Source: Hoeflea sp. IMCC20628 (GTDB lineage Bacteria; Pseudomonadota; Alphaproteobacteria; Rhizobiales; Rhizobiaceae). From it: a DNA stretch of 64,000 nucleotides. Location of the stretch: contig NZ_CP011479.1 in assembly GCF_001011155.1 (NCBI RefSeq), positions 514,501-578,500 of the forward strand, written 5' to 3'. A program made the position numbers and the translations under genes. The notes beneath the pieces were generated by a model. It searched no databases. It was not told the DNA's origin and worked only from the letters and a program-made list of their open reading frames with translations. Shown here one piece after another: positions 1 to 64,000 of this stretch; the stretch's first letter is position 1; every line of letters begins with the position of its first letter.

Positions 1-775
1 CCAGGATCAGAAGGGAGACTGGCAGCGTCTTAGTCGCATCGTTACTCATTGACAGGGCGACGGCCATGAAACCGCGTCGGTTGAGAATTCCACTCAGGGG
101 ATCGGTGATTGACTGTAGATTCAGGTCGGCGAGCAGGTCAGCTGCGATGCGCAACAGAAACAAAATGGCAAACAGCAACCAGCCAAAAAGCCCGAGGAAT
201 TTGATCGATACCACCCAAAATGAATTGACGTTAATGGAGCCAATATGCGGTGAACCTTCCAGAAAAAATGAGACGACAGGACGTGCAATCATAAGAAACG
301 TTACCGAGAACGTGGCGATGATAATGCCGAGGTCTACATTTTCCTTTTTCTTTTGCTTACGTATTGCTTGAAGTCCGACGATCAGAATCGCCGCCAAGCC
401 GACACTGGCGGCGGAACCCCGACCCATGGCACTTTGCATGACAAAACCAAACCACAGGACGGCCGCGCCGGTGACGGCGAGCATCGAAAGCAACAGCCGC
501 TCGGGCACGACTTCGTCATATCTCAGACACATTCCCCTGACGAAAAACCAGCCACTTAACGGTAGCAAAAGGTTGAAGCCAATCCACAGCGGTATACTCG
601 GAACCATAATATTGAGAAATTCGGACCCGAACCCTAAACTCGCTGCCGCATATCCCCAAGCCCAGTTCAAAATGTATCTTTGATGCGGCTGTTGTTTCCA
701 AATTAGGAAAAAAACTAGAAAGAAAGTGAGTGCGGTGATCGGATTGATCATAGTAAGCAAAATCGTCGAGTCCAT
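1..775 (-). CDS. Membrane-anchored GGDEF (diguanylate cyclase) protein, C-terminus beyond the window
   Basis: Reading leftward from an ATG at 775-773, the frame stays open for 258 codons to the window edge. The first about 200 residues are a hydrophobic region with roughly six membrane segments. After a short linker comes ITDPLSGILNRRGF, the usual opening of a GGDEF domain, followed by hydrophobic LLIL, which in the family leads to D(I/V)D. The GGDEF signature itself lies outside the window, so cyclase activity cannot be judged. In the family this domain makes cyclic di-GMP from two GTP at the inner face of the membrane, under control of the N-terminal sensor. No close neighbour shares its transcript. 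The domain call is firm; the signal it senses is unknown. Confidence 0.8.
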   Translation of the reverse strand, partial: MDSTILLTMINPITALTFFLVFFLIWKQQPHQRYILNWAWGYAAASLGFGSEFLNIMVPSIPLWIGFNLLLPLSGWFFVRGMCLRYDEVVPERLLLSMLAVTGAAVLWFGFVMQSAMGRGSAASVGLAAILIVGLQAIRKQKKKENVDLGIIIATFSVTFLMIARPVVSFFLEGSPHIGSINVNSFWVVSIKFLGLFGWLLFAILFLLRIAADLLADLNLQSITDPLSGILNRRGFMAVALSMSNDATKTLPVSLLIL

Positions 776-929
776 GCGGAATCCCCCCCCCCTCACTTGT
801 CTCGAAAAGACCAATATCTCTAAGAGGTTAACATTATTTCAATCTGTGCGCGCAATCATTGCATGTCGCAATCGCGATGAAGGGCGCGTCTTGCAGATGC
901 CCTGCTGATGCAACAGAGGAGACTATTTT

Positions 930-1877
930 ATGGGTAATCTGGGACTCGACACCCTTGCTCGCGTGGAAGAGGTGGTTACGGATGTCTTGGCCATGGACCT
1001 TCTTCACAGCTCGCCAGATTTTTTCAGGAAGGTTGTCGAAGTCGCTGGTGAGACATCCGATCTCAGTTTGATTACTATTCGACGATCCGTTTATGACACT
1101 TCGCTTGGGGAAACTGACATTGAGTTGGTCGTCGACGGGCTAAAGGGGAAATGCGGCATCCTGATCGAGAACAAGATACGAGCTCCACTTATGGATCGCC
1201 AGTTCGAGCGTTACCATATGCGCGGTGAAGCAGGTATTCAGAATGGTCAATGGAGCCGATTTCGGGTGCTGTTGATGTCCCCACAGAGTTATTACGAGGC
1301 ACTTGGGGCGGAGCACTCCACTTATATAGACGCAAACCTTTCCTATGAAGAGATTGTCGAATTCCTCGGCGGTTATCCCGAATTCGTTTTCAAGCGGCAT
1401 GTTTTTGAAAGTGCCATTAGCGACTACCGCAAGGGTTACGTTAAGTCGCCCGATGTAGCCATGATGGACTTCTACCATCACTACTGGACGGTCGCGTCGA
1501 CGGAATTTCCGCAACTTCGCATGCTGAAGCCAGATGTGGTGGGCAGGGACGGAACTTGGATTTACTTCCCTTCTTTATACGCAGGCAACAGTGTCCGTCT
1601 TATCCACAAGTTCAAGGGAATCGGATGCGAACTCGCGGTTACTACGCGAAATGCCGAGCAGCTCGCGGAATTGCTTGCCCCCTTCCTTGAATCTGACATG
1701 GTCGTCCGTCCAACGAAGTCAACAGCGTTCATCAACGTGAAGACGCCCGCTATCAATCATATTCTAGATTTCGCGACGTTGAGAGCCGATATTGTTCTCA
1801 GCCTTGAGACGTTGGATCGCTTGAGATCGTTCGCAATGAACGAACAAGTAAGGCGAGGTATCATGGCCGTTTTGTAG
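930..1877 (+). CDS. PD-(D/E)XK nuclease superfamily protein
   Basis: A 315-residue protein whose N-terminal third has the core of a PD-(D/E)XK nuclease: D63 in the strand ETDIEL, then E80-N-K82 in the strand GILIENKI, followed by an R/Q/Y helix (DRQFERY). These residues usually bind Mg2+ and cut DNA. Stand-alone proteins of this type often have unassigned biological roles, sometimes in defence or DNA repair; the substrate here is unknown. The start is an ATG after the purine-rich GAGGAGACT. No methylase or partner subunit is adjacent. The gene faces the HUH-like gene at 1956-3164 tail to tail and sits in the accessory part of the window. The fold assignment rests on motif reading only. Confidence 0.6.
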   Translation: MGNLGLDTLARVEEVVTDVLAMDLLHSSPDFFRKVVEVAGETSDLSLITIRRSVYDTSLGETDIELVVDGLKGKCGILIENKIRAPLMDRQFERYHMRGEAGIQNGQWSRFRVLLMSPQSYYEALGAEHSTYIDANLSYEEIVEFLGGYPEFVFKRHVFESAISDYRKGYVKSPDVAMMDFYHHYWTVASTEFPQLRMLKPDVVGRDGTWIYFPSLYAGNSVRLIHKFKGIGCELAVTTRNAEQLAELLAPFLESDMVVRPTKSTAFINVKTPAINHILDFATLRADIVLSLETLDRLRSFAMNEQVRRGIMAVL

Positions 1878-1955
1878 TGCAAAATTTTTGTATTACTTGG
1901 TGCCGAATTAGATGAATTTGGCGGTGTCTTTAGGTGTGTCTTTTTGAGTGTTGTG

Positions 1956-3164
1956 TCACTGACGCCATCTTTTCAATTCACGAATTACCGCTGCCAAACT
2001 CGGAGAGTGTTGCAGACTCAAAATAGCTTTCCGCTGTTTACTGATGCCCAGTTCGATTCTGCATTTTCCACTTGCCGTCATGTGACTGATTTTGGACCAA
2101 AAAGTAGAAAGCCCTTCATATATTCGCACAGTGCTTCTCTGGATGGCCTCAAAGGCATTCAACGGGGGGCTCTTGGCCTGTTCTCGATTCGGAGAGTCCT
2201 GAGTTGTGCCGATAGTCGCTGAAGTATACTCCTCTGCCGCCTCCACTGTGTCGGCAAAACAAGATGCTTCAGCTGTGGGACGTATTTCGAACAACATGGC
2301 CGCAACCTTTTTCCCTCCATAGCGAACCATGACCTTGGACAGCAGCCTGTCGCCTGTTTCGACTGTCGGGCGGCTATATGCGGTTTCTTGGCGGTTCTTC
2401 TTGAGTTTTGCCTTGTCGATAGCTTTGGCCATCTTCTCGGGGGCGGACCGCCTACAGGCCTTCCACTTCGCAAAAGCTCCGCCTGTCCTAATAAGCCTGA
2501 AACGGTGTTGTGTGAGGCTCCAGGCGGCTTCCAACGCATGGTCTGGCCATGAGAGCATGATTTCATTCCGCCATATGCCCCACAACGAGTAAGTGGCGAC
2601 CGCTGCAGCATTGCGGATTGGTCTGGTATTGAGGTCCGTTTTTGAGAATTTGACCAAAAGTCTGCGATGTACCGCCTCTCGATGTTCGCTAGGAACCCGA
2701 CAGACGAAATGGGCATGAAGGTCGAATAGGCCAGACTCAAGATCGAATCTTGGGTGAATCGCAATCAAGAGCAATTCGAAAGAGTGCTTTTTCCGAAGCT
2801 CACTAAATTCGATATTGATTCTCGCATTAAAGGTTTTCATGGCTGATACTAATTCGTCAGCTGAGGCCTTCGCGCCTGTCAGCCCGATGCCCCAAAACAT
2901 GCAGTTTTTAAGGCCGTACTCGGCAGCAAATTCGGTGAAATCGGTGACAATAGGAACATTTCTGCGGATCGCTTCATGTCCAAAGAAGCGCGATCCACGA
3001 AGAGGGCGGCCCAAGTCGATGATTTGCCCTGGCGCATCTTGGAGCAGAACTAGGTAACGTTCGTGTTCAGAAACATGGACATCCACGCCGAGGGATTCGA
3101 GCCGCTTTCCCAGTTCCTTCGCATAGTGGAGTGGACTGGCCCTCTCGTTTGCCGACGCAGTCAT
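1956..3164 (-). CDS. Possible HUH/Rep-type endonuclease, full-length copy
   Basis: A 402-residue protein I cannot match to a named family with certainty. A strand (CMFWGIGLTG, about 88-97) is followed by a helical stretch, then LLLIAIHPRF and LFDLHAHFVCRV with an H150-A-H152 pair. This order of strand, helix, strand and HxH resembles HUH endonucleases of rolling-circle Rep proteins and some transposases. A possible catalytic Tyr (Y192) follows about 40 residues later. The C-terminal half is basic with no recognised domain. A second, truncated copy lies at 10413-11154, colinear without indels and keeping the HAH pair. Upstream sequence is also shared, including a hairpin, which suggests the gene and its 5' region move as a unit. 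The HUH assignment is an inference. Confidence 0.5.
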   Translation of the reverse strand: MTASANERASPLHYAKELGKRLESLGVDVHVSEHERYLVLLQDAPGQIIDLGRPLRGSRFFGHEAIRRNVPIVTDFTEFAAEYGLKNCMFWGIGLTGAKASADELVSAMKTFNARINIEFSELRKKHSFELLLIAIHPRFDLESGLFDLHAHFVCRVPSEHREAVHRRLLVKFSKTDLNTRPIRNAAAVATYSLWGIWRNEIMLSWPDHALEAAWSLTQHRFRLIRTGGAFAKWKACRRSAPEKMAKAIDKAKLKKNRQETAYSRPTVETGDRLLSKVMVRYGGKKVAAMLFEIRPTAEASCFADTVEAAEEYTSATIGTTQDSPNREQAKSPPLNAFEAIQRSTVRIYEGLSTFWSKISHMTASGKCRIELGISKQRKAILSLQHSPSLAAVIRELKRWRQ

Positions 3165-3289
3165 TTGACAGGCTTCGATTGCGGCCTGCGATAGTTAGGC
3201 GACGTTCGCGGGATAAAGCGAAACACCGAGAAACTCGGCATTTCAGCCTGGGGGGAATGATTGAAGCGGGCTCCCGCTACCAAAATTTC
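2423..3289 (-). repeat. Long direct repeat, copy A (HUH-like gene and upstream region)
   Basis: This 867-bp stretch aligns without gaps to 10413-11279 at a constant offset of 7990 bases. It covers the first about 247 codons of the HUH-like gene plus 125 bp of upstream DNA. The gene body has diverged moderately, but 38 bp just inside the outer end (3251-3288) are identical in both copies. Similarity stops abruptly after 3289, as expected for the end of a mobile or replicating unit. Confidence 0.8.
3265..3278 (-). promoter_or_regulatory. Conserved hairpin upstream of the HUH-like gene, copy A
   Basis: AGCGGGCTCCCGCT is a perfect inverted repeat about 100 bp upstream of the gene start and about 10 bp from the end of the shared repeat. 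The identical sequence is found at the same distance in copy B (11255-11268). Possible roles are a Rep-type recognition hairpin, an element end or a regulatory stem. Confidence 0.5.
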
Positions 3290-3829
3290 TCAATGAATTC
3301 AGTGTTTCTGTTGTCTTTGGATAATCCCGAAGGCGGCCGTCTGCTGAGTTGTACCGACTCGGTACCGAGCGGGGCGGCGGCCCGCTTTTGTGTTTTCTAA
3401 TTCAAGTCTTCGTGTTTCTGATTTCGAATTGGAGTCTTGAATTAAATCCAATGTTGGAGTTTTCGATTTTGTCGGGCCTGGCAAAATTGTGCGCGACGCC
3501 AACGCCACCCAATAACGGTAGGCGTCAGCCTTGATCGACTGTCCGCGGTAGTTTCGATAACGGTCTAAATGGGCGGAAAGCGGGCTTTCGCTGCGACTTA
3601 CATCAGTGTCGGGTTTTGGATTTTTCTGCTATCGAACCAAATCGCATTATCCTCCCATACAATATGTCGGTCGGCACTTTCCGAATGACTGCAATCCCGA
3701 TCATTCTGGACAAATAACCTTTCGCTAGAAATTCCTAAAACGCGTCATCCGTTCTTGCCATATGATGCAAATTGACCCGCCTGCCTGAATGCCGGTTGCT
3801 CAACCGAAGGTTGGCTGCAATAGTCGATA
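3290..3829. other. Intergenic region without a recognisable gene
   Basis: About 540 bp between the end of repeat copy A and the first insertion sequence. I see no convincing gene. It contains a short palindrome (CTCGGTACCGAG at 3358-3369) that runs into a GC-rich stem AGCGGG/CCCGCT at 3368-3386 followed by a T-rich tail. That could be a factor-independent terminator reading rightward, although no plus-strand gene ends here. Confidence 0.4.
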
Positions 3830-3847
3830 TGAATAGCCCCGAGTTTT

Positions 3848-4864
3848 CTAGACACCCTCTGTCTTCGTTCTCTGCTGCCGTTCGAACTCGACGGGTGACA
3901 GCATCCCGTTCCTCACATGCTTGCGCGTGGGATTGTAGAACATCTCGATGTAGTCGAACACATCCTGCCTCGCTTCGGTTCGGGTTTTGTAAGTCCGTCG
4001 TCGTATCCGCTCGCGCTTGAGCAAGTTGAAGAAGCTCTCGGCAACAGCGTTGTCGTGACAGTTGCCGCGCCGGCTCATTGAGTGCTCAAGATTATGGGCG
4101 CGCAGAAACGCAGCCCAGTCCATGCTGGTGAACTGCGAGCCCTGGTCCGAATGGATCAGCACCCTGTTCTTCGGCTTCCTTCGCCAAACGGCCATGAGCA
4201 ATGCTTGCAGGACAACATCCGTTGTCTGGCGGCTTTGCATCGACCAGCCGACGACACGGCGGGAGTAGAGATCGATAACGACGGCGAGGTAGGCGAAACC
4301 TTCTTGAGTACGGATGTAGGTGATGTCAGTGACCCAGGCCCTGTCTGGCACGTCCACGTCGAACTGCCGGTCTAGCGTGTTGTCCACCACCAATGACGGT
4401 TTGCCGCCGTAGCTGCCCGGCCTACGCTTGTAACCGATCTGCGCTGTGATGCCCGCCAGTGTGGCCAGACGTGCAACGCGGTTCGGACAGCACGTTTCGC
4501 CCTGATCCAGCAGATCATCGTGGAGTTTGCGATAGCCATAAACCTTGCCGCTGTCCTTCCATGCTTTGTGAATGAGCTCGGTCTGGCGCACGTCTTCGCG
4601 AGCCCGTTTGCTCAACGGGTGCTTCAGCCAGGCATAGAAGCCGCTAGGTTGGATGCGCAGACACCGGCACATCGCCCGCACAGAGAACAGCGGGCGATGC
4701 TCGGCCACGAACGCGTATCTCACTTTGCATCCCTGGCGAAATACGCGGTGGCTTTTTTTAGGATGTCGCGCTCCTCGATGACCCTGGTCAGTTCGCGTTT
4801 CAGCCGTCTGATCTCGGCATCTTTGTCGTCGCCGCCCGATGGCTGTGAGAACCTCTTCTTCCAC
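3848..4864 (-). CDS. IS3-family transposase OrfB (catalytic part)
   Basis: Catalytic half of the transposase of the 3830-5045 element. It contains the DDE triad in its usual settings: D in WVTDITYI, D in HSDQGSQF and E in DNAVAESFF, plus the YGYRKLH region of the HTH_21 domain. It is most likely not translated alone. A run of seven A on the minus strand (complement of 4753-4759) lies in the overlap with OrfA. A -1 shift there (CTA AAA AAA GCC to AAA AAA AGC) joins the frames into OrfAB, the active enzyme in this family. The residues listed before the shift point are therefore probably not part of the natural protein. Confidence 0.9.
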   Translation of the reverse strand: MEEEVLTAIGRRRQRCRDQTAETRTDQGHRGARHPKKSHRVFRQGCKVRYAFVAEHRPLFSVRAMCRCLRIQPSGFYAWLKHPLSKRAREDVRQTELIHKAWKDSGKVYGYRKLHDDLLDQGETCCPNRVARLATLAGITAQIGYKRRPGSYGGKPSLVVDNTLDRQFDVDVPDRAWVTDITYIRTQEGFAYLAVVIDLYSRRVVGWSMQSRQTTDVVLQALLMAVWRRKPKNRVLIHSDQGSQFTSMDWAAFLRAHNLEHSMSRRGNCHDNAVAESFFNLLKRERIRRRTYKTRTEARQDVFDYIEMFYNPTRKHVRNGMLSPVEFERQQRTKTEGV

Positions 4865-4986
4865 GCGTAGAGCGAATGCGGGCTGACGCCCAGCCGCTGT
4901 GAAACCTCCGCAACTGGATAACCGCGCTCAACGATCTGATGAACAGCATCGCGTTTAAAATCGTCACTGAATTTGGCTGTGCTCAT
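4720..4986 (-). CDS. IS3-family transposase OrfA (HTH_Tnp_1)
   Basis: 88 residues with a helix-turn-helix near residues 10-45 (KRDAVHQIVERGYPVAEVSQRLGVS is the typical start of the family) and a leucine-zipper-like helix RLKRELTRVIEERDILKKATAYF. OrfA binds the terminal repeats and regulates transposition. The frame overlaps OrfB, and the A7 slippage site lies at the codons for ILKKA. The start ATG is about 60 bp inside the right inverted repeat, with GGAGGCC upstream. Confidence 0.9.
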   Translation of the reverse strand: MSTAKFSDDFKRDAVHQIVERGYPVAEVSQRLGVSPHSLYAWKKRFSQPSGGDDKDAEIRRLKRELTRVIEERDILKKATAYFARDAK

Positions 4987-5229
4987 GATGGCCTCCTTGC
5001 CTCAAATTTAGGGAAGAAGGCGTCTACAAATCTAGGGGCTATTCAAACCGATACCAGACCATTGTCCGCTTGGCCGACTGGCCGTTGGCCTAGAAGCAGA
5101 AATAATTTCCGCTTCGCGCCCCCAATTCGGTCATTCCGGGGAAGCGGCAATCACTCAATGCTTGCCTGCGATCGCGCAACCCACGGGAGCGTTCGGCGCT
5201 CTTTAACGATATTCGTCTACTGTTATTTG

Positions 5230-5626
5230 GTGAGCAAGCTCGGACCAACACTTGACGATCTGTATGTCGAAATCGGCAGGACCCTTGTCATCTGGGGGTG
5301 GCTTGAGGGTGAAATGATCGACGCAAAGATCAACTGGCGTCAGACTCCACCTGAGGCAGCCACTGGACCATTGAGAGTCTTCCTTCTAGGGCTCGCTGAG
5401 CCTCGGGGGTATACGAAACGCTATTGCGCATGGGCTGGCGTCGTCTCATAGCGATCCATGGTCGCCTGAATTCGAGCCGTACGTCACCTGCAGGACCCTT
5501 GATGCTGACCTGAGAAAGATAACGCTTAGCGATCTGCGTCGAACACAGGTACAGCTTGAGCGCCTTCGAAAACTACTGCGGAAAATCTATGTGCTCCCTA
5601 TGCACGCCGAACCTCGCCGAACATAA
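5230..5626 (+). pseudogene. Frameshifted small hypothetical gene next to the insertion sequence
   Basis: From a GTG at 5230 the frame reads LGPTLDDLYVEIGRTLVIWGWLEG and onward to about 5400. The continuation lies one base over and runs from about 5398 to a TAA at 5624-5626. It reads GIRNAIAHGLASSH, then YVTCRTLDADLRKITLSDL, then a helical end. The two halves join to a plausible globular protein of about 130 residues; the phrase RNAIAHG is common in small bacterial proteins of unknown function. In the upstream frame a stop occurs at 5449-5451. So this is either a gene broken by a single-base shift or a sequencing error. No function is assigned. Confidence 0.5.
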
Positions 5627-5945
5627 TTAGGTGTCCCGATTGCGGTCGTCCACGATTATGGCCGGTCTTGTTAAGAGCCGGCGCTCGCTTCGGCCAGCCA
5701 CAGGTCCACAAATGGCGGTGAGCGGTAATTCGCTGCATTGCGCACCAAGGTCGGCTTTGCGGACGGATCAAACATTGGGTCGATGATCTTTTTCGCTCCC
5801 ATTTCAGTTTGACATGCTCGCATTCGCCGCCCTACTTTTTGCGGACTTCGCCGCAAGGGCAAGTCAAATGCTGCCGATCCAGCGTCGTTTTTCGGATAAG
5901 AGCGCGCCGCCCTACAATGCTGGCGCTGCTTCGTGCCGTCTCCCG
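5627..5945. other. Intergenic region without a recognisable gene
   Basis: About 320 bp between the broken gene and the end of the GGDEF-EAL gene. The short reading frames here (for example 5671-5862 on the minus strand) have no ribosome-binding site or family resemblance. No RNA gene or strong terminator was seen. Confidence 0.4.
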
Positions 5946-7877
5946 TTATCGGATATCCGCAAGAAGAGGCCTACTGGATTTAGGCCTATCACAAAGTAAA
6001 TCTATGTCTGATGCGCTTTGTGGCTTGCCGAAATGATATCCTTGAAGATTACTGCATCCGATTAAGTGAAGAATGCGTGCTTGTTCTTCTTTCTCCACCC
6101 CTTCAGCGGTCACTGCGAGAGAAAGCCCTTCTGCCAGCAATACGATTGCCTGAATTATGGATTGAGCTTTTTGATCCCCTATCAGATTATTCACTAAAGA
6201 TTTATCAATTTTAAGTCGCCTGAATTGGTATTTGCGAAGATACCCGATACTCGAATATCCCGTACCGAAATCATCCAACGCGATCGTGATGCCGACTGAC
6301 TGCAGCGCAGTGATTAACGGCTGGGCTCGGTCTTCGTTGTCAATCAGCCAGCCTTCGGTAACTTCGAGTTCCAACCGCTCGAACGGGAAACCTTCTTCGT
6401 CCAAAACTCTCAGTATATCTTCCACCAGTGTCGAACACCGAAATTGGACAGGTGACAAATTTACCGAGAGTTTCAAGTCAGGCCAGCCCAGTGCATTCCT
6501 GGCGGCGGTTCTCAAAACGTGCAGACCCAAGTCGTTTATCAATCCATATTCTTCGGCAATCGGTATGAATTCATCGGGTGGAACTGAGCTTCCATTATCT
6601 CGTGTCCAGCGACATAACGCCTCAATTCCCGTCAATTTTCGCGTTTTGGCGTCAACGATTGGTTGGTACGCGACCTCGATCCTTCCCTCACGGACAGCAA
6701 GACGCAGCTCCTCCGCTAACTCAGTTCGCAGCCGCCTATTGGACGCTAGAGCCGTGTCGTATTCGCAGGTGCGGCTTCTTCCGCTTCTCTTGGCTTCATA
6801 CATGGCGATATCTGCCTGGTGCAAAAGCTCCGTCGCGTCGACTGAAGCGTCACCAAAAGCAACACCCACGCTAAGACCGATATCAACATGGCGACCTTCT
6901 ACCTCAATCGTTTCATGCACAATCGCTAACGCACCAGTCGTTGCGGCTTTTGCCTTGCTGTGTAGGTGCTCGCCCGAAATAACCATCGCGAACTCGTCGC
7001 CACCTAGACGCGCTAGTATTCCTTCGTGAGAACTGCTGATGGCTTGCAGTTCTTCCGCAACTTTCTTTAAAAGCTTGTCACCGACATCGTGTCCGAATGT
7101 GTCATTGATATTTTTGAAACCATCAATATCGAAGAGCATCACCACGATTTGATCATCCGTCGGTAGGCGACGAGATCGTTCTATGAGCAATTTGTTGAAA
7201 GCACGCCTATTATAGAGGCTTGTTAACTCGTCGGTTTCTGCACGGATTTTCATGATTCCATTCACGCGCTCTAGTCGTCGATGATAGGCAGCACGTGCAG
7301 ATTCGATCATGGATATGAAGATGAAGACGGAAATTTCCAGAGTTATTAAGCTGCTGATGTACAGAAATTCAAAGCTATGTAAATCGTACGCTCCTACCTT
7401 ATCTTTCGCAACTGAAATGTAAGTTGATAAAGACGCCACCATAACTATAAATAGCCATGCAAAACCATAGTAATAACCACTTAGAAGCACAGAAATAATG
7501 GGAATGGATACGTACCATGCCATCCCAGGCGCAAATATATTATCTATATGCGTAATCTGCCAAGTTAAAAATATGAATAGGAATGCTATATATAAATTTC
7601 CAGCAATATAGCTGCGGCCAAATATCCTGTAAATCCACAATGTAGAAATCATCGCTGCACCGCATAAGGCCATTGCAGCAGCGACAATTGGGTATCCAGA
7701 CAAGCTAAACTGGACGACGAAAATGGGGATAACGAGTATAGCGAGAATTATGACTGAAACAAATCGGCCCGTAAATTCCTGCGCGGCGCGGTTGTCTACA
7801 TGCGCGGAAGGATGCGCATAGACGGCGAGCCGCTCATGAAGACGTACTGCTGGCGTGGTGAATGCCGATATATTCAT
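5946..7877 (-). CDS. Bifunctional-type GGDEF-EAL membrane protein (c-di-GMP turnover)
   Basis: 643 residues. Five or six membrane segments span about 38-190. A GGDEF domain (about 212-375) follows with the intact signature GGDEF at 292-296 and DIDGFKNINDTFGHD upstream. I see no RxxD inhibitory site before it. The C-terminal EAL domain (about 390-640) has EAL at 419-421, NLSPVQF, ELEVTEG, DDFGTGYSS, KIDKSLV and EGVE, so all catalytic positions of a c-di-GMP phosphodiesterase are present. Both activities are therefore possible; which dominates cannot be read from sequence. The gene is monocistronic in the accessory region. It is AT-rich in the membrane part compared with the catabolic genes further right. 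Confidence 0.92.
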   Translation of the reverse strand: MNISAFTTPAVRLHERLAVYAHPSAHVDNRAAQEFTGRFVSVIILAILVIPIFVVQFSLSGYPIVAAAMALCGAAMISTLWIYRIFGRSYIAGNLYIAFLFIFLTWQITHIDNIFAPGMAWYVSIPIISVLLSGYYYGFAWLFIVMVASLSTYISVAKDKVGAYDLHSFEFLYISSLITLEISVFIFISMIESARAAYHRRLERVNGIMKIRAETDELTSLYNRRAFNKLLIERSRRLPTDDQIVVMLFDIDGFKNINDTFGHDVGDKLLKKVAEELQAISSSHEGILARLGGDEFAMVISGEHLHSKAKAATTGALAIVHETIEVEGRHVDIGLSVGVAFGDASVDATELLHQADIAMYEAKRSGRSRTCEYDTALASNRRLRTELAEELRLAVREGRIEVAYQPIVDAKTRKLTGIEALCRWTRDNGSSVPPDEFIPIAEEYGLINDLGLHVLRTAARNALGWPDLKLSVNLSPVQFRCSTLVEDILRVLDEEGFPFERLELEVTEGWLIDNEDRAQPLITALQSVGITIALDDFGTGYSSIGYLRKYQFRRLKIDKSLVNNLIGDQKAQSIIQAIVLLAEGLSLAVTAEGVEKEEQARILHLIGCSNLQGYHFGKPQSASDIDLLCDRPKSSRPLLADIR

Positions 7878-8371
7878 TCTAAGTCACATACCCGCTCAAA
7901 GTTACCAAATGAGTATGGGAATCGCGTTAACGATCCGTAATTGCAGGAGCCGAAAGCCGTTTCTTTGGATAGAGAGTGGTCGATAAAGATGACTGGACTA
8001 CAACGAATATAGCCTTCTGCACCTTCCCCCCTCCCTATTCCATTGAAAATCCCACGGTAGCGCTAAGCCAAATATTGAATTGAAAGCGGATGGAAGCTTG
8101 GCTGCGCATCGCAAAGACCCCATGACATTTCTAGAAAGAACCGATCTGTTGGCGGACGTGAATCACTTGAAGCGGACGTCCGCTGTCCGGTAGACAAAAG
8201 TCGGCAATGGGCCGGAAGTGCCACTGCGCCCAGAGCAGGTTACTGTGTGAACACTCGATGCTCGAACAAGACTGATCTATAATGCGTAGGCAAGGGTGGT
8301 GATGCAAAACCACCAGCTTGAAACGATAAGTACTCCATGCGCAAAAACTGCTACCTTTAGCGGGTGCATGC
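7878..8371. other. Intergenic region without a recognisable gene
   Basis: About 490 bp upstream of the GGDEF-EAL gene. It should hold that gene's promoter, but I cannot point to a clear -10/-35 pair. A 60-codon frame at 8131-8313 on the minus strand lacks a ribosome-binding site and resembles degenerate intergenic sequence. Confidence 0.4.
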
Positions 8372-8689
8372 TCAGACCCATTCCGGGCGTTTTTGCCATG
8401 TCATTTCAGCGCGTGCGTTGATGTGCAGATGACATTCTTGGCTCATCCGCAGGAAATCTCCTGACAGCTGGCTCTGAGACTTTTTCTCTGCCAAGCGCTT
8501 TCCATAATGCTGTAGCTTGCTGGCGCAGATTGCAATGCTGCCCACACTTGGCTCCGTACCTTTAAACCGCAGGGTACGCATGTAGCAATCGCTTCTGCCC
8601 AGCCATTCCCTGCTGAATTCGCTTTCGCTCCGAACCAAGCCATGAGTTCTCAACAGCTCGTAAATCTCGTTTAAAACCGTTTTCTGCAT
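8372..8689 (-). CDS. Small conserved hypothetical protein, similar in type to DUF6626
   Basis: 105 residues, soluble, starting at ATG 8689 with GGAGAAATTC upstream. The sequence has a helical N-terminus (LNEIYELLRTHGLV), a segment EFSREWLGRSDCYMRTL that resembles a DNA-binding helix-turn-helix, and a basic helical C-terminus. It reminds me of the short alphaproteobacterial DUF6626 proteins, found near mobile elements; that match is from memory and weak. The gene is divergent from the small gene at 8764, sharing about 75 bp of AT-rich DNA with inverted A/T motifs. It could be a small regulator of that divergent pair. Confidence 0.6.
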   Translation of the reverse strand: MQKTVLNEIYELLRTHGLVRSESEFSREWLGRSDCYMRTLRFKGTEPSVGSIAICASKLQHYGKRLAEKKSQSQLSGDFLRMSQECHLHINARAEMTWQKRPEWV

Positions 8690-8763
8690 GAATTTCTCCT
8701 TTGTTGATAAATAAACTAACGCCCAAGTATGTGGGTTTCATTGTATTTATTAACGGAGAGGCG

Positions 8764-8919
8764 ATGCGAAGAGAAAGCGATTGGCTAATACAAAAAGGGA
8801 TTAAGGAGAAAGGCAGTCGCTGGGTTGCAGAGCAAAAATTCTGGTTATTTGGCACTGCTACATATTTCGATGGAACAGACATAGGCTTTGATGAAGTCAC
8901 AGTGTCCGTCGTCAGATAA
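8764..8919 (+). CDS. Small hypothetical gene, 3' end cut by an insertion sequence
   Basis: A strong ribosome-binding site (ACGGAGAGG) precedes ATG 8764. The frame reads MRRESDWLIQKGIKEKG and onward and enters the inverted repeat of the 8903-10412 element after 46 codons, stopping at 8917-8919 inside it. The native protein was probably longer. It faces away from the 8372-8689 gene. No family is recognised, and the gene may not be functional. Confidence 0.35.
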   Translation: MRRESDWLIQKGIKEKGSRWVAEQKFWLFGTATYFDGTDIGFDEVTVSVVR

Positions 8920-8975
8920 AATGGGACATCAGAGCGGCTTGAGTATTGGAGGCTCTGGTTCGTTTGTGTGACTGA

Positions 8976-10028
8976 TTATGCCGCTTGTTTTTGATGGTGC
9001 AAGCGACGTTGGCGGATTGTCAGCTTCTTGATCTCTTTCCTTTCTCTCAAGATGGCTTTGTCGCGCCCAAAGTAGACGTCGGCGGGTGTGACGTTCTTCA
9101 AGCTCTCGTGGTAGCGCCTGTTGTTATAGTAGTCGACGAAGGCCTCGATCTGGCGTTCAAGATCGCCTGGCAGATAGTAATTTTCCAGCAGGACCCGGTT
9201 CTTCATCGTCTGATGCCATCGCTCGATCTTTCCCTGGGTTTGCGGGTGGAACGGGGCTCCACGAACGTGATCCATCTTCTTGTCCTCCAGCCATTCAGCC
9301 AAATCGCCAGAGATGTAACATGACCCGTTATCGCTGAGCAGGCGCGGTTTGTGGCGCACGACGGCCTGGTCGCAGCCCGATGCCTGAAGCGCCAGTTCAA
9401 TGGTGTCTGTCACGTCCTCGGCCCGCATGTTTGTGCAAAGCTTCCAGGCGATGATGTAGCGGCTGTAATCGTCCAGGATCGTGCTGAGGTAATACCAGCC
9501 CCACCCGATGATCTTGAAGTAGGTGAAGTCGGTCTGCCACATCTCATTGATGGCGATAGTTTTGTCTTTGAACTCATTGGCTGCCTTGATCACCACATAG
9601 GCCGGTGCGGTGATTAAATCGGCTTCCTTCAGGATACGATAAGCCGATGATTCAGAGACAAAATACCGCTTCTCATCAGTGTATTTGACTGCCAGCTCCC
9701 GGGTCGTCAGCGCCTCGTGTTCCAGCGCGAACTCAATCAGGTCATCACGCCGGTCTTGGGGGATACGGTTCCAGACCGACTTCGGCCGTGGAGACCGATC
9801 ATCCAAGGCAACAACCCCACCGTCGAGGTAAAGATCATACCATCTGTAAAAAGTGGTGCGCGGTATGCCCAGCATATCGAGGGTCTGCTTGGTTGGCAGG
9901 TGCGATCCTTCGACCGTGCGAATGATCTCAAGCTTCTCGGTCGCAGGGTATCTCATGCCTCGTCCTCCCCAGCACCTGTCATGCTTTTTTTGAGCAGGCG
10001 GTTCTCCAGGGTCAGATCGGCGACGCAT
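8976..10028 (-). CDS. IS3-family transposase OrfB
   Basis: Catalytic transposase part of the 8903-10412 element. A helix-turn-helix (TKQTLDMLGIPRTTFYRWY) is followed by an rve integrase core with D in WQTDFTYF, D in LSDNGSCY and E in QGKIERWHQ, and a basic C-terminus. The true protein is probably an OrfAB fusion made by a -1 shift on a run of seven A (complement of 9985-9991) in the 76-bp overlap with OrfA. An internal ATG (MRYPATEK) could also allow separate translation. Confidence 0.9.
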   Translation of the reverse strand: MRRRSDPGEPPAQKKHDRCWGGRGMRYPATEKLEIIRTVEGSHLPTKQTLDMLGIPRTTFYRWYDLYLDGGVVALDDRSPRPKSVWNRIPQDRRDDLIEFALEHEALTTRELAVKYTDEKRYFVSESSAYRILKEADLITAPAYVVIKAANEFKDKTIAINEMWQTDFTYFKIIGWGWYYLSTILDDYSRYIIAWKLCTNMRAEDVTDTIELALQASGCDQAVVRHKPRLLSDNGSCYISGDLAEWLEDKKMDHVRGAPFHPQTQGKIERWHQTMKNRVLLENYYLPGDLERQIEAFVDYYNNRRYHESLKNVTPADVYFGRDKAILRERKEIKKLTIRQRRLHHQKQAA

Positions 10029-10327
10029 TCCTTCAACGCCAAGGCTTCAGAGCGAAGGTCCTTTACTTCCGGCGACGTCGCTTGCCGTGCTGTGTCACCC
10101 GAGAGCCGGCGCTTGCCTGCTTCCAGGAACTCCTTCGACCAGCTGTAATACAGGCTTTCGGCGATACCTTCGCGGCGGCACAGCACCGAGATGCTTTCCT
10201 CTCCACGCAAACCCGCCAAAACGATACGGATTTTTTCCTCCGCTGAATAGGTCTGGCGGGTCTTGCGGCGGATGTTCTTGACCAGCTTGTCAGCTGCGTT
10301 CTTCGATGTTTCAGGCTTCTGTCTCAT
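9953..10327 (-). CDS. IS3-family transposase OrfA
   Basis: 124 residues from the ATG at 10327 (MRQKPETS). A longer frame starts at 10375 but lies largely in the end of the element. The protein has the HTH_Tnp_1 pattern (SAEEKIRIVLAGLRGEESI, CRREGIAESLYYSWSKEF) and a C-terminal coiled-coil (LKECVADLTLENRLLKKS) that includes the slippery A7 codons. It is the DNA-binding and regulatory half of the transposase. Confidence 0.85.
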   Translation of the reverse strand: MRQKPETSKNAADKLVKNIRRKTRQTYSAEEKIRIVLAGLRGEESISVLCRREGIAESLYYSWSKEFLEAGKRRLSGDTARQATSPEVKDLRSEALALKECVADLTLENRLLKKSMTGAGEDEA

Positions 10328-10412
10328 CTCGATCTCCCAATCGGTAAGATGAACCAGAAATCCTCCGTTGTTCAAATCCTCAAATCTGTCCCACGGGCGC
10401 TGACGTCAGACA

Positions 10413-11154
10413 CCTTGGCCAATTTTTCAGATGTGGACCGCTGGTCTGCTCGGAACTTCGCAAAGGTTCCACCTGTCCGAAAAAGCCTGAAGCGCTTCTG
10501 TGTGAGGCTCCAGGCAGCTTTTAGGGCATGGTCTGGCCATGCGAGCATGATGTCATTCTGCCATATCCCCCACAGCATATAGGTCGCTGCAGCAGCTGGA
10601 TTGCGTATCGGTCTGGTATTGAGATCGATTTTGGAGAATTTTGACATCAGGCGACGATGCGCAGCCTCCCTATGTTCAGGCGGCACACGGCAAATAACAT
10701 GTGCATGCAGGTCAAAAAGACCAGTCTCCATGTCAAATCTTGGATGGATTGTAATTAGAAGTAATTCGAAGCTGAGTTTCTTCCGAAGTTCACTGAATTC
10801 GATATTGATTTTTGTGTTGAAGGCTTTCAGGGCGATTGCAAGATCTTCGGCAGCCGCTTTTGCGCCTGTCAGGCCAACATTCCAAAACATGCAGTTCTCA
10901 AGGCCGTGTTCGGCAGAATATTCTGCAAAATCGGAGACAACGGGAGCGTTTTTTCGGATCGCTTCATGTGCGAAAATGCGTGAGGATCGCAGCGGTCTGC
11001 CCAAGTCAATAATCTCGCCTGGAGCGTCTTGGAGCAGAACTAGGTAACGTTCGTGTTCAGAAGCATGGACATCCAGGCCGAGGGCTTCGAGCCGCTTTCC
11101 AAGTTCCTTCGCATAGTGGAGCGGACTGGCCCTCTCTTTTGCTGCAGCAGTCAT
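10413..11154 (-). pseudogene. HUH/Rep-type gene copy B, truncated by an insertion sequence
   Basis: The first 247 codons of a paralogue of the 1956-3164 gene, about three quarters identical by eye and colinear without gaps. It keeps the LFDLHAHVICRV HxH motif. After the codons for EKLAK the frame enters the inverted repeat of the 8903-10412 element and ends a few codons later (stop at 10372). The C-terminal about 155 residues of the full-length copy are missing. The HxH-containing domain is entire, so a truncated domain might still be made. Start and upstream region are preserved. Confidence 0.6.
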
Positions 11155-11254
11155 TTGACAGGCTTCGATTGAGGGCGGCGGTAGTTCGGCGATCTGCGCG
11201 GGATAAAGCGAAACACCGAGAAACTTGGTATTTCAGGGTGGGGGGAATGATTGA

Positions 11255-11268
11255 AGCGGGCTCCCGCT
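11255..11268 (-). promoter_or_regulatory. Conserved hairpin upstream of the HUH-like gene, copy B
   Basis: Same AGCGGGCTCCCGCT inverted repeat as at 3265-3278, inside a 38-bp block identical between copies although the gene bodies have diverged. Higher conservation than the coding part suggests selection on the DNA or RNA structure. Confidence 0.5.
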
Positions 11269-11299
11269 ACCAAAATTTCCCCCAAATTGGGTTCATTGT

Positions 11300-12442
11300 T
11301 CATTGCCCGTATTCTCCGAGGCTGGGCGCGCCGCGGGGGGATGCCAATCTGTGTCCGTCAATCCTGATCGGGCATCGCGTCGTCGTCATTGTTGCGCCAT
11401 TGCCGGCGACGACTTCCTGCAAGGGATCGAGCGCAGCAAACCCTTCGGTCTGGCTGAATTTCGGCCAGTCCAGCACTTCCGCGCACCAGACATCGGCCGG
11501 TTCGAGGCGTGAAAGCCAGGCTCCTGTCGTCCCGCTTTCCAGAAAATCGGCAAGAATGGCCTTGATCTCGTTGCGCTTGCTGAAGGCCAGGTCCGGGTTG
11601 CGATAGGGGGCGAGGGCTTTGCACTGCAGAAGATCGGCGAGCACGGCGATCGGCGTCATCGCGATGGCGATGTGGCCATCTGCGGTTTCATAGATGCCGT
11701 AGGGTGCTGCCGCATGGACGCTGGCATTGGCAATGGCGCTGCGCGGCGGCTGCGTCCGGTCGCCATTGAAGAAGGATGTGAGTTGCTCGAACTGTGCGTC
11801 GATTGCCGAACTCATCAGGTCGACCTCGACCAGCCCACCCTTGCCGGTGACACCGCGGCGGACCAGGGCGGCGAGAATGCCCTGAACCAGATGGTTGCCC
11901 GTCGCCATGTCGAGTACGGCAAAAGACACCGGTACCGGTCCGTCGTCACGGTTTCCCGAGAGCCAGGTCAGCCCGGAAAGTGACTGGACCAGGAGATCCT
12001 GCCCCGGCTTGTCGCGCCATGGTCCCTTCTCGCCATAGCCGGTGACCGTGCCATAGACGAGGCGTGGATTGATGGCCTGCACGCTTTTGTGGTCGAGCCC
12101 GATGCGCTCCATCACGCCGGGGCGGAAATTGTGGATCATCACATCGGCCGAGACGATCAGGTCGCGCACTTTTTGCAGATCACCGGCATTTTTGAGATCA
12201 GCGGCCATGCTGCGCTTGTTGCGGTTGATGGTGTGAAACAGCAGGCTGTCACCCGCAAACATCTGGTCGGCGACCACCAGTTTGCGGCACAGATCACCGC
12301 CTTGCGGGCGCTCGACCTTGATCACTTCGGCCCCCAGATCCGCCAGTCGCAGCGCTGCCATTGGGCCGGCCAGGAACTGCGCGAAATCGAGAACCCGCAG
12401 CCCCTCCAGCGGCAGGGTCACAGGTGTGCTTGTGTCAGTCAT
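11300..12442 (-). CDS. CaiB/BaiF family (class III) CoA-transferase
   Basis: 380 residues from ATG 12442 (MTDTSTP); the frame is open further upstream but lacks a better start. Family III CoA-transferases move CoA between carboxylic acids through an aspartyl-CoA thioester; the likely Asp is in PGQDLLVQSLSG. Other family marks are GLRVLDFAQFLAGP at the N-terminus, LGAEVIKVERP, and NRNKRSMAADLK. The substrate is unknown. It is divergent from the MaoC-like gene at 12523, with a dyad between them, and has a paralogue at 23815-24954 in the same island. Such enzymes often pair with MaoC-type hydratases to activate and then hydrate or dehydrate an acid, which would fit here. Confidence 0.9.
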   Translation of the reverse strand: MTDTSTPVTLPLEGLRVLDFAQFLAGPMAALRLADLGAEVIKVERPQGGDLCRKLVVADQMFAGDSLLFHTINRNKRSMAADLKNAGDLQKVRDLIVSADVMIHNFRPGVMERIGLDHKSVQAINPRLVYGTVTGYGEKGPWRDKPGQDLLVQSLSGLTWLSGNRDDGPVPVSFAVLDMATGNHLVQGILAALVRRGVTGKGGLVEVDLMSSAIDAQFEQLTSFFNGDRTQPPRSAIANASVHAAAPYGIYETADGHIAIAMTPIAVLADLLQCKALAPYRNPDLAFSKRNEIKAILADFLESGTTGAWLSRLEPADVWCAEVLDWPKFSQTEGFAALDPLQEVVAGNGATMTTTRCPIRIDGHRLASPRGAPSLGEYGQ

Positions 12443-12460
12443 CAGCGCTGTCCCTATTGT

Positions 12461-12488
12461 TTGTATGCAAAAACTAGTTTTGTATAAG
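12461..12488. promoter_or_regulatory. Dyad in the divergent CoA-transferase/MaoC promoter region
   Basis: TATGCAAAAACTAGTTTTGTATA is an imperfect inverted repeat centred on ACTAGT, about 40 bp before the MaoC-like start and about 20 bp before the CoA-transferase start. The half-site TTTTGTATA recurs inverted (TATACAAAA) at 13195-13203 in front of the ABC importer. It is a candidate operator for the island regulator, probably the IclR protein at 26178-26978. Confidence 0.5.
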
Positions 12489-12522
12489 AAAAACGTCAAG
12501 CGCTTAGAGGAGATTCGGCACC

Positions 12523-13026
12523 ATGGCAGACGGCTACTACACTGATAAACGCGACATCCCTTTGTACAATGTCGAAACCTGGATGTATGAGGAGTTCGAA
12601 ATCGGCCAGAAGGTCCGCTCGATCCGCCGAACCATCTCGGAAGGCGAGGCGATGAGCTTCAACTGCCTGGTGATGGACAACCATCCCTATGTCGCCGATG
12701 AAATTTTCGCTGTCGAGGACGGGCTGTTCAAACGCCGGTTGGTGGCGGGCGCCATGGTGTTTTCCTATGGTCTCGGGCTGATGGCCAACAACAATATCCA
12801 TGCCTTCAGCTATGGCTATGACCGGCTGCGTTTCATTGGGCCGGTGTTCATTGGCGACACCATCCACACGGTGCGCACCAATCTGTCAAAGTCTCCACGC
12901 ACCGATGAACTGGGCAATGTGCGGGTCAGCTATGAGGTGTTCAAGGGTGCGGATGAACTGGTGCTTTACTGTGAGCATCTGCAGACAGTGAAATATCGCC
13001 ACGGCCGCCCCGCCGAGACCGCCTGA
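12523..13026 (+). CDS. MaoC-like hot-dog protein, catalytic His replaced
   Basis: 167 residues, start ATG 12523 after GAGGAGA. The fold and end motif ([33 protein letters not shown]) are those of MaoC-type (R)-specific enoyl-CoA hydratases and related dehydratases. The family catalytic pattern DxxPxHxD reads D52-N-H-P-Y-V57-A-D59 here, so the general-base His is a Val. The paralogue at 20022-20474 keeps the His. The protein may have a shifted active site, may be inactive and structural, or may form a heterodimer with the paralogue. It is the first gene of the plus-strand run leading to the ABC importer. Confidence 0.85.
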
Positions 13027-13194
13027 CACAGGCAGATACGCGAATCCGGGCGCTGCGGCCAAGCTCTGCGGCGCTTGAGGACAATTCAGTCTGAAATAAA
13101 CGCCCCGACCAAAATGCCGATCAAGCGCCGTTGCCAATGGGTTTTTCGCTGGTAAGGCCAGTTAGGTCTTGAACATATCTGAAACTTACGTTTA

Positions 13195-13203
13195 TATACA
13201 AAA
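13195..13203. promoter_or_regulatory. Candidate operator half-site upstream of the ABC importer
   Basis: TATACAAAA in the 240-bp gap between the MaoC-like gene and the solute-binding protein gene. It matches the right arm of the 12461-12488 dyad in inverted orientation. The gap is otherwise AT-rich at 13180-13205, consistent with a promoter for the operon that starts at 13268. Confidence 0.35.
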
Positions 13204-13267
13204 TCTCTTGTGGGTTGGGAGCCTTGGCTGAACAGCGCTGCCGGAGGATATAAATTGGGAGGAACCG

Positions 13268-14569
13268 ATGAAACGTTCGAATTTGCAATTGATCCTTGCC
13301 GCGCTGTTGGTCAGCACCGCATCCGCTGGCGCAGGTGAGTTTGACGGAGTGACGCTCGAGGCCAAGCTGATTGGCGGCGAGCAATATGAAAAGCTTTATG
13401 GCCGCATCGCCGAATGGGAGACGAACACCGGCGCCACGGTCACGATCATCTCGAAGAAGAACCATTTCGAGCTGGACAAGGAATTCAAGTCCGACATCGC
13501 CGCCGGGACCACCGGCTGGTGCGTCGGCTCGAACCACTCGTCCTTCGCGTCACAATATCCGGCACTCTACACCGATCTGTCGGCGTTGATCCCGGCTGAG
13601 ACGGTGGCCGAATTTGTCCAGGCCAATATCAGTGCCGCGACACTGGACGGCAAGCTGGTGATGCTGCCGCGGGCGCAGTTCGATGTCTCGGCGCTGTATT
13701 ATCAGAAAAGCCTCTATGAGGACGCCGACAAGGCGGCCGCCTTCAAGACCGAATATGGCTACGACCTGGCTCCGCCTGAAACATGGGACCAGTTCCGCGA
13801 GCAGGCCGAATTCTTCGCCGATCCGCCGAATTTCTATGGCACCCAATATGCCGGCAAGGACGAGGCAATCAACGGCCGCTTCTATGAGCTGATCGTCGCC
13901 AATGGCGGCAAGATGCTCAATGACGATTTCTCGCCCGCCTTCAATTCGGACGCCGGCAAGGAAGCCTTGCAGTGGTTCGTCGATCTCTACAAGGCCGGTG
14001 CGGTTCCACCCGGAACGACCAACTATCTCTGGGATGACCTCGGCAACGGCTTTGCCTCTGGCACCATCGCGCTCAATCTCGACTGGCCGGGCTGGTCTGG
14101 CTTCTTCAATGACCCTTCAGCCTCCACGGTCGCCGGCAATGTCGGCGTGGCGCCTGCGCCCAAGGGCTCGGCGGGTGTCCGCACCGGTTGGTCCGGGTTC
14201 CACGGCTTCTCGGTTACCGAGGATTGCGCCAACAAGGAAGCCGCCGCTTCTCTGGTCGATTTCCTGACCAATGAGGACAGCCAGAAGCTGGAATCAAGCG
14301 CAGGTCCGCTGCCGACACGCACGGCGGTCTGGGACTATGTGATCGAGCAGGCCAAGGACGACGCCTACAAGAACGAAGTTCTGCAGGCGTTCCAGGAAAC
14401 CGCGAAGACGGCGTTCCCGGTTCCTCCGACTCCTTACTGGATCGAAGCCGGCAACCTGATCTTCCCGGAACTGCAGGCAGCCATTCTCGGCGACAAGACC
14501 GTCGACGAAGCGCTGGCTGATGCATCGGAAGCTGTTGACGAAATGATGCAGGACAACGGCGTCTACTGA
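13268..14569 (+). CDS. ABC importer, extracellular solute-binding protein family 1 (sugar)
   Basis: 433 residues with a Sec signal peptide (MKRSNLQLILAALLVSTASAG, cleavage near 22-24) and no lipobox. The mature part is a family 1 sugar-binding protein: LEAKLIGGEQYEKL at the start, NGRFYELIVANGG in the middle, GWSGFFNDP and TGWSGFHGFSV in the ligand lobes. It captures the substrate in the periplasm for the permeases and ATPase that follow (14643-17504). The start follows GGGAGGAACCG. A strong hairpin with a T-run directly after the stop probably keeps the level of this protein above that of the membrane parts. The neighbours argue for an aldose or sugar acid. Confidence 0.93.
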   Translation: MKRSNLQLILAALLVSTASAGAGEFDGVTLEAKLIGGEQYEKLYGRIAEWETNTGATVTIISKKNHFELDKEFKSDIAAGTTGWCVGSNHSSFASQYPALYTDLSALIPAETVAEFVQANISAATLDGKLVMLPRAQFDVSALYYQKSLYEDADKAAAFKTEYGYDLAPPETWDQFREQAEFFADPPNFYGTQYAGKDEAINGRFYELIVANGGKMLNDDFSPAFNSDAGKEALQWFVDLYKAGAVPPGTTNYLWDDLGNGFASGTIALNLDWPGWSGFFNDPSASTVAGNVGVAPAPKGSAGVRTGWSGFHGFSVTEDCANKEAAASLVDFLTNEDSQKLESSAGPLPTRTAVWDYVIEQAKDDAYKNEVLQAFQETAKTAFPVPPTPYWIEAGNLIFPELQAAILGDKTVDEALADASEAVDEMMQDNGVY

Positions 14570-14585
14570 CAGGCCTCCCAAGGCT

Positions 14586-14621
14586 GGCGGAGCCGACCCA
14601 ATTGGCCGGCTCCGCCTTTTC
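14586..14621 (+). terminator. Hairpin with T-run after the solute-binding protein gene (attenuator)
   Basis: Stem GGCGGAGCCG / CGGCTCCGCC with an 11-nt loop and then TTTTCT. It lies between the binding protein and the first permease in one operon, so it probably acts as a partial terminator or 3' mRNA stabiliser. Confidence 0.75.
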
Positions 14622-14642
14622 TCATGCGATGCGGGATATCTT

Positions 14643-15539
14643 ATGCGACGGTTCAAATTGCCGCCTTGGCTTAGCCTTTTGTTGCCGGCGCTGATCATCC
14701 TGGCGGCGGTGGTGCTGGTGCCACTGCTTTTTTCATTCTATTCGAGTTTTACCGCCTATCGGCTGACCCGGCCGGAGACCATTTTCTCCTGGATCGGCCT
14801 GCGCAACTACGTGCGGCTGTTTGGCGATTCAGGTTTCTGGTGGGCCTTCGGGCGGACGGTTTTCTTGCTCACCGTGGCGCTGAATGTGGAAATGCTGCTC
14901 GGCCTTGGGCTGGCGCTGCTGGTCAACAAGGTGACATGGGGGCAGCGCGGGTTGCGCACCATCATGATGTTTCCGATGATGTTTTCGCCGATCCTGGTCG
15001 GCTTCCAGTTCAAGTTCATCTTCAACGACAATATCGGCCTGATGAACAATGCGCTGCAATCGCTGGGCCTGACCGAGGCCGCCATTCCCTGGCTGGTCGA
15101 TGGAAAACTGGCGATGTTTGCCATCATTTTCGCCGAAGTGTGGATGTCGACCTCGGTCTTCGCAATTCTCATCCTGGCCGGGCTTTTTGCGGTGCCGCGG
15201 GATCCGCTGGAAGCAGCGCAGGTGGATGGGTGCACCTCGTGGCAGACCTTCCGCCACATCACGCTGCCCTTCATCATGCCGTTCATCAACATTGCGCTGG
15301 CCATCCGCAGCCTCGACGTGGCGCGGGCCTATGACATCGTCAAGATCATGACCAATGGCGGTCCGGCGCATCGCACCGAACTGGTGTGGACCATGCTGGC
15401 CCGCACCGGTTACGTCGATGCCAAGATGGGGCTGGCCAATGCCATGGGCTACATCTCCATCGTGCTGGCGATCTTCTTCACCATCTTCTTCTTCCGCAAA
15501 CTCAGTGCGTCGCGGCAAATTGTCGGAATGGGGGGCTGA
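14643..15539 (+). CDS. ABC sugar importer permease, MalF/UgpA type
   Basis: 298 residues, six predicted membrane segments, with the cytoplasmic EAA loop EAAQVDGCTSWQTFRHITLP (about 194-213) that docks on the ATPase. Start ATG 14643 follows a weak GCGGGA. It forms the translocation pore with the permease at 15544. The family is carbohydrate uptake transporter 1. Confidence 0.93.
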   Translation: MRRFKLPPWLSLLLPALIILAAVVLVPLLFSFYSSFTAYRLTRPETIFSWIGLRNYVRLFGDSGFWWAFGRTVFLLTVALNVEMLLGLGLALLVNKVTWGQRGLRTIMMFPMMFSPILVGFQFKFIFNDNIGLMNNALQSLGLTEAAIPWLVDGKLAMFAIIFAEVWMSTSVFAILILAGLFAVPRDPLEAAQVDGCTSWQTFRHITLPFIMPFINIALAIRSLDVARAYDIVKIMTNGGPAHRTELVWTMLARTGYVDAKMGLANAMGYISIVLAIFFTIFFFRKLSASRQIVGMGG

Positions 15540-15543
15540 TCAG

Positions 15544-16410
15544 ATGGAACTCAACGCCAAGCATCGTCTCAACCGCCGCGCCTTGTCGCTTCTACATTTC
15601 GTCACGCTGTTTTTGGCAATGTCGATCATCTGCCTGCCGGGGCTCTGGGTGGTGCTCAATTCGTTCCGCCCGACGGTGGAGATCATGGCCAAGCCGCCGG
15701 TCTGGATCCCCAACGAGCTGAATCTGGATCACTACCGCGCCATGTTCGGAGCACTCGGCGAGGGCGGCATTCCGGTGGTGCGCTACTTCACCAATTCGCT
15801 GATCATCTCCATCACCTCGACGGTCATCGCCATCTTTGTCGGCATGGCCGGCGGCTATGCCTTTGCGCGCTACCAGTTTCGCGGCAAGGCGGCGATTTTC
15901 GTCGGCATGATGCTGACCCGGGCGGTGCCCGGCATCGCGCTGTCGCTGCCGCTGTTCATCGTCTTTGCCCGGCTCGGCATCATCGACACCCATTTCGGGC
16001 TGATCCTGGCCTATGTCGCCATGAATGTGCCGTTCACGATCTGGCTGATCGACGGGTTCTTCCGGCAGGTGCCGCGTGAGCTGGCCGAAGCCGCCGAGAT
16101 TGATGGCTGCACCCGCTGGCAGGCGTTCTGGAAAGTCGAGTTTCCTGTGGCCAAGGCAGGCGTCGCTTCTGCCGGCATTTTTGCCTTCCTTACCTCCTGG
16201 AATGAATATGCGCTGGCCAGCCAGCTGACCCGCTCGGTCAACTCCAAAACCATGCCGGTCGGGCTGCTCGATTTCACCTCGGAGTTCACCCTCAACTGGG
16301 GTGGCATGTCGGCGTTGGCGGTGGTGATGATCATCCCCGCATTGATCCTCACCTTCATCATCCAGAAGCACCTTATTGCAGGCCTCACATTCGGAGGCGT
16401 CAAGGGATAG
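15544..16410 (+). CDS. ABC sugar importer permease, MalG/UgpE type
   Basis: 288 residues from ATG 15544, four bases after the stop of the first permease; the upstream-open frame is a shadow of that gene. Six membrane segments and an EAA loop ([20 protein letters not shown], about 179-198) mark it as the second pore subunit. The end GLTFGGVKG is typical of MalG-like permeases. Confidence 0.93.
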
Positions 16411-16412
16411 TC

Positions 16413-17504
16413 ATGGCTCAGGTTCAGCTTAAAAAAGTAGAAAAGAAATATGGGTCGCTGCGCGTCGTCCACGGCATCGATCTCGATATTGCGCATGGGG
16501 AATTCGTCGTTCTCGTTGGTCCCTCCGGCTGCGGCAAGTCCACCACGTTGCGGATGATCGCAGGGCTGGAGAAAATATCCGGTGGCGAGGTCTATATCGG
16601 TGACGCGCTGGTCAATGACCTGCCGCCGCGGTCGCGCAACATCTCGATGGTGTTTCAGAACTACGCGCTCTATCCGCATATGACGGTGCGTGAAAACCTC
16701 GGCTTCACACTGAAAATCGCCAAAAAGTCACAAGACGAGATTGATGCGGCGGTTCACGAGGCAGCCACCATCCTGAGCCTCAATGACTATCTCGACCGCC
16801 GGCCTGCCGAACTCTCGGGCGGCCAGCGCCAGCGCGTTGCCATGGGGCGCGCCATTGTCCGGCATCCCGACGTGTTCCTGTTTGACGAGCCGTTGTCCAA
16901 TCTGGATGCCAAGCTGCGCGCCCAGATGCGGGTGGAAATCAAGAAGCTGCACCAGAAGATCAAGACCACCATTATCTATGTGACCCATGACCAGGTCGAG
17001 GCGATGACTCTGGCGGACCGCATCGTGATCATGCGTGACGGCTATATCGAGCAGCAGGGCACGCCGCTCGAGGTGTTCGAAAATCCGGTCAACACTTTTG
17101 TCGCCACCTTCATCGGTTCGCCGCCGATGAACCTGATCCCGGCAACCATTGCCGCGGATGGCGAGATGCTTGAAATGGCGCAAGGTGTGCGGCTGCCGCT
17201 GCCATCGGCATTCAAGGGAATGGATGCCGGGCGCAAGGTCATCCTGGGGTTCCGGGCCGACAATCTGATGCCGATGGGACACGCCCTGCCGCAGGGCAGC
17301 GAAAGCGCCGAGATCGAGATGGCAGTCTCGCTGACCGAACCGTTGGGCGCTGAAACGCTGCTGTTCGGTGAAATCGCCGGGGAGCAGGTGCAGGCCAAGA
17401 TGCTCAATCCGCGGCCCGTCGCGATTGACGAGACGCTGCGGTTCCAGCTCGATCTGAGCAAGTGCCATCTGTTTGATTCCGAAACTGGACAATCGCTGAG
17501 GTAA
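16413..17504 (+). CDS. ABC sugar importer ATPase, MalK/UgpC/MsmK type
   Basis: 363 residues. Walker [10 protein letters not shown] (about 37-45), Q-loop, signature [15 protein letters not shown], Walker [13 protein letters not shown] and the H-loop His in [10 protein letters not shown] are all intact. The C-terminal about 120 residues form the regulatory TOBE/OB domain usual in MalK-type proteins. The start is two bases after the second permease stop, so it is translationally linked. It powers the 13268-16410 importer. Confidence 0.95.
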
Positions 17505-17506
17505 TC

Positions 17507-18619
17507 ATGGCCATTATCGAACGCATCGAAATCTGCATGGCCGACCTCAAACCGAAGGTCCGCCGCACGGACGCAATCCAGTCGTTTGTCAGCCAGGAAA
17601 CGCCGATCCTGCGGATCACTGATGCCGATGGCGCCACCGGGACCGGGTACAGCTACACCATCGGGCAGGGCGGCCCGGCGATCATGTCGCTGCTGCGCGA
17701 TACGCTGGCGCCGCAACTGCTGGGGCAGGATGCCGAAAACATCGAACGCATCTGGCGTACATTGCTGTTTTCCACCCATGCCACCGCTGTTGGCGCAATC
17801 ACCTCACTGGCCTTGGCCGCGGTTGATACAGCGCTTTGGGATTTGCGCTGCCGCCGGGCCAGGCTGCCGCTCTACAAGATGGCCGGCGGCGCCAAGGACA
17901 GCGTGCCGATGTACACAACCGAAGGCGGCTGGCTGCATATCGAGACACAGGCGCTGGTCGATGATGCGCTGGAGGCGCAGGCCAAGGGCTTCTCCGGCTC
18001 GAAGATCAAGATCGGTCGTCCGCATATCAGCGAAGACGATGCCCGGTTGCGCGCCGTGCGCGAGGCTGTCGGACCCGGTTACGAGATCATGACCGATGCC
18101 AATCAGGGCTTTACCCGGGCAGAAGCGATGCGCCGTGCCAGGATGCTCGAGCGACATGATATTGCCTGGTTCGAGGAACCGATGCCGGCTGACGATGTGA
18201 TGGAGCATGTGCGGCTGGCCGCATCCACCAGCGTGCCAATTGCGGTTGGCGAGAGCATGTATTCGATCAGCCAGTTCAAGGATTATCTGACGCTTGGCGG
18301 CGCTTCGATCGTGCAGGTCGACGTGGCCCGCATCGGCGGCATCACGCCCTGGCTCAAGGTTGCGCATATGGCCGAGGCGCAGAATGTGCCGGTCTGTCCG
18401 CATTTCCTGATGGAACTGCATGTCAGCCTGGTCTGCGCCATCCCCAATGCGCCCTGGCTTGAATATATTCCGCAGCTTGATTCCCTGACCACACAGGGCA
18501 TGGAGATGAAGGATGGGAGGGCAATTCCATCGTCCGAGCCGGGCCTCGGCATTGCCTGGGACTGGGACGCCATCGCCGCCTCGAAGATTGACGGCCTGTC
18601 GGTCGACATCACGGCTTAG
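17507..18619 (+). CDS. Enolase-superfamily sugar-acid dehydratase (mandelate racemase subgroup)
   Basis: 370 residues. Metal ligands D197 (TDANQ), E223 (EEP) and E249 (GES), the K166-x-K168 acid/base pair (KIKIG) and a His/Asp dyad with H299 (CPHF) and D272 are present. That pattern marks the mandelate-racemase subgroup, whose bacterial members mostly dehydrate aldonic acids to 2-keto-3-deoxy acids. Candidates from context are L-fuconate, L-rhamnonate, D-arabinonate or a galactonate; sequence alone does not decide. Known L-fuconate dehydratases are longer (about 430-440 residues), so it is not a clear member of that family. It starts two bases after the ATPase gene and is followed by the mutarotase gene, all in one operon. 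Confidence 0.88.
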   Translation: MAIIERIEICMADLKPKVRRTDAIQSFVSQETPILRITDADGATGTGYSYTIGQGGPAIMSLLRDTLAPQLLGQDAENIERIWRTLLFSTHATAVGAITSLALAAVDTALWDLRCRRARLPLYKMAGGAKDSVPMYTTEGGWLHIETQALVDDALEAQAKGFSGSKIKIGRPHISEDDARLRAVREAVGPGYEIMTDANQGFTRAEAMRRARMLERHDIAWFEEPMPADDVMEHVRLAASTSVPIAVGESMYSISQFKDYLTLGGASIVQVDVARIGGITPWLKVAHMAEAQNVPVCPHFLMELHVSLVCAIPNAPWLEYIPQLDSLTTQGMEMKDGRAIPSSEPGLGIAWDWDAIAASKIDGLSVDITA

Positions 18620-18628
18620 GAGGACATC

Positions 18629-18958
18629 ATGCAGCGCATGGGAATGATGATCGGACTGAAACCGGAGAACATCGCCGAGTACAAGGCGCTGCACGCCGAT
18701 GTCTGGCCGGGGGTTCTGGCCAAGATCAGCGAATGCAACATCCGCAATTACACGATCTTTCTGCGCGAGCCGGAAAACCTGCTGTTTGGCTATTGGGAAT
18801 ATCACGGTGAGGATTTTGCCGCCGATGCCGCGAAAATGGCGGCGGATCCGGAAACCCAACGCTGGTGGGATGTCTGCATGCCGCTTCAGGCTCCACTGGA
18901 AAGCCGTGCTGACGGCGAGTGGTGGGCGATGATGGAGGATGTGTTTCACCTTGACTGA
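18629..18958 (+). CDS. RhaM-type sugar mutarotase
   Basis: 109 residues, matching the L-rhamnose mutarotase family in size and pattern: MGMMIGLKPENIAEYKALHADVWPGVL at the start, NYTIFLREPENLLFGYWEYHG in the middle and RWWDVCMPLQAPL near the end. These proteins interconvert alpha and beta anomers of 6-deoxy sugars such as L-rhamnose or L-fucose. The start has a good site (AGGAGGACATC). The last codons overlap the next gene. Its presence is the main reason to suspect a deoxyhexose as the island's substrate. Confidence 0.85.
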   Translation: MQRMGMMIGLKPENIAEYKALHADVWPGVLAKISECNIRNYTIFLREPENLLFGYWEYHGEDFAADAAKMAADPETQRWWDVCMPLQAPLESRADGEWWAMMEDVFHLD

Positions 18959-20018
18959 GAACACGCCGATACAAGAACTCAGACAGAGCTGGCCGCGTCC
19001 GGCGCAGCCGATGCCGATCGTCATCTTTGGTGCCGGTTCGATTGTCACCGATGCGCATCTGCCGGCTTACCGCAATGGCGGTTTCCCGGTGCGCGGCATT
19101 TACGATCCCGATCTCGCCAAGGCGCGGGCGCTGGCTGAAACCTGCGGTGTCACCGCTTACGAATCCGCCGAAGCCGCCGCTGCCCAAGATGGCGTGGTGT
19201 TTGATCTGGCGACGCCGCCCGACGCCCATGCCGGTATCCTGCGGCTTTTGCCCGAGGGCGCGCCGGTGTTGTTGCAAAAGCCGATGGGCAGCGATCTGGC
19301 AGGCGCCAGCGAGATCCTCAAGATCTGTCGCGCCGGCAAGTTTCGCGCCGCCGTCAATTTCCAGCTGCGGTTTTCGCCGATGATGCTGGCTTTGCGTGAC
19401 GCCATCGACAGGGGCCTGCTTGGCGAAGTGGTGGATTTCGATGCCTGGCTGGCGCTCGATACGCCCTGGCATTTGTGGACGTTCCTGGAAAAGGCGCCGC
19501 GGGTCGAACTCTCGCTGCATTCGATCCATTATCTCGATTTCGTCCGCAGTATCTTGGGCAATCCCGAGGGCGTGCATGCCAAGAGCATTGGCCATCCCTC
19601 ATCCAAGATCGCCCAGACCCGGACGTCGGCAATCCTCGATTATGGCGACCGCGTGCGCTGTGCGCTGTCGATCAATCACAACCATTCCTTCGGACGCAAG
19701 TTCCAGGCCTGCGAGTTCCGCATCTGCGGACTTGAGGGCGCCGCCTATGTCAAGCTTGGCGTCAATCTCGACTATCCGCGCGGCGAGCCCGACGAGCTGT
19801 GGCTCAACACCGGCGGCGAATGGCAACAAATTCCGCTTGAGGGCGCCTGGTTTCCCGATGCCTTCACCCACCGGATGGCGCAGGTGCAGCGCTTCGCCTC
19901 CGGTGAAGAAGATAGCCTGGTTTCGAGTGTCGAGGACGCCTGGGACACCATGGCTCTGGTCGAGGCCGCCTACAGCAGCAGCGCATTCCCGGCCACGCCG
20001 CTGGCCAGCAAGGACTAA
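18939..20018 (+). CDS. Gfo/Idh/MocA family sugar dehydrogenase
   Basis: 359 residues with an N-terminal Rossmann domain (IVIFGAGSIVTDAHLPAY, NAD(P) binding) and the substrate domain of the family. VLLQKPMG corresponds to the EKP motif, in which the Lys acts in catalysis, and HSIHYLDFVRSILG supplies the active-site His. It probably oxidises the incoming aldose to a lactone, or a ring alcohol. The ATG at 18939 overlaps the mutarotase gene by 20 bp with GGAGG right against it; a TTG at 18951 is an alternative start. Substrate unknown. Confidence 0.85.
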   Translation: MCFTLTENTPIQELRQSWPRPAQPMPIVIFGAGSIVTDAHLPAYRNGGFPVRGIYDPDLAKARALAETCGVTAYESAEAAAAQDGVVFDLATPPDAHAGILRLLPEGAPVLLQKPMGSDLAGASEILKICRAGKFRAAVNFQLRFSPMMLALRDAIDRGLLGEVVDFDAWLALDTPWHLWTFLEKAPRVELSLHSIHYLDFVRSILGNPEGVHAKSIGHPSSKIAQTRTSAILDYGDRVRCALSINHNHSFGRKFQACEFRICGLEGAAYVKLGVNLDYPRGEPDELWLNTGGEWQQIPLEGAWFPDAFTHRMAQVQRFASGEEDSLVSSVEDAWDTMALVEAAYSSSAFPATPLASKD

Positions 20019-20021
20019 GAC

Positions 20022-20474
20022 ATGCATACCGAAAAAACCTATTACGAAGACTACCAGCTTGGCGCCACGCGCGAGACGGTGGGGCGGACCATGACCGAAA
20101 CGGATTTCGTCGTTCATGCCGGCCATACCGGAGATTTCTTTCCGCACCATCTTGATGCGGAGTTCTGCAAGACGTTGCCGTTCGGCCAGCGCATTGCCCA
20201 TGGCACGATGGTGTTTTCGATCGGCATCGGTCTGACGGCAAGCGTCATCAACCCGGTGGCATTCTCCTATGGCTATGACCGGCTGCGCTTCATCCGGCCG
20301 GTGTTCATCGGCGACACGATCCACACCAAGGTGACCATCTCGGAGAAAAAGCCTGACCCGAAACGGCCCGGCCAGGGACAGGTGATCGAGCGCTGCGAGG
20401 TCATCAACCAGAAGGGCGAAACTGTGCTGGCGACCGATCACATATTGCTGGTCGAGATGAAGGACGCCGGCTGA
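20022..20474 (+). CDS. MaoC-family hydratase/dehydratase, active-site residues intact
   Basis: 150 residues. The hydratase motif DxxPxHxD is complete (D38-F-F-P-H-H43-L-D45) and is followed by [18 protein letters not shown] and [22 protein letters not shown]. The latter is nearly the same as in the paralogue at 12523, which lacks the His. The family hydrates enoyl-CoA or dehydrates hydroxyacyl-CoA. In this operon the substrate may be a CoA ester formed by one of the two CaiB-type enzymes. The gene overlaps the next by one base (TGATG). Confidence 0.88.
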
Positions 20475-20782
20475 TGGATGCGTTCTTGCGCCTGCATGGA
20501 GACGACAATGTGCTGGTGGCCCTGAAGACGGTGGACGCCGGCACGTCTGTCACTATCGATGATGAACCGGTGAAACTGGCGGAGACGATTGCCCGCGCGC
20601 ACAAGATCGCCGCCAAGCCGATCGCGGCCGGCGACATCATCGTCAAATACGGCATGCCGATCGGCCGCGCTACTGCCGACATCGCCGTCGGACGCCACAT
20701 CCATGTTCACAATATCCGCAGCGACTACACGCCGACCTATTCGCTGCGTGAGAATGACGGCGTGGAAAGGACTGGGTCATGA
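20474..20782 (+). CDS. UxaA-family dehydratase, small (SAF) subunit
   Basis: 102 residues corresponding to the SAF domain of altronate/galactarate-type dehydratases (ETIARAHKIAAKPIAAGDIIVKYGMPIGRATADIAVG region, shown here in part). In UxaA this N-terminal domain is fused to the catalytic part; here it is a separate gene that overlaps the large subunit gene (ATGA at 20779). In related splits the two chains form one enzyme. Confidence 0.88.
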   Translation: MDAFLRLHGDDNVLVALKTVDAGTSVTIDDEPVKLAETIARAHKIAAKPIAAGDIIVKYGMPIGRATADIAVGRHIHVHNIRSDYTPTYSLRENDGVERTGS

Positions 20783-21981
20783 CCGGCAGCATCATTGGCT
20801 ACCAACGCAAGGACGGCCGCAAGGGCATCCGCAACACCATTGTTGTCGCCTATCTGGTGGAATGCGCGCATTTCGTCGCCTCGGAGATCGCCCAGGAATT
20901 CCGCGACCACGATGTGCAGGTGATCGGTTTTCCCGGCTGCTTCCCGAATGAATATGCCCAGGTGATGATGGAGCGGCTGTGCACCCATCCGAATGTGGCC
21001 GGTGCGCTGCTGATTTCGCTGGGCTGCGAGAGTTTCAACAAACCGCGGCTGCACAATGCCGTCGAGGCCTCCGGCCGGCCGGTCAAGACGCTGGTGATCC
21101 AGATGAACAAGGGTACGGCCAAGTCCATTTCCACCGGGCGCGAATGGGTGAGGGAAGCGCTCGAACAGGTTGCCGAGGTGCCGCGCGCGCCGATGGCGAT
21201 CAGCGAACTGGTGGTCGGCACCATCTGTGGCGGCTCGGACGGCACCAGCGGTATCAGCGGCAATCCGGCCGCCGGCAAGGCGTTTGATCTGCTGGTGGCG
21301 CAGGGTGCGGCCTGCATATTCGAGGAAACCGGCGAACTGATCGGCTGTGAAGAGGTGATGGCCGCGCGCGCTGAAACGCCGGAACTGGCTGATGAGCTGC
21401 GCGCTGCTGTGGCCAAGGCGGCGCATTATTACGACACGCTGGGTTATGGCAGTTTTGCCGCCGGCAACGCCACCGGCGGTCTCTCGACGATCGAGGAGAA
21501 ATCGCTCGGCGCCTATGTGAAATCCGGCGATTCGCCGATCTCAGGGCTGATCAAACCCGGTGACGTGCCGCCGCGCGGCGGGCTCTATCTGATGGATGTT
21601 GTTCCCGACGGCGAAGTGCGTTTCGGCTTTCCCAACATTTCCGACAATGCCGAAATCGTCGAGATGATTGCTAGCGGCGCGCATCTGACCCTGTTTGTCA
21701 CCGGGCGCGGTTCGGTGGTCGGATCGGCGATCTCGCCGGTGATCAAGATCTGCGCCAATCCGGACACGTGGAACGCGATGAGTGACGACATGGACGTCAA
21801 TGCCGGCGCCATCATCGAAGGCCTTGCAAGCCTTGATCAGGTCGGGCGCGAGATCTATGACACTGTGGTCAATGTGGCTGCGGGCGAGCCGACCAAATCG
21901 GAAGCCCTGGGACACCGGGAATTCATTCTGACCTACAAATCCTTTGACCCCATCGGGCCTGCCTGCCTTCCGGCTGCGTAG
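20779..21981 (+). CDS. UxaA-family dehydratase, large subunit
   Basis: 400 residues. The pattern GYQRKDGRKGIRNTIVV at the start, GFPGCFPNEYAQ, LLISLGCESFN and GTICGGSDGTSGISGNPA is that of the UxaA/GarD C-terminal domain, which binds iron and dehydrates aldonic or aldaric acids. The end DPIGPACLPAA is shorter than in true altronate dehydratase. The substrate is not evident: the window's hexuronate locus uses mannonate, so this enzyme more likely acts within the sugar-acid island. Having it next to an enolase-type dehydratase suggests two acids or two dehydration steps. Confidence 0.88.
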   Translation: MTGSIIGYQRKDGRKGIRNTIVVAYLVECAHFVASEIAQEFRDHDVQVIGFPGCFPNEYAQVMMERLCTHPNVAGALLISLGCESFNKPRLHNAVEASGRPVKTLVIQMNKGTAKSISTGREWVREALEQVAEVPRAPMAISELVVGTICGGSDGTSGISGNPAAGKAFDLLVAQGAACIFEETGELIGCEEVMAARAETPELADELRAAVAKAAHYYDTLGYGSFAAGNATGGLSTIEEKSLGAYVKSGDSPISGLIKPGDVPPRGGLYLMDVVPDGEVRFGFPNISDNAEIVEMIASGAHLTLFVTGRGSVVGSAISPVIKICANPDTWNAMSDDMDVNAGAIIEGLASLDQVGREIYDTVVNVAAGEPTKSEALGHREFILTYKSFDPIGPACLPAA

Positions 21982-22002
21982 ACCAACTTCTTGGAGATAA
22001 AA

Positions 22003-22740
22003 ATGCAGAGATTGAAAGGCAAGACCGTTCTTGCGACCGCGAGTGCCCAGGGCATCGGCAAGGCCACGGCTTTGCGCATGGGCCAGGAAGGCGCCCGGGT
22101 CATCGCCACCGATATCAACGACAAGGTGCTGGCCGGATTGAACGGTGAGACCGGAATCGAAACCCGCCGTCTCGACGTCACCGACAAAGCCGCAATCGCA
22201 GCGCTGGTGGCCGAGATCGGCCAGATCGATGTGCTGTTCAATTGCGCAGGCTTCGTTCATGCCGGATCGATCCTCGACGCCACCGAAGAAGAATGGGATT
22301 TCGCCTTCAACCTCAACGTCAAATCGATGTTCCACATGATCCGCGCCGTGCTGCCGGGCATGCGGGCTGCCGGCGGCGGGTCGATCGTCAACATGTCATC
22401 GGTGGCCGGCGCGGTCACCGGGCCGCCCAACCGCTTTACCTACAGCGCCACCAAGGCAGCTGTCGCCGGACTGACAAAATCGGTCGCGGCCGATTTCATC
22501 AAGGAAGGCATCCGCTGCAACGCGATCTGCCCGGGCACCGTCGAAAGCCCGTCGCTGGAAGACCGGATGCGCGCCATGGGGGACTATGAAACCGCCCGCA
22601 AGGCGTTTCTGGATCGCCAGCCGATGGGCCGTCTGGGCAAGCCGGAAGAGATCGCTGCACTGGCAACTTATCTCGCCAGCGACGAGGCAGGCTTCACCAC
22701 CGGCCAGTTGCACGTCATCGACGGCGGCTGGACAACCTAA
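22003..22740 (+). CDS. SDR dehydrogenase, 2-keto-3-deoxy-L-fuconate dehydrogenase-like
   Basis: 245 residues from ATG 22003, with GGAG seven bases upstream; a TTG at 21991 is in frame but overlaps the ribosome site. Cofactor motif ATASAQGIGKATA, NCAG, and catalytic YSATK are present. The sequence from FNCAGFVHAGSILD through RCNAICPGTVESPSL follows human BDH2/DHRS6 and the bacterial 2-keto-3-deoxy-L-fuconate dehydrogenases closely. That enzyme oxidises C4 of the keto-deoxy acid with NAD to the 2,4-diketo acid. It precedes the FAH hydrolase gene that would use this product. This is the strongest hint to a fucose-type route. Confidence 0.85.
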   Translation: MQRLKGKTVLATASAQGIGKATALRMGQEGARVIATDINDKVLAGLNGETGIETRRLDVTDKAAIAALVAEIGQIDVLFNCAGFVHAGSILDATEEEWDFAFNLNVKSMFHMIRAVLPGMRAAGGGSIVNMSSVAGAVTGPPNRFTYSATKAAVAGLTKSVAADFIKEGIRCNAICPGTVESPSLEDRMRAMGDYETARKAFLDRQPMGRLGKPEEIAALATYLASDEAGFTTGQLHVIDGGWTT

Positions 22741-22922
22741 AACTCTGGCATCGGCTTTTTGCAAGCGTCGGTACCATGTCCGTACCTGCAATAAGTTGGA
22801 GAATGTGTATTTTGCTGGCAGGTGCCGGCGTTCGGACCATGCTTGCACACGCGGGCAACGTCATCATGGAGGAGCTGCTGTCAGAAACGTCAGCAGGGTC
22901 CGTGTTTCAACAGGAGAATGGT

Positions 22923-23762
22923 ATGAAATTCGTGCGTTTTGGTGAAGCGGGTCAGGAAAAGCCCGGCGTTCTGGACACAAACGGCAATATCCGGGATCTT
23001 TCCGGCAAGGTTTCGGACCTGTCCGGTGCCGTGCTGAGCGATCTTGATGCGCTCAAGTCCGTCGACATCGAATGCCTGCCGCTGGTGTCGGGCTCTCCGC
23101 GCCTGGGGGCTTGCGTTGCCGGTACCGGCAAGTTCATCTGCATCGGCCTGAACTATTCCGACCACGCCGCAGAAACCGGTGCGCAGGTGCCGCCGGAGCC
23201 GATCATCTTCATGAAGGCCACCAGCGCGATTTGCGGTCCCAATGATCCGGTCATCGTGCCGCGCGGCTCGGAAAAGACCGACTGGGAAGTTGAACTTGGG
23301 GTGGTCATCGGCAAGTCTGCCAAATATGTTTCGGAAGCCAATGCGCTCAGCCATGTTGCCGGCTACTGCGTCATCAATGACGTGTCCGAGCGCGCTTTCC
23401 AGACCGAACGGGCAGGACAGTGGACCAAGGGCAAGTCCTGCGACAATTTTGGTCAGACCGGCCCCTGGCTGGTCACTCCGGACGAAGTTCCTGACCTGCA
23501 GGCCCTGGGCATGTGGCTTGATGTCAACGGCAAGCGCATGCAGGACGGTTCCTCCAAGACAATGGTCTATGGCGTCGCTCATCTGATCAGCTATCTGAGC
23601 CAGTTCTTCACCCTGCACCCAGGTGACATCATCTCCACCGGCACGCCTCCCGGCGTCGGCATGGGCATGAAGCCGCAGCAATATCTCAAGGCCGGCGATA
23701 TCGTCGAACTTGGCATCGAAGGTCTTGGCGCGCAGCGTCAGGATGTGGTTGCAGACATCTGA
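22923..23762 (+). CDS. FAH-family 2,4-diketo-3-deoxy acid hydrolase
   Basis: 279 residues from ATG 22923 (MKFVRFGE), preceded by CAGGAGA; the longer open frame upstream has no good start. Metal ligands of the family are seen in DWEVELGVVIG and in YCVINDVSERAFQ; STGTPPGVGMGMKP is the usual C-terminal loop. Homologues cut 2,4-diketo-3-deoxy-L-fuconate or -rhamnonate to pyruvate and lactate, or act on fumarylpyruvate. Position after the BDH2-like SDR favours the sugar pathway. A 182-bp gap separates it from the SDR gene, so it may have its own promoter. Confidence 0.85.
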   Translation: MKFVRFGEAGQEKPGVLDTNGNIRDLSGKVSDLSGAVLSDLDALKSVDIECLPLVSGSPRLGACVAGTGKFICIGLNYSDHAAETGAQVPPEPIIFMKATSAICGPNDPVIVPRGSEKTDWEVELGVVIGKSAKYVSEANALSHVAGYCVINDVSERAFQTERAGQWTKGKSCDNFGQTGPWLVTPDEVPDLQALGMWLDVNGKRMQDGSSKTMVYGVAHLISYLSQFFTLHPGDIISTGTPPGVGMGMKPQQYLKAGDIVELGIEGLGAQRQDVVADI

Positions 23763-23786
23763 CCGGATTTGGGGTTCTGGGGACGC

Positions 23787-23807
23787 GGCGCGCTTGAACA
23801 GCGCGCC
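23787..23807. terminator. GC-rich hairpin between convergent genes
   Basis: Stem GGCGCGC / GCGCGCC with a 7-nt loop, between the ends of the FAH gene (23762) and the convergent CoA-transferase gene (23815). It has no T-run, but the placement suits a bidirectional transcription end. Confidence 0.45.
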
Positions 23808-23814
23808 GGCATCT

Positions 23815-24954
23815 TCAGCTCCAGCCGCTTTCCAGCAATGCATTGGCGGTGCCCAGTTGTGGCGCCGCCAATGTTGATTTTGGCCGTTCGCCGTCAATCC
23901 GCATCGGAATGGCGGTGGTGTGCAGCGGACCGTCCTTGAGCGCCACGGATTGCAGCATGTCGAGTTGCTGCAGCACGCCGGAGGCCAGCGTCTCGTCCCA
24001 GCTCAGAACCGGTGCGGCCCAGAAATCCTGCGCCATGGCGATTTCCATCCAGTGATCGGTCGAGTGCCTGGCCAGCGCCGTGCCGAGTGCTGCGGATACG
24101 GCGTCACGGTCGCGAAATGCATCCAGTCCTGCGAGCGGCGTCTCTACGCCGAAATGGGTCCACAATTCGCCAAGATCATTCATGCCCAGCGCAATGTGGC
24201 CGTCGGCGGTGCGATAGACGCCATAGGGCGCAGCCAGATAGGCATGGGCCGGGTTGTTGCGCTGCCGTTCGGGCAGGCGGCCGCCATCGTTGAGATGGGT
24301 GGTCAACAATTCGAATTGCAGATCGGTGATGGCTTCAAGCAGGCTGGTTTCCACCAGCCCGCCCTTGCCGGTGCGCTCGCGGCGAAACAGCAATGCCAGC
24401 AGCCCTTGCGCCAGCGCGGCGCCGGCCAGCATGTCGGCCACCGGCAGGCCGATGGCGACGGGACCGTCATCGGCGCCGCCACTGAGCCACATGACGCCGG
24501 AGCGGGCCTGGGTGAGAAGATCCTGTCCGGGCAGGGCGCTCCATTCGGTGTCTGCGCCATAGCCGCTGATCGAGCCATAGATGATTTTCGGATTGAGCGC
24601 TTTGACCGCCTCATAGCCGAAGCCCAGCCGTTCGATGACGCCGGGTCGGAAATTCTGGATGACGATGTCGGCACCGGCAACCAGATCCTGCAGGCGGGCG
24701 CGGTCGGTATCGGTCTTGAGGTCAATTTCGAGCGAGCGCTTGCCGCGGTTGATGGCGTGGAAAATGGTGCTCTCGCCCTCGACCGAGACATTCGAGACAT
24801 AGAGATAGCGCGACAGGTCGCCCTTGCCGGCGCGCTCCACCTTGACCACATCGGCGCCCAGATCGGCCAGCCGCAATGACGCGTAGGGCCCGGCGAGGAA
24901 CTGGCTGAAATCGAGAACGCGCACGCCTTCGAGTGGCAGATCCGAGATACTCAT
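23815..24954 (-). CDS. CaiB/BaiF family (class III) CoA-transferase, second copy
   Basis: 379 residues, a paralogue of the 11300-12442 enzyme by eye along the whole length. It shows GVRVLDFSQFLAGPYASLRLADLGAD at the N-terminus and the likely catalytic Asp in LPGQDLLTQARSG. The start overlaps the stop of the upstream gene (TAATG at 24956-24952), so the two are translationally coupled. It would move CoA to or from an acid of the island's pathway; donor and acceptor are unknown. Confidence 0.9.
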   Translation of the reverse strand: MSISDLPLEGVRVLDFSQFLAGPYASLRLADLGADVVKVERAGKGDLSRYLYVSNVSVEGESTIFHAINRGKRSLEIDLKTDTDRARLQDLVAGADIVIQNFRPGVIERLGFGYEAVKALNPKIIYGSISGYGADTEWSALPGQDLLTQARSGVMWLSGGADDGPVAIGLPVADMLAGAALAQGLLALLFRRERTGKGGLVETSLLEAITDLQFELLTTHLNDGGRLPERQRNNPAHAYLAAPYGVYRTADGHIALGMNDLGELWTHFGVETPLAGLDAFRDRDAVSAALGTALARHSTDHWMEIAMAQDFWAAPVLSWDETLASGVLQQLDMLQSVALKDGPLHTTAIPMRIDGERPKSTLAAPQLGTANALLESGWS

Positions 24955-26099
24955 TATTGGTCTCCATTGGGGAAGCTGGCGCGAAACCGCTCGTTCAACC
25001 GTGCAACCGCCTGATCCGGCTCGAGCCGGCCGCGCAGTGCTTCAGTAACAATTTCGGAGCCTTCTTCCTGGAATTGCATATAGCCGTCGTGACGCGGCCG
25101 CAGCCAGGCCGTTTCATGGGTCAGCCGGGTGTTGAAATAGGCATCCAGTGTTGAGGCGTTGACGGCCGGATCGCTCCAGGCAAGGGCGTTGCCCGGCTGG
25201 CCGTTGGCCTCGACGTAGAGCCCGCGCTGACAGTCGGCGCCAGCCACCCAGAGGGCGAATTCGGTGCACAGTTCCGGGTGTGCGGTTTTGGCCGAGATCG
25301 CCATGCCGGTGCCGCCGAGCGCCGAACCGAGCGGTCCGTTGCGCCCCAACACCGGCATGTCGGTAAAGTGGGTCCGGTTCTTGCGGTAACCCTCATTGGC
25401 ATAGCCCTTGTAGAGATAGACCAGCGGCGCGAGGTGATAGCGATCGGATAAGGACAGCTCATCGAGCACCGCGATCGGGTCCATCTGATAAAAAGCCTCG
25501 TCCATGTGACGCGAAACGGCGCGAAGCTGCTCGAGCACCTGACGACCGGTGTCGGGGTCGATCAGATCGCCCAAGCTGGTGGCGCAGGGCCGGCCGAGAT
25601 TGGCTGTGAGCGTGTAGAAATTCATCAGCACATGCGGTGAGCGCAATGGCCAGATGACATGGCCGTCTTCGGCCTTGCGGATCACTTCGACCCAGCTTTG
25701 CACCCGAGGCGACAGATCGGCCCGGTGCGCCTGCACCTGGGTTGCCGCATCAATCGGAAGCGCCCATTGATGGCCGTGCATGAAGTAGCTCTGAAAGCTG
25801 CGCCCGACCGACTGGTTGGCGAGTTCGGCAAGGGCGTTTTCGCTGGCATGGGTTTCAAGTGGCAACAGGCAGCCCTGGTCCGCGACCGAGCCGACATGGG
25901 GATGGTCGATCACCATCAGATCATATTGGGCGGCGAGTTCATCGACCGGTGTCGTCTCAAATCCCTGCAGGGAACGTTTGTCCCATTCGATGGACACGCC
26001 GGGATGCGATTTGCCGAATTCACGGGCCGCAGCCACCACCGGATCATACCCTCGCGGGTCCGACCAGGTCATTCCCTTCAACACTACCAAATCAGCCAT
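24954..26099 (-). CDS. Solute-binding-protein fold without signal peptide (cytoplasmic)
   Basis: 381 residues with the overall pattern of a family 1 ABC solute-binding protein: VLKGMTWSDPRGYDPVVAAAREF, then LMVIDHPHVG, WVAGADCQRGLY, and a C-terminal helix QAVARLNERFRASF. The protein starts directly at the first beta strand. An in-frame TGA stands immediately before the ATG, with GGAGG at the correct distance, so no signal peptide can be encoded. It is coupled to the CoA-transferase gene. It may be a cytoplasmic sensor, a carrier of a sugar acid, or a subunit of the CoA-transferase; none of these is proven. The IclR gene lies 78 bp upstream on the same strand. Confidence 0.8.
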   Translation of the reverse strand: MADLVVLKGMTWSDPRGYDPVVAAAREFGKSHPGVSIEWDKRSLQGFETTPVDELAAQYDLMVIDHPHVGSVADQGCLLPLETHASENALAELANQSVGRSFQSYFMHGHQWALPIDAATQVQAHRADLSPRVQSWVEVIRKAEDGHVIWPLRSPHVLMNFYTLTANLGRPCATSLGDLIDPDTGRQVLEQLRAVSRHMDEAFYQMDPIAVLDELSLSDRYHLAPLVYLYKGYANEGYRKNRTHFTDMPVLGRNGPLGSALGGTGMAISAKTAHPELCTEFALWVAGADCQRGLYVEANGQPGNALAWSDPAVNASTLDAYFNTRLTHETAWLRPRHDGYMQFQEEGSEIVTEALRGRLEPDQAVARLNERFRASFPNGDQ

Positions 26100-26128
26100 T
26101 CAGACCTCCACAAAGCCGAAATCAGCCT

Positions 26129-26145
26129 AGCTGAAATATTTCATC
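26129..26145. promoter_or_regulatory. Dyad upstream of the cytoplasmic solute-binding-like gene
   Basis: GCTGAAATATTTCATCAGC (about 26128-26146) is an imperfect inverted repeat in the 78-bp gap before the 24954-26099 gene, followed by an AT-rich stretch with ATTTTATATATTG. A promoter/operator site is likely here. Confidence 0.35.
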
Positions 26146-26177
26146 AGCGAAAGTGGATTTTATATATTGTTTGCAGG

Positions 26178-26978
26178 TCAGCTCTCGGTGAAGGCGTTGC
26201 CGCCGAGCAGGGCGGTCACTTCGTGGCCGGCTTCGATCAGCCTTGCACGGGTGTCTTCGCGCGAGACGAAATGGGGCGTCCGCAACCGGGTGATGAACGG
26301 GATCGTCAGCGCGGCGATGATGGCGCCGGAATAATCCCGCAAGGGGACCGAGATGTTGAACACCCCCTCGATCACTGCCGAGGGGCTTTCGCAATAGCCG
26401 CGCTCCTCGAATGCCTCGACATTCTTGAGGAAGGATTGGAGAATGTCCGGCTCGCCATTCTTGGCGCGCTGCAGGAATTTCTTGCTCTCGCTTTGGCTGA
26501 GCGCGCCAAACAGGATGGCGCCGGATGCGGTCTGCAGCATCGGCACACGGGCGCCGAGCCGCACGCTGGTGACATTGTTGCCGGGCGCGTCGACCTGGGC
26601 GATGATCAGGATGTCGTCACCATGCTGGATTGCCAGATGGATCGACTGGTTCACCTCCTGCGCCAGCTTGCGCATGGTTTCAATGGCGACCGAGGACAGG
26701 CGCCGGATCGGCGGATGACGGTGGGCAATCTCGAACAGCTTTGTGGTCAGGGCATAGCGTTCGGTCGAGGGCTCGAATGACACATAGCCGCGCTCGGTGA
26801 GCACTGCCAGCATGCGGAAGATCTCGCTGATCGAGCGGTCCAGCGCCTTGGCGATATCGCTCTTTCGCATGCCGTCGGCATCGGAAGCCAGCAGCTCGAG
26901 AATGTCGAGCCCCTTGGAGAGAGCGGGTGCAGTGTATTTGCCGCTCTTCATGTCATCTGAATCCGGTGTGTTGTTCAT
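26178..26978 (-). CDS. IclR-family transcriptional regulator
   Basis: 266 residues. The N-terminal winged helix-turn-helix (ALSKGLDILELLASDADG, RKSDIAKALDRSISEIFRML) is followed by the IclR effector domain (about 90-255), ending in PFITRLRTPH. Such regulators bind small acids or sugar metabolites and control the neighbouring catabolic operon. It lies between the lactonase gene and the solute-binding-like gene and is the only regulator in the 11.3-33 kb island, so it probably controls both strands. Effector unknown. Confidence 0.9.
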   Translation of the reverse strand: MNNTPDSDDMKSGKYTAPALSKGLDILELLASDADGMRKSDIAKALDRSISEIFRMLAVLTERGYVSFEPSTERYALTTKLFEIAHRHPPIRRLSSVAIETMRKLAQEVNQSIHLAIQHGDDILIIAQVDAPGNNVTSVRLGARVPMLQTASGAILFGALSQSESKKFLQRAKNGEPDILQSFLKNVEAFEERGYCESPSAVIEGVFNISVPLRDYSGAIIAALTIPFITRLRTPHFVSREDTRARLIEAGHEVTALLGGNAFTES

Positions 26979-27079
26979 GCCATCCTCGTCCGATCAAGCC
27001 ACGCCATGGCTTTGCCTGAAATCGGGTGGCTTTGCAAATGGGCGGATTGTGGCCGACGGAGGCGATGACGCTGTTCATG

Positions 27080-28189
27080 TCATGATCCTCCGGGCAAAAA
27101 GCCGACACATGTCGGGGTGCCGATGTCGAGGTGGAAATCGAGAGGCTTCAAGGCGTCGTCCTTGCCGATGGCAAAAAAGCTGACCCGGTCGCTGTCCTGG
27201 TTGGCGACCGCCATTATCTCGCCGCTCGGCGCGCAGGCGAAGTATCGTGGTGTTTGCCCGCCACTTGCCACATGGTCGATAAACCGCGGCGTACCTGTTT
27301 CCGGATCAATCGCGATGCGTGCAATCGAATCGTGGCCGCGATTGGCGACGTAGAGATGCCGGCCAGACGGGGCGAGAGCGATTTCCGACGTGTGGTTGAG
27401 GATCGAACAGTCAGCGGGAATGGTGCGGCATTTGCCGACGATCTCCAGCGCGCCGGTCTCGAGATCAACTTTGAGGCTGGTGATGGAAGAATCCAGTTCG
27501 CCACAGACATGAACAAAGGCGCCATCATGGGAGAAGGCGAGATGGCGCGGGCCAGTGCCTGGTTCGAGCGCAATGGTGTGCGCCAGAGCAATCGCTCCGG
27601 TTTCAGCATCGAAGCGATAGACCATCAGCGCGTCGGCGCCGAGATCAGAGACGATGACATGCCGGTTGTCGGCGGTTGTCAGCGCTGCATGCGGATGCGA
27701 GCGGCCCTGGCGCGGCAATTGCGGGCCGGTGCCGGTCTGGCGGGCGCTGGCGGCAATCTCGCCGACGCCGGTTTCAGCGTTCACGGCGACAATCGCCAGC
27801 GCCTGATCGCGGCCGCCGAGATCCTCGTCCCAGCCATGATTGGTGACCAGAACGAAGCGTCCGGTCCGGTCGAGGCTGAGATGGGCGGTGATGGAGCCGG
27901 CCGAGGACTGGCGCCCAAGCTGTGTGATGGTCTTGCGGTCGGGCGACAGCGCGAAGCCGGTGACGGCACCTTCGGGCCATAAGGGCATTTCGCAGCTCGC
28001 GTAAAGCCGGTCTGCCGCCTTGTTGGCAATCACAAAGGTCGGGTTCTCGATGTCTCCGAAGCTGGACAGAAGATTTGCGGAGCTGTGTTCCGGATCAATC
28101 CGGAAGATCGAGATGCCCGGCGAGTTCGAGGTGGCGAAATAGCCGGTGGGTTGATTGCAGCCGCTGACGAAAAGATCGGTCATGGTCAA
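27080..28189 (-). CDS. Lactonase-family beta-propeller protein (Pgl/YbhE type)
   Basis: 369 residues without a signal peptide. Repeated blades (for example SSAGSITAHLSLDRTGRFVLV, GRSHPHAALTTADNRHVIVSDL, GPRHLAFSHDGAFVHVCGE, shown in part) are those of the 6-phosphogluconolactonase-like seven-bladed propeller family. It probably opens a sugar lactone to the acid, supplying the step between the sugar dehydrogenase and the dehydratases of the plus strand. The start overlaps the end of the permease gene (ATGA at 28189-28186), so it is part of the transport operon. Confidence 0.85.
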   Translation of the reverse strand: MTMTDLFVSGCNQPTGYFATSNSPGISIFRIDPEHSSANLLSSFGDIENPTFVIANKAADRLYASCEMPLWPEGAVTGFALSPDRKTITQLGRQSSAGSITAHLSLDRTGRFVLVTNHGWDEDLGGRDQALAIVAVNAETGVGEIAASARQTGTGPQLPRQGRSHPHAALTTADNRHVIVSDLGADALMVYRFDAETGAIALAHTIALEPGTGPRHLAFSHDGAFVHVCGELDSSITSLKVDLETGALEIVGKCRTIPADCSILNHTSEIALAPSGRHLYVANRGHDSIARIAIDPETGTPRFIDHVASGGQTPRYFACAPSGEIMAVANQDSDRVSFFAIGKDDALKPLDFHLDIGTPTCVGFLPGGS

Positions 28190-29154
28190 ATATCCTGTGC
28201 CACTGTGCGTTCACGGCCATAAAGGCTGACCAGAACCAGAATGCCAAGCCCGAGGCCTGCCTGCACGGCGGAGGGGTTGAAGCCGAGGCCGATCAGCAAT
28301 GTGTTGACCTCGATCAGCACCGCCGCGCCGATGGCCGTACCGACATAGGAGCCGCTGCCGCCGACCAGCGCCGTGCCGCCAATCACCACGGCGGCGATGG
28401 TCTGGAACAGATAGGGCTCGCCAACACCGGCATAGGCCGAGCCGGAAAAGCCGAGCAGCAGGATGCCGGCGAGGGCTGCAAAAAAGCCGCTGATGGCAAA
28501 GGTCACGGTCCAGGTGAAGACCGGGCGGATCAGCGCATAGCGCGCTGCACTCGGATTGCTGCCCAGCGCATAGAGCTGGCGGCCGAAAGTGGTGCGCCTG
28601 AGCACCAGAACCACCAGTGCAATCAGCACGAACACGGCGGGAACCAGTCCCGGAAACGGCAGCGGGCCAAGCGTGCCGCCGATCGAGACAAAGTCGGAGA
28701 TGAATTGCGGCGCACTGCCGGAGGGAAAGCCGCCGGTCCATTGCTGCACGGCGCCCAGCGCCACGGTGCCGACGCCAAGCGTGACGATCAGCGGATGGAC
28801 GCCAAGGCCTGCGGAAATCAAACCGTTCAGCGCGCCGATGCCAAGTGCGAGCAGCGAGACGATGACGAAGACCAGCGCAAAATCCATGCCGTCGCCGTAA
28901 AGTTGGGCGGCCACGACATTGGCTACGCCGACGACGAACGGGATCGACAGATCGATGCCGCCAAGAATGATCACCAGCGTCTGGCCGACGGAGGCGACGG
29001 CGAGCAGCGCACTGAGCACCAGCATGGAACGCAGGGTGAAGATCGAGCCATATCCGTCGATCAGGGCGATGCCGGTCAGATGGAGGATCACCACCATCAG
29101 CAGCGCGCCATAGAGCCGGTTGCGTTTGAATGCGGTCGTGACCGTCTGCATCAT
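28186..29154 (-). CDS. RbsC-family ABC sugar permease, second of two
   Basis: 322 residues from the ATG at 29154, which overlaps the stop of the upstream permease gene. About nine membrane segments and the family stretch LGSNPSAARYALIRPVF, then VVIGGTALVGGSGSYVGTAIGA, are seen. Importers with two different RbsC-like permeases are known from the galactofuranose system YtfT/YjfF, so this pair may form a heterodimer pore. Confidence 0.92.
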   Translation of the reverse strand: MMQTVTTAFKRNRLYGALLMVVILHLTGIALIDGYGSIFTLRSMLVLSALLAVASVGQTLVIILGGIDLSIPFVVGVANVVAAQLYGDGMDFALVFVIVSLLALGIGALNGLISAGLGVHPLIVTLGVGTVALGAVQQWTGGFPSGSAPQFISDFVSIGGTLGPLPFPGLVPAVFVLIALVVLVLRRTTFGRQLYALGSNPSAARYALIRPVFTWTVTFAISGFFAALAGILLLGFSGSAYAGVGEPYLFQTIAAVVIGGTALVGGSGSYVGTAIGAAVLIEVNTLLIGLGFNPSAVQAGLGLGILVLVSLYGRERTVAQDI

Positions 29155-30140
29155 GACCGGTCTCCTTTGGGAAACAGCCACTGTTCGATCTGCGTGGCCG
29201 ACACGGCGATCACCAGAATGGTGCCGTAGGCCATCTGCAGGATGAAGGTGGAGACGTTGAAATAGACCAGCAGGCTCTGCAGCAGAAAGATTGCCGCAGC
29301 CCCGGTGACGGCATGAAGCGGTCCGCCTCGGCCACCGGCCAGGCTGATGCCGCCGAGTGCGACGGCCGAGATTGCCAGCAGGGTGTAATTAGCGCCGATA
29401 TTGGGATCTGCCGAGCCGATCAGCGCGGTCAGCGACAGGGCGGCAAAACCGGCAAAGACGCCGCCGAGCACATAGGCGAGAAACCGCACCAAGGTGACAT
29501 TGACTCCAGCGGTGTAGGCGGCGCGATCGTCGCTGCCGCAGGCCATCAGCAGCGCGATATAGGGTATTCGCGTCAGGCCAAACCAGATGAGGCCGATGCC
29601 GGCAAGCGGCAGGATCGACCAGCCGCCAGACATGGTTCGGAGCCAGTCGGGAATGGTGCCGCTGGGGGAGGGCACCAGGGTCGTGGTCAGGCCGCCGAGG
29701 ATGAGGAAGGTGCCCAGTGTGGCAACGATGGGCTGGATGCGCATGATGGTGACGAGAAAGCCGTTGAAGGCTCCGAAGGCCGCACCGATGGCGACACTGG
29801 CGGCGATCACCGGCACCGGTCCGGTCAGCCCGGCCTCGCCCATGACGAAGACCACGATGATGACATTGATGAAGCCCATCAGCGGTCCAATGGAAATATC
29901 CAACCCGCCGCGGCCCGACAGGATTGACGGGCTGGAGGCGAGGGCTGCGCCAATCAGCGGGGCTGCCAGTCCGATCACCGTGCCCCAGGCCGAGGGCATG
30001 AAGCGCTGCGGGTTGAACCAGATATTGAGGATCAGCAGGACGATGAGGATGGTGCCGCCAAAGCCGATGCGGCCGAGCAGGCTGCGCAGGTGCAGCATAC
30101 GTCGATCATCTCGCGGCAAGGTGTTGGTCGACACGGTCAT
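29151..30140 (-). CDS. RbsC-family ABC sugar permease, first of two
   Basis: 329 residues, hydrophobic throughout with about nine membrane segments. The family stretch ALGGISLAGGRGGPLHAVTGAA is present near the C-terminus. The start overlaps the ATPase C-half gene (ATGA at 30140-30137), and the end overlaps the next permease. It pairs with 28186-29154 as the membrane part of the importer. Confidence 0.92.
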   Translation of the reverse strand: MTVSTNTLPRDDRRMLHLRSLLGRIGFGGTILIVLLILNIWFNPQRFMPSAWGTVIGLAAPLIGAALASSPSILSGRGGLDISIGPLMGFINVIIVVFVMGEAGLTGPVPVIAASVAIGAAFGAFNGFLVTIMRIQPIVATLGTFLILGGLTTTLVPSPSGTIPDWLRTMSGGWSILPLAGIGLIWFGLTRIPYIALLMACGSDDRAAYTAGVNVTLVRFLAYVLGGVFAGFAALSLTALIGSADPNIGANYTLLAISAVALGGISLAGGRGGPLHAVTGAAAIFLLQSLLVYFNVSTFILQMAYGTILVIAVSATQIEQWLFPKGDRS

Positions 30141-30877
30141 GCGGCCTCTCCGAACATGCCCGCCAGAACGCGTGCGTTGGTCTTTTCATCGCCGGAAAGT
30201 TCCACCGAGATGTCCTTATCGCGGAAGACGATGACCCGGTCAGCCAGGTTGATGGCTTCCTCGATCTCGGTCGAGACGATCACCAGGGTCATGCCTTTGG
30301 CGGCGAGGTCGCGAAACAGCCGGTAGAGCATGGTGCGGGTTGCCACATCGACGCCGCGGGTCGGATCGTTGAGCAGCAGCACCCGCGGCTCGCTGGCCAG
30401 AAGCCGGGCAACGAGTACCTTTTGCTGATTGCCGCCCGACAGCGAGGTGATCGGATTGCGCGGATTGTCGGTGACGATGCCGAGCAGCTGCTGGTAATGG
30501 GCAAAGCGCCGGTCGCGTTGCTTTTGGCTGATCAGCCCGAAGAATGAATCGCGTGCAGACGAGCTGATTGCGAAATTGTCGAGGATCGACTGGCTCGGGA
30601 AAATGCCGTTCTCGCGCCGGTCGCGGGGCAGGAAGGCGACGCCGAGCCTGTGGGCATGGCGGCCACCGCGGAGCTTTTCGGCCCCCTTGGCACCGGGCGT
30701 GAAAACGCCGCCGGAGACCGGCCTGTTCCAGCCTGCCAATGTTTCGAGAAACTTCTCCTGGCCATGGCCGTCGAGTCCGGCCAGGCAGATGATCTGTCCG
30801 GCCGGGAAATTGAGTGTCACCGGTGAGGCGCCATCTGTGTGCACCAGGTCAGCGGTTTCGAGCGAGGTCTGGTTCAT
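30137..30877 (-). CDS. RbsA-type ATPase, C-terminal nucleotide-binding domain as a separate protein
   Basis: 246 residues that match only the second half of an RbsA/MglA-type ATPase. It has a degenerate Walker A (GLDGHGQEKFLETLAG), LPRDRRENGIF, signature LSGGNQQKVLVARLL and Walker B VLLLNDPTRGVDV. As in RbsA second domains, the P-loop lacks GKS/T. In most bacteria both domains are in one about 500-residue chain. Here the gene starts within the last codons of the N-half gene (ATGA, 30877-30874), so both halves are made together and would assemble as a heterodimer. Confidence 0.9.
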   Translation of the reverse strand: MNQTSLETADLVHTDGASPVTLNFPAGQIICLAGLDGHGQEKFLETLAGWNRPVSGGVFTPGAKGAEKLRGGRHAHRLGVAFLPRDRRENGIFPSQSILDNFAISSSARDSFFGLISQKQRDRRFAHYQQLLGIVTDNPRNPITSLSGGNQQKVLVARLLASEPRVLLLNDPTRGVDVATRTMLYRLFRDLAAKGMTLVIVSTEIEEAINLADRVIVFRDKDISVELSGDEKTNARVLAGMFGEAA

Positions 30878-31620
30878 TGCGCGGCGGCCTTTTCGTCGAG
30901 ACCGCGCGCGGGCGGCGCCATTTTTGCCAGAAGATCGGCGGCGGTGAAGCTGCCGCGGGAAAACGAGCCGGCATGCATGCCACTGCGCAGGATCGACACA
31001 TCGTCGGACAGGCGCATGACTTCCTCCATGCGATGGGAAATGAAGATCACCAGTTTGCCCTCTGCGGCCATGCGCTCCATCACCGCAAACACGGCTTCGC
31101 GGTCACCATGGTCGAGTGCGGCGGTGGCCTCGTCGAGAATGAGAATTTTCGGGTTGCGGGCCAGCGCGCGGGCTATCACCACGATCTGCTGGGCGGCAAG
31201 CGGCAATTTGCCGGCTTCAAGGTCGAGCGGCAATTGGCGCGCGCCCAGTGTGTCGAGCACGCTCTCGATCAGCGCTGTTCGTTCAGCCTTGCTGGCGCGG
31301 TGGCGGAAGGGACCGTCGAGGCCAAGTATAATGTTGTCGGCGACGCTCCGGTCGGGTGCAATCAGCACTTCCTGGAACACGGTGGCAAAGCCGAGATCGA
31401 GCAGGTCACGCAAGCGGCCCAGTGGCAGCGGTTGTCCGTCGAGCCGGATCGAACCGCTGTCGGGGGTGACAATGCCGGAGAGGATCTTGACCAGCGTGCT
31501 TTTGCCCGAGCCGTTTTCACCCAGAACGCAATGAACAGTTCCGGGTTTGAAGTCTATCGAAACATCGCGGAGCGCGACGGTTTCGCCATAGGACTTGGAG
31601 AGGGCTTCAACTTTGATCAT
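30874..31620 (-). CDS. RbsA-type ATPase, N-terminal nucleotide-binding domain as a separate protein
   Basis: 248 residues from ATG 31620 (MIKVEALSK). Walker A GENGSGKST, Q-loop FQEVL, a somewhat divergent signature LPLAAQQIVVIARALA, Walker B ILILDEATAALD and H-loop ISHRMEEVM are all present, so it can hydrolyse ATP. The frame stops where an RbsA protein would continue into its second domain, and that domain is the next gene. A long open frame upstream has no ribosome site and overlaps the binding-protein gene. Confidence 0.9.
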   Translation of the reverse strand: MIKVEALSKSYGETVALRDVSIDFKPGTVHCVLGENGSGKSTLVKILSGIVTPDSGSIRLDGQPLPLGRLRDLLDLGFATVFQEVLIAPDRSVADNIILGLDGPFRHRASKAERTALIESVLDTLGARQLPLDLEAGKLPLAAQQIVVIARALARNPKILILDEATAALDHGDREAVFAVMERMAAEGKLVIFISHRMEEVMRLSDDVSILRSGMHAGSFSRGSFTAADLLAKMAPPARGLDEKAAAQ

Positions 31621-31637
31621 GATCGGAATTCCCAAAG

Positions 31638-31663
31638 CCCGGCCCGGCTTGCGCCGGACCGGG
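31638..31663 (-). promoter_or_regulatory. Hairpin between solute-binding protein and ATPase genes
   Basis: Stem CCGGTCCGGC / GCCGGGCCGG (one T-G mismatch) around a GCAA loop, read on the minus strand. GCAA is a stable tetraloop. It stands just after the binding-protein stop at 31676 and before the ATPase start; there is no T-run. It probably protects the upstream mRNA or attenuates transcription. Confidence 0.6.
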
Positions 31664-31675
31664 GTATTGATGGCA

Positions 31676-32845
31676 TCAGTTGCAAGCCTTGGGAGACTTT
31701 GCGTAATCCCAGCCGGGAACCGGAGCAGGGTTCTTGAAATACCCGTCCATTTGATCGGCCGGCAGCGGGTCGGTGGCAGGAACCGGGAAGACCGAGACGG
31801 CATCCGGTGTCATGCAGCTCTCATACATGCCCGCCAGATCCGATCCGGAAATCACCGGAAGCGGCACCATCAGGGTGTTGAGCTTGGGCGCCTGGCCCTG
31901 CAGGACCCGGACGGCTGCGCGGAACAGGGTCTGTGCCGTCATGTGCGGCAGCACGCCATGGCCTTCGAAGCGGTAGGTGTCCTTGTTCTCGTTCCAGTAG
32001 CCCAGCGCATCGCCGGTGATCGAGCCGGTGATCAGCGGCGCATCGCGACCGGCCTGCTTGAAGGCTTCGGCAACGGTGCGCGATTCCGAACCCGTGGTCC
32101 AGACCGCATCGACCTGGCCGGGATAGGTGGCCAGCGCCTGCAACAGCACGCTCTTGGTCACATTGGCAGTCCAGTTGCCGTTGACGGTGCGGGCCACCTT
32201 GATGCCGGGGTGTTCGGCCAAAGCTGCGTCTGCACCGGCCTTTTCCTGCAGCACGATCGGGTGACCGGCGAGGCCTTCGACCATCATGATGGTGGCGTCT
32301 TCACCGGCGGTCTTGGCGATGGCTTCAATCATGTCATAGCCCCAACGGTAGTAGTTGGAATCGACATTGATCGCATAGGGGCTTGTCACCGCTCCGGCGG
32401 CGGTGATGAAGGGAATGCCCGCATCATAAGCTGCCTTGATGGCGTCGTTGAGCGCGGTCGACGAGCTGACAACGGACGTAATGACAGTGCATTTCCTGTC
32501 GATGAAGGTGCGGATCTGGTTGATCTGCTGGCCGACATCGCCATTGGAATCGGAGATCTCGAAAGTGGCATTGATGCCGGCATCGGACAGGCCCTCGACC
32601 AGGCGCTTGAGCTCGTTGGTGACGGTGACGCGCCAGGGATTGCCCTGATAGGATTCCGAATGGCACCATTTCCAGTCGCCATCGGCAACCTTGAAATCAT
32701 CATAGGCGGACGGAAAAATTTCCGAGGATGCGCCGAGATAAAGACCGGGAAGATCGCCCGGCAAATCCTTGTAGAGCGCCTCATCGGCAAAAGCAGTGCT
32801 GCTCGCAAGCAACAGCGCCGGCAAAATGTACTTCATCTTGGACAT
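31676..32845 (-). CDS. ABC sugar importer, periplasmic binding protein (RbsB-like, Peripla_BP)
   Basis: 389 residues from ATG 32845 (MSKMKYILPALLLASSTAFA), preceded by GGGAGAGAAC. The signal peptide ends near residue 20. The mature part has the type I fold of ribose-type binding proteins: NGDVGQQINQIRTFIDRKCTVI, GIPFITAAGAV, NYYRWGYDMIEAIAK, WTTGSESRTVAEAFKQAG. At about 370 mature residues it is longer than RbsB or YtfQ (about 295), with extra sequence at both ends. It serves the operon running to 27080. The longer frame upstream to 33277 is spurious. Confidence 0.9.
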   Translation of the reverse strand: MSKMKYILPALLLASSTAFADEALYKDLPGDLPGLYLGASSEIFPSAYDDFKVADGDWKWCHSESYQGNPWRVTVTNELKRLVEGLSDAGINATFEISDSNGDVGQQINQIRTFIDRKCTVITSVVSSSTALNDAIKAAYDAGIPFITAAGAVTSPYAINVDSNYYRWGYDMIEAIAKTAGEDATIMMVEGLAGHPIVLQEKAGADAALAEHPGIKVARTVNGNWTANVTKSVLLQALATYPGQVDAVWTTGSESRTVAEAFKQAGRDAPLITGSITGDALGYWNENKDTYRFEGHGVLPHMTAQTLFRAAVRVLQGQAPKLNTLMVPLPVISGSDLAGMYESCMTPDAVSVFPVPATDPLPADQMDGYFKNPAPVPGWDYAKSPKACN

Positions 32846-32999
32846 AAGTTCTCTCCCGGTTGATCTGGCCATCCCGGATCTGTCGCCGAAGACCGGAAAC
32901 ATTGGGGATGGGTATGGCTTGGTGTGATTGTTGGTTTGCGGCGCGCATGCGACCCGCGTCCTGATGCAGGAAATCCTCCCTTTTTCTGCATCGTGGCTT

Positions 33000-33028
33000 T
33001 TGTATATGATAATTATTTTCATATGCAA
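33000..33028. promoter_or_regulatory. AT-rich palindrome upstream of the RbsB-like gene
   Basis: TTGTATATGATAATTATTTTCATATGCAA is an almost perfect inverted repeat, with arms TTG(T/C)ATATGA(T/A)AAT. It lies about 160 bp before the binding-protein start. The outer part TTGTATA/TTGCATA resembles the dyad at 12461-12488, so the same regulator could bind both. The rest of 32846-33438 shows no gene. Confidence 0.5.
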
Positions 33029-33438
33029 TTGAATTTGGCAAGTCCAGAAGTTGAGATCTTGATGCTTTGAATTGGTTTTTGGTGCGCTGAAGACCGGCAT
33101 GGCGCCCGGGGAGGCAGAACAGGCATCTTGTAGCGGCGGTTGAGTGTGGATACTCTGAGGCGGCGTCGGCTGCGACGAAGCTGGACTGCAAGCTTGGCTA
33201 TTGCAGACTGTCAAACGGCATTCATGACACTCAAATCCATACGCTGCTTCGCCGGAGGCAGCGACGTTCGCGCGCATGCTGATTGTTGGCCTGACGTCGG
33301 AGCTATTATGGGTGGCAGTCAGCTCTGGTGTTGAGACTGCTCAGCTTCATTCCGAAAATATTGATAGGGTTGCCAACGCCGCTTCATCGCGAAAAGCGAA
33401 GGTCCGAAGACTGTGGTCAGTTGGGGCGCGCGCAAGAT

Positions 33439-33465
33439 GACGGCCTGAGCAACATTCAGGCCGTC
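33439..33465 (-). terminator. Hairpin after kdgK
   Basis: Perfect 10-bp stem GACGGCCTGA / TCAGGCCGTC with a 7-nt loop, six bases past the kdgK stop. It lacks a long T-run, so it may be a weak or assisted terminator. Confidence 0.6.
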
Positions 33466-33471
33466 AGCCAA

Positions 33472-34368
33472 TCACAGTTCGACTAGCGCGCCACGCCTTG
33501 TGATGACCTTGGCGGCCAGAGCTGAGCCGGCCGCAATTGCCGTGTTCAGATCGGAGCAGTCCAGATAGCTCGCAAGAAATGCCGCATTGAAGCTGTCTCC
33601 CGCGGCGGTTGAGTCAACAACATTTTCGACCTTCGATGGGGTGAAACCGCTGGTCTGTCCGCCAGAGAGAGACAAGACGTCTGCGTCGCCATTCTTGACC
33701 ACAACCAGCGGCGCGCCGGCATCGGCATAGCGGCGGGCGGTATCACCCGGCGTTGCGTCGCCAAAGAAGGTTGCCTCGTCCTCGAAAGAGGGAAGCAGGA
33801 TGTCGCTGACGCTTGCGGCAGTCATTACCGTTTGCCGCGTTGTCTCTGGACTGTCCCACAGGCGCAGCCGCAAATTGGGATCAAACGCTATCGTTGCGCC
33901 ATTGCGGCGCGCTGTTGCAAGGGCGTCAAACAGCGTTGAACGGTTCTGCGGAGACAAAATCGCCAGCGTGATCCCGGACAGGTAGATCAGGCTGGCGGTT
34001 GAAAGCGCAGCCTCCAGAAATGCAGGATCATTGGCCAGTCTGCGGGCCGCTGAATCCGAGCGCCAGTAGGCAAAACTGCGTTCGCCATTATCGAGCTGAA
34101 TAAGGTAGAGGCCGACAGTGCAACCCGGCAGTCTTTGAACGAATTCTGTCTCGATCCCGGCATCGCGGATAAAATCGGTCATACGCTCAGATACCGCATC
34201 GTCGCCGACCGCAGTGAGATAGGCAACTTCCCATTCCGGCTTCAATATTTGCCGCGCATACCAGGCCGTGTTGAGCGTGTCACCGGCAAAGCCGAGGCTA
34301 TAGTCGCCGTCGGCCGTGGGCGCCATTTCGACCATGCATTCGCCTATCGAAAGAAACCGCTGCGTCAT
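33472..34368 (-). CDS. kdgK: 2-keto-3-deoxygluconate kinase (PfkB family)
   Basis: 298 residues. It has the PfkB start FLSIGECMVEMAP, GFAGDTLNTAWYAR, YLSGITLAIL and the catalytic end VDSTAAGDSFNAAFL, in which the Asp acts as base and AAGD forms the anion hole. The N-terminal pattern GECMVE(M/L) is typical of KdgK. It phosphorylates KDG to KDPG, the last step from the hexuronates degraded by the plus-strand genes to 43964. The stop of this gene precedes a hairpin. The start overlaps the end of the GntR gene by four bases. KDPG aldolase is not in the window. Confidence 0.9.
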   Translation of the reverse strand: MTQRFLSIGECMVEMAPTADGDYSLGFAGDTLNTAWYARQILKPEWEVAYLTAVGDDAVSERMTDFIRDAGIETEFVQRLPGCTVGLYLIQLDNGERSFAYWRSDSAARRLANDPAFLEAALSTASLIYLSGITLAILSPQNRSTLFDALATARRNGATIAFDPNLRLRLWDSPETTRQTVMTAASVSDILLPSFEDEATFFGDATPGDTARRYADAGAPLVVVKNGDADVLSLSGGQTSGFTPSKVENVVDSTAAGDSFNAAFLASYLDCSDLNTAIAAGSALAAKVITRRGALVEL

Positions 34369-35069
34369 GTGTCGGGCTCGTCGGCGAAATAGCGAAGGTG
34401 GTCCGCTCTGATGCGCACAATCTGCTCCTTGATGCGTGAGAGGTGGATGCGCATGTGATGCATTGCCTTGTCTTCGTCGCGCGCGCGGATCGCCTCCATC
34501 ACTTTCAGGTGGTCATTGAAAGCGTCCTGGGAGGCGAATGACAGCGAGAGAAAACGCACCCTGTCCATATGCGCCTTGTTTTCGCGAATGATGTCCCAGG
34601 CAAAGCTCAGTCCGGCGCGTTCACAGATTTCCTTGTGGAACTGATCGTCAAAGCCATGAAAGCTGACCGGATCCTTGTCTTCGACCGCCTGCCGTTGCTT
34701 TTCAAGGATCACATCCAGGGCAGCGTGGTCGTCTTCGGTGAGCACCCGGCAGGCGATGCGCACGGTTTCCGCTTCAAGCGCATTGCGGACAAAGCGCGCC
34801 TGCAGCACGCCGATTGACGAAATCTGCGAGACCATGGTCGAGCGTTGCGGCCGGATCGACAGGAAGCCGAGTTTCGACAGGCGATAGAATGCATCCCTGA
34901 CGGGCTGGCGCGACACGCCCAGTGCCTTGGCAACCTCAGCCTCCGACATCTTGGTTCCCGGCGGCAATTCAAGCAGCAGGATCTGGCTGTGCAATTCGTC
35001 AAACACCGTGTCGGCGACCGAAGGGCGGTTGAGTGGTTCAAGGGCCCGCAAAGGGGATGGTACGGACAT
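34365..35069 (-). CDS. GntR/FadR-family regulator of the hexuronate locus
   Basis: 234 residues from ATG 35069 (MSVPSPLRALE); twelve codons upstream are open but lack a better site. An N-terminal winged helix (SEAEVAKALGVSRQPVRDAFYRL) is followed by an FCD effector domain with metal-binding type His/Asp residues (DDQFHKEICERAG, HLKVMEAIRARD). UxuR, ExuR and KdgR-like GntR repressors of this type bind uronate intermediates. The gene is divergent from uxaC with a 97-bp gap that contains ACTAG/CTAGT arms. It is coupled to kdgK. Confidence 0.9.
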   Translation of the reverse strand: MSVPSPLRALEPLNRPSVADTVFDELHSQILLLELPPGTKMSEAEVAKALGVSRQPVRDAFYRLSKLGFLSIRPQRSTMVSQISSIGVLQARFVRNALEAETVRIACRVLTEDDHAALDVILEKQRQAVEDKDPVSFHGFDDQFHKEICERAGLSFAWDIIRENKAHMDRVRFLSLSFASQDAFNDHLKVMEAIRARDEDKAMHHMRIHLSRIKEQIVRIRADHLRYFADEPDT

Positions 35070-35097
35070 ATGTGCACTCCGTTGACTCGATAAGAAT

Positions 35098-35119
35098 ACT
35101 AGCATATTACAATTCTAGT
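35098..35119. promoter_or_regulatory. Candidate GntR operator between the regulator gene and uxaC
   Basis: ACTAGCATATTACAATTCTAGT has perfect 5-bp inverted arms (ACTAG/CTAGT) around a 12-bp AT-rich centre, midway in the divergent promoter region. Confidence 0.4.
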
Positions 35120-35165
35120 CTGATTGAAAGACATATCCAAATTCCTGGGGAGGAGTATTTTGGCA

Positions 35166-36566
35166 ATGTTGGTCGCTGATAGATTGTTTCCTGTTGACCC
35201 GCAAACGCGGGGAATCGCGCGCGCACTCTATCAGACCGTCGCAGACTTGCCGATCATCAGCCCGCATGGTCACACGGATCCGCGCTGGTATGCCGAAAAT
35301 CAGCCATTTACCGATCCGGCGCAATTGTTCGTCACACCGGATCATTACGTGTTCCGGATGCTGTGCTCGCAGGGGATCAGTCTCGAAAGCCTCGGTGTGC
35401 CGAGGGCCGATGGTGGGCTGACTGAAACTGACGGGCGCACGATCTGGCGGCTTCTGGCGGAGAACTACCACCTGTTTCGCGGCACACCCTCGCGGATGTG
35501 GCTGGATCATGCCTTTGAAGATTTGTTCGGTCTCACCGAGCGACTGTCTAAACAGACCGCTGATCAAAGCTATGATCATATCGCGGCGTGTCTGGCAAAA
35601 CCTGAATTCCGCCCGCGTGCGTTGTTCGAGCGCTTCAACATCGAAGTGATCGCAACCACCGAGAGCCCGCTCGATGACCTGCGCTGGCATCGGATGATCA
35701 GGGACAGCGACTGGACCGGGCGCGTGGTGACGGCTTACCGGCCCGATGCCGTGGTTGATCCGGATTTTACTGGCTTTGCCGACAATGTCGCGCAATTTGG
35801 CGCGCTGACAGGCGAGGATACCTCGAACTGGGAAGGTTATCTTCAGGCCCACCGGATCCGCCGGGCCTATTTCAAGGAATTTGGGGCAACATCTTCGGAT
35901 CATGGTCATCCGACCGCGCGGACCGAAAACCTGACGCCGGTTGAGGCGGCTGGCCTTTTTGGCAAGGCGCTCAAGGGGGTCTGTACAGCGGACGAGGCGG
36001 ATGCGTTCCGCGGTCATATGCTGACTGAAATGGCGCGCATGAGTCTCGAGGACGGTCTCGTGCTGCAGATCCATCCTGGCAGCTTCCGCAATCATTCGGA
36101 TCCGATCATGGCCGCCTTCGGCCGCGACAAGGGGTTCGATATACCCACCCGGACCGATTATGTGCGGGCGCTGAAGCCGCTGCTGGATGCGGTCGGTCTG
36201 GAGAAGGATCTTTCGATCATTGTCTTCACGCTGGACGAAAGCAGCTATGCCCGCGAACTGGCGCCGCTCGCAGGCGCCTATCCGGCCCTGAAACTGGGTC
36301 CGGCCTGGTGGTTCCATGACAGCCCTGAAGGCATGCGCCGGTTCCGGGAAATGACCACGGAAACCGCAGGCTTTTACAACACCGTGGGCTTCAACGACGA
36401 CACCCGCGCCTTCTGTTCGATCCCGGCGCGCCACGATGTGGCGCGACGGGTGGATTGTGCCTTTCTCGCTACGTTGGTCGCCACCGGGCGGCTTTCTGAG
36501 GAGGATGCATACGAGGTCGCAAATGATCTCGCATATCGGCTTGCCAAGCAAGCTTATCGGCTCTGA
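35166..36566 (+). CDS. uxaC: Uronate isomerase
   Basis: 466 residues from ATG 35166, ten bases after GGGGAGGAG; TTG starts at 35124 and 35160 are in frame but less likely. The metal-binding HGH ([12 protein letters not shown]) near residue 30 and the later stretches TFDLDES-like [15 protein letters not shown] and [15 protein letters not shown] are typical of UxaC, normally about 470 residues. It converts D-glucuronate to fructuronate and D-galacturonate to tagaturonate. In this window only the fructuronate branch (uxuB, uxuA) follows, so glucuronate is the better supported substrate. Confidence 0.95.
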
Positions 36567-36586
36567 GAGCCATTTCTGGGAGGAAA

Positions 36587-37573
36587 ATGAACATGAAACT
36601 GAGGAAAACACTGACCGGCATGTTGCTGGCCACCGCCGCCATGGTGATGGCAGCCAATGCCTGCGAAACCACGCTCAAGTCATCCGACACACATCCGGAC
36701 GGCTATCCGACCGTTGAAGCCGTCAAGGCGATGGGAAAGACTCTCGAAGAGAGCACAGGCGGCCGACTTTGCGTTGAAGTCTATCACTCGGCTCAATTGG
36801 GCGAGGAAAAGGATACCATCGAACAGACCCAGTTCGGCGCTATCGATCTGAACCGGGTGAGCCTTGGACCCTTCAACAACATCATTGAAGAGACGCAGAT
36901 TCCGTCGCTACCTTACATCTTCCGTTCGGTCGATCACATGCACACGGTGATGGATGGCCCGATCGGTCAGGAAATTCTTGATGCCTTTGCAGCCCATGAC
37001 CTGATCGGCCTCGCGTTCTACGACGGCGGTTCGCGCAGCTTCTACAACAAGGAAAAGCCGATCACATCGATGGCCGACCTGAAGGGCATGAAGTTCCGCG
37101 TCATGCAGTCCGACATGTTTGTCGACATGGTCAGCGCGCTGGGCGCCAACGCCACACCGCTGCCTTACGGCGAAGTCTACTCGTCGATCCAGACCGGCGT
37201 TATCGACGGTGCTGAAAACAACTGGCCGTCCTATGACACTTCGGGACATTACGAAGTGGCAAAGTACTACACGCTCGACCAGCATTTGATCGTGCCGGAA
37301 GTTCTGGTGATGTCGAAGAAGAGCTGGGACAAGTTGAGCGCGGAAGACCAGGCAGCCGTTCGTGCCGCCGCCAAGGCTTCGGTTCCGGTGATGCGTGACC
37401 TCTGGGTTGCGCAGGAAAAGATTTCTGAAGACAAGGTCCGCGCCGCGGGCAGTGAAATCATCACCGACATCGACAAGACCCCGTTCATCGAAGCGATGAA
37501 GCCGGTCTATGAGAAATATGTCACGTCCGACAAGCTCAAGGACATGGTCGCCCGTATACAGGCAACCGAATAG
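36587..37573 (+). CDS. TRAP transporter solute-binding protein, DctP family
   Basis: 328 residues with a signal peptide (to about 25, ending near AANAC). Family features are [58 protein letters not shown] (with the conserved Arg that binds the carboxylate) and [23 protein letters not shown] binding proteins of this group take uronates. It starts right after uxaC, in the same operon. A strong hairpin follows it. Confidence 0.93.
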
Positions 37574-37583
37574 TCTGAGTGCC

Positions 37584-37616
37584 GGCCCGCGGGATAATCT
37601 CCCGCGGGCCGTTTTT
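37584..37616 (+). terminator. Strong hairpin with T-run after the TRAP binding protein gene
   Basis: Perfect 11-bp stem GGCCCGCGGGA / TCCCGCGGGCC, 5-nt loop, then GTTTTTC. This is a good factor-independent terminator inside the operon. It would leave the binding protein in excess over the membrane subunits by partial read-through. Confidence 0.85.
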
Positions 37617-37633
37617 CATTGGAGGAGTGGGAC

Positions 37634-38155
37634 GTGCAGAACCAGATGACGAACGTGGCGCGGGTAACCAGCGTCATGGCACGGGTGGCGCTATGGGTGT
37701 CGGGAGTTGGTCTGGTGCTGATGACAGTCCTGATCGCCTGCCAGGTATTCTGGCGCTATGTGCTCAATGACAGTATTTCATGGACTGAGCCGGGATCCGT
37801 GATGATCATGGGCTGGTTCATTTTCCTCGGCGCGGCTGTCGGCATCCGGGAAGGCTATCACCTTTCCTTTGACATCATGCTGCATGTGGTGCCGCACCGG
37901 GTGAAGCTGATGCTGCACACCGTTTCTGATGTTGTTGTGATCGGTTTCGGCGCAGGCATGGTGGTCTATGGCACCCAGCTGGCGATCAACGCCGCTCCCA
38001 ATACCTTGCCAAGCCTCGGCATATCCGGGGCATTTGATTTCATGCCCATCGTGGCCGGCGGCGTGCTGGTGGTCCTGTTCTCGATCGAACGGATTGCGCG
38101 GCGCATGGCCGGCATGCCCACGGCACGCTTCGGCGAAACCGAGCTGGAGGATTGA
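37634..38155 (+). CDS. TRAP transporter small membrane subunit, DctQ family
   Basis: 173 residues from GTG 37634, preceded by GGAGGAG; a TTG at 37619 overlaps that site. Four membrane segments, with FWRYVLNDSISWTEPGSVMIMGWFIFLGAAVGIREGYH-type DctQ sequence (only partly quoted) in the first half. It forms the membrane complex with DctM, whose gene starts four bases after its stop. Confidence 0.92.
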   Translation: MQNQMTNVARVTSVMARVALWVSGVGLVLMTVLIACQVFWRYVLNDSISWTEPGSVMIMGWFIFLGAAVGIREGYHLSFDIMLHVVPHRVKLMLHTVSDVVVIGFGAGMVVYGTQLAINAAPNTLPSLGISGAFDFMPIVAGGVLVVLFSIERIARRMAGMPTARFGETELED

Positions 38156-38159
38156 GACG

Positions 38160-39440
38160 ATGGAACTTTGGATACTTTTCGGCTCCTTCGTGGTGCTGCT
38201 GCTGATCGGCACTCCGGTCGCCTTCTGCCTCGGCGTATCGAGCTTCGCAACGATTGCCTATCTCGGCCTGCCGCCGGTGGTGGTGTTCCAGCGGATGAAT
38301 TCCGGCGTCTCGGTGTTCGCGCTGATGGCGATACCGTTCTTTATTTTCGCCGGTGACCTGATGGTGCGCGGCGATATCGCCCGGCGGCTGGTGGCGCTGG
38401 CCGGCGCCCTGGTTGGTCATCTCCGCGGCGGCCTGGGCCAGGTCAACATCCTGGCCAGCGTGATGTTCGGCGGCGTCTCCGGGTCGGCTGCGGCTGACGC
38501 AAGTGCTGTCGGCGGCCTAATGGTGCCGCAGATGAAGGAGCGCGGCTATGATGTCGATTATGCCGTCAACATTACCGTCGTCGGCTCGATCATCGCGCTG
38601 ATGATCCCGCCATCGCACAACATGATCATCTATTCGATTTCGGCGGGCGGCAAGATTTCGATTGCCGACCTGTTCACCGCCGGCATCATCCCCGGCGCCG
38701 TTCTGGCGCTGTCGCTGATGGTGGCTGCCTATTTCGTCGCCAAGAGCCGCGGCTATCCGACAGAACCGTTCCCCGGCGGACGGGCGCTGCTCGGTCTGTT
38801 CGGCAATGCCGTGCCGGGTCTGATCCTTGTCGCCATCATTTTTGGCGGTGTTCGCTCGGGCATCTTCACAGCGTCGGAATCCTCCAACATTGCCGTCGTC
38901 TATGCGATGTTCGTCACCTTCTTTGTCTATCGCTCACTGAGCTGGTTCGATTTCGTCGCCGCCACCATGGCCGCCGTGCGGACCACCGCGATGGTGCTGA
39001 TGGTGATCGGTTGCGCCGGGGCATTTGGCTGGCTGCTGGCCTATACCCGGGTGCCGACCTCGATGGTGCTGATGCTCAAGGGAATTTCGGACAATCCCAT
39101 CATCATCTTGTTGCTGATGAACCTGGTGTTGCTGCTCCTCGGCACGTTCATGGACATGTCCCCGTTGATTGTCATCACCACGCCGATCTTCCTGCCCGTG
39201 GCTGTCGCCTTCGGCGTCGATCCGGTGCATTTCGGCGTCATTCTGATCCTCAATCTGGGGATCGGCCTGTGTACGCCACCGGTGGGGGCGGTGTTGTTCG
39301 TCGGATGCGCTGTGGGCAGGATACCGATCTGGCAGGCGATGCGCACGATCTGGCCTTTCTATGGCGCAGCCTTTGCCACGCTGATGCTCGTCACCTATAT
39401 CCCGCAGCTGTCCCTGTGGCTGCCTGCCCAGTTCCATTGA
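38160..39440 (+). CDS. TRAP transporter large membrane subunit, DctM family
   Basis: 426 residues from ATG 38160 (MELWILFGS); a longer open frame to the left is a shadow. About twelve membrane segments, with the family stretches GVSGSAAADASAVGG, IPPSHNMIIYS and TPIFLPVAVAFGVDPVHFG. It carries the substrate inward with Na+. It is the third part of the dctPQM set in the uronate operon. Confidence 0.93.
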   Translation: MELWILFGSFVVLLLIGTPVAFCLGVSSFATIAYLGLPPVVVFQRMNSGVSVFALMAIPFFIFAGDLMVRGDIARRLVALAGALVGHLRGGLGQVNILASVMFGGVSGSAAADASAVGGLMVPQMKERGYDVDYAVNITVVGSIIALMIPPSHNMIIYSISAGGKISIADLFTAGIIPGAVLALSLMVAAYFVAKSRGYPTEPFPGGRALLGLFGNAVPGLILVAIIFGGVRSGIFTASESSNIAVVYAMFVTFFVYRSLSWFDFVAATMAAVRTTAMVLMVIGCAGAFGWLLAYTRVPTSMVLMLKGISDNPIIILLLMNLVLLLLGTFMDMSPLIVITTPIFLPVAVAFGVDPVHFGVILILNLGIGLCTPPVGAVLFVGCAVGRIPIWQAMRTIWPFYGAAFATLMLVTYIPQLSLWLPAQFH

Positions 39441-39449
39441 GGTTTTCCC

Positions 39450-39776
39450 ATGATACAGAAATTTCCCGAAGTGCCTGCCGATCCTGGTGTGACCCGGCAG
39501 GTGTTGAGTGACAGTCCGGAACTGATGATGGTTGCTTTCCGTTTTCAGACTGAGGGTGCTGAAGGCAAGCTGCACAACCATCCGCATGTGCAATCAACCT
39601 ACGTCGAGTCCGGGCGCTTCTCCTTCACCGTGGCGGACGAGACATTCGAGGTCGCCACCGGCGACAGCTTTGTCATCCCGTCAAATGCGGTGCACGGCTG
39701 CAAGTGCCTGCAGCCCGGAACCCTGATTGATACCTTCACGCCCCGGCGCGATGATTTTCTGACGCTCAACTCCTGA
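39450..39776 (+). CDS. kdgF: KdgF cupin, unsaturated uronate linearisation
   Basis: 108 residues. The cupin metal motif H-N-H-P-H-x-Q (about 48-54) with a later His in AVHGC, the phrase STYVESGRF and the end GTLIDTFTPRRDDFL match KdgF closely in length and order. KdgF opens 4,5-unsaturated galacturonate or related products of pectate or alginate lyase to the linear 4-deoxy-5-keto uronate (DKI). The product is the substrate of KduI, the next gene. Its presence shows that the locus handles lyase products as well as saturated uronates. Confidence 0.88.
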   Translation: MIQKFPEVPADPGVTRQVLSDSPELMMVAFRFQTEGAEGKLHNHPHVQSTYVESGRFSFTVADETFEVATGDSFVIPSNAVHGCKCLQPGTLIDTFTPRRDDFLTLNS

Positions 39777-39789
39777 AGGGAGATTTTTC

Positions 39790-40614
39790 ATGCTGACAGT
39801 TGAAACCCGTCACGCCATTGACCCGGCTACGGCCAAGGGCCTTGATACCACAGGGTTGCGGTCCCATTTTCATGCCGGCGGCCTGTTTGCTGATGGCGAA
39901 ATCCGGCTGGTCTACACCCATTACGACCGGATGATCGTCGGCGGCGCGGTTCCTGCCGGCGGCAAGCTGACGCTCGATCGGGTCGAGGAAAGCGGCACGC
40001 CTTCGATCCTCGACCGGCGCGAGATGGGTATCCTCAATATTGGCGACAGCGGAACCGTGTCGGCCGGCGGCACCGACTACACGGTCAACAAGGGCGATGT
40101 GCTTTATCTCGGCATGGGTTCGGGGGCCGTGACCTTTTCAGGCAATGGCCGGTTCTATGTGCTCTCGGCACCGGCGCACCGGAGCTGCCCGAGCAAGCTG
40201 ATCCGCATTGAAGATGCCCGCCGGGTCGAGATGGGCTCGGCCGAAACCTCGAATGAGCGCGTTATTCTGCAGTTCCTGCATCCGGAAGTGGCCGACAGCT
40301 GCCAGTTGTTGATGGGCTACACGCAGTTCGCCTCGGGGTCTGTCTGGAACACCATGCCTGCGCATCTGCATGACCGCAGGATGGAAGCCTATCTCTATTT
40401 CGAGCTTGGCCCGGAACAGCGGGTCTTCCACTTCATGGGGCAGCCGGACGAGACCCGGCACATTGTTATGGCCAATGAAGAAGTGGTGATTTCGCCGTCC
40501 TGGTCGATCCATTGTGGCGCCGGTACCGGTGCCTACACGTTCTGCTGGGCGATGGCCGGTGACAATGTCGATTTCACCGATATGGACATGGTCGCCATGG
40601 GAGATCTTCGGTGA
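39790..40614 (+). CDS. kduI: 5-dehydro-4-deoxy-D-glucuronate isomerase
   Basis: 274 residues, the usual KduI length. The start follows GAAGGGAG. The two-domain cupin has its zinc site in MPAHLHDRRMEAYLYFE (H, H, E) and a later His in WSIHCGAG. It converts DKI to 2,5-diketo-3-deoxygluconate, which KduD then reduces. The stop overlaps the GTG start of kduD. Confidence 0.95.
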   Translation: MLTVETRHAIDPATAKGLDTTGLRSHFHAGGLFADGEIRLVYTHYDRMIVGGAVPAGGKLTLDRVEESGTPSILDRREMGILNIGDSGTVSAGGTDYTVNKGDVLYLGMGSGAVTFSGNGRFYVLSAPAHRSCPSKLIRIEDARRVEMGSAETSNERVILQFLHPEVADSCQLLMGYTQFASGSVWNTMPAHLHDRRMEAYLYFELGPEQRVFHFMGQPDETRHIVMANEEVVISPSWSIHCGAGTGAYTFCWAMAGDNVDFTDMDMVAMGDLR

Positions 40615-41339
40615 ACCCATTTTCGCTGTCTGGCAAAACCGTATTGGTCACAGGCGCCAATACCGGAATCGGCCAGGCCACGGCAATCGCCATGAGCAGG
40701 GCAGGCGCGATGGTCATTTGCGCAGGGCGAAGGTCCTGTGCAGAGACGTTGAGCCAGATACCGGGTGGACGTGAGATCATTCTGGATTTTTCCGATCCGC
40801 TGGCGGCGCGCGACGTGTTTTCAGAGAACCGCATCGACATTCTGGTCAACAATGCCGGCATCATACGGCGCAGCGACGCCATTAATTTCAGCGAAGCTGA
40901 CTGGGATGACGTCGTCGACATCAACCTGAAGTCGGTGTTCTTTACCAGCCAGGCCTTTGCCCGCGCCGTGCTCGAACGCAACGGCACTGGCAGCATCGTC
41001 AACGTGGCGTCGCTGCTGTCGTTTCAGGGCGGCATTCGGGTGGCATCCTATACGGCGGCAAAACACGGCGTGGCCGGCCTCACAAAAGCCCTGGCCAATG
41101 AGTGGTCGGCAAGTGGCATCAACGTCAATGCGATTGCGCCGGGCTACATTGCCACCAACAACACCGAAGCACTGAGGGATGACCCGGAGCGAAACCAGGC
41201 TATTCTGGATCGCATTCCTGCCGGACGCTGGGGCGAGCCCGATGACATTGGCGCGGCTGCGGTTTTCCTGGCGTCACCGGCGGCGAAATATATCCACGGT
41301 GCAGTTCTCAATGTCGATGGAGGCTGGCTTGCCCGCTAA
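40611..41339 (+). CDS. kduD: 2-dehydro-3-deoxy-D-gluconate 5-dehydrogenase
   Basis: 242 residues from GTG 40611 (GTGA overlap with kduI). Classical SDR: VTGANTGIGQATA cofactor loop, NNAGI, and YTAAKHG with the catalytic Tyr and Lys. The end ASPAAKYIHGAVLNVDGGWLAR is that of KduD. It reduces 2,5-diketo-3-deoxygluconate to KDG, using NADH. Its last codons overlap the start of uxuB. Confidence 0.93.
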   Translation: MNPFSLSGKTVLVTGANTGIGQATAIAMSRAGAMVICAGRRSCAETLSQIPGGREIILDFSDPLAARDVFSENRIDILVNNAGIIRRSDAINFSEADWDDVVDINLKSVFFTSQAFARAVLERNGTGSIVNVASLLSFQGGIRVASYTAAKHGVAGLTKALANEWSASGINVNAIAPGYIATNNTEALRDDPERNQAILDRIPAGRWGEPDDIGAAAVFLASPAAKYIHGAVLNVDGGWLAR

Positions 41340-42780
41340 ACTGGAAAGACTTGGCCGCAGCAAGGATCACCCGAAACCGAAATCGGGGGTTGTCCATCTC
41401 GGTCTCGGTGCCTTTTTTCGGGCGTTCGGCGCGATTTATATCGATGACGCGGTGCGGGTTTCCGGCGGTGACTGGGGCATCGTCGGCGTCAGTCTGCAAA
41501 GCCCGGGGACGCGCGACAAGCTTGCGCTGCAGGATTTCGTCTACACCACGGTGTCGCAGGACCCCGATGGTGGCGAAACATTCCGCAAGGTCGAGATACT
41601 GGAGACTGTGCTTGTTGCGCCCGAGGATCCCGAGGCCGTGCTTGCCCGCATGGCCGATCCGGCCATTCGCATTGTCACGCTGACGGTGACGGAGAAGGGC
41701 TATTGCCATGATCCGGCGACCGGACGGTTGAACTTTTCCCATCCCGACATTGCTCATGATCTGAAGAATGCAAAGCCCAAGACCGCGATCGGTTATCTTG
41801 TCCGGGCGCTGCAGCGGCGGCGCGATGCCGGCGATCCGCCTTTCACAGTGCTGACCTGCGACAATCTTCCCGAGAACGGCAAGCTGGTGCGCGGCGTGGT
41901 GCTGGATTTCGCCCGTGAACTTGACCCGAGCCTCGCTGCGTGGATCGAGGCGGAAGGCCGGTTCCCCTCGACAATGGTCGACCGGATCACGCCGGCGACA
42001 AAACCAGAGGATGTCGAGCGGCTGGCCCAGAAAATCGGCATTCGCGATGAAGCGCCGGTGCTGTGCGAACCGTTCCGCCAATGGGTGGTGGAAGATGATT
42101 TTGTTCCCGCCTATGGCGCAGATGCCTATCCGGATCTGGCCGCAGCCGGCGTCGAGATGGTGTCGGACGTAACCCCGTTCGAGCGCATGAAGCTCAGGAT
42201 GCTGAATGGCACCCATTCCTCGCTGGCCTATCTGGGTTATCTGGCAGGCCATGAGACCATCGCCGAGACCGTGGCGGACCCGGTCTTTGCGGGCTTTGCC
42301 AAACGGCTCTGGCAAGAGGAGATCATGCCGTCCTTCAACCCACCCGAAGGGGTGAACCTGGCCGACTATGCCGACGCCTTGTTCGAGCGCTATTCCAACC
42401 CGGCGATCCGTCATCGCGCCTGGCAGATTGCCATGGATGGCAGCCAGAAACTGCCGCAACGCATTCTCGGAACCATTGCCGACAATCTGGCCGCAGGACG
42501 GGCGAGCCCCGGCCTGATGCTCGCAGTTGCTGCATGGATGCGCTATGTCGGCGGCGTCGATGAAAAGGGCCAGCCGATCGAGGTCAAGGACCCCCTGGCG
42601 GATCGGTTGCGCGGCCTGTCCGATGCGGCAGAAACACCGGCTGAAAAAGTTGCGGCGTTGCTTTCGGTCCGGGAAATATTCAGTGCCGACCTGGCGGCGC
42701 AATTGCTGGAGCCGGTCAGTCATTCCTATGAAAAACTATGCCGCCTTGGCGCGCGGCAAGCTGTTGAGGACGTCACATGA
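41317..42780 (+). CDS. uxuB: Fructuronate reductase (mannitol dehydrogenase family)
   Basis: 487 residues from ATG 41317, inside the kduD 3' end; a TTG at 41329 with GGAGG upstream is possible. N-terminal Rossmann motif VVHLGLGAFFRAF, TVTEKGYCHD and the catalytic Lys region ERMKLRMLNGTHSSLAYLGYL (partly quoted) are those of long-chain mannitol-type dehydrogenases. It reduces D-fructuronate to D-mannonate with NADH. The next gene, uxuA, overlaps by four bases. Mannitol or arabinitol dehydrogenase would be the alternative, but the setting favours UxuB. Confidence 0.9.
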   Translation: MEAGLPAKLERLGRSKDHPKPKSGVVHLGLGAFFRAFGAIYIDDAVRVSGGDWGIVGVSLQSPGTRDKLALQDFVYTTVSQDPDGGETFRKVEILETVLVAPEDPEAVLARMADPAIRIVTLTVTEKGYCHDPATGRLNFSHPDIAHDLKNAKPKTAIGYLVRALQRRRDAGDPPFTVLTCDNLPENGKLVRGVVLDFARELDPSLAAWIEAEGRFPSTMVDRITPATKPEDVERLAQKIGIRDEAPVLCEPFRQWVVEDDFVPAYGADAYPDLAAAGVEMVSDVTPFERMKLRMLNGTHSSLAYLGYLAGHETIAETVADPVFAGFAKRLWQEEIMPSFNPPEGVNLADYADALFERYSNPAIRHRAWQIAMDGSQKLPQRILGTIADNLAAGRASPGLMLAVAAWMRYVGGVDEKGQPIEVKDPLADRLRGLSDAAETPAEKVAALLSVREIFSADLAAQLLEPVSHSYEKLCRLGARQAVEDVT

Positions 42781-43964
42781 AGGAAAGCTGGCGCTGGTAT
42801 GGTCCGCTGGACAGGATTTCGCTGGGTGATGTGGCACAGACCGGTGCAAGCAGCATCGTCACGGCATTGCACGAGATCCCCTATGGAGAAATCTGGCCGC
42901 GCGAAATCATTGCCGAACGCAAAGCTGGGATCATGGCAGCCGGTTTCGACTGGGTTGTCGTTGAAAGCCTGCCTATTCACGAGCGCATCAAGCGCAATGA
43001 CGGCGACCTGTCGGGGCTTTTTGCCAATTACCGGCAATCCATGGCCAATCTGGCGGCAGAAGGCATCAAGACGATCTGTTACAATTTCATGCCGCTGCTT
43101 GACTGGACCCGCACAGACCTTGCGGCGCCTGTTGCCAATGGCGGAAGTTGCCTGCGGTTCTCAGCGCCGAAAATGGCTGCCTTGGAACTGTTCATGCTTG
43201 GCCGCAGTGCAGCGAGGGAGGATTATTCGGCCGATGTAATCACGGCTGCCGAATTGTGGTTTCGGGCTTCAACGGATGCTGACCGCGCCGAGCTGATGCA
43301 TTCGGTGATGTCCGGCCTGCCGGGCGCCTTCGAGCGTTACGATGCAGACGGGTTGAAGGCGGCGCTGAAGCGATATGAAGGAATTGATCGGCGCGCGCTG
43401 CGCGCTCATTACCAACGGTTTCTGGAAGAAATCATCCCGGCTGCCGAAGATCTCGGCATGCGGTTTTGCGTTCATCCTGACGACCCGCCGCGGGACATTC
43501 TGGGCTTGCCGCGGATTGTCTCCGCCGCCGACGACATCGCCTGGATCCTAAATGCCGTCGACAGTCCGGCCAACGGGCTGACCTTGTGTGCCGGCTCGCT
43601 TGGGGCCAATCCGGACAATGATGTGCCGGCGATTGTCCGCAAGTTTGCCTCGCGAATCTGGTTCGCGCATCTGCGCAATGTCCGCAAGGATGTCGATGGC
43701 TCGTTTGAGGAAGCAGCGCATCTTTCAGGTGATACAGACATGGTCGACCTGATTGCCGCACTTCTGCAGGAAGAGGCGCGACGCCGTGCGAGCGGAGATA
43801 AAGATTGGGAAATTCCGTTCCGTCCGGATCATGGTCACGAATTGCTGGATGATGCAGCCCGCAACACGCATCCTGGCTATCCGTTGATCGGCCGCATGCG
43901 CGGGCTTGCCGAATTGCGTGGCGTGATTGCCGGCTTGTCCTATGCCGGGACCCCGGCCAGCTAA
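42777..43964 (+). CDS. uxuA: D-mannonate dehydratase
   Basis: 395 residues, usual for UxuA. The N-terminus (WRWYGPLDRISLGDVAQTG) and the metal-site stretches FCVHPDDPPRDILGLPRIVS, LCAGSLGANPDND, FAHLRNV and RPDHGHELL carry the His, Cys, His and Asp ligands for Mn/Fe. It dehydrates mannonate to KDG, which KdgK phosphorylates. Last gene of the plus-strand uronate operon; ATGA overlap with uxuB. Confidence 0.95.
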   Translation: MKESWRWYGPLDRISLGDVAQTGASSIVTALHEIPYGEIWPREIIAERKAGIMAAGFDWVVVESLPIHERIKRNDGDLSGLFANYRQSMANLAAEGIKTICYNFMPLLDWTRTDLAAPVANGGSCLRFSAPKMAALELFMLGRSAAREDYSADVITAAELWFRASTDADRAELMHSVMSGLPGAFERYDADGLKAALKRYEGIDRRALRAHYQRFLEEIIPAAEDLGMRFCVHPDDPPRDILGLPRIVSAADDIAWILNAVDSPANGLTLCAGSLGANPDNDVPAIVRKFASRIWFAHLRNVRKDVDGSFEEAAHLSGDTDMVDLIAALLQEEARRRASGDKDWEIPFRPDHGHELLDDAARNTHPGYPLIGRMRGLAELRGVIAGLSYAGTPAS

Positions 43965-44022
43965 GTTCGCTTTTCCGCTGATACCGATTCGATTGCTACA
44001 TTCGCCACCGTGCAGCCAAGGG

Positions 44023-44493
44023 TCAGCTGCGCAATTCGATCATGCTTGTTTCCTTGACGGATTCCATGACTGCGAAGGAGTGGGTCTGCATCACCGACGG
44101 CAACTTGCTGATCCGATCGCCAAGCAGTTCCCGGAACTCGGTGATGTCGCGGGTGCGAACTTTGAGCATGTAATCAAACGGCCCGGCAATCATCAGGCAG
44201 CTCTGTACTTCGGGGATCAACCGGACGGCCCGATTGAAGTCCTCAAGCGAGCTGTCGCTGGTCTTTGACAGGTTCACATGGACGATCATGACGTGGCTCA
44301 TGTCCACTTCAGTGGGCTCAATAGTGGCGCTGTAACCGGAAATGACCCCGTCACGCTCGAGCCGTTTGACCCGTTCCGAACACGGGGTTTTGGTCAGATG
44401 CACACGCTCGGCAAGATCAACGATCGACATCCGCCCATGCGCCTGCAATTCATTGAGGATGCGGCGATCTATAGGGTCTAAATTCCTCTTCAC
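44023..44493 (-). CDS. Lrp/AsnC-family regulator
   Basis: 156 residues from GTG 44493 (VKRNLDPIDRRIL), preceded by AAGGAAA. The N-terminal helix-turn-helix (MSIVDLAERVHLTKTPCSERVKRLE) and the C-terminal RAM domain that binds amino acids (MIVHVNLSKTSD, CLMIAGPFDYMLKVRTRD) are intact. The spread of residues recalls Lrp and PutR-type activators. It is divergent from the universal stress protein and alanine symporter genes across a 220-bp gap with a perfect AGACTAGTCT, so it probably controls them in response to an amino acid. Confidence 0.92.
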   Translation of the reverse strand: MKRNLDPIDRRILNELQAHGRMSIVDLAERVHLTKTPCSERVKRLERDGVISGYSATIEPTEVDMSHVMIVHVNLSKTSDSSLEDFNRAVRLIPEVQSCLMIAGPFDYMLKVRTRDITEFRELLGDRISKLPSVMQTHSFAVMESVKETSMIELRS

Positions 44494-44564
44494 TTGGTCT
44501 TTTTTCCTTGCATTTCCTGTTTTTTGGCCGATTGTTTTGAATGTAGACCAATAAAAGGTCCATA

Positions 44565-44574
44565 GACTAGTCTT
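44565..44574. promoter_or_regulatory. Palindrome in the Lrp/usp intergenic region
   Basis: AGACTAGTCT is a perfect 10-bp palindrome in an AT-rich stretch (TAGACCAATAAAAGGTCC lies just left). Both are plausible contacts for the divergent Lrp-type regulator. Confidence 0.35.
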
Positions 44575-44711
44575 TTCGACTAAAGTTGTTGGACGGGGTA
44601 GCCCGTATTGCATTTGTGTTTCAGCGTCGGTTTCGAATTTTTAATTGGCTGTATTGAGTTGTAGTTCCGGCGACGGGAACGGGTATGAAAACAATAAGAG
44701 AGGGACTTGAA

Positions 44712-45149
44712 ATGACAACAAAACTGGTTGTTGGCCTTGATGGCCACGGGTCAGGCGAACGTGCCCTGGCCTATGCGGAGCGGCTGGCCAAGCTCATCGG
44801 GGATTGCGAGCTGATGATCGTCTATGTGGTGGAATGGTCGCCTTATTCCTTCCAGACGGCTGAAGAAAACGCACAGCGCCACAAGCGCCGTGAAGAGGAG
44901 ATCTCAACGGCAACGCAGCGGGTCATCGATCCGGCTGTCGCGAAGGTGCATGCGGCCGGGCTCAAGGCCACGGGCAAGGTACGGCATGGCGATGTCGCAT
45001 CCATCCTGATGACTGTTGCGGAAGAAGAGAAGGCCGAGCAGATCATTGTCAGCCGGTCTTCGGAAGGCGGTTTTGCGAAACGCTTTTTCGGCAGCGCGAC
45101 CTCCAATCTTGTGATGCACGCATCCGTGCCGGTCACCGTTGTCAATTGA
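44712..45149 (+). CDS. Universal stress protein, UspA family
   Basis: 145 residues from ATG 44712, after GAGAGGGA; nine in-frame codons upstream overlap that site. TTKLVVGLDGHGSGERAL at the start and the ATP-binding loop SEGGFAKRFFGSATSN near the end are intact, so it is the ATP-binding type. It ends 10 bp before the symporter gene's ATG, so the pair is one operon and it may regulate or report on the transporter. Confidence 0.92.
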   Translation: MTTKLVVGLDGHGSGERALAYAERLAKLIGDCELMIVYVVEWSPYSFQTAEENAQRHKRREEEISTATQRVIDPAVAKVHAAGLKATGKVRHGDVASILMTVAEEEKAEQIIVSRSSEGGFAKRFFGSATSNLVMHASVPVTVVN

Positions 45150-45159
45150 GGGTATTATC

Positions 45160-46713
45160 ATGATGCTTTTTAGAAAAATGATGCTGTTGGCACTCTCAAC
45201 AGCCGGGCTTGCGGGCGCCGCTCATGCGCAGGAAGCCATGACCCTCGACCAGAAGGTCAACGAGATCTTTGCGGCCGTCACCGGGCCGTTTGTCAGCCTT
45301 ATTTTCGCGCCACTTCCGGGCACCAGTTTTCCCTGGATCGTGATGTGGCTGGTGATCGCGGCCTCGATCTTTACGATCTATTTCGGCTTTGTGCAGTTCC
45401 GCTTCTTCGGTCATGCCATCGGCCTGGTGAAAGGTGATTACTCGGATCCCAATGATGCGGGTGAAGTGAGCCATTTCCAGGCACTGGCAACAGCGCTGTC
45501 GGGCACTGTCGGTCTCGGCAATATCGCCGGTGTGGCGGTTGCCGTTGGCATCGGCGGACCCGGGGCGACGTTCTGGATGATCCTTGCCGGACTGCTCGGC
45601 ATGGCGTCCAAATTCACTGAATGTACGCTCGGTGTGAAGTACCGCAACGAGTATGAAGACGGCACGGTTTCCGGTGGTCCGATGTACTACATCTCCAAGG
45701 GGTTCAAGGAGCTGGGTCTTCCCGGCGGCAAGTTCCTCGCGGTGATGTTTTCGATCTTCTGTATCCTCGGCGCACTCGGCGGCGGCAACATGTTCCAGGC
45801 CAATCAGGCGCATGCGCAGATTTCCGGCATTGTCGGTGACTATCCGGGCTGGATTACAGGAATTGTCTTCGCAGCAGTGGTCTTTGCGGTCATCGTCGGC
45901 GGCATCAAATCCATCGCCAACGTGACTGAAAAGATTGTTCCGTTCATGGGCATTCTCTATGTCGGTGCGGCGCTGATCATCCTGCTGGTGAACTACGACA
46001 AGATCGGCTGGGCATTCGGCCAGATCTTCGGCGGTGCCTTTACCGGCCTCGGCGTTGCAGGCGGCTTTGTCGGCGCTCTGATCCAGGGCTTCAAACGGGC
46101 AGCGTTTTCCAACGAAGCCGGTGTCGGCTCGGCGGCAATTGCCCACTCGGCGGTGAGAACCAAAGAGCCGATTACAGAAGGTTTTGTGTCGCTCCTCGAG
46201 CCACTCATCGACACTGTCGTGATCTGCACGATGACCGCACTGGTGATCACCATTTCGCAGCAGTTGATCGTTGATCAGGCCACCGGGCTCTATGTGCTCA
46301 ACGAAGCCGGTACGTCGATTGCCACTGTTGGCGATGTCAGCGGCGTGGCCCTGACCTCGGCAGCATTCGGATCGGCCATCAGCTGGTTCCCTTATGTGCT
46401 GGCCATCGCGGTGGTGCTGTTTGCCTTCTCGACCATGATCTCCTGGTCCTATTACGGGCTGAAGAGCTGGACCTATCTGTTCGGCGAAGGCAAGAACTCG
46501 GAGCTGACATTCAAGGTCATATTCTGCGTGTTCATCGTCATCGGTGCGGCGGCCAGCCTTGGTCCGGTCATCGACTTCTCCGATGCCGCGATCTTTGCCA
46601 TGGCTGTGGTCAACATCTTCTGCCTCTACTTCCTGATGGGACTGGTGAAGAAGGAGCTGATTTCCTACGCTTCGCGGCTCAAGGCTGGTGAAATCCGCAA
46701 GTTCAAGCACTAG
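45160..46713 (+). CDS. Alanine/glycine:cation symporter (AGCS family)
   Basis: 517 residues from ATG 45160. A signal-like N-terminus (MMLFRKMMLLALSTAGLAGAAHA) is followed by about ten membrane segments. The family marks are ALSGTVGLGNIAGVAVAVGIGGPGATFWM, GGPMYYI, NEAGVGSAAIAHSA and YYGLKSWTYLFG (in part). These proteins import alanine or glycine with Na+. The divergent Lrp regulator and the linked stress protein suggest control by amino acid supply. Confidence 0.93.
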   Translation: MMLFRKMMLLALSTAGLAGAAHAQEAMTLDQKVNEIFAAVTGPFVSLIFAPLPGTSFPWIVMWLVIAASIFTIYFGFVQFRFFGHAIGLVKGDYSDPNDAGEVSHFQALATALSGTVGLGNIAGVAVAVGIGGPGATFWMILAGLLGMASKFTECTLGVKYRNEYEDGTVSGGPMYYISKGFKELGLPGGKFLAVMFSIFCILGALGGGNMFQANQAHAQISGIVGDYPGWITGIVFAAVVFAVIVGGIKSIANVTEKIVPFMGILYVGAALIILLVNYDKIGWAFGQIFGGAFTGLGVAGGFVGALIQGFKRAAFSNEAGVGSAAIAHSAVRTKEPITEGFVSLLEPLIDTVVICTMTALVITISQQLIVDQATGLYVLNEAGTSIATVGDVSGVALTSAAFGSAISWFPYVLAIAVVLFAFSTMISWSYYGLKSWTYLFGEGKNSELTFKVIFCVFIVIGAAASLGPVIDFSDAAIFAMAVVNIFCLYFLMGLVKKELISYASRLKAGEIRKFKH

Positions 46714-46764
46714 GCTTGATTGCAAAAACATGGTGGGCGGCTTCGGCGCGCCCATCAGAGATCC

Positions 46765-46797
46765 GGCGTCAGCGCGAAAGCACTGGCGCCGTTTTCA
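46765..46797 (+). terminator. Terminator-like hairpin after the symporter gene
   Basis: Stem GGCGTCAG / CTGGCGCC (one G-T pair) with a 10-nt loop, followed by GTTTTC, about 50 bp past the symporter stop. Confidence 0.6.
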
Positions 46798-46868
46798 TTA
46801 CCAGAGTTTAACTTGGAACGGTCTGCCTGCGGGTCTATGTCGGGAGCCGAACCAAAAGGATATTCCTC

Positions 46869-47471
46869 GTGAGACGCATTTTTTCATCGCCCTACCTGTT
46901 TTGGGCATTGCTCGCCCTGCCAGCCATACCCATGCTGATCTCGCTGGTTTCCGACCCGGGTGTCGCCGAGGGGCTGCTTCATCCCACCGGTGAATTCTCT
47001 GCCCGCTTCATGATCATCGCTATGATGATCACGCCGTTGCGGATGATCTTTCCCAAGGCGGGTTGGCTGAACTGGCTGATGCGGCGCCGACGCGCGCTTG
47101 GTGTGGCTGCCTTCCTCTATGCGGTGCTGCATCTGGTCTTGTACGTCATTGACGAGGGCGCCCTTGCTCCAATGCTTGCGGAGTTCACGGAACTTGGGAT
47201 CTGGACGGGCTGGCTGGCGTTCGCGATCTTCGTGCCGCTGGGTCTGACCAGCAATGCCGCATCGCAGCGCTGGCTGCTGGCGGGGTGGACGAAACTGCAG
47301 CGGTTTGTCTACCCGGCCGCGGTGCTGACCCTACTGCACTGGATTTTTGTGAACAACAATCTTGGTCCGGCTCTGGTGCATTTCGTGCCGCTTGCTGCGC
47401 TTGAAGCCTGGCGGATCTGGAAGACTTATTCCGGCAGGGCAGGTCCGGCGGTCGCAGCTACCGATCCTTGA
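46869..47471 (+). CDS. MsrQ-like heme-binding membrane protein (ferric reductase fold)
   Basis: 200 residues, GTG start at 46869. Six membrane segments with conserved His in VLHLVLYV and LLHWIFV and the phrase ITPLRMIFPKAGWLNWLMRRRRALGVAAF follow the MsrQ (YedZ) pattern, a heme b protein that passes electrons to the methionine sulfoxide reductase MsrP in the periplasm. No msrP is adjacent, whereas in many genomes the two genes are side by side. It may use an MsrP encoded elsewhere or another acceptor. Confidence 0.82.
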   Translation: MRRIFSSPYLFWALLALPAIPMLISLVSDPGVAEGLLHPTGEFSARFMIIAMMITPLRMIFPKAGWLNWLMRRRRALGVAAFLYAVLHLVLYVIDEGALAPMLAEFTELGIWTGWLAFAIFVPLGLTSNAASQRWLLAGWTKLQRFVYPAAVLTLLHWIFVNNNLGPALVHFVPLAALEAWRIWKTYSGRAGPAVAATDP

Positions 47472-47528
47472 TCATCCGGCAGGATAGAACTGACGACCGT
47501 GATTGTCCGGATGAAGTGGTCGTGCGCG

Positions 47529-48380
47529 TCACTGCCCCGACAGGTGTTTGCGGGCGCTGTTGAGCAGGCGGCGGTGGATGTGCGAATGGCGGTTGCGCAG
47601 ATGCACAGCGAAATAGACGGACTGGGGTATGCGCGGCGCGCCCCTGACAAAACCGAACCCGCCTGAGGCCACCATTTCCTCAGCGGAATCCTCCAGCACG
47701 TAAGCGGTTCCGCCCAGAGCCATGAGAAGACCGCACACAGTGATGTTCTGTCCGCTCGACAGCGGCGTTTCGGCCAGATTGGCGACGATCTGGCGGTGCA
47801 CCTTCTCAAATGCCGGCGAATAGTTGGTGAAGATGTAGCTTTGCGGCTCGATGTCGTTGAGGTGCACCGCCGTTGAACTGATCATCCGGTAGGCGAGTTC
47901 ACCGATGTGTTCGTAATGCAGGTCGGGTAGGTTCTTCGGGGTGAACATGATCGACAGATCGATTTCGCCAGCCAGCAGGTCGATGCTCATCTGGTTGGAA
48001 AAATCGAGGTCGATATAGAAGGCAGCATCGGGCAGGACTTTCCTGAACCCGCTCACCCAGTCGGCAATGTGGCTGGAGGCCAGGTCATGCTGCATGCCGA
48101 TCCGCATCGAATGGGCAAAATTGCCGGTGTTCTGCACAGATCGCCGCGCCTCGGTCCATTGGTGGCGCAAGGTGCGGGCATGATCAAGCAGCTTGAATCC
48201 AGCCGGCGTCGGCTGGGTCCCGGCGCGACTTCGGGTGAACAGCTTGCGCCCCAGCGTGGTTTCCAGCGCCTGGATGCGGCCGGATACGGTTGACTGGGTC
48301 AGGTTCAGGCGTTCGGCGGTGCGGTTGAAGCTGTTGGTTTCCATCAGGTCGAGGAAAGTTTCCAGATGCTCGATTTGCAT
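47529..48380 (-). CDS. LysR-family regulator
   Basis: 283 residues from ATG 48380 (MQIEHLETFLDLME). The N-terminal helix-turn-helix (SFNRTAERLNLTQSTVSGRIQALE) is intact, and a LysR substrate domain follows (FYIDLDFSNQ, GEIDLSIMFTP). It is divergent from the DMGDH-like gene at 48512, and its promoter region has a perfect TAATCGGA/TCCGATTA palindrome. It probably activates the demethylation operon to the right. Confidence 0.92.
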   Translation of the reverse strand: MQIEHLETFLDLMETNSFNRTAERLNLTQSTVSGRIQALETTLGRKLFTRSRAGTQPTPAGFKLLDHARTLRHQWTEARRSVQNTGNFAHSMRIGMQHDLASSHIADWVSGFRKVLPDAAFYIDLDFSNQMSIDLLAGEIDLSIMFTPKNLPDLHYEHIGELAYRMISSTAVHLNDIEPQSYIFTNYSPAFEKVHRQIVANLAETPLSSGQNITVCGLLMALGGTAYVLEDSAEEMVASGGFGFVRGAPRIPQSVYFAVHLRNRHSHIHRRLLNSARKHLSGQ

Positions 48381-48412
48381 GACCGACCCTTTGATTTTGC
48401 TGCTCTGCACCC

Positions 48413-48431
48413 TAATCGGATTTTCCGATTA
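48413..48431. promoter_or_regulatory. LysR recognition palindrome
   Basis: TAATCGGATTTTCCGATTA is a perfect 8-bp inverted repeat with 3-bp spacer. CACCCTAATCG at its left edge (48408-48418) is repeated exactly at 48481-48491. The placement fits a LysR recognition site and a second activation site near the promoter of the 48512 gene. Confidence 0.65.
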
Positions 48432-48480
48432 ATAAAGGCTTTTCGGCACAATAGCGCAACCGTGAACCGCACCTGATACT

Positions 48481-48491
48481 CACCCTAATCG
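48481..48491. promoter_or_regulatory. Second LysR half-site, next to the ribosome-binding region
   Basis: CACCCTAATCG repeats the left edge of the 48413-48431 palindrome exactly, 73 bp away and about 20 bp before the start codon at 48512. A protein bound at both would loop or shift along the promoter, as LysR proteins do. Confidence 0.45.
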
Positions 48492-48511
48492 AACTGTTGC
48501 GGGAGAGACGT

Positions 48512-50959
48512 GTGGGCGAGATTGCAGGGCATGCACGGGTTGTCATTATCGGAGGCGGCGTGGTCGGGGTCTCGGCGCTTTACCATCTGGCCAAGGCTGG
48601 CTGGACCGATTGCGTCCTGCTCGAAAAGAACGAACTGACGGCTGGTTCCACCTGGCATGCTGCCGGCAATGTGCCGACATTCTCGTCGTCCTGGTCGATC
48701 ATGAACATGCAGCGTTATTCGACCGAACTCTACCGGGGTCTGGCCGAAGAAGTCGATTACCCGATGAATTACCATGTCACCGGGTCGATCCGGCTGGGGC
48801 ATTCCAAAGAGCGCTTGCGGGAGTTCCAGCGCGTGGCCGGCATGGGCCGCTATCAGGGCATGGATCTCGACATTTTGTCGCCAGACGAAATCAAGTCACG
48901 CTATCCGTTCGCCGAAACCCATGATCTCACCGGCGCGCTCTATGATCCCTATGACGGCGACATCGATCCGGCGCAGTTGACCCAGGCGCTGGCCAAGGGC
49001 GCGCGCGATCTTGGCGCCAAGATCTACCGCTTCTGTCCCGCCACCGGCGTACGCCGCGAAAATGACGAGTGGGTGATATCGACCGAAAAGGGCGAGATCC
49101 GCTGCGAATATGTGGTCAATGCCGCAGGCTATTACGCCCGCGAAGTCGGTAAGTTGTTCGGTCGAGACATGCCGATGATGGTGATGAGCCATCAGTACAT
49201 GCTGTTTGACGAAGTTCCGGAACTGGCGGCCTGGAGCAAGGAAGTCGGCCACAAGCTGCCGCTGATGCGCGACGTCGACAGTTCCTACTATCTCCGGCAG
49301 GAAAAGAACGGCTTCAATCTCGGCCCTTACGAGCGCAATTGCCGGGCTCATTGGACAACGCCGGACGACCCGATGCCGGCGGATTTCTCGTTCCAGCTGT
49401 TCCCGGACGATCTCGAGCGGCTGGAATGGTACATCAATGACGCGGTCGAGCGGGTGCCGTTGCTGGGCACGGCGGGACTGACGAAAAACATCAACGGGCC
49501 GATTCCCTATACGCCGGACGGCAATCCGCTGATCGGGCCGATGCCCGGTGTGCCCAATGCATTCGAGGCCTGCGTCTTCACCTTCGGCATCTGCCAGGGC
49601 GGTGGTGCCGGCAAGGTGCTGGCCGAATGGGTGATGCAGGGCGAGACCGAGTGGGACATGTGGTCCTGCGATCCGCGCCGCTTCACCGGGTTCTGCGATC
49701 AGGATTACGCGATCGCCAAGGGCATGGAAGTCTATGGCCATGAATATGGCATGCATTTCCCGCATCACGCCTGGCCTGCCGGGCGCAACAAGAAACTTTC
49801 GCCGGTGCATGACCGGATCGCGGATCTCGGTGCGCAGTTCGGTGCCTATGATGGCTGGGAGCGGGCCAACTGGTATGCGCGGCCTGGCGATGACACCAGC
49901 GAAGAAGCGACGCAGACCTGGGCGCGTGAGGGGGCCTGGTTCGAGGCCGTCCGCGAGGAATGTCTGGCGGTGCGCGATGCTGCCGGCATTCTCGATTTGC
50001 CGGGGTTCTCACGGTTCAAGGTTCAGGGGCCCGGCGCGCGCGACTGGCTCAACACGCTTATCACTGGCATGGCGCCAAAGCCGGGCCGGATCGGGCTGGG
50101 CTATTTCGCCGACGCCAGGGGCCGCATTGTCACCGAAATGTCGCTGATGGCGCTGGATGAGGATTTCTTCTTCCTGATCACCGCCGCCACGGCGCAATGG
50201 CATGATTTCGAATGGCTGACCAAGCATCTGCCCACCGGCTCCGAGATTGCCATTGAGGATGTGACCGACGCGTTTGCCTGCCAGATCCTGACCGGGCCGA
50301 AATCGCGCGATATCCTGTCCGCCATCACCGAGGCTGATCTGAGCAAACCCTGGTTGACCCACCAGTCGGCGCAGATTGCAGGGACATGGTGCCAGTTGGT
50401 GCGGGTCTCCTTCGCCGGTGAACTGGGCTGGGAAATCCACACCAAGGTTGAGGACACGGCGCCGGTCTTCGATGCGGTGATGCAGGCGGGGCAGGCACAT
50501 GGGCTGAGGCCGTTCGGCATGTTCGCGCTCAATTCGCTGCGGCTGGAAAAGAGCTACCGGGCCTGGAAGGGGGATCTGTCGACTGATTACACCATGCTGC
50601 AGGGCGGGCTCGAGCGCTTTGTCAAATTCGAAAAACCCGACTTCATCGGTAAGCAGGCACTGCTGGCGGAACGTCAGCGCGGCGTGTCCAAGCGCTTTGT
50701 CACGCTGATGGTCGATGCGGGTGATTGCGATGCGCCCTACATGTCGACGCTCTGGCATGACGGCAAGGTGGTGGGTGAAACCACGTCGGGAGGCTGGGGG
50801 CACAGGATCGGCAAATCCATTGCGCTCGGCATGGTCCGCGCCGATCTGAGCGAGCCCGGCACAGTGCTTGAAGTTGAAATATTCGGCGAACGTTTTGTCG
50901 CCACGCTGGCTCCTGACGAACCCTTGTGGGATCCCAGGAATGAAAGGTTGCGGGCATGA
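48512..50959 (+). CDS. DMGDH-like flavoprotein with GcvT-type C-terminus
   Basis: 815 residues from GTG 48512, after CGGGAGAG. The N-terminal half is a DAO-type FAD domain (VVIIGGGVVGVSALYHLA); GSTWHAAG includes the His that binds FAD covalently in dimethylglycine and sarcosine dehydrogenases. The C-terminal half (about 430-815) is an aminomethyltransferase/GcvT folate domain (FSRFKVQGPGARDWLN, FAGELGWEIH). These enzymes remove N-methyl groups oxidatively and pass the carbon to tetrahydrofolate. The following gene is a paralogue of the same layout. Exact substrate unknown. Confidence 0.9.
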   Translation: MGEIAGHARVVIIGGGVVGVSALYHLAKAGWTDCVLLEKNELTAGSTWHAAGNVPTFSSSWSIMNMQRYSTELYRGLAEEVDYPMNYHVTGSIRLGHSKERLREFQRVAGMGRYQGMDLDILSPDEIKSRYPFAETHDLTGALYDPYDGDIDPAQLTQALAKGARDLGAKIYRFCPATGVRRENDEWVISTEKGEIRCEYVVNAAGYYAREVGKLFGRDMPMMVMSHQYMLFDEVPELAAWSKEVGHKLPLMRDVDSSYYLRQEKNGFNLGPYERNCRAHWTTPDDPMPADFSFQLFPDDLERLEWYINDAVERVPLLGTAGLTKNINGPIPYTPDGNPLIGPMPGVPNAFEACVFTFGICQGGGAGKVLAEWVMQGETEWDMWSCDPRRFTGFCDQDYAIAKGMEVYGHEYGMHFPHHAWPAGRNKKLSPVHDRIADLGAQFGAYDGWERANWYARPGDDTSEEATQTWAREGAWFEAVREECLAVRDAAGILDLPGFSRFKVQGPGARDWLNTLITGMAPKPGRIGLGYFADARGRIVTEMSLMALDEDFFFLITAATAQWHDFEWLTKHLPTGSEIAIEDVTDAFACQILTGPKSRDILSAITEADLSKPWLTHQSAQIAGTWCQLVRVSFAGELGWEIHTKVEDTAPVFDAVMQAGQAHGLRPFGMFALNSLRLEKSYRAWKGDLSTDYTMLQGGLERFVKFEKPDFIGKQALLAERQRGVSKRFVTLMVDAGDCDAPYMSTLWHDGKVVGETTSGGWGHRIGKSIALGMVRADLSEPGTVLEVEIFGERFVATLAPDEPLWDPRNERLRA

Positions 50960-53403
50960 GTGTGCCAGTTCCAGACAAGGCCCGTGTTGTCATTGTTGGC
51001 GGCGGGGTCTCTGGCTGTTCGGTGGCCTATCACCTGGCCAAGCTCGGCTGGCGCGACATCGTGCTCTTGGAACGCAAGCAATTGACCTGCGGCACCACCT
51101 GGCATGCGGCCGGGCTGATTGGACAGTTGCGCGCTTCGCTCAACATGACCCGTCTCGCCAAATATTCGGCCGATCTCTACATCAAGCTCGAGGAAGAGAC
51201 CGGCGTCGCCACCGGGATGCGGCAATGCGGATCGATCACCGTAGCGTTGACCGAAGCGCGCAAGGAGGAAATCTACCGGCAGGCGTCGCTGGCCCGCGCC
51301 TTCGATATTGATGTGCAGGAAGTCAGCCCTGAAGAGGTGCTGAAGATGTATCCGCATCTCAATATCTCCGACGTCACCGCGGCGGTGCATCTGCCGCTCG
51401 ACGGGCAATGCGACCCGGCCAATATCGCCATGGCGCTGGCCAAGGGCGCACGCCAGAACGGCGCCCGCATCATTGAGGGCGTCAAGGTGACGGCAATCAC
51501 CAGTGCCGACGGGCAGGTGACCGGGGTCGACTGGCAGCAGGGCGAGGAAACCGGCTCTATCGCGGCTGACATTGTGGTCAATTGCGGCGGCATGTGGGGC
51601 CGCGATCTTGCGGCGCAATCGGGCGTGACGCTGCCACTGCATGCCTGCGAGCATTTTTACATCGTCACCGAGGCGATCGAAGGCCTGCCGCGGCTGCCGG
51701 TGCTGCGGGTGCCGGATGAATGCGCCTATTACAAGGAAGACGCCGGCAAGATGCTGCTCGGCGCTTTCGAGCCGAAAGCCAAGGCCTGGGGCATGCAGGG
51801 AATCCCGGAGGATTTCTGCTTCGACCAGTTGCCGGAGGATTTCGATCACTTCGAGCCGATCCTCGAACAGGCGGTCAACAGGCTGCCGCTGCTGGCCACC
51901 ACCGGCATTCACACCTTCTTCAACGGGCCGGAAAGTTTTACCCCGGATGACCGCTATTATCTCGGCGAAGCGCCGGAGATCAAAGGCTACTGGGTCGCAG
52001 CCGGGTACAACTCCGTCGGCATCGTCTCATCCGGCGGCGCAGGCTTTGCGCTGGCGCAATGGATGAATGATGGCGAGCCGCCGTTCGATCTGTGGGAAGT
52101 CGATATCCGCCGGGCACAGCCATTCCAGAAGAACCGGCATTATCTGCGCGAGCGGGTGACTGAAACCCTTGGCCTGCTTTACGCCGATCACTACCCCTAC
52201 CGGCAGATGGAGACCGCACGCGGCATTCGCCGTTCGCCGATCCATGAGCAGCTGAAAGCACGCGGCGCGGTGTTTGGTGAAATGGCCGGTTGGGAGCGGG
52301 CCAACTGGTTCGCCGATGAGGGTCAGGAGAGGGAATACAAATATTCCTGGAAGCGGCAGAACTGGTTTGACAACCAGAAGCGCGAACACACGGCGGTGCG
52401 CGAGGCTGTCGGCCTGTTCGACATGACCTCGTTCGGCAAGATCCGGGTCGAGGGACGCGATGCGGTTTCCTTCATGCAGCGGCTTTGCGCCAATGAGATG
52501 AATGTCGAGCCGGGCAAGATTGTCTACACCCAGATGCTCAACACCCGTGCCGGCATCGAGTGCGATCTGACCGTGACGCGGCTGTCGGACATGGCGTTCC
52601 TGCTGATTGTTCCCGGCTTTACCCTGCAACGCGATCTGGCCTGGCTGCGGCGGCATCTGGAAGATGAGTTCGTTGTCATCACCGATGTCACGGCCGCGGA
52701 ATCGGTGCTTTGCATCATGGGCCCGAATGCCCGCAATCTTCTGCAGGCGGTGAGCCCGAATGATTTTTCCAATGAGGCACACCCGTTTGGCATGGCACGC
52801 GAAATCGAGATCGGCATGGGATTGGCGCGCGCACACCGCGTCACCTATGTCGGCGAACTCGGTTGGGAAATCTACGTGTCTTCCGACCAGACCGCCCATG
52901 TGTTTGAAGCGCTGGCCGACGCAGGCACCGATCACGGGCTGAAGCTTTGTGGCTTGCACACGCTCGATTCCTGCCGGATCGAAAAAGGCTTCCGGCATTT
53001 TGGCCATGACATCACCGACGAGGATCATGTGCTGGAAGCCGGTCTCGGTTTTGCGGTGAAAACCAAGAAGGGCGAGTTCATCGGCCGCGATGCGGTGTTG
53101 AGCAAACGCGAAGAAGGCCTGTCGCGCCGGCTGGTGCAGTTCCAGCTCAAGGATCCGGAGCCGCTGATGTTCCACAACGAGGTGATTGTCCGCGACGGCG
53201 AGATTGTTTCGATCATCACCTCGGGCAATTACGGCCATCATCTCGGCGGCGCCATCGGGCTCGGCTACGTGCCTTGCAAGGGCGAAAGCGTCGAAGAGAT
53301 GCTTGCCTCAACTTACGAAATCGAAATTGCCGGGGAACGCCATTCAGCAACGGCGTCCCTGAAACCGCTTTACGACCCCGGCTCGCTCCGCGTCCGGATG
53401 TGA
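50956..53403 (+). CDS. DMGDH-like flavoprotein with GcvT-type C-terminus, tandem paralogue
   Basis: 815 residues, same length and order of domains as its upstream neighbour: FAD motif VVIVGGGVSGCSVAYHLA, covalent-FAD region GTTWHAAG, FAD domain to about 430, GcvT domain after VGLFDMTSFGKIRV (ELGWEIYVS, GLGFAVKTKKGEFIGRDA). The two starts and stops overlap (ATGA), so both are made together. Divergence between the two is considerable, which points to successive demethylations of different intermediates rather than simple dosage. Confidence 0.9.
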   Translation: MSVPVPDKARVVIVGGGVSGCSVAYHLAKLGWRDIVLLERKQLTCGTTWHAAGLIGQLRASLNMTRLAKYSADLYIKLEEETGVATGMRQCGSITVALTEARKEEIYRQASLARAFDIDVQEVSPEEVLKMYPHLNISDVTAAVHLPLDGQCDPANIAMALAKGARQNGARIIEGVKVTAITSADGQVTGVDWQQGEETGSIAADIVVNCGGMWGRDLAAQSGVTLPLHACEHFYIVTEAIEGLPRLPVLRVPDECAYYKEDAGKMLLGAFEPKAKAWGMQGIPEDFCFDQLPEDFDHFEPILEQAVNRLPLLATTGIHTFFNGPESFTPDDRYYLGEAPEIKGYWVAAGYNSVGIVSSGGAGFALAQWMNDGEPPFDLWEVDIRRAQPFQKNRHYLRERVTETLGLLYADHYPYRQMETARGIRRSPIHEQLKARGAVFGEMAGWERANWFADEGQEREYKYSWKRQNWFDNQKREHTAVREAVGLFDMTSFGKIRVEGRDAVSFMQRLCANEMNVEPGKIVYTQMLNTRAGIECDLTVTRLSDMAFLLIVPGFTLQRDLAWLRRHLEDEFVVITDVTAAESVLCIMGPNARNLLQAVSPNDFSNEAHPFGMAREIEIGMGLARAHRVTYVGELGWEIYVSSDQTAHVFEALADAGTDHGLKLCGLHTLDSCRIEKGFRHFGHDITDEDHVLEAGLGFAVKTKKGEFIGRDAVLSKREEGLSRRLVQFQLKDPEPLMFHNEVIVRDGEIVSIITSGNYGHHLGGAIGLGYVPCKGESVEEMLASTYEIEIAGERHSATASLKPLYDPGSLRVRM

Positions 53404-53436
53404 CTTGAAATCTGCTTCGGATCTATGGAGACCTAG

Positions 53437-55011
53437 ATGGACATCGCACCTGAAACCAACACTGCAATCGAGTCTCCACCAGTTGAAAAGCTGAACCGTC
53501 GGTCTGGTGGCCGCGCCAACCGGGTTCTGGTCCGGACTTCGCCGCTGGCCGACAATCTAAGGCCGATCCGGGCAGGCATGAGCGGCGGCCAATATTCGCC
53601 ATTGTCACAGGCCAATGTGCTTCGCATTCACGAAGCGGCACTCGATGCGCTGGAGACCATCGGGCTGTCGCAGGCGCCGCCATCGGGCGTTGAAATTCTC
53701 ACTGGCGCAGGCGCCATTCTGGGTGATGACGGGCGGATCCGGTTTCCGCGCGCTCTGGTCGAGGACATGCTGGCGCTGGCCAACAAGGATCTGGTGCTGT
53801 TTGGCCGCGATCCCAAACATGATCTCGATCTGTCGGGCACACGAGTGCACTACGGAACAGCAGGCGCCGCGGTGCATGTGGTCGATGTGGAAAACCGCAC
53901 CTACCGCGAATCCACTGCGCGGGATCTCTATGATGCAGCGCGGATCACCCATGCGCTCGACAATGTGCATTTCTTCCAGCGCGCCATGGTCTGCCGTGAT
54001 GTGGTCGACAATTTCGAGATGGACATCAACACCATCTATGCCTGCTGCGCCGGCACCACCAAACATGTTGGAACCAGCTTTTCCGACCCGTCGCATTTCG
54101 AAGGCTGTCTCGAACTGTTGCACTTGATCGCCGGTGGCGAAGCGGCTTGGCGGGCGCGGCCGTTCGTGTCGAATTCGAACTGCTTTGTGGTTCCGCCGAT
54201 GAAATTTGCGGAAGAGAGCTGCATCACGATGGAGAAGTGCATCCGCGCCGGCATGCCGGTGCTGCTCTTGTCAGCCGGGCAGGCGGGCGCCACAGCGCCA
54301 GCGCCGCTCGCCACCGCGATCGTGCAGGCGGTGGCCGAGTGCCTTGCTGGTGTTGTCTATGTCAACGCCATGGCGCCGGGGCATCCGGCGGTGTTCGGGA
54401 CCTGGCCGTTCGTGTCCGATCTGCGCTCAGGCGCGATGTCCGGCGGCTCCGGCGAGCAGGCCTTGTTGACGGCGGGCTGCGCCCAGATGCACCGGTTTTA
54501 CGGTCTGCCTGGCGGTGCTGCGGCGGGGATTGCCGATGCCAAACTGCCGGACATGCAGGCCGGCTGGGAACAGGCGATCTCCAACACCATGGCGGGACTG
54601 AGCGGCCTCAACATGGTCTATGAATCTGTCGGCATGCATGCGTCGCTGCTGGGATTCTGCATGGAATCTCTGGTGCTCGGCGATGATCTTCTCGGCCAGG
54701 TGTTGCGTTGCGTGCGCGGCATCGATGTCACCGAGGACAATGTCAGCCTCGACGCCATGCGCGAGGTCTGCCTCGAAGGCCCGGGTCATTATCTTGGTCA
54801 TCCGCAGACCTTGAGCGTGATGCAGACCGAATATGTCTACCCGGCGGTCGCTGACCGGACCAGTCCGAAAGAATGGGCGGAAATCGGCAAGCCGGATTTG
54901 GTGCAAAAGGCAATTGCGCGTAAGAACCGCATTCTTGCAGAGTCGACGGCACCACAACTTCCTCCGGAAGTTGATGCGGCGATCCGGGCGGCGTTCAACA
55001 TCTACGTATGA
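53437..55011 (+). CDS. MttB-superfamily methyltransferase without pyrrolysine
   Basis: 524 residues, the size of trimethylamine methyltransferase MttB. The sequence GLSQAPPSGVEILTGAGAILGDDGRIRFP, FVSNSNCFVVPPMKF and HAPAVFGTWPFV-like stretches follow the family. There is no in-frame TAG, so it is one of the non-pyrrolysine members, which act on quaternary amines such as glycine betaine, proline betaine or carnitine. Known members hand the methyl group to a corrinoid protein, and none is encoded nearby. Linked to two DMGDH-like enzymes, it could take the first methyl group of a betaine and leave the rest to the flavoproteins. Confidence 0.88.
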   Translation: MDIAPETNTAIESPPVEKLNRRSGGRANRVLVRTSPLADNLRPIRAGMSGGQYSPLSQANVLRIHEAALDALETIGLSQAPPSGVEILTGAGAILGDDGRIRFPRALVEDMLALANKDLVLFGRDPKHDLDLSGTRVHYGTAGAAVHVVDVENRTYRESTARDLYDAARITHALDNVHFFQRAMVCRDVVDNFEMDINTIYACCAGTTKHVGTSFSDPSHFEGCLELLHLIAGGEAAWRARPFVSNSNCFVVPPMKFAEESCITMEKCIRAGMPVLLLSAGQAGATAPAPLATAIVQAVAECLAGVVYVNAMAPGHPAVFGTWPFVSDLRSGAMSGGSGEQALLTAGCAQMHRFYGLPGGAAAGIADAKLPDMQAGWEQAISNTMAGLSGLNMVYESVGMHASLLGFCMESLVLGDDLLGQVLRCVRGIDVTEDNVSLDAMREVCLEGPGHYLGHPQTLSVMQTEYVYPAVADRTSPKEWAEIGKPDLVQKAIARKNRILAESTAPQLPPEVDAAIRAAFNIYV

Positions 55012-55021
55012 GGTCACAGTC

Positions 55022-56458
55022 ATGACGACTTATGCCAATCTCGGGCGGTTCTATATCAATGGCGAATGGGTTGCGCCTTCGGCCGGAGCAACGTCAATCG
55101 AGGTGATCAATCCGGCAACGGAAGCGAGCGTTGCCCAGGTGGCGATTGGTTCGCAGCAAGATGCGGAAAAGGCCATTGCCGCAGCGCGAGCGGCTTTTCC
55201 GGGTTTCAGTAACTGGAGTGCCGAGGAACGGCTTGCGCTGCTCGGCCGCATTCGTGACATCTACGAAGCCCGAATGGACGAGATCGCCGAAGCAATCACC
55301 ATGGAAATGGGCGCGCCTGCGGCGATGGCGAAATCTGACCAGGCCGGGTCTGGACTGGCTCATATCGAAGCGACGATGACGGCGCTCAAGGAGTTCGCGT
55401 TTGAGGAGATGCGCGGCACAACGCTGATCGTGCACGAAGCCATCGGGGTTGCCGGCCTGATCACGCCGTGGAACTGGCCGATGAACCAGATTGCCTCCAA
55501 GGTGGCGCCGGCGTTGGCCGCGGGCTGCACCATGGTTCTGAAGCCGAGCGAGATCGCGCCTTTGAGCGGTATTGTGTTTGCCGAGATTCTCCACGAAGCC
55601 GGCGTGCCGGCGGGTGTGTTCAATCTGGTCAATGGCGACGGACCCGGTGTTGGTCAGGTGCTCAGCAGCCATCCGGACATTGATATAGTGTCTTTCACCG
55701 GTTCGACCCGCGCTGGTATTCTGGTGGCGAAATCAGCAGCCGATACGGTCAAGCGTGTGGCGCAAGAACTGGGCGGAAAGTCTCCCAACATCATTCTGGC
55801 GGATGCTGATCTCGACGCAGCGGTGGGCAGTGGCGTGGAGTGGTGTTTCGGCAACAGCGGCCAGTCCTGCGACGCACCGACACGGATGCTGGTGCCACGG
55901 GACCGCCACGATGAAGCATTGGCGATTGCAAAAGAGGCTGCGGAGAAGCTTGTCACCGGGGATCCGCTTGCCCCCGATACCAATCTGGGGCCGGTGATCA
56001 GTCAGGTTCAGTATGACAAGATTCAAGGCTTGATCGCGTCCGGCATTCAGGACGGAGCAACGCTGGTGACCGGCGGCCGCGAGCGGCCGGATGGGCTCAG
56101 CCATGGTTACTACGTCAAGCCAACCGTGTTTGGCGGCGTCACGCCTGATATGCGGATTGCGCGTGAGGAAATCTTTGGGCCGGTGCTCGCGATCATGCCT
56201 TACGACACGGAAGAGCAGGCGGTCGAAATCGCCAATGACACGGTCTACGGGCTTGCCGCTTATGTGCAGTCTGGCGATCTCGAACATGGGCGGCTGATCG
56301 CGCGGCAGATGCGGGCCGGGCAGGTGCATATCAACTATCCCGATGCAGACATGTTCGCTCCGTTTGGCGGCTACAAGCAATCCGGCAATGGCCGCGAATA
56401 TGCCGACTGGGGCATGCGTGATTATCTCGAAACCAAGGCGCTGGTGGGTCACGGCTAG
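55022..56458 (+). CDS. NAD-dependent aldehyde dehydrogenase
   Basis: 478 residues from ATG 55022 (MTTYANLGRFYINGEW); a much longer open frame to the left lies in the MttB-like gene. All family residues are present: TPWNWPMN, KPSE, GSTRAG, ELGGKSPN (Glu) and GQSCDAPTR (catalytic Cys). Aldehyde dehydrogenases of this group oxidise small aldehydes such as betaine aldehyde or a semialdehyde. It starts 10 bp after the MttB-like gene, so it is in the same operon. Confidence 0.92.
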   Translation: MTTYANLGRFYINGEWVAPSAGATSIEVINPATEASVAQVAIGSQQDAEKAIAAARAAFPGFSNWSAEERLALLGRIRDIYEARMDEIAEAITMEMGAPAAMAKSDQAGSGLAHIEATMTALKEFAFEEMRGTTLIVHEAIGVAGLITPWNWPMNQIASKVAPALAAGCTMVLKPSEIAPLSGIVFAEILHEAGVPAGVFNLVNGDGPGVGQVLSSHPDIDIVSFTGSTRAGILVAKSAADTVKRVAQELGGKSPNIILADADLDAAVGSGVEWCFGNSGQSCDAPTRMLVPRDRHDEALAIAKEAAEKLVTGDPLAPDTNLGPVISQVQYDKIQGLIASGIQDGATLVTGGRERPDGLSHGYYVKPTVFGGVTPDMRIAREEIFGPVLAIMPYDTEEQAVEIANDTVYGLAAYVQSGDLEHGRLIARQMRAGQVHINYPDADMFAPFGGYKQSGNGREYADWGMRDYLETKALVGHG

Positions 56459-56468
56459 TGGTGCGATA

Positions 56469-56493
56469 CTGACAGATGGTTCTCATCTGTCAG
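56469..56493. promoter_or_regulatory. Perfect hairpin between the aldehyde dehydrogenase and HIBADH-like genes
   Basis: CTGACAGATG / CATCTGTCAG form a 10-bp stem with a 5-nt loop, ten bases past the aldehyde dehydrogenase stop. There is no T-run. It may mark the 3' end of the operon mRNA, or be an operator for the gene at 56564. Confidence 0.5.
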
Positions 56494-56563
56494 GACAAAT
56501 CGCCCCAACAGACCAATAGGCCCGCGCGTTCAACCCACAATCATTTCATTCAGGAGCATCACC

Positions 56564-57469
56564 ATGCGCTATGGTTTCATCGGCTTGGGCAATCTCGGCG
56601 GGCATATGGCGGCAAGCCTGTTGCGCGAAGGCTTTGACGTTTCGGTCACCGATATCGATCAGTCTTTGGCCAAGCGTCATCTCGACATGGGCAAGGGCTG
56701 CCTTTGGGTCGACACGCCGGCCGAACTGGCGCGCGACTGCGACGCAATCATCACCTGTCTGCCGTCGCCGGCCGTGTCGGAAAAAGTGCTTACCGAAATG
56801 CTGACCACGGCACGGCCCGGAACCACCTGGATCGAAATGTCGACGCTGGGCCGCGACGACATCTTGAGGCTTGCCACGGTCGCATCGGCCAAGGGCGTCG
56901 AAACCATGGAAGCGCCGGTGACCGGCGGTGTGCATCTGGCAGCACAAGGCAAGATCACCGTGCTGGCCGGCGGCGAACAGCATCTGTTCGACAAGCACAA
57001 GCCTGCGTTTGAGGCGATGGGTGACAAGATCTTCCACATGGGAGCGCTCGGCTCGGCCTCGATCATCAACGTGATCACCAACATGCTGGCCTTTATCCAT
57101 CTGGTCGCCGATGGCGAGGCGCTGATGCTGGCCAAGCGCGGCGGACTCGACCTGAAGACCGCATGGGAAGCCATTGCCGCCAGTTCCGGCTCGAGTTTCG
57201 TGCACGAGACCGAAGGCCAGCTGATCCTCAACGGCAGTTATGATGTGGCCTTCAACATGGATCTGGCGCTCAAGGATCTTGGCTTTGCGATGAATTTCGG
57301 CCGTGAATTCGGTGTGCCGATGGATCTGGCCGGGCTGACCAACCAGACCTTCGTGCGCGGCAAGGCAGCCTATGGCGGAGAGGCGCAGTCGACCCAGATC
57401 GTCAAGCTGCTCGAGGACGTGCTCGAGACCGATCTGCGCGCGCCGGGCTTCCCGTCAAGGCTTGAATAG
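56564..57469 (+). CDS. 3-hydroxyisobutyrate-dehydrogenase-like oxidoreductase, catalytic Lys replaced
   Basis: 301 residues. The Rossmann motif GFIGLGNLGGHMA and substrate-loop APVTGGVHLA match the beta-hydroxyacid dehydrogenase family. The catalytic segment, normally GxGxxxKxxNN, reads G-S-A-S-I-I-N169-V-I-T-N, so the essential Lys is Asn. Such members may be reductases of other type (imine reductases of this superfamily also lack the Lys) or may be inactive. In a methylamine/betaine setting, an imine reductase or dehydrogenase role is conceivable. Start follows CAGGAGCATC. Confidence 0.87.
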   Translation: MRYGFIGLGNLGGHMAASLLREGFDVSVTDIDQSLAKRHLDMGKGCLWVDTPAELARDCDAIITCLPSPAVSEKVLTEMLTTARPGTTWIEMSTLGRDDILRLATVASAKGVETMEAPVTGGVHLAAQGKITVLAGGEQHLFDKHKPAFEAMGDKIFHMGALGSASIINVITNMLAFIHLVADGEALMLAKRGGLDLKTAWEAIAASSGSSFVHETEGQLILNGSYDVAFNMDLALKDLGFAMNFGREFGVPMDLAGLTNQTFVRGKAAYGGEAQSTQIVKLLEDVLETDLRAPGFPSRLE

Positions 57470-57594
57470 TCGGCCATTGCACCGCAGATAAATGCTCGGT
57501 CATAGCCGCCAGGTTGCGCGACTGACATCGATCAATACAACTGCTCGCGTCCTGACGCATGATCGTACGACAAGATCTGCGCGCAGGAGACGTC

Positions 57595-58740
57595 ATGTTC
57601 AAGAATGCTGTCCAACTTTTCGAGATATTCGGATTCAAGCTCAAGGTTGATCCGAGCTGGCTGCTGATCGCGGCGCTGATCGTCTGGAGCCTGTCGACCT
57701 CCTATTTCCCGGACGTTCTTCCAAGAGAAACCAGCACGCTTTACACAGTCCTTGGCATCATCGCGATGCTCGGCATGTTTGCATCGCTGATCCTGCATGA
57801 GCTGTCGCATGCGCTGGTAGCACGGTCCTACGGTCTGAAGGTCGGCGGGATCACTTTGTTTATCTTCGGTGGTGTGGCGGAGCTTGAGGAAGAGCCGCAC
57901 GATCCGAAATCCGAATTCCAGATCGCCATCGCCGGACCGCTGATGAGCCTGTTTCTGGCCGCGCTGTTTTATGGCCTGTCAAACCTTGCCGCCGGCGAGT
58001 CCGAGATTGGTCTGGCGGGCGCCGTGTTCGGCTATTTGGCGCTGATCAATGTGGTGCTGGCGGTGTTCAACCTGATCCCGGCGTTTCCGCTTGATGGCGG
58101 CCGGATGCTCAGAGCGGTGATCTGGCATCTGACGCAGGATCTGTTGCGTGCCACCCGTATTTCCAGCCGCATCGGCTCGGCCTTTGGGCTTTTCCTGATG
58201 CTCACCGGTGCTTTCGCGGCCTTCGCCGGGGGCGGTGTTGGCGGTTTCTGGCAGATCCTGATCGGCTTCTTCATCCTCAATGCGTCGAACGGCAGTTACC
58301 AGAACCTGCTGTTCAAGGCGGCGTTGCGCGGCAAGACGGCGGCAAGCCTGATGAGCGAGCGGGTGCACACGGTCGACGTCGAATCCTCAATCGCGGACCT
58401 GGTTGACGATGTCATGCTGCGCCATGGTGTGAGCTTCGTTCCCGTTGTGTCTGGCGAGAAGCTGCTTGGCTATGCCGACACAGCCGGTGCGGGCGCAGTC
58501 GACAGGCAGGATTGGGCGGGACGGCCTGTTTCCGAGATCATGGTGCCATCGGGGCCGGAGACCACGGTTTTGCCAAGCACACCGCTCAATGAGGTGTTCA
58601 AGCTTTTGTCGGCTCATCCGCGTCGCAAGCTGATGGTCGCACAAGGCGGGCGGTTGTTGGGTGTGATCTCGCTTTCCGACCTCATGCATCATCTCGCGCT
58701 CGAGCAGGAAATAGGTGCCAAACCAGGGGTGAGACATTGA
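57595..58740 (+). CDS. Site-2 protease family (M50) with C-terminal CBS domains
   Basis: 381 residues from ATG 57595, after AGGAGAC; twelve further codons upstream overlap that site. The zinc motif HELSH (about 68-72) lies in a membrane segment, and the second motif PLDGGRM (about 175) supplies the Asp. Four to six membrane segments are followed by a pair of CBS domains (about 250-380), which bind adenine nucleotides in related proteases. This is the S2P/SpoIVFB group, cutting membrane-anchored factors. Target unknown. It stands alone between the demethylation and glycosyltransferase genes. Confidence 0.92.
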   Translation: MFKNAVQLFEIFGFKLKVDPSWLLIAALIVWSLSTSYFPDVLPRETSTLYTVLGIIAMLGMFASLILHELSHALVARSYGLKVGGITLFIFGGVAELEEEPHDPKSEFQIAIAGPLMSLFLAALFYGLSNLAAGESEIGLAGAVFGYLALINVVLAVFNLIPAFPLDGGRMLRAVIWHLTQDLLRATRISSRIGSAFGLFLMLTGAFAAFAGGGVGGFWQILIGFFILNASNGSYQNLLFKAALRGKTAASLMSERVHTVDVESSIADLVDDVMLRHGVSFVPVVSGEKLLGYADTAGAGAVDRQDWAGRPVSEIMVPSGPETTVLPSTPLNEVFKLLSAHPRRKLMVAQGGRLLGVISLSDLMHHLALEQEIGAKPGVRH

Positions 58741-58815
58741 TATCGGCGGATGGTGTTGCATGGCTGAGTGCTTGGTGAGAGTGCCCGGTATGGAAATCAA
58801 ACCGGAGTTCGGGTC

Positions 58816-60111
58816 ATGAAAATACTGATGTTTACCAACACCTACACGCCGCATGTCGGAGGTGTGGCGCGCAGTGTGAGTGAACTCACCGCGGGCTTGC
58901 GGCGCGCCGGTGACGAGGTGCTGGTGATCGCACCTGAATTTGACAACATGCCGGAAAATGAAGCCGGCGTGGTGCGCATACCGGCGGTGCAGAATTTTGC
59001 CGGCAGCGACTTTTCCGTGCCGTTGCCTTTGTCGCGCAATCTGGCAAGCACGATCGAGAACTTCGCCCCTGACATCATCCATAGCCATCACCCGTTCCTG
59101 TTGGGCGATACCGCCTTGCGCGCGGCAAGCACGGTTGATGTGCCGGTCGTCTTCACCCACCACACCCGCTATGAGCTCTATGGCCACTACGTGGCGCAGG
59201 ATTCGGAAATGCTCAAGCGTCTGGCCCTGAGCCTCTCTCTTGGTTATTGCGATCTGTGCGACGGGGTGATTGCGCCAAGCCAGAGCATCGCTGATTTTCT
59301 TACCGATCACGACGTCCGGACCCCGGTTGCCGTGGTGCCAACCGGCGTTGATGGAAACTGCTTTGGCTTTGGTGTGGGTGCGCGGGGGCGTGCCGCTTTG
59401 TCGATCCCTGAGGACGTGTTCCTTGTCGGGCATGTCGGACGGCTGGCGCCGGAGAAAAATCTCGGCTTCCTCGTCTCTGCGCTTGTCCTGCTTCTGGAGC
59501 AAAATCTCCACGCGCATGTGCTCGTCGTTGGAGGAGGGGCATCGCGCCAGACAATGGATCAGACGCTCACGAGGGCAGGGTTGGCAGATCGCGTGCACTT
59601 TGCCGGTGTGTTGAAGGGGCCCGCCCTTGCTGACGCCTATGCGGCGATGGATGTCTTCGCGTTTTCATCCTTCTCTGAAACCCAGGGGCTGGTGCTGGTG
59701 GAGGCGATGACGGCCGGTTGCCCGGTCGTCGCGCTGGATGCGCCCGGTGTTCGCGATGTGGTGGTCGACAAAGGCAATGGCCGCTTGCTGCCTGCGGATA
59801 CCGATGCGGCGCGGTTTGCCGCAAGTTTGGGTGCGATTGCCGATGCCAGCGACGAAAGCCGTCAGGTCATGCGGCAGGCGGCGCACAAGACTGCTGCCGG
59901 CTATGCGATCGACAAGACGGTTGCGCGAACCCGCGCCTATTATCAACGGATTATCGCTGAAAGGCGTCGCTGGCCCGACGAGACCAATGGTCTCTGGATG
60001 CGCACCCGGCGCTCGATTGCCAGGGAGATGGATATTCTTGGCAACTTTGCCCATGCCGCCGCAGATGCGATATTGCCGGATGAAGACGGCGAGGCGGATC
60101 GGGATGGCTGA
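58816..60111 (+). CDS. Glycosyltransferase family 4 (GT-B fold)
   Basis: 431 residues from ATG 58816 (MKILMFTNTYTPHVGGVARSV), typical GT4 start with the acceptor-side glycine loop. HHPFLLGD, HHTRYELYGHYV, GHVGRLAPEKNLGFLV and the nucleotide-sugar motif FSSFSETQGLVLVEAM (E-x7-E region) are intact. Closest in pattern to enzymes that glycosylate diacylglycerol or mannosylate lipids. The next gene overlaps by eight bases, so both may act on membrane lipid. Confidence 0.9.
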   Translation: MKILMFTNTYTPHVGGVARSVSELTAGLRRAGDEVLVIAPEFDNMPENEAGVVRIPAVQNFAGSDFSVPLPLSRNLASTIENFAPDIIHSHHPFLLGDTALRAASTVDVPVVFTHHTRYELYGHYVAQDSEMLKRLALSLSLGYCDLCDGVIAPSQSIADFLTDHDVRTPVAVVPTGVDGNCFGFGVGARGRAALSIPEDVFLVGHVGRLAPEKNLGFLVSALVLLLEQNLHAHVLVVGGGASRQTMDQTLTRAGLADRVHFAGVLKGPALADAYAAMDVFAFSSFSETQGLVLVEAMTAGCPVVALDAPGVRDVVVDKGNGRLLPADTDAARFAASLGAIADASDESRQVMRQAAHKTAAGYAIDKTVARTRAYYQRIIAERRRWPDETNGLWMRTRRSIAREMDILGNFAHAAADAILPDEDGEADRDG

Positions 60112-60787
60112 ACGGTGGCGCCAGGTCGCGGTCTCCATCTGTGTGCGCATTGTTGCCGGAGGTCTCATTGCGGTGTTGTGGCTGTGGAGTGCACTTCTGC
60201 GCAAGGACACAAAACAACTCGACAAGCTGGACCGGTACATTGCCGATGGGCATCAGGTTCTGGCGGTTTTCTGGCATGGAAAATATTTGCCCCTGTTTCC
60301 ACTGGCTCAGGGCAGGAACGCAGTGGTGATCACCATGAATTCATTTCGCGGCAGAGTGATCGGGTCTATCAGCAAATGGTTTGGCTACCGTCCAGTCTTG
60401 CTTCCCACAGAAGTGAAAGGACGTGGTTATCAGGCGCTTGTGCAGCAGGTGAAGGATCATGCGGGGCTGATCGCACTGGCTCTTGATGGCCCGACTGGCC
60501 CCTATCACCGCATCCGGTCGGGCGCGCTGCATTTGAGTGCCTTTCATGGAGTGGCACTGGCTCCTGTCGGGGTGGCTAGTTCACGGAAACTGGTGCTGAG
60601 TTCACGCTGGGACAAACAGGAAGCGCCGTTGCCGTTTTCCCGCGTTGTTGTTGCTGTCGGCGACATGATTGAGCTGACGCAAGCCGGGGATGGCCATGAC
60701 ACCACCGATTGGGAGACGACCGTCATGAAGGGAATGGATGCGGTGGAACTGCAGGCCGAGAAAATTCTCGTCGGAACCAGGCAATAA
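60104..60787 (+). CDS. DUF374 / lysophospholipid acyltransferase-like protein
   Basis: 227 residues from ATG 60104, overlapping the glycosyltransferase end. An N-terminal membrane anchor is followed by VFWHGKYLPL, NSFRGRVIGSISKWFG, GRGYQALVQQV and ALDGPTGPYHRIRSG (pattern D-G-P-x-G-P). This is DUF374, related to lipid A acyltransferases and present in many Gram-negative genomes; function is not settled. Translational coupling with the glycosyltransferase supports a joint role in an envelope lipid. Confidence 0.85.
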   Translation: MAERWRQVAVSICVRIVAGGLIAVLWLWSALLRKDTKQLDKLDRYIADGHQVLAVFWHGKYLPLFPLAQGRNAVVITMNSFRGRVIGSISKWFGYRPVLLPTEVKGRGYQALVQQVKDHAGLIALALDGPTGPYHRIRSGALHLSAFHGVALAPVGVASSRKLVLSSRWDKQEAPLPFSRVVVAVGDMIELTQAGDGHDTTDWETTVMKGMDAVELQAEKILVGTRQ

Positions 60788-60852
60788 CTGCCGCTTTCGA
60801 CAGTTTTTTCCGCCCACTTGATGTATGTCAATGGGACGGGGTAGCCTATCGC

Positions 60853-60867
60853 TAATCTCTCGGATTA
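60853..60867. promoter_or_regulatory. Dyad upstream of the BMP-type importer
   Basis: TAATCTCTCGGATTA has 5-bp inverted arms (TAATC/GATTA), about 90 bp before the BMP gene. It may be an operator in the 165-bp promoter region. Confidence 0.3.
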
Positions 60868-60953
60868 ACGTTTGCAGAAAATGTCTGCCGGTCAGGCCGA
60901 CGATTGCCTGACCGAGTGGTTCATCCCAACGCAAACCTAACCTGGAGGTCATC

Positions 60954-61985
60954 ATGAGCATTATTCGGAACAAGTCGGGTCGTATCGTTGCGGCACTGGC
61001 GTTTTTTCTCGCCTCGGCAACCGCTGCATCGGCATTCACAGCCTGTCAGGTCACCGATACCGGCGGCATTGACGACAACAGCTTCAACCAGACAGCCTGG
61101 AAGGGTGTTCTCGACGCCAAGGAAAAGCTCGGCGTTGATGGGCGTTATCTCGAATCCCAGGCTGAAACCGACTATGAAGCCAATATCAATTCGCTGATTG
61201 GTGGCGATTGCGATGTAATCATCACGGTCGGCTTTTTGCTCGGCGATGCCACCAAAACCGCAGCGGAAGCCAACCCGGAACAGGAGTTCTCGATCGTCGA
61301 TTTCGCCTATGATCCAATGGTTCCGAATATTCTGGGTCAGGTCTATGCCACTGATGAAGCGGCGTTTCTCGCCGGCTATCTTGCAGCCGGCATGACCAAG
61401 ACCGGTGTGCTTGGCGTCTTTGGCGGGATCAATATTCCGCCGGTTACCATCTTCATGGATGGCTTCCACTCAGGCGCAGCCTATTACAATGAACAGAAGG
61501 GAACTTCTGTCAGCGTTCTGGGGTGGGATCCGAAGGCCCGCGAGGGGCTGTTCACCAACAATTTCGACTCGCTTGATGATGGCAGGGCCTTTGCCCAGAA
61601 CCTGTATGACGAAGGTGCCGATATCGTGGTTCCGGTCGCGGGGCCTGTAGGGCTTGGCTCTGCAACGCTGGCATCGGAACTTGGCCCGGACAAGCTCAAG
61701 ATCATCGGCGTCGATGCCGATCTCTATTTCACCGACCCGGAGCACAAGGAAGTGTATCTGACATCGATCACCAAGCGGATGGACGCAACAGTGCTCGACG
61801 TGATCAAGCGGTCGATGGACGGCAAGTTTGAAGGCGGCATCCTGCTCGGATCGCTGGAAAATGGCGGTGTTGATTTGGCGCCGTTCCACGACATGGAAGA
61901 AGCGGTGCCTGCCGAACTGAAGCAGGAACTCGAAGCCATTCGCGCCGGCATCATCGACGGATCGATCACGGTCGCTCCCAAGTAA
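60954..61985 (+). CDS. BMP-family ABC solute-binding protein (nucleoside uptake)
   Basis: 343 residues with a signal peptide (to about 27, ending ATAASA) and no lipobox Cys at the cleavage site. The BMP/PnrA pattern is clear: CQVTDTGGIDDNSFNQTAWKG, FAYDPMVPNILGQVYATDEAAFLAGYLAA (in part), GGINIPPVTIFMDGF, VPVAGPVGLGS. Members bind nucleosides or purines in the periplasm. The start follows CTGGAGG. A hairpin comes after the stop, as with the other binding proteins of this window. Confidence 0.92.
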   Translation: MSIIRNKSGRIVAALAFFLASATAASAFTACQVTDTGGIDDNSFNQTAWKGVLDAKEKLGVDGRYLESQAETDYEANINSLIGGDCDVIITVGFLLGDATKTAAEANPEQEFSIVDFAYDPMVPNILGQVYATDEAAFLAGYLAAGMTKTGVLGVFGGINIPPVTIFMDGFHSGAAYYNEQKGTSVSVLGWDPKAREGLFTNNFDSLDDGRAFAQNLYDEGADIVVPVAGPVGLGSATLASELGPDKLKIIGVDADLYFTDPEHKEVYLTSITKRMDATVLDVIKRSMDGKFEGGILLGSLENGGVDLAPFHDMEEAVPAELKQELEAIRAGIIDGSITVAPK

Positions 61986-62002
61986 CTCACTCCACTTTAG
62001 AC

Positions 62003-62027
62003 CGGCGCAGGGCCATGTCCTGCGCCG
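62003..62027 (+). promoter_or_regulatory. Hairpin between BMP protein and ATPase genes
   Basis: Stem CGGCGCAGG / CCTGCGCCG with a 7-nt loop, no T-run, 18 bp past the binding-protein stop. It is likely to stabilise the upstream mRNA and lower ATPase expression. Confidence 0.6.
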
Positions 62028-62048
62028 CATGGAACCAGGGGGTGTGAG

Positions 62049-63560
62049 ATGGATGTAGAGTTACGCGGTATCACAAAGCGCTTTGGACCGGTGGTGGCCA
62101 ATTCGGGAGTCAACCTGACCATTCGCAGTGGCGAAGTGCTGGGGCTTCTGGGTGAAAATGGCGCCGGCAAATCGACATTGATGAATGTGCTGTGCGGACT
62201 CTACCGTCCTGATGAGGGCGAAATTCTTATTGACGGCAAAGCGGTCAGCTTCGACGGACCGGGCGAAGCGATCGCGGCTGGAATCGGGATGGTGCACCAG
62301 CACTTCATGCTGGTGCCGGTGTTCACCGTGGCTGAAAACGTCGTGCTGGGCGTTGAGCCCACCGGCAGAGCGGATTATCTCGATCTCGACAAGGCGCGAT
62401 CGCAGGTGCTCGATATCCGGAAACAATACGGACTTGAAGTTGATCCCGATGCTCTGATCGAAAACCTTCCGGTCGGCGTTCAGCAGCGGGTGGAGATCAT
62501 CAAGGTGCTTTTCCGCTCCGCCGAGGTGCTGATCCTTGACGAACCAACGGCGGTGCTCACACCGCAAGAGGTCGAGGAATTTTTCCAGATCGTCAAAGCC
62601 TTGCGCGATGCCGGCAAGGCGCTGGTGTTCATTACCCACAAGCTCAACGAAATTCTCGAAATCGCCGATCGTATCAGCGTCCTGCGGGGCGGTGAGATTG
62701 TTGGTGAGGGCGACCCGAAAAAACTCACGACGACAGAGCTGGCTGAAATGATGGTCGGCCGCCCGGTCAGTTTCGACGTGGTCAAGGAGCCCTATCACCC
62801 CGGTCCGGCGCTGATGGAGATTAACGATCTCGTGGTGCTCAACGAGAATGGTTCGGTGTCAGTTGATCACCTGAGTTTTTCGGTCAAAAGCGGTGAGATC
62901 GTCGGCATCGCTGGCGTGCAGGGCAACGGCCAGACCGCGCTGGTTGAAGCTCTTGCGGGACTGCGGGAAGCTGTCGGCGGCTCGGTCAGTTTTGCAGGTG
63001 AGGACATTACCCGCGCCTCGCCGCGGGCTCGGCACAAAATGGGCATCGCCCATATTCCGGAAGACCGTCAACGCACCGGGATCATTCCGAGTTTCAGTGT
63101 CGCTGAGAACATGGTTCTCGACACCTATTATGATGAGCGTTTTTCGTCAGGCATGCAGATCCGCTGGAACAAGGTCCAGGAGACCGCTGCGCAGAATTCG
63201 GCGGAGTTTGATGTGCGCACACCGTCAGTATTCACGGCAGCCGGGAACCTGTCGGGCGGCAATCAGCAAAAACTTGTCGTTGCCCGCGAAATGTCGCGCG
63301 ATACAAAATTTCTGATCGCGGCGCAGCCGACGCGCGGTCTTGATGTCGGTTCCATCGAATTCATTCACCAGCGGCTGATTGATGCGCGGGACGAGGGCGA
63401 CGGCGTGCTGATCGTATCATCCGAACTCGACGAAATCCTGGCTCTGTCAGATCGTATTCTGGTGATGTTCAGGGGCAAGGTTGTGGCCGAATTTGACGCC
63501 AGCAAAGGTGCGGTGGACAAGAATGCCATCGGGTTGGCAATGGCGGGAGCATCGACATGA
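62049..63560 (+). CDS. BMP-type nucleoside importer ATPase (two fused domains)
   Basis: 503 residues, two nucleotide-binding domains in one chain. The first has Walker A GENGAGKST, VGVQQRVEIIKVL and LILDEPTAVLTPQE; the second has the degenerate loop GVQGNGQTALVEAL, LSGGNQQKLVVAREM and AAQPTRGLDVGS. This is the RbsA-like NupO/YufO group that serves BMP binding proteins. The last codons overlap the start of the permease gene (ATGA). In contrast, the other RbsA-type ATPase of this window (30137-31620) is split. Confidence 0.94.
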   Translation: MDVELRGITKRFGPVVANSGVNLTIRSGEVLGLLGENGAGKSTLMNVLCGLYRPDEGEILIDGKAVSFDGPGEAIAAGIGMVHQHFMLVPVFTVAENVVLGVEPTGRADYLDLDKARSQVLDIRKQYGLEVDPDALIENLPVGVQQRVEIIKVLFRSAEVLILDEPTAVLTPQEVEEFFQIVKALRDAGKALVFITHKLNEILEIADRISVLRGGEIVGEGDPKKLTTTELAEMMVGRPVSFDVVKEPYHPGPALMEINDLVVLNENGSVSVDHLSFSVKSGEIVGIAGVQGNGQTALVEALAGLREAVGGSVSFAGEDITRASPRARHKMGIAHIPEDRQRTGIIPSFSVAENMVLDTYYDERFSSGMQIRWNKVQETAAQNSAEFDVRTPSVFTAAGNLSGGNQQKLVVAREMSRDTKFLIAAQPTRGLDVGSIEFIHQRLIDARDEGDGVLIVSSELDEILALSDRILVMFRGKVVAEFDASKGAVDKNAIGLAMAGAST

Positions 63561-64000
63561 GCGACAGCAAGACCGACGTCGTTATCCAGAATTTGCTCAA
63601 GCGGGCGGCGCCCGGGCGCAGCGAGTTCGAAGACCTGGTCATCGTGCCGCTGTTCGCGATTGTGGCTGCGCTGGTGCTTGGAGCCTTGGTCATGCTGGCC
63701 ACCAGTGTCGAGCCGGCGACGATTGCCAAGTCCTATCTGGCGCTGCTGCAGGGGTCGGTTGGGTCGCTCAATGCGATTTCAGAAACCCTCACGGCGGCAA
63801 CGCCCCTTATTCTCGCAGGCCTCGGGCTGGCGCTCGGGTTTCGTGCAGGACTGTTCAACATTGGTGCCGAAGGCCAGATCCTGATGGGCGGAATGGCTGC
63901 GGTGATAACCGGGTTCAGTTTTCCGGGGCTTCCGATCTACGTCCTTTTGCCGCTTTGTCTGTTGAGCGGTGCATTGGCCGGTGCATTTTATGCGGGGATT
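63557..64000 (+). CDS. BMP-type nucleoside importer permease, first of a pair, cut by the window end
   Basis: The first 148 codons are present, from ATG 63557. The hydrophobic segments and GLALGFRAGLFNIGAEGQILMGGMAAV are those of NupP/YufP-type permeases of the BPD_transp_2 family. A second permease is expected beyond the right edge. Confidence 0.9.
   Translation, partial: MSDSKTDVVIQNLLKRAAPGRSEFEDLVIVPLFAIVAALVLGALVMLATSVEPATIAKSYLALLQGSVGSLNAISETLTAATPLILAGLGLALGFRAGLFNIGAEGQILMGGMAAVITGFSFPGLPIYVLLPLCLLSGALAGAFYAGI

Follow-up and report, generated by a model that had tools for sequence, protein, structure and literature searches.

A rare HUH-like gene behind the integrases of tRNA-borne islands, with a predicted attachment site at its conserved hairpin

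Why should two copies of an unrecognised gene lie close together in one Hoeflea genome, each next to the same hairpin? The window, by which we mean the whole 64,000-nucleotide stretch of Hoeflea sp. IMCC20628 that was analysed (contig NZ_CP011479.1, positions 514,501 to 578,500), contains two such copies. The original prediction took them for self-mobilising units of an HUH nuclease with a hairpin at their end. The repeat that it described held up, as positions 10413-11279 align without a gap to 2423-3289 over 867 bp, of which 678 are identical (78.2%; 79.4% by BLAST over the inner 825 bp). Similarity is lost sharply 11 bp beyond the hairpin, close to the 10 bp or so first given. Around the hairpin there is indeed an identical block, which measures 41 bp (3249-3289) rather than 38 bp. 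The features of the repeat are as follows.

1956..3164, minus strand: HUH-like gene, copy 1, encoding 402 amino acids, with HAH at residues 150-152 and a tyrosine at residue 192
10413..11154, minus strand: HUH-like gene, copy 2, cut by an IS; the open frame continues to 10372 (10372-11154)
3265..3278, no strand: hairpin AGCGGGCTCCCGCT, centre of an attP dyad (palindrome search and joined island ends)
3266..3282, plus strand: attR1, in which 3271-3282 (CTCCCGCTACCA) is the 3' end of tRNA-Met(CAT)
11256..11272, plus strand: attR2, the same 17 bp as attR1

Copy 2 is truncated by the end of the IS at about 10412, and the other genomic copies of this IS end near the same base. Within the window, AGCGGGCTCCCGCT occurs exactly only at 3265-3278 and 11255-11268. 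Allowing up to three mismatches gave 15 matches where 11.5 are expected, so these loose copies carry no meaning. Further palindromes, of the AGCGGAC/GTCCGCT type, lie between genes at 8171-8184 and 3579-3592; their number is within chance.

The hairpin and the tRNA-Met islands

Both attR1 (3266-3282) and attR2 (11256-11272) read GCGGGCTCCCGCTACCA, 17 bases whose last part is the 3' end of tRNA-Met(CAT). An intact tRNA-Met(CAT) is encoded on the plus strand 3.2 kb left of the window (C1:511228-511304, or window -3272..-3196), and TCNCTCTCCCGCTACCA, searched for with up to two mismatches, occurs once in this genome, inside the complete tRNA-Met. The place and orientation of this tRNA are those predicted for the intact end of an island integrated at a tRNA, which supports the attachment-site reading. 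We rejected the hairpin as an HUH or REP-like repeat on account of the tRNA match. The hairpin is thus not an HUH end but the attR of islands that sit in tRNA-Met(CAT), and its palindrome is where the attP dyad of a large serine recombinase (LSR) has its centre. This dyad has 17 of 25 pairs, centred between AGCGGGC and TCCCGCT, in both joins of island ends that we made, one for window island 1 and one for a related island in Hoeflea sp. BRH_c9 (L008).

As part of the overall explanation given below, and with the same degree of confidence, we consider it likely that two integrative islands, now decayed, lie in tandem in the 3' end of a single tRNA-Met(CAT) gene, and that each copy marks the right-hand end of one of them. 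Their contents in the window are listed here.

1..3282, no strand: part of island 1 inside the window; the island is about 6.5 kb long and begins after the tRNA, outside the window on its left
930..1877, plus strand: island 1 cargo with a weak PD-(D/E)XK nuclease match (22.0 bits, just below the Pfam value of 22.3)
3283..11272, no strand: island 2 (tandem, decayed, 7990 bp), ending in copy 2 and attR2
About 3830-5047 and 8901-10412: transposase genes/IS of island 2
5946-7877: GGDEF/EAL-like ORF of island 2, assigned by eye
8372-8689: DUF6626 ORF of island 2

Starting from the tRNA, island 1 consists of the 3' part of an LSR gene oriented towards the tRNA, an IS and a convergent small serine resolvase, all three left of the window, followed by a GGDEF-like gene, the PD-(D/E)XK-like gene, the HUH-like gene and attR1. 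The LSR fragment is 52% identical to the C-terminal part of the L008 LSR. No integrase was seen in island 2 when its ORF list was inspected by eye. Past attR2, the flank at 11273-11300 (AAATTTCCCCCAAATTGGG) resembles the LSR left arm that follows the tRNA in the L008 contig (CTAATCCCCCCAAATTGGG), and is perhaps the trace of a third island.

In related genomes, the upstream side of the tRNA matches that of the window while the downstream side mostly differs, which marks this tRNA-Met(CAT) as a busy integration hotspot. The 17-bp tRNA 3' end is present in 18/18 genomes of the genus (tRNA-Met(CAT) loci L066 and L070-L088) and occurs twice in two of them; in G1016, its sole copy is not preceded by tRNA sequence. 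An exact empty twin of the window's integration site was not found among the related genomes, and the CoA-transferase gene sits elsewhere in G1019 and G1023. Prophage-like genes together with a similar DNA methylase-like ORF were observed at the tRNA-Met site of G1011 (L064) and beside the L010 island of Mycoplana, so the same site is used by phage and island.

Related islands and the order of integrase and gene

Relatives came from a scan of genome contigs, which yielded seven loci from 126 candidate stretches. There are nine close copies, namely the two in the window and L008-L014, where L010, L003 and L015 are one and the same place and L010 stops at its contig end. All nine lie in tRNA islands, several of which carry relaxases and defence cargo. 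Both ends of the 25-kb island L008, from the same genus as the window genome, are on one contig (attR at 9117, tRNA-Met end at 34144), with the HUH-like gene at 9235, a MobA/VirD2-type relaxase, and a 550-residue LSR at the other end that contains PF00239, PF07508 and PF13408 (Resolvase, Recombinase and zinc-ribbon). This LSR ends in the tRNA at 34144, its final codons being written in the tRNA. L009, L013 and L014 (18.8, 6.5 and 16.0 kb) have a different tRNA-Met (3' end CCTCCGGGCCCACCA) at the far end and the HUH-like gene at the opposite end; here, a tyrosine integrase gene stops 8 nt short of the tRNA. Yet another arrangement occurs in L011 (tRNA-Gln) and L012 (tRNA-Ser), where tRNA, tyrosine integrase and HUH-like gene follow in a row, the last two overlapping by 4 nt in L011 and separated by 75 nt in L012. 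The attR of L011 is at 18813, and that of L012 was not found within the stretch examined. Both ends, with an integrase and direct-repeat tRNA attachment sites, were found in island 1 of the window, L008, L009, L011, L013 and L014.

Three further observations concern the layout of these islands. A broken second HUH-like gene inside L008 (15461-16496) suggests fused or nested islands. The attR of the tRNA-Gln island (L011 18801-18826) also forms a hairpin (GCTGGGGC...GCCCCAGC), made of tRNA end and element arm. Just outside the attachment site, L010 (9751-9825) and L014 (9711-9821), from two unrelated genomes, carry TTCCGGAATTTTGACA-like repeat units that are 83% alike over 75 bp and 94% over 33 bp.

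The borders of these islands bear directly on the reading of the protein as an HUH transposase, with the hairpin as the cleaved end of its element. Such an element would account for the HAH/Tyr signature of the protein and for a hairpin at a sharp border beside the gene. However, every island that could be delimited borders on a tRNA 3' end, and an LSR or tyrosine integrase gene stands beside the other end or beside the HUH-like gene. No HUH-cleaved terminal hairpin bounds every copy: in L009, L013 and L014 the border has the end of a different tRNA and lacks such a hairpin, and in L011 and L012 the gene lies away from the border altogether. As the attL/attR pairs also contradict it, we regard this reading as very improbable. 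What survives of the self-mobilising unit is that the unit is mobile and that the hairpin marks an end, whereas the hairpin consists of a tRNA 3' end and an integrase attachment-site arm. It does not always border the gene, and the attachment sites assign mobility to the LSR or tyrosine integrase rather than to the HUH-like protein. Caution is warranted in similar cases, since an integrase attachment site can present itself as a conserved hairpin next to an HUH-like gene.

The islands share a gene order. In the excised circle, the HUH-like gene lies behind the integrase and on the same strand in 7/7 islands with a readable integrase (of nine copies), a count that takes in island 1 of the window through its LSR fragment. 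The distance between the two genes in the circle is 141-146 nt in L009, L013 and L014. For the LSR type, we joined the two island ends in a script and then read the frame, which stays open across the junction in L008 and likewise when either window arm is used. The integrated LSR ends in VAG-EGLEPPTRGL and the circular form in VAG plus 36 residues (ARFNHSPHLEIPRFSVFRFIPRTSPNYRRPSSTPIK in L008), meaning that circularization swaps the last 10 residues of the integrase for a 36-residue tail. The stop codon of this tail shares bases with the HUH-like gene's start codon, giving GTGA in L008 and ATGA with both window arms.

3161..3280, minus strand: right arm of island 1, last LSR codons in the circle (VAG + 36-residue tail), with TGA overlapping ATG
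11151..11270, minus strand: right arm of island 2, integrase tail

Frame, length and stop/start overlap are the same in the L010 arm. Rather than being plain non-coding DNA, the block between hairpin and start codon holds a conserved reading frame, that of an integrase tail. Substitutions between arms, counted by codon position in three pairs, were 2/1/9, 4/3/13 and, more weakly, 10/10/18; the one-sided binomial values for the excess at third positions are 0.004, 0.004 and 0.05, for pairs that are not independent. Because the changes fall on third codon positions, these 120 bp are coding and selected in the circular state. An unintegrated counterpart is Rhizobium phage RR1-A, with a related LSR (36% identity) whose gene ends ...GGRVVAGERFEQSPQIILGRFVA. 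The DNA at this end is TGGTAGCGGGAG between TTGGGGGG and CCCCCCA arms, which places the attP inside the 3' end of the phage's own LSR gene, with core and arms like the plan of the joined island ends. The inner palindrome of RR1-A is poorer than the island one, showing that the hairpin need not be perfect. In archaeal SSV-type integrases, attP also lies inside the integrase gene. Searches of viral contigs with the LSR and with the tail gave no matches.

The protein and the conserved site inside its gene

We are fairly confident that the 402-residue protein is HUH-like, and this part of the original prediction outlives the proposed transposase with its cleaved hairpin end. HAH, an HxH metal motif, and Tyr192 downstream of it are invariant in 9/9 close sequences and in L018, a relative with 23% identity in another family of the order (G286 has a broken remnant). 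There is also a C-terminal RxxxxRxGGxF-like block. In a comparison with eight Rep_1 proteins (PF01446), HUH fell on HUH with an E-value of 0.013 over the full length and 0.0013 over the core, and the Rep_1 profile score was 28.3, versus 13.0-15.7 for five unrelated island families and 16.3 for the reversed profile. With hhalign, the probability was 18%, and 1/150 shuffles scored as high (an outlier at 131); A4 without L018 gave an E-value of 0.28. The protein weakly resembles Rep_1 in that the HUH motif follows a similar strand and loop in the same register and precedes an R...GxF block. Unlike a Rep_1 member, it falls below any family threshold, with no significant match to the Rep_1 profile or to any other in Pfam, and its tyrosine region is unaligned with the Rep_1 tyrosine in hhalign.

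Searches of Pfam, NCBIfam, PHROGs, PADLOC and PDB sequences with the protein family gave no convincing score. Among plasmids, neither the window protein (at 1e-5) nor L018 (at 0.01) had a match, and we did not believe five Phaeobacter plasmid records hit by the L012 protein at E-values of 0.3-0.9. Phages gave no match up to an E-value of 1, and the one locus found among viral contigs coincides with L010. With the window genome counted each time, the gene occurs in 3/247 genomes of the family (one spurious), 3/397 of the order, 1/385 of the class and 2/398 of the phylum; a match in G191 (56 residues, 31%, two stops) was taken as spurious. A literature search, mostly outside subscription papers, found no title or abstract on this family or on such a change of integrase tail. 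The protein represents a rare family without a name and is probably of replication type.

Alternatively, the protein might not be an HUH enzyme but a partner of the integrase made together with it, such as a directionality factor or a regulator. A gene placed strictly behind the integrase, although the integrases are of three unrelated kinds, would fit such a role, as would the lack of a family match. Yet HAH and Tyr are invariant, the C-terminal block is present and the Rep_1 profile score exceeds those of the unrelated island families. Moreover, a directionality factor is expected to match its own type of integrase, while this family is common to LSR and tyrosine systems. We hold this to be improbable, and prefer an HUH-like protein of replication type.

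A conserved site lies within the gene itself.

2193..2228, minus strand: nucleotide-conserved site TAT(A/T)CTTCAGCG...ACTCAG, candidate origin or recombination site

In this 12-codon block, the same codon is used at 94% of the positions where the residue agrees, versus 38% over the gene. A block that strong arose in 0/5000 column shuffles with six sequences and 0/2000 with eight; in a three-sequence subset the site is not significant (670/5000). The core TAT(A/T)CTTCAGCG, with up to one mismatch, is at the homologous place in eight of the scanned gene copies and remnants (copy 1 of the window, the L008 remnant and L009-L014), and the main L008 copy is more diverged. A shared fold of the site was not seen across the sequences. 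It might serve as origin, as oriT or in recombination. The origin of phage phiX174 lies inside its own initiator gene.

PF03432 relaxases score above the cut-off in L008 and L011 and just under it in L012, a remnant is found in L013, and none was seen in the ORF list of island 1 of the window; L009, L010 and L014 were read in part. Were the HUH-like protein to act as an accessory relaxase or mobilization nickase instead of initiating replication, its oriT would be the internal site. This would suit islands that need conjugation helpers and an island 1 without another relaxase, and Rep-like relaxases are common in Firmicutes IMEs, according to a part of PMC5704250. It is at odds with the separate MobA/VirD2-type relaxases encoded in L008, L011 and L012 and the remnant in L013, which leave no need for the HUH-like gene as sole nickase. 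We consider this unlikely, though less so than an integrase partner, and favour a replication initiator.

A resolvase accompanies most copies. A small serine recombinase, 79-86% identical to that of the window island, lies convergently behind 7/9 copies at a distance of 16 nt to 7.8 kb; L012 has only a distant one (41%). As a resolvase match at an E-value of 1e-50 is found in just 6/101 genomes of the family, the link to the HUH-like gene is not background. The island resolvases did not come out as a single clade apart from the background ones, the tree needing two changes. Phage defence cargo includes Drt6 and a type IIG restriction-methylation enzyme in L008, and Avs2 in L011.

A proposed mechanism and its relation to known systems

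The explanation that we find likely overall is that the window holds decayed tRNA-Met islands, that the hairpin is their attR, and that the gene encodes a new HUH-like, Rep-type family, which would travel behind integrases in mobilizable islands with varied tRNA-directed integrases. In the LSR type, the integrase frame of the circle runs through attP, gains its 36-residue tail and ends on the HUH-like start codon, so that integration splits an operon that excision restores. The sequences themselves show integration at tRNAs, an attP within the integrase gene or immediately behind it in the types that border the attachment site, the restored gene order, the tail and the overlap, as well as the accompanying resolvase and the conserved internal site; the activities that follow are inferred. 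Transcription from the integrase promoter would then reach the HUH-like gene only after excision. The protein would nick the DNA and start rolling-circle replication of the excised circle, with the internal site as its origin, and the convergent resolvase would resolve multimers. Our best reading of the protein is hence a rolling-circle-type initiator linked to excision. Such gating cannot be universal, as integrase and gene adjoin in L011 and L012 without excision. More tentatively, and with somewhat less than even confidence, we propose a two-way switch, in which integration leaves the integrase with a short tail encoded by the tRNA and separates it from the HUH initiator, and excision adds the conserved 36-residue tail and couples translation, the circle being replicated from an origin inside the initiator gene. 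The adjacency would have been kept while the integrase was exchanged between LSR and tyrosine types.

What stands out is that a family without a name in the databases is found directly behind integrases of different kinds in every readable island. Should it prove to be an initiator, gene order would link replication to excision, and the C-terminus of the integrase would distinguish the two states. Replication genes are known in some IMEs, and the upkeep of excised IMEs is called an "unexplored world" in a section of one review (PMC5704250). Like proteobacterial IMEs, including those of Mesorhizobium, the present islands combine tRNA integration, a relaxase without visible transfer machinery and cargo (parts of PMC5704250 and PMC8627217). 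They differ from Mesorhizobium, for which the relevant part of PMC8627217 describes MOBF/MOBQ IMEs and Rep_3 genes on ICEs, not the present protein.

A parallel in organisation is offered by the pSAM2-type AICEs, in which the HUH initiator RepSA shares an operon with the integrase (and xis) and integration is at a tRNA 3' end, as set out in part of PMC3218068. The islands share this initiator-integrase operon and tRNA 3'-end integration, the initiator here being HUH-like from its sequence. Unlike AICEs, which have an FtsK-like Tra, they carry MobA/VirD2-like relaxases, no common sequence family was found between the two, and in the type whose gene borders the attachment site, this site divides the operon. 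In Tn916, transfer and replication genes are driven by a promoter that circularization places ahead of them (PMC11658703, in part); in the present islands, by contrast, the gene moves behind the integrase itself, coupled in the LSR type by overlapping stop and start codons. Mycobacteriophage BPs has attP inside a gene, and integration alters the C-terminus of the protein, which is the repressor in BPs (PMC4557955, in part) and the integrase in the present islands. The RR1-A integrase is a related LSR whose 3' end contains an attP core of the tRNA-Met type together with arms, but its tail is a different one (16 residues after VAG), and no HUH-like gene lies behind it.
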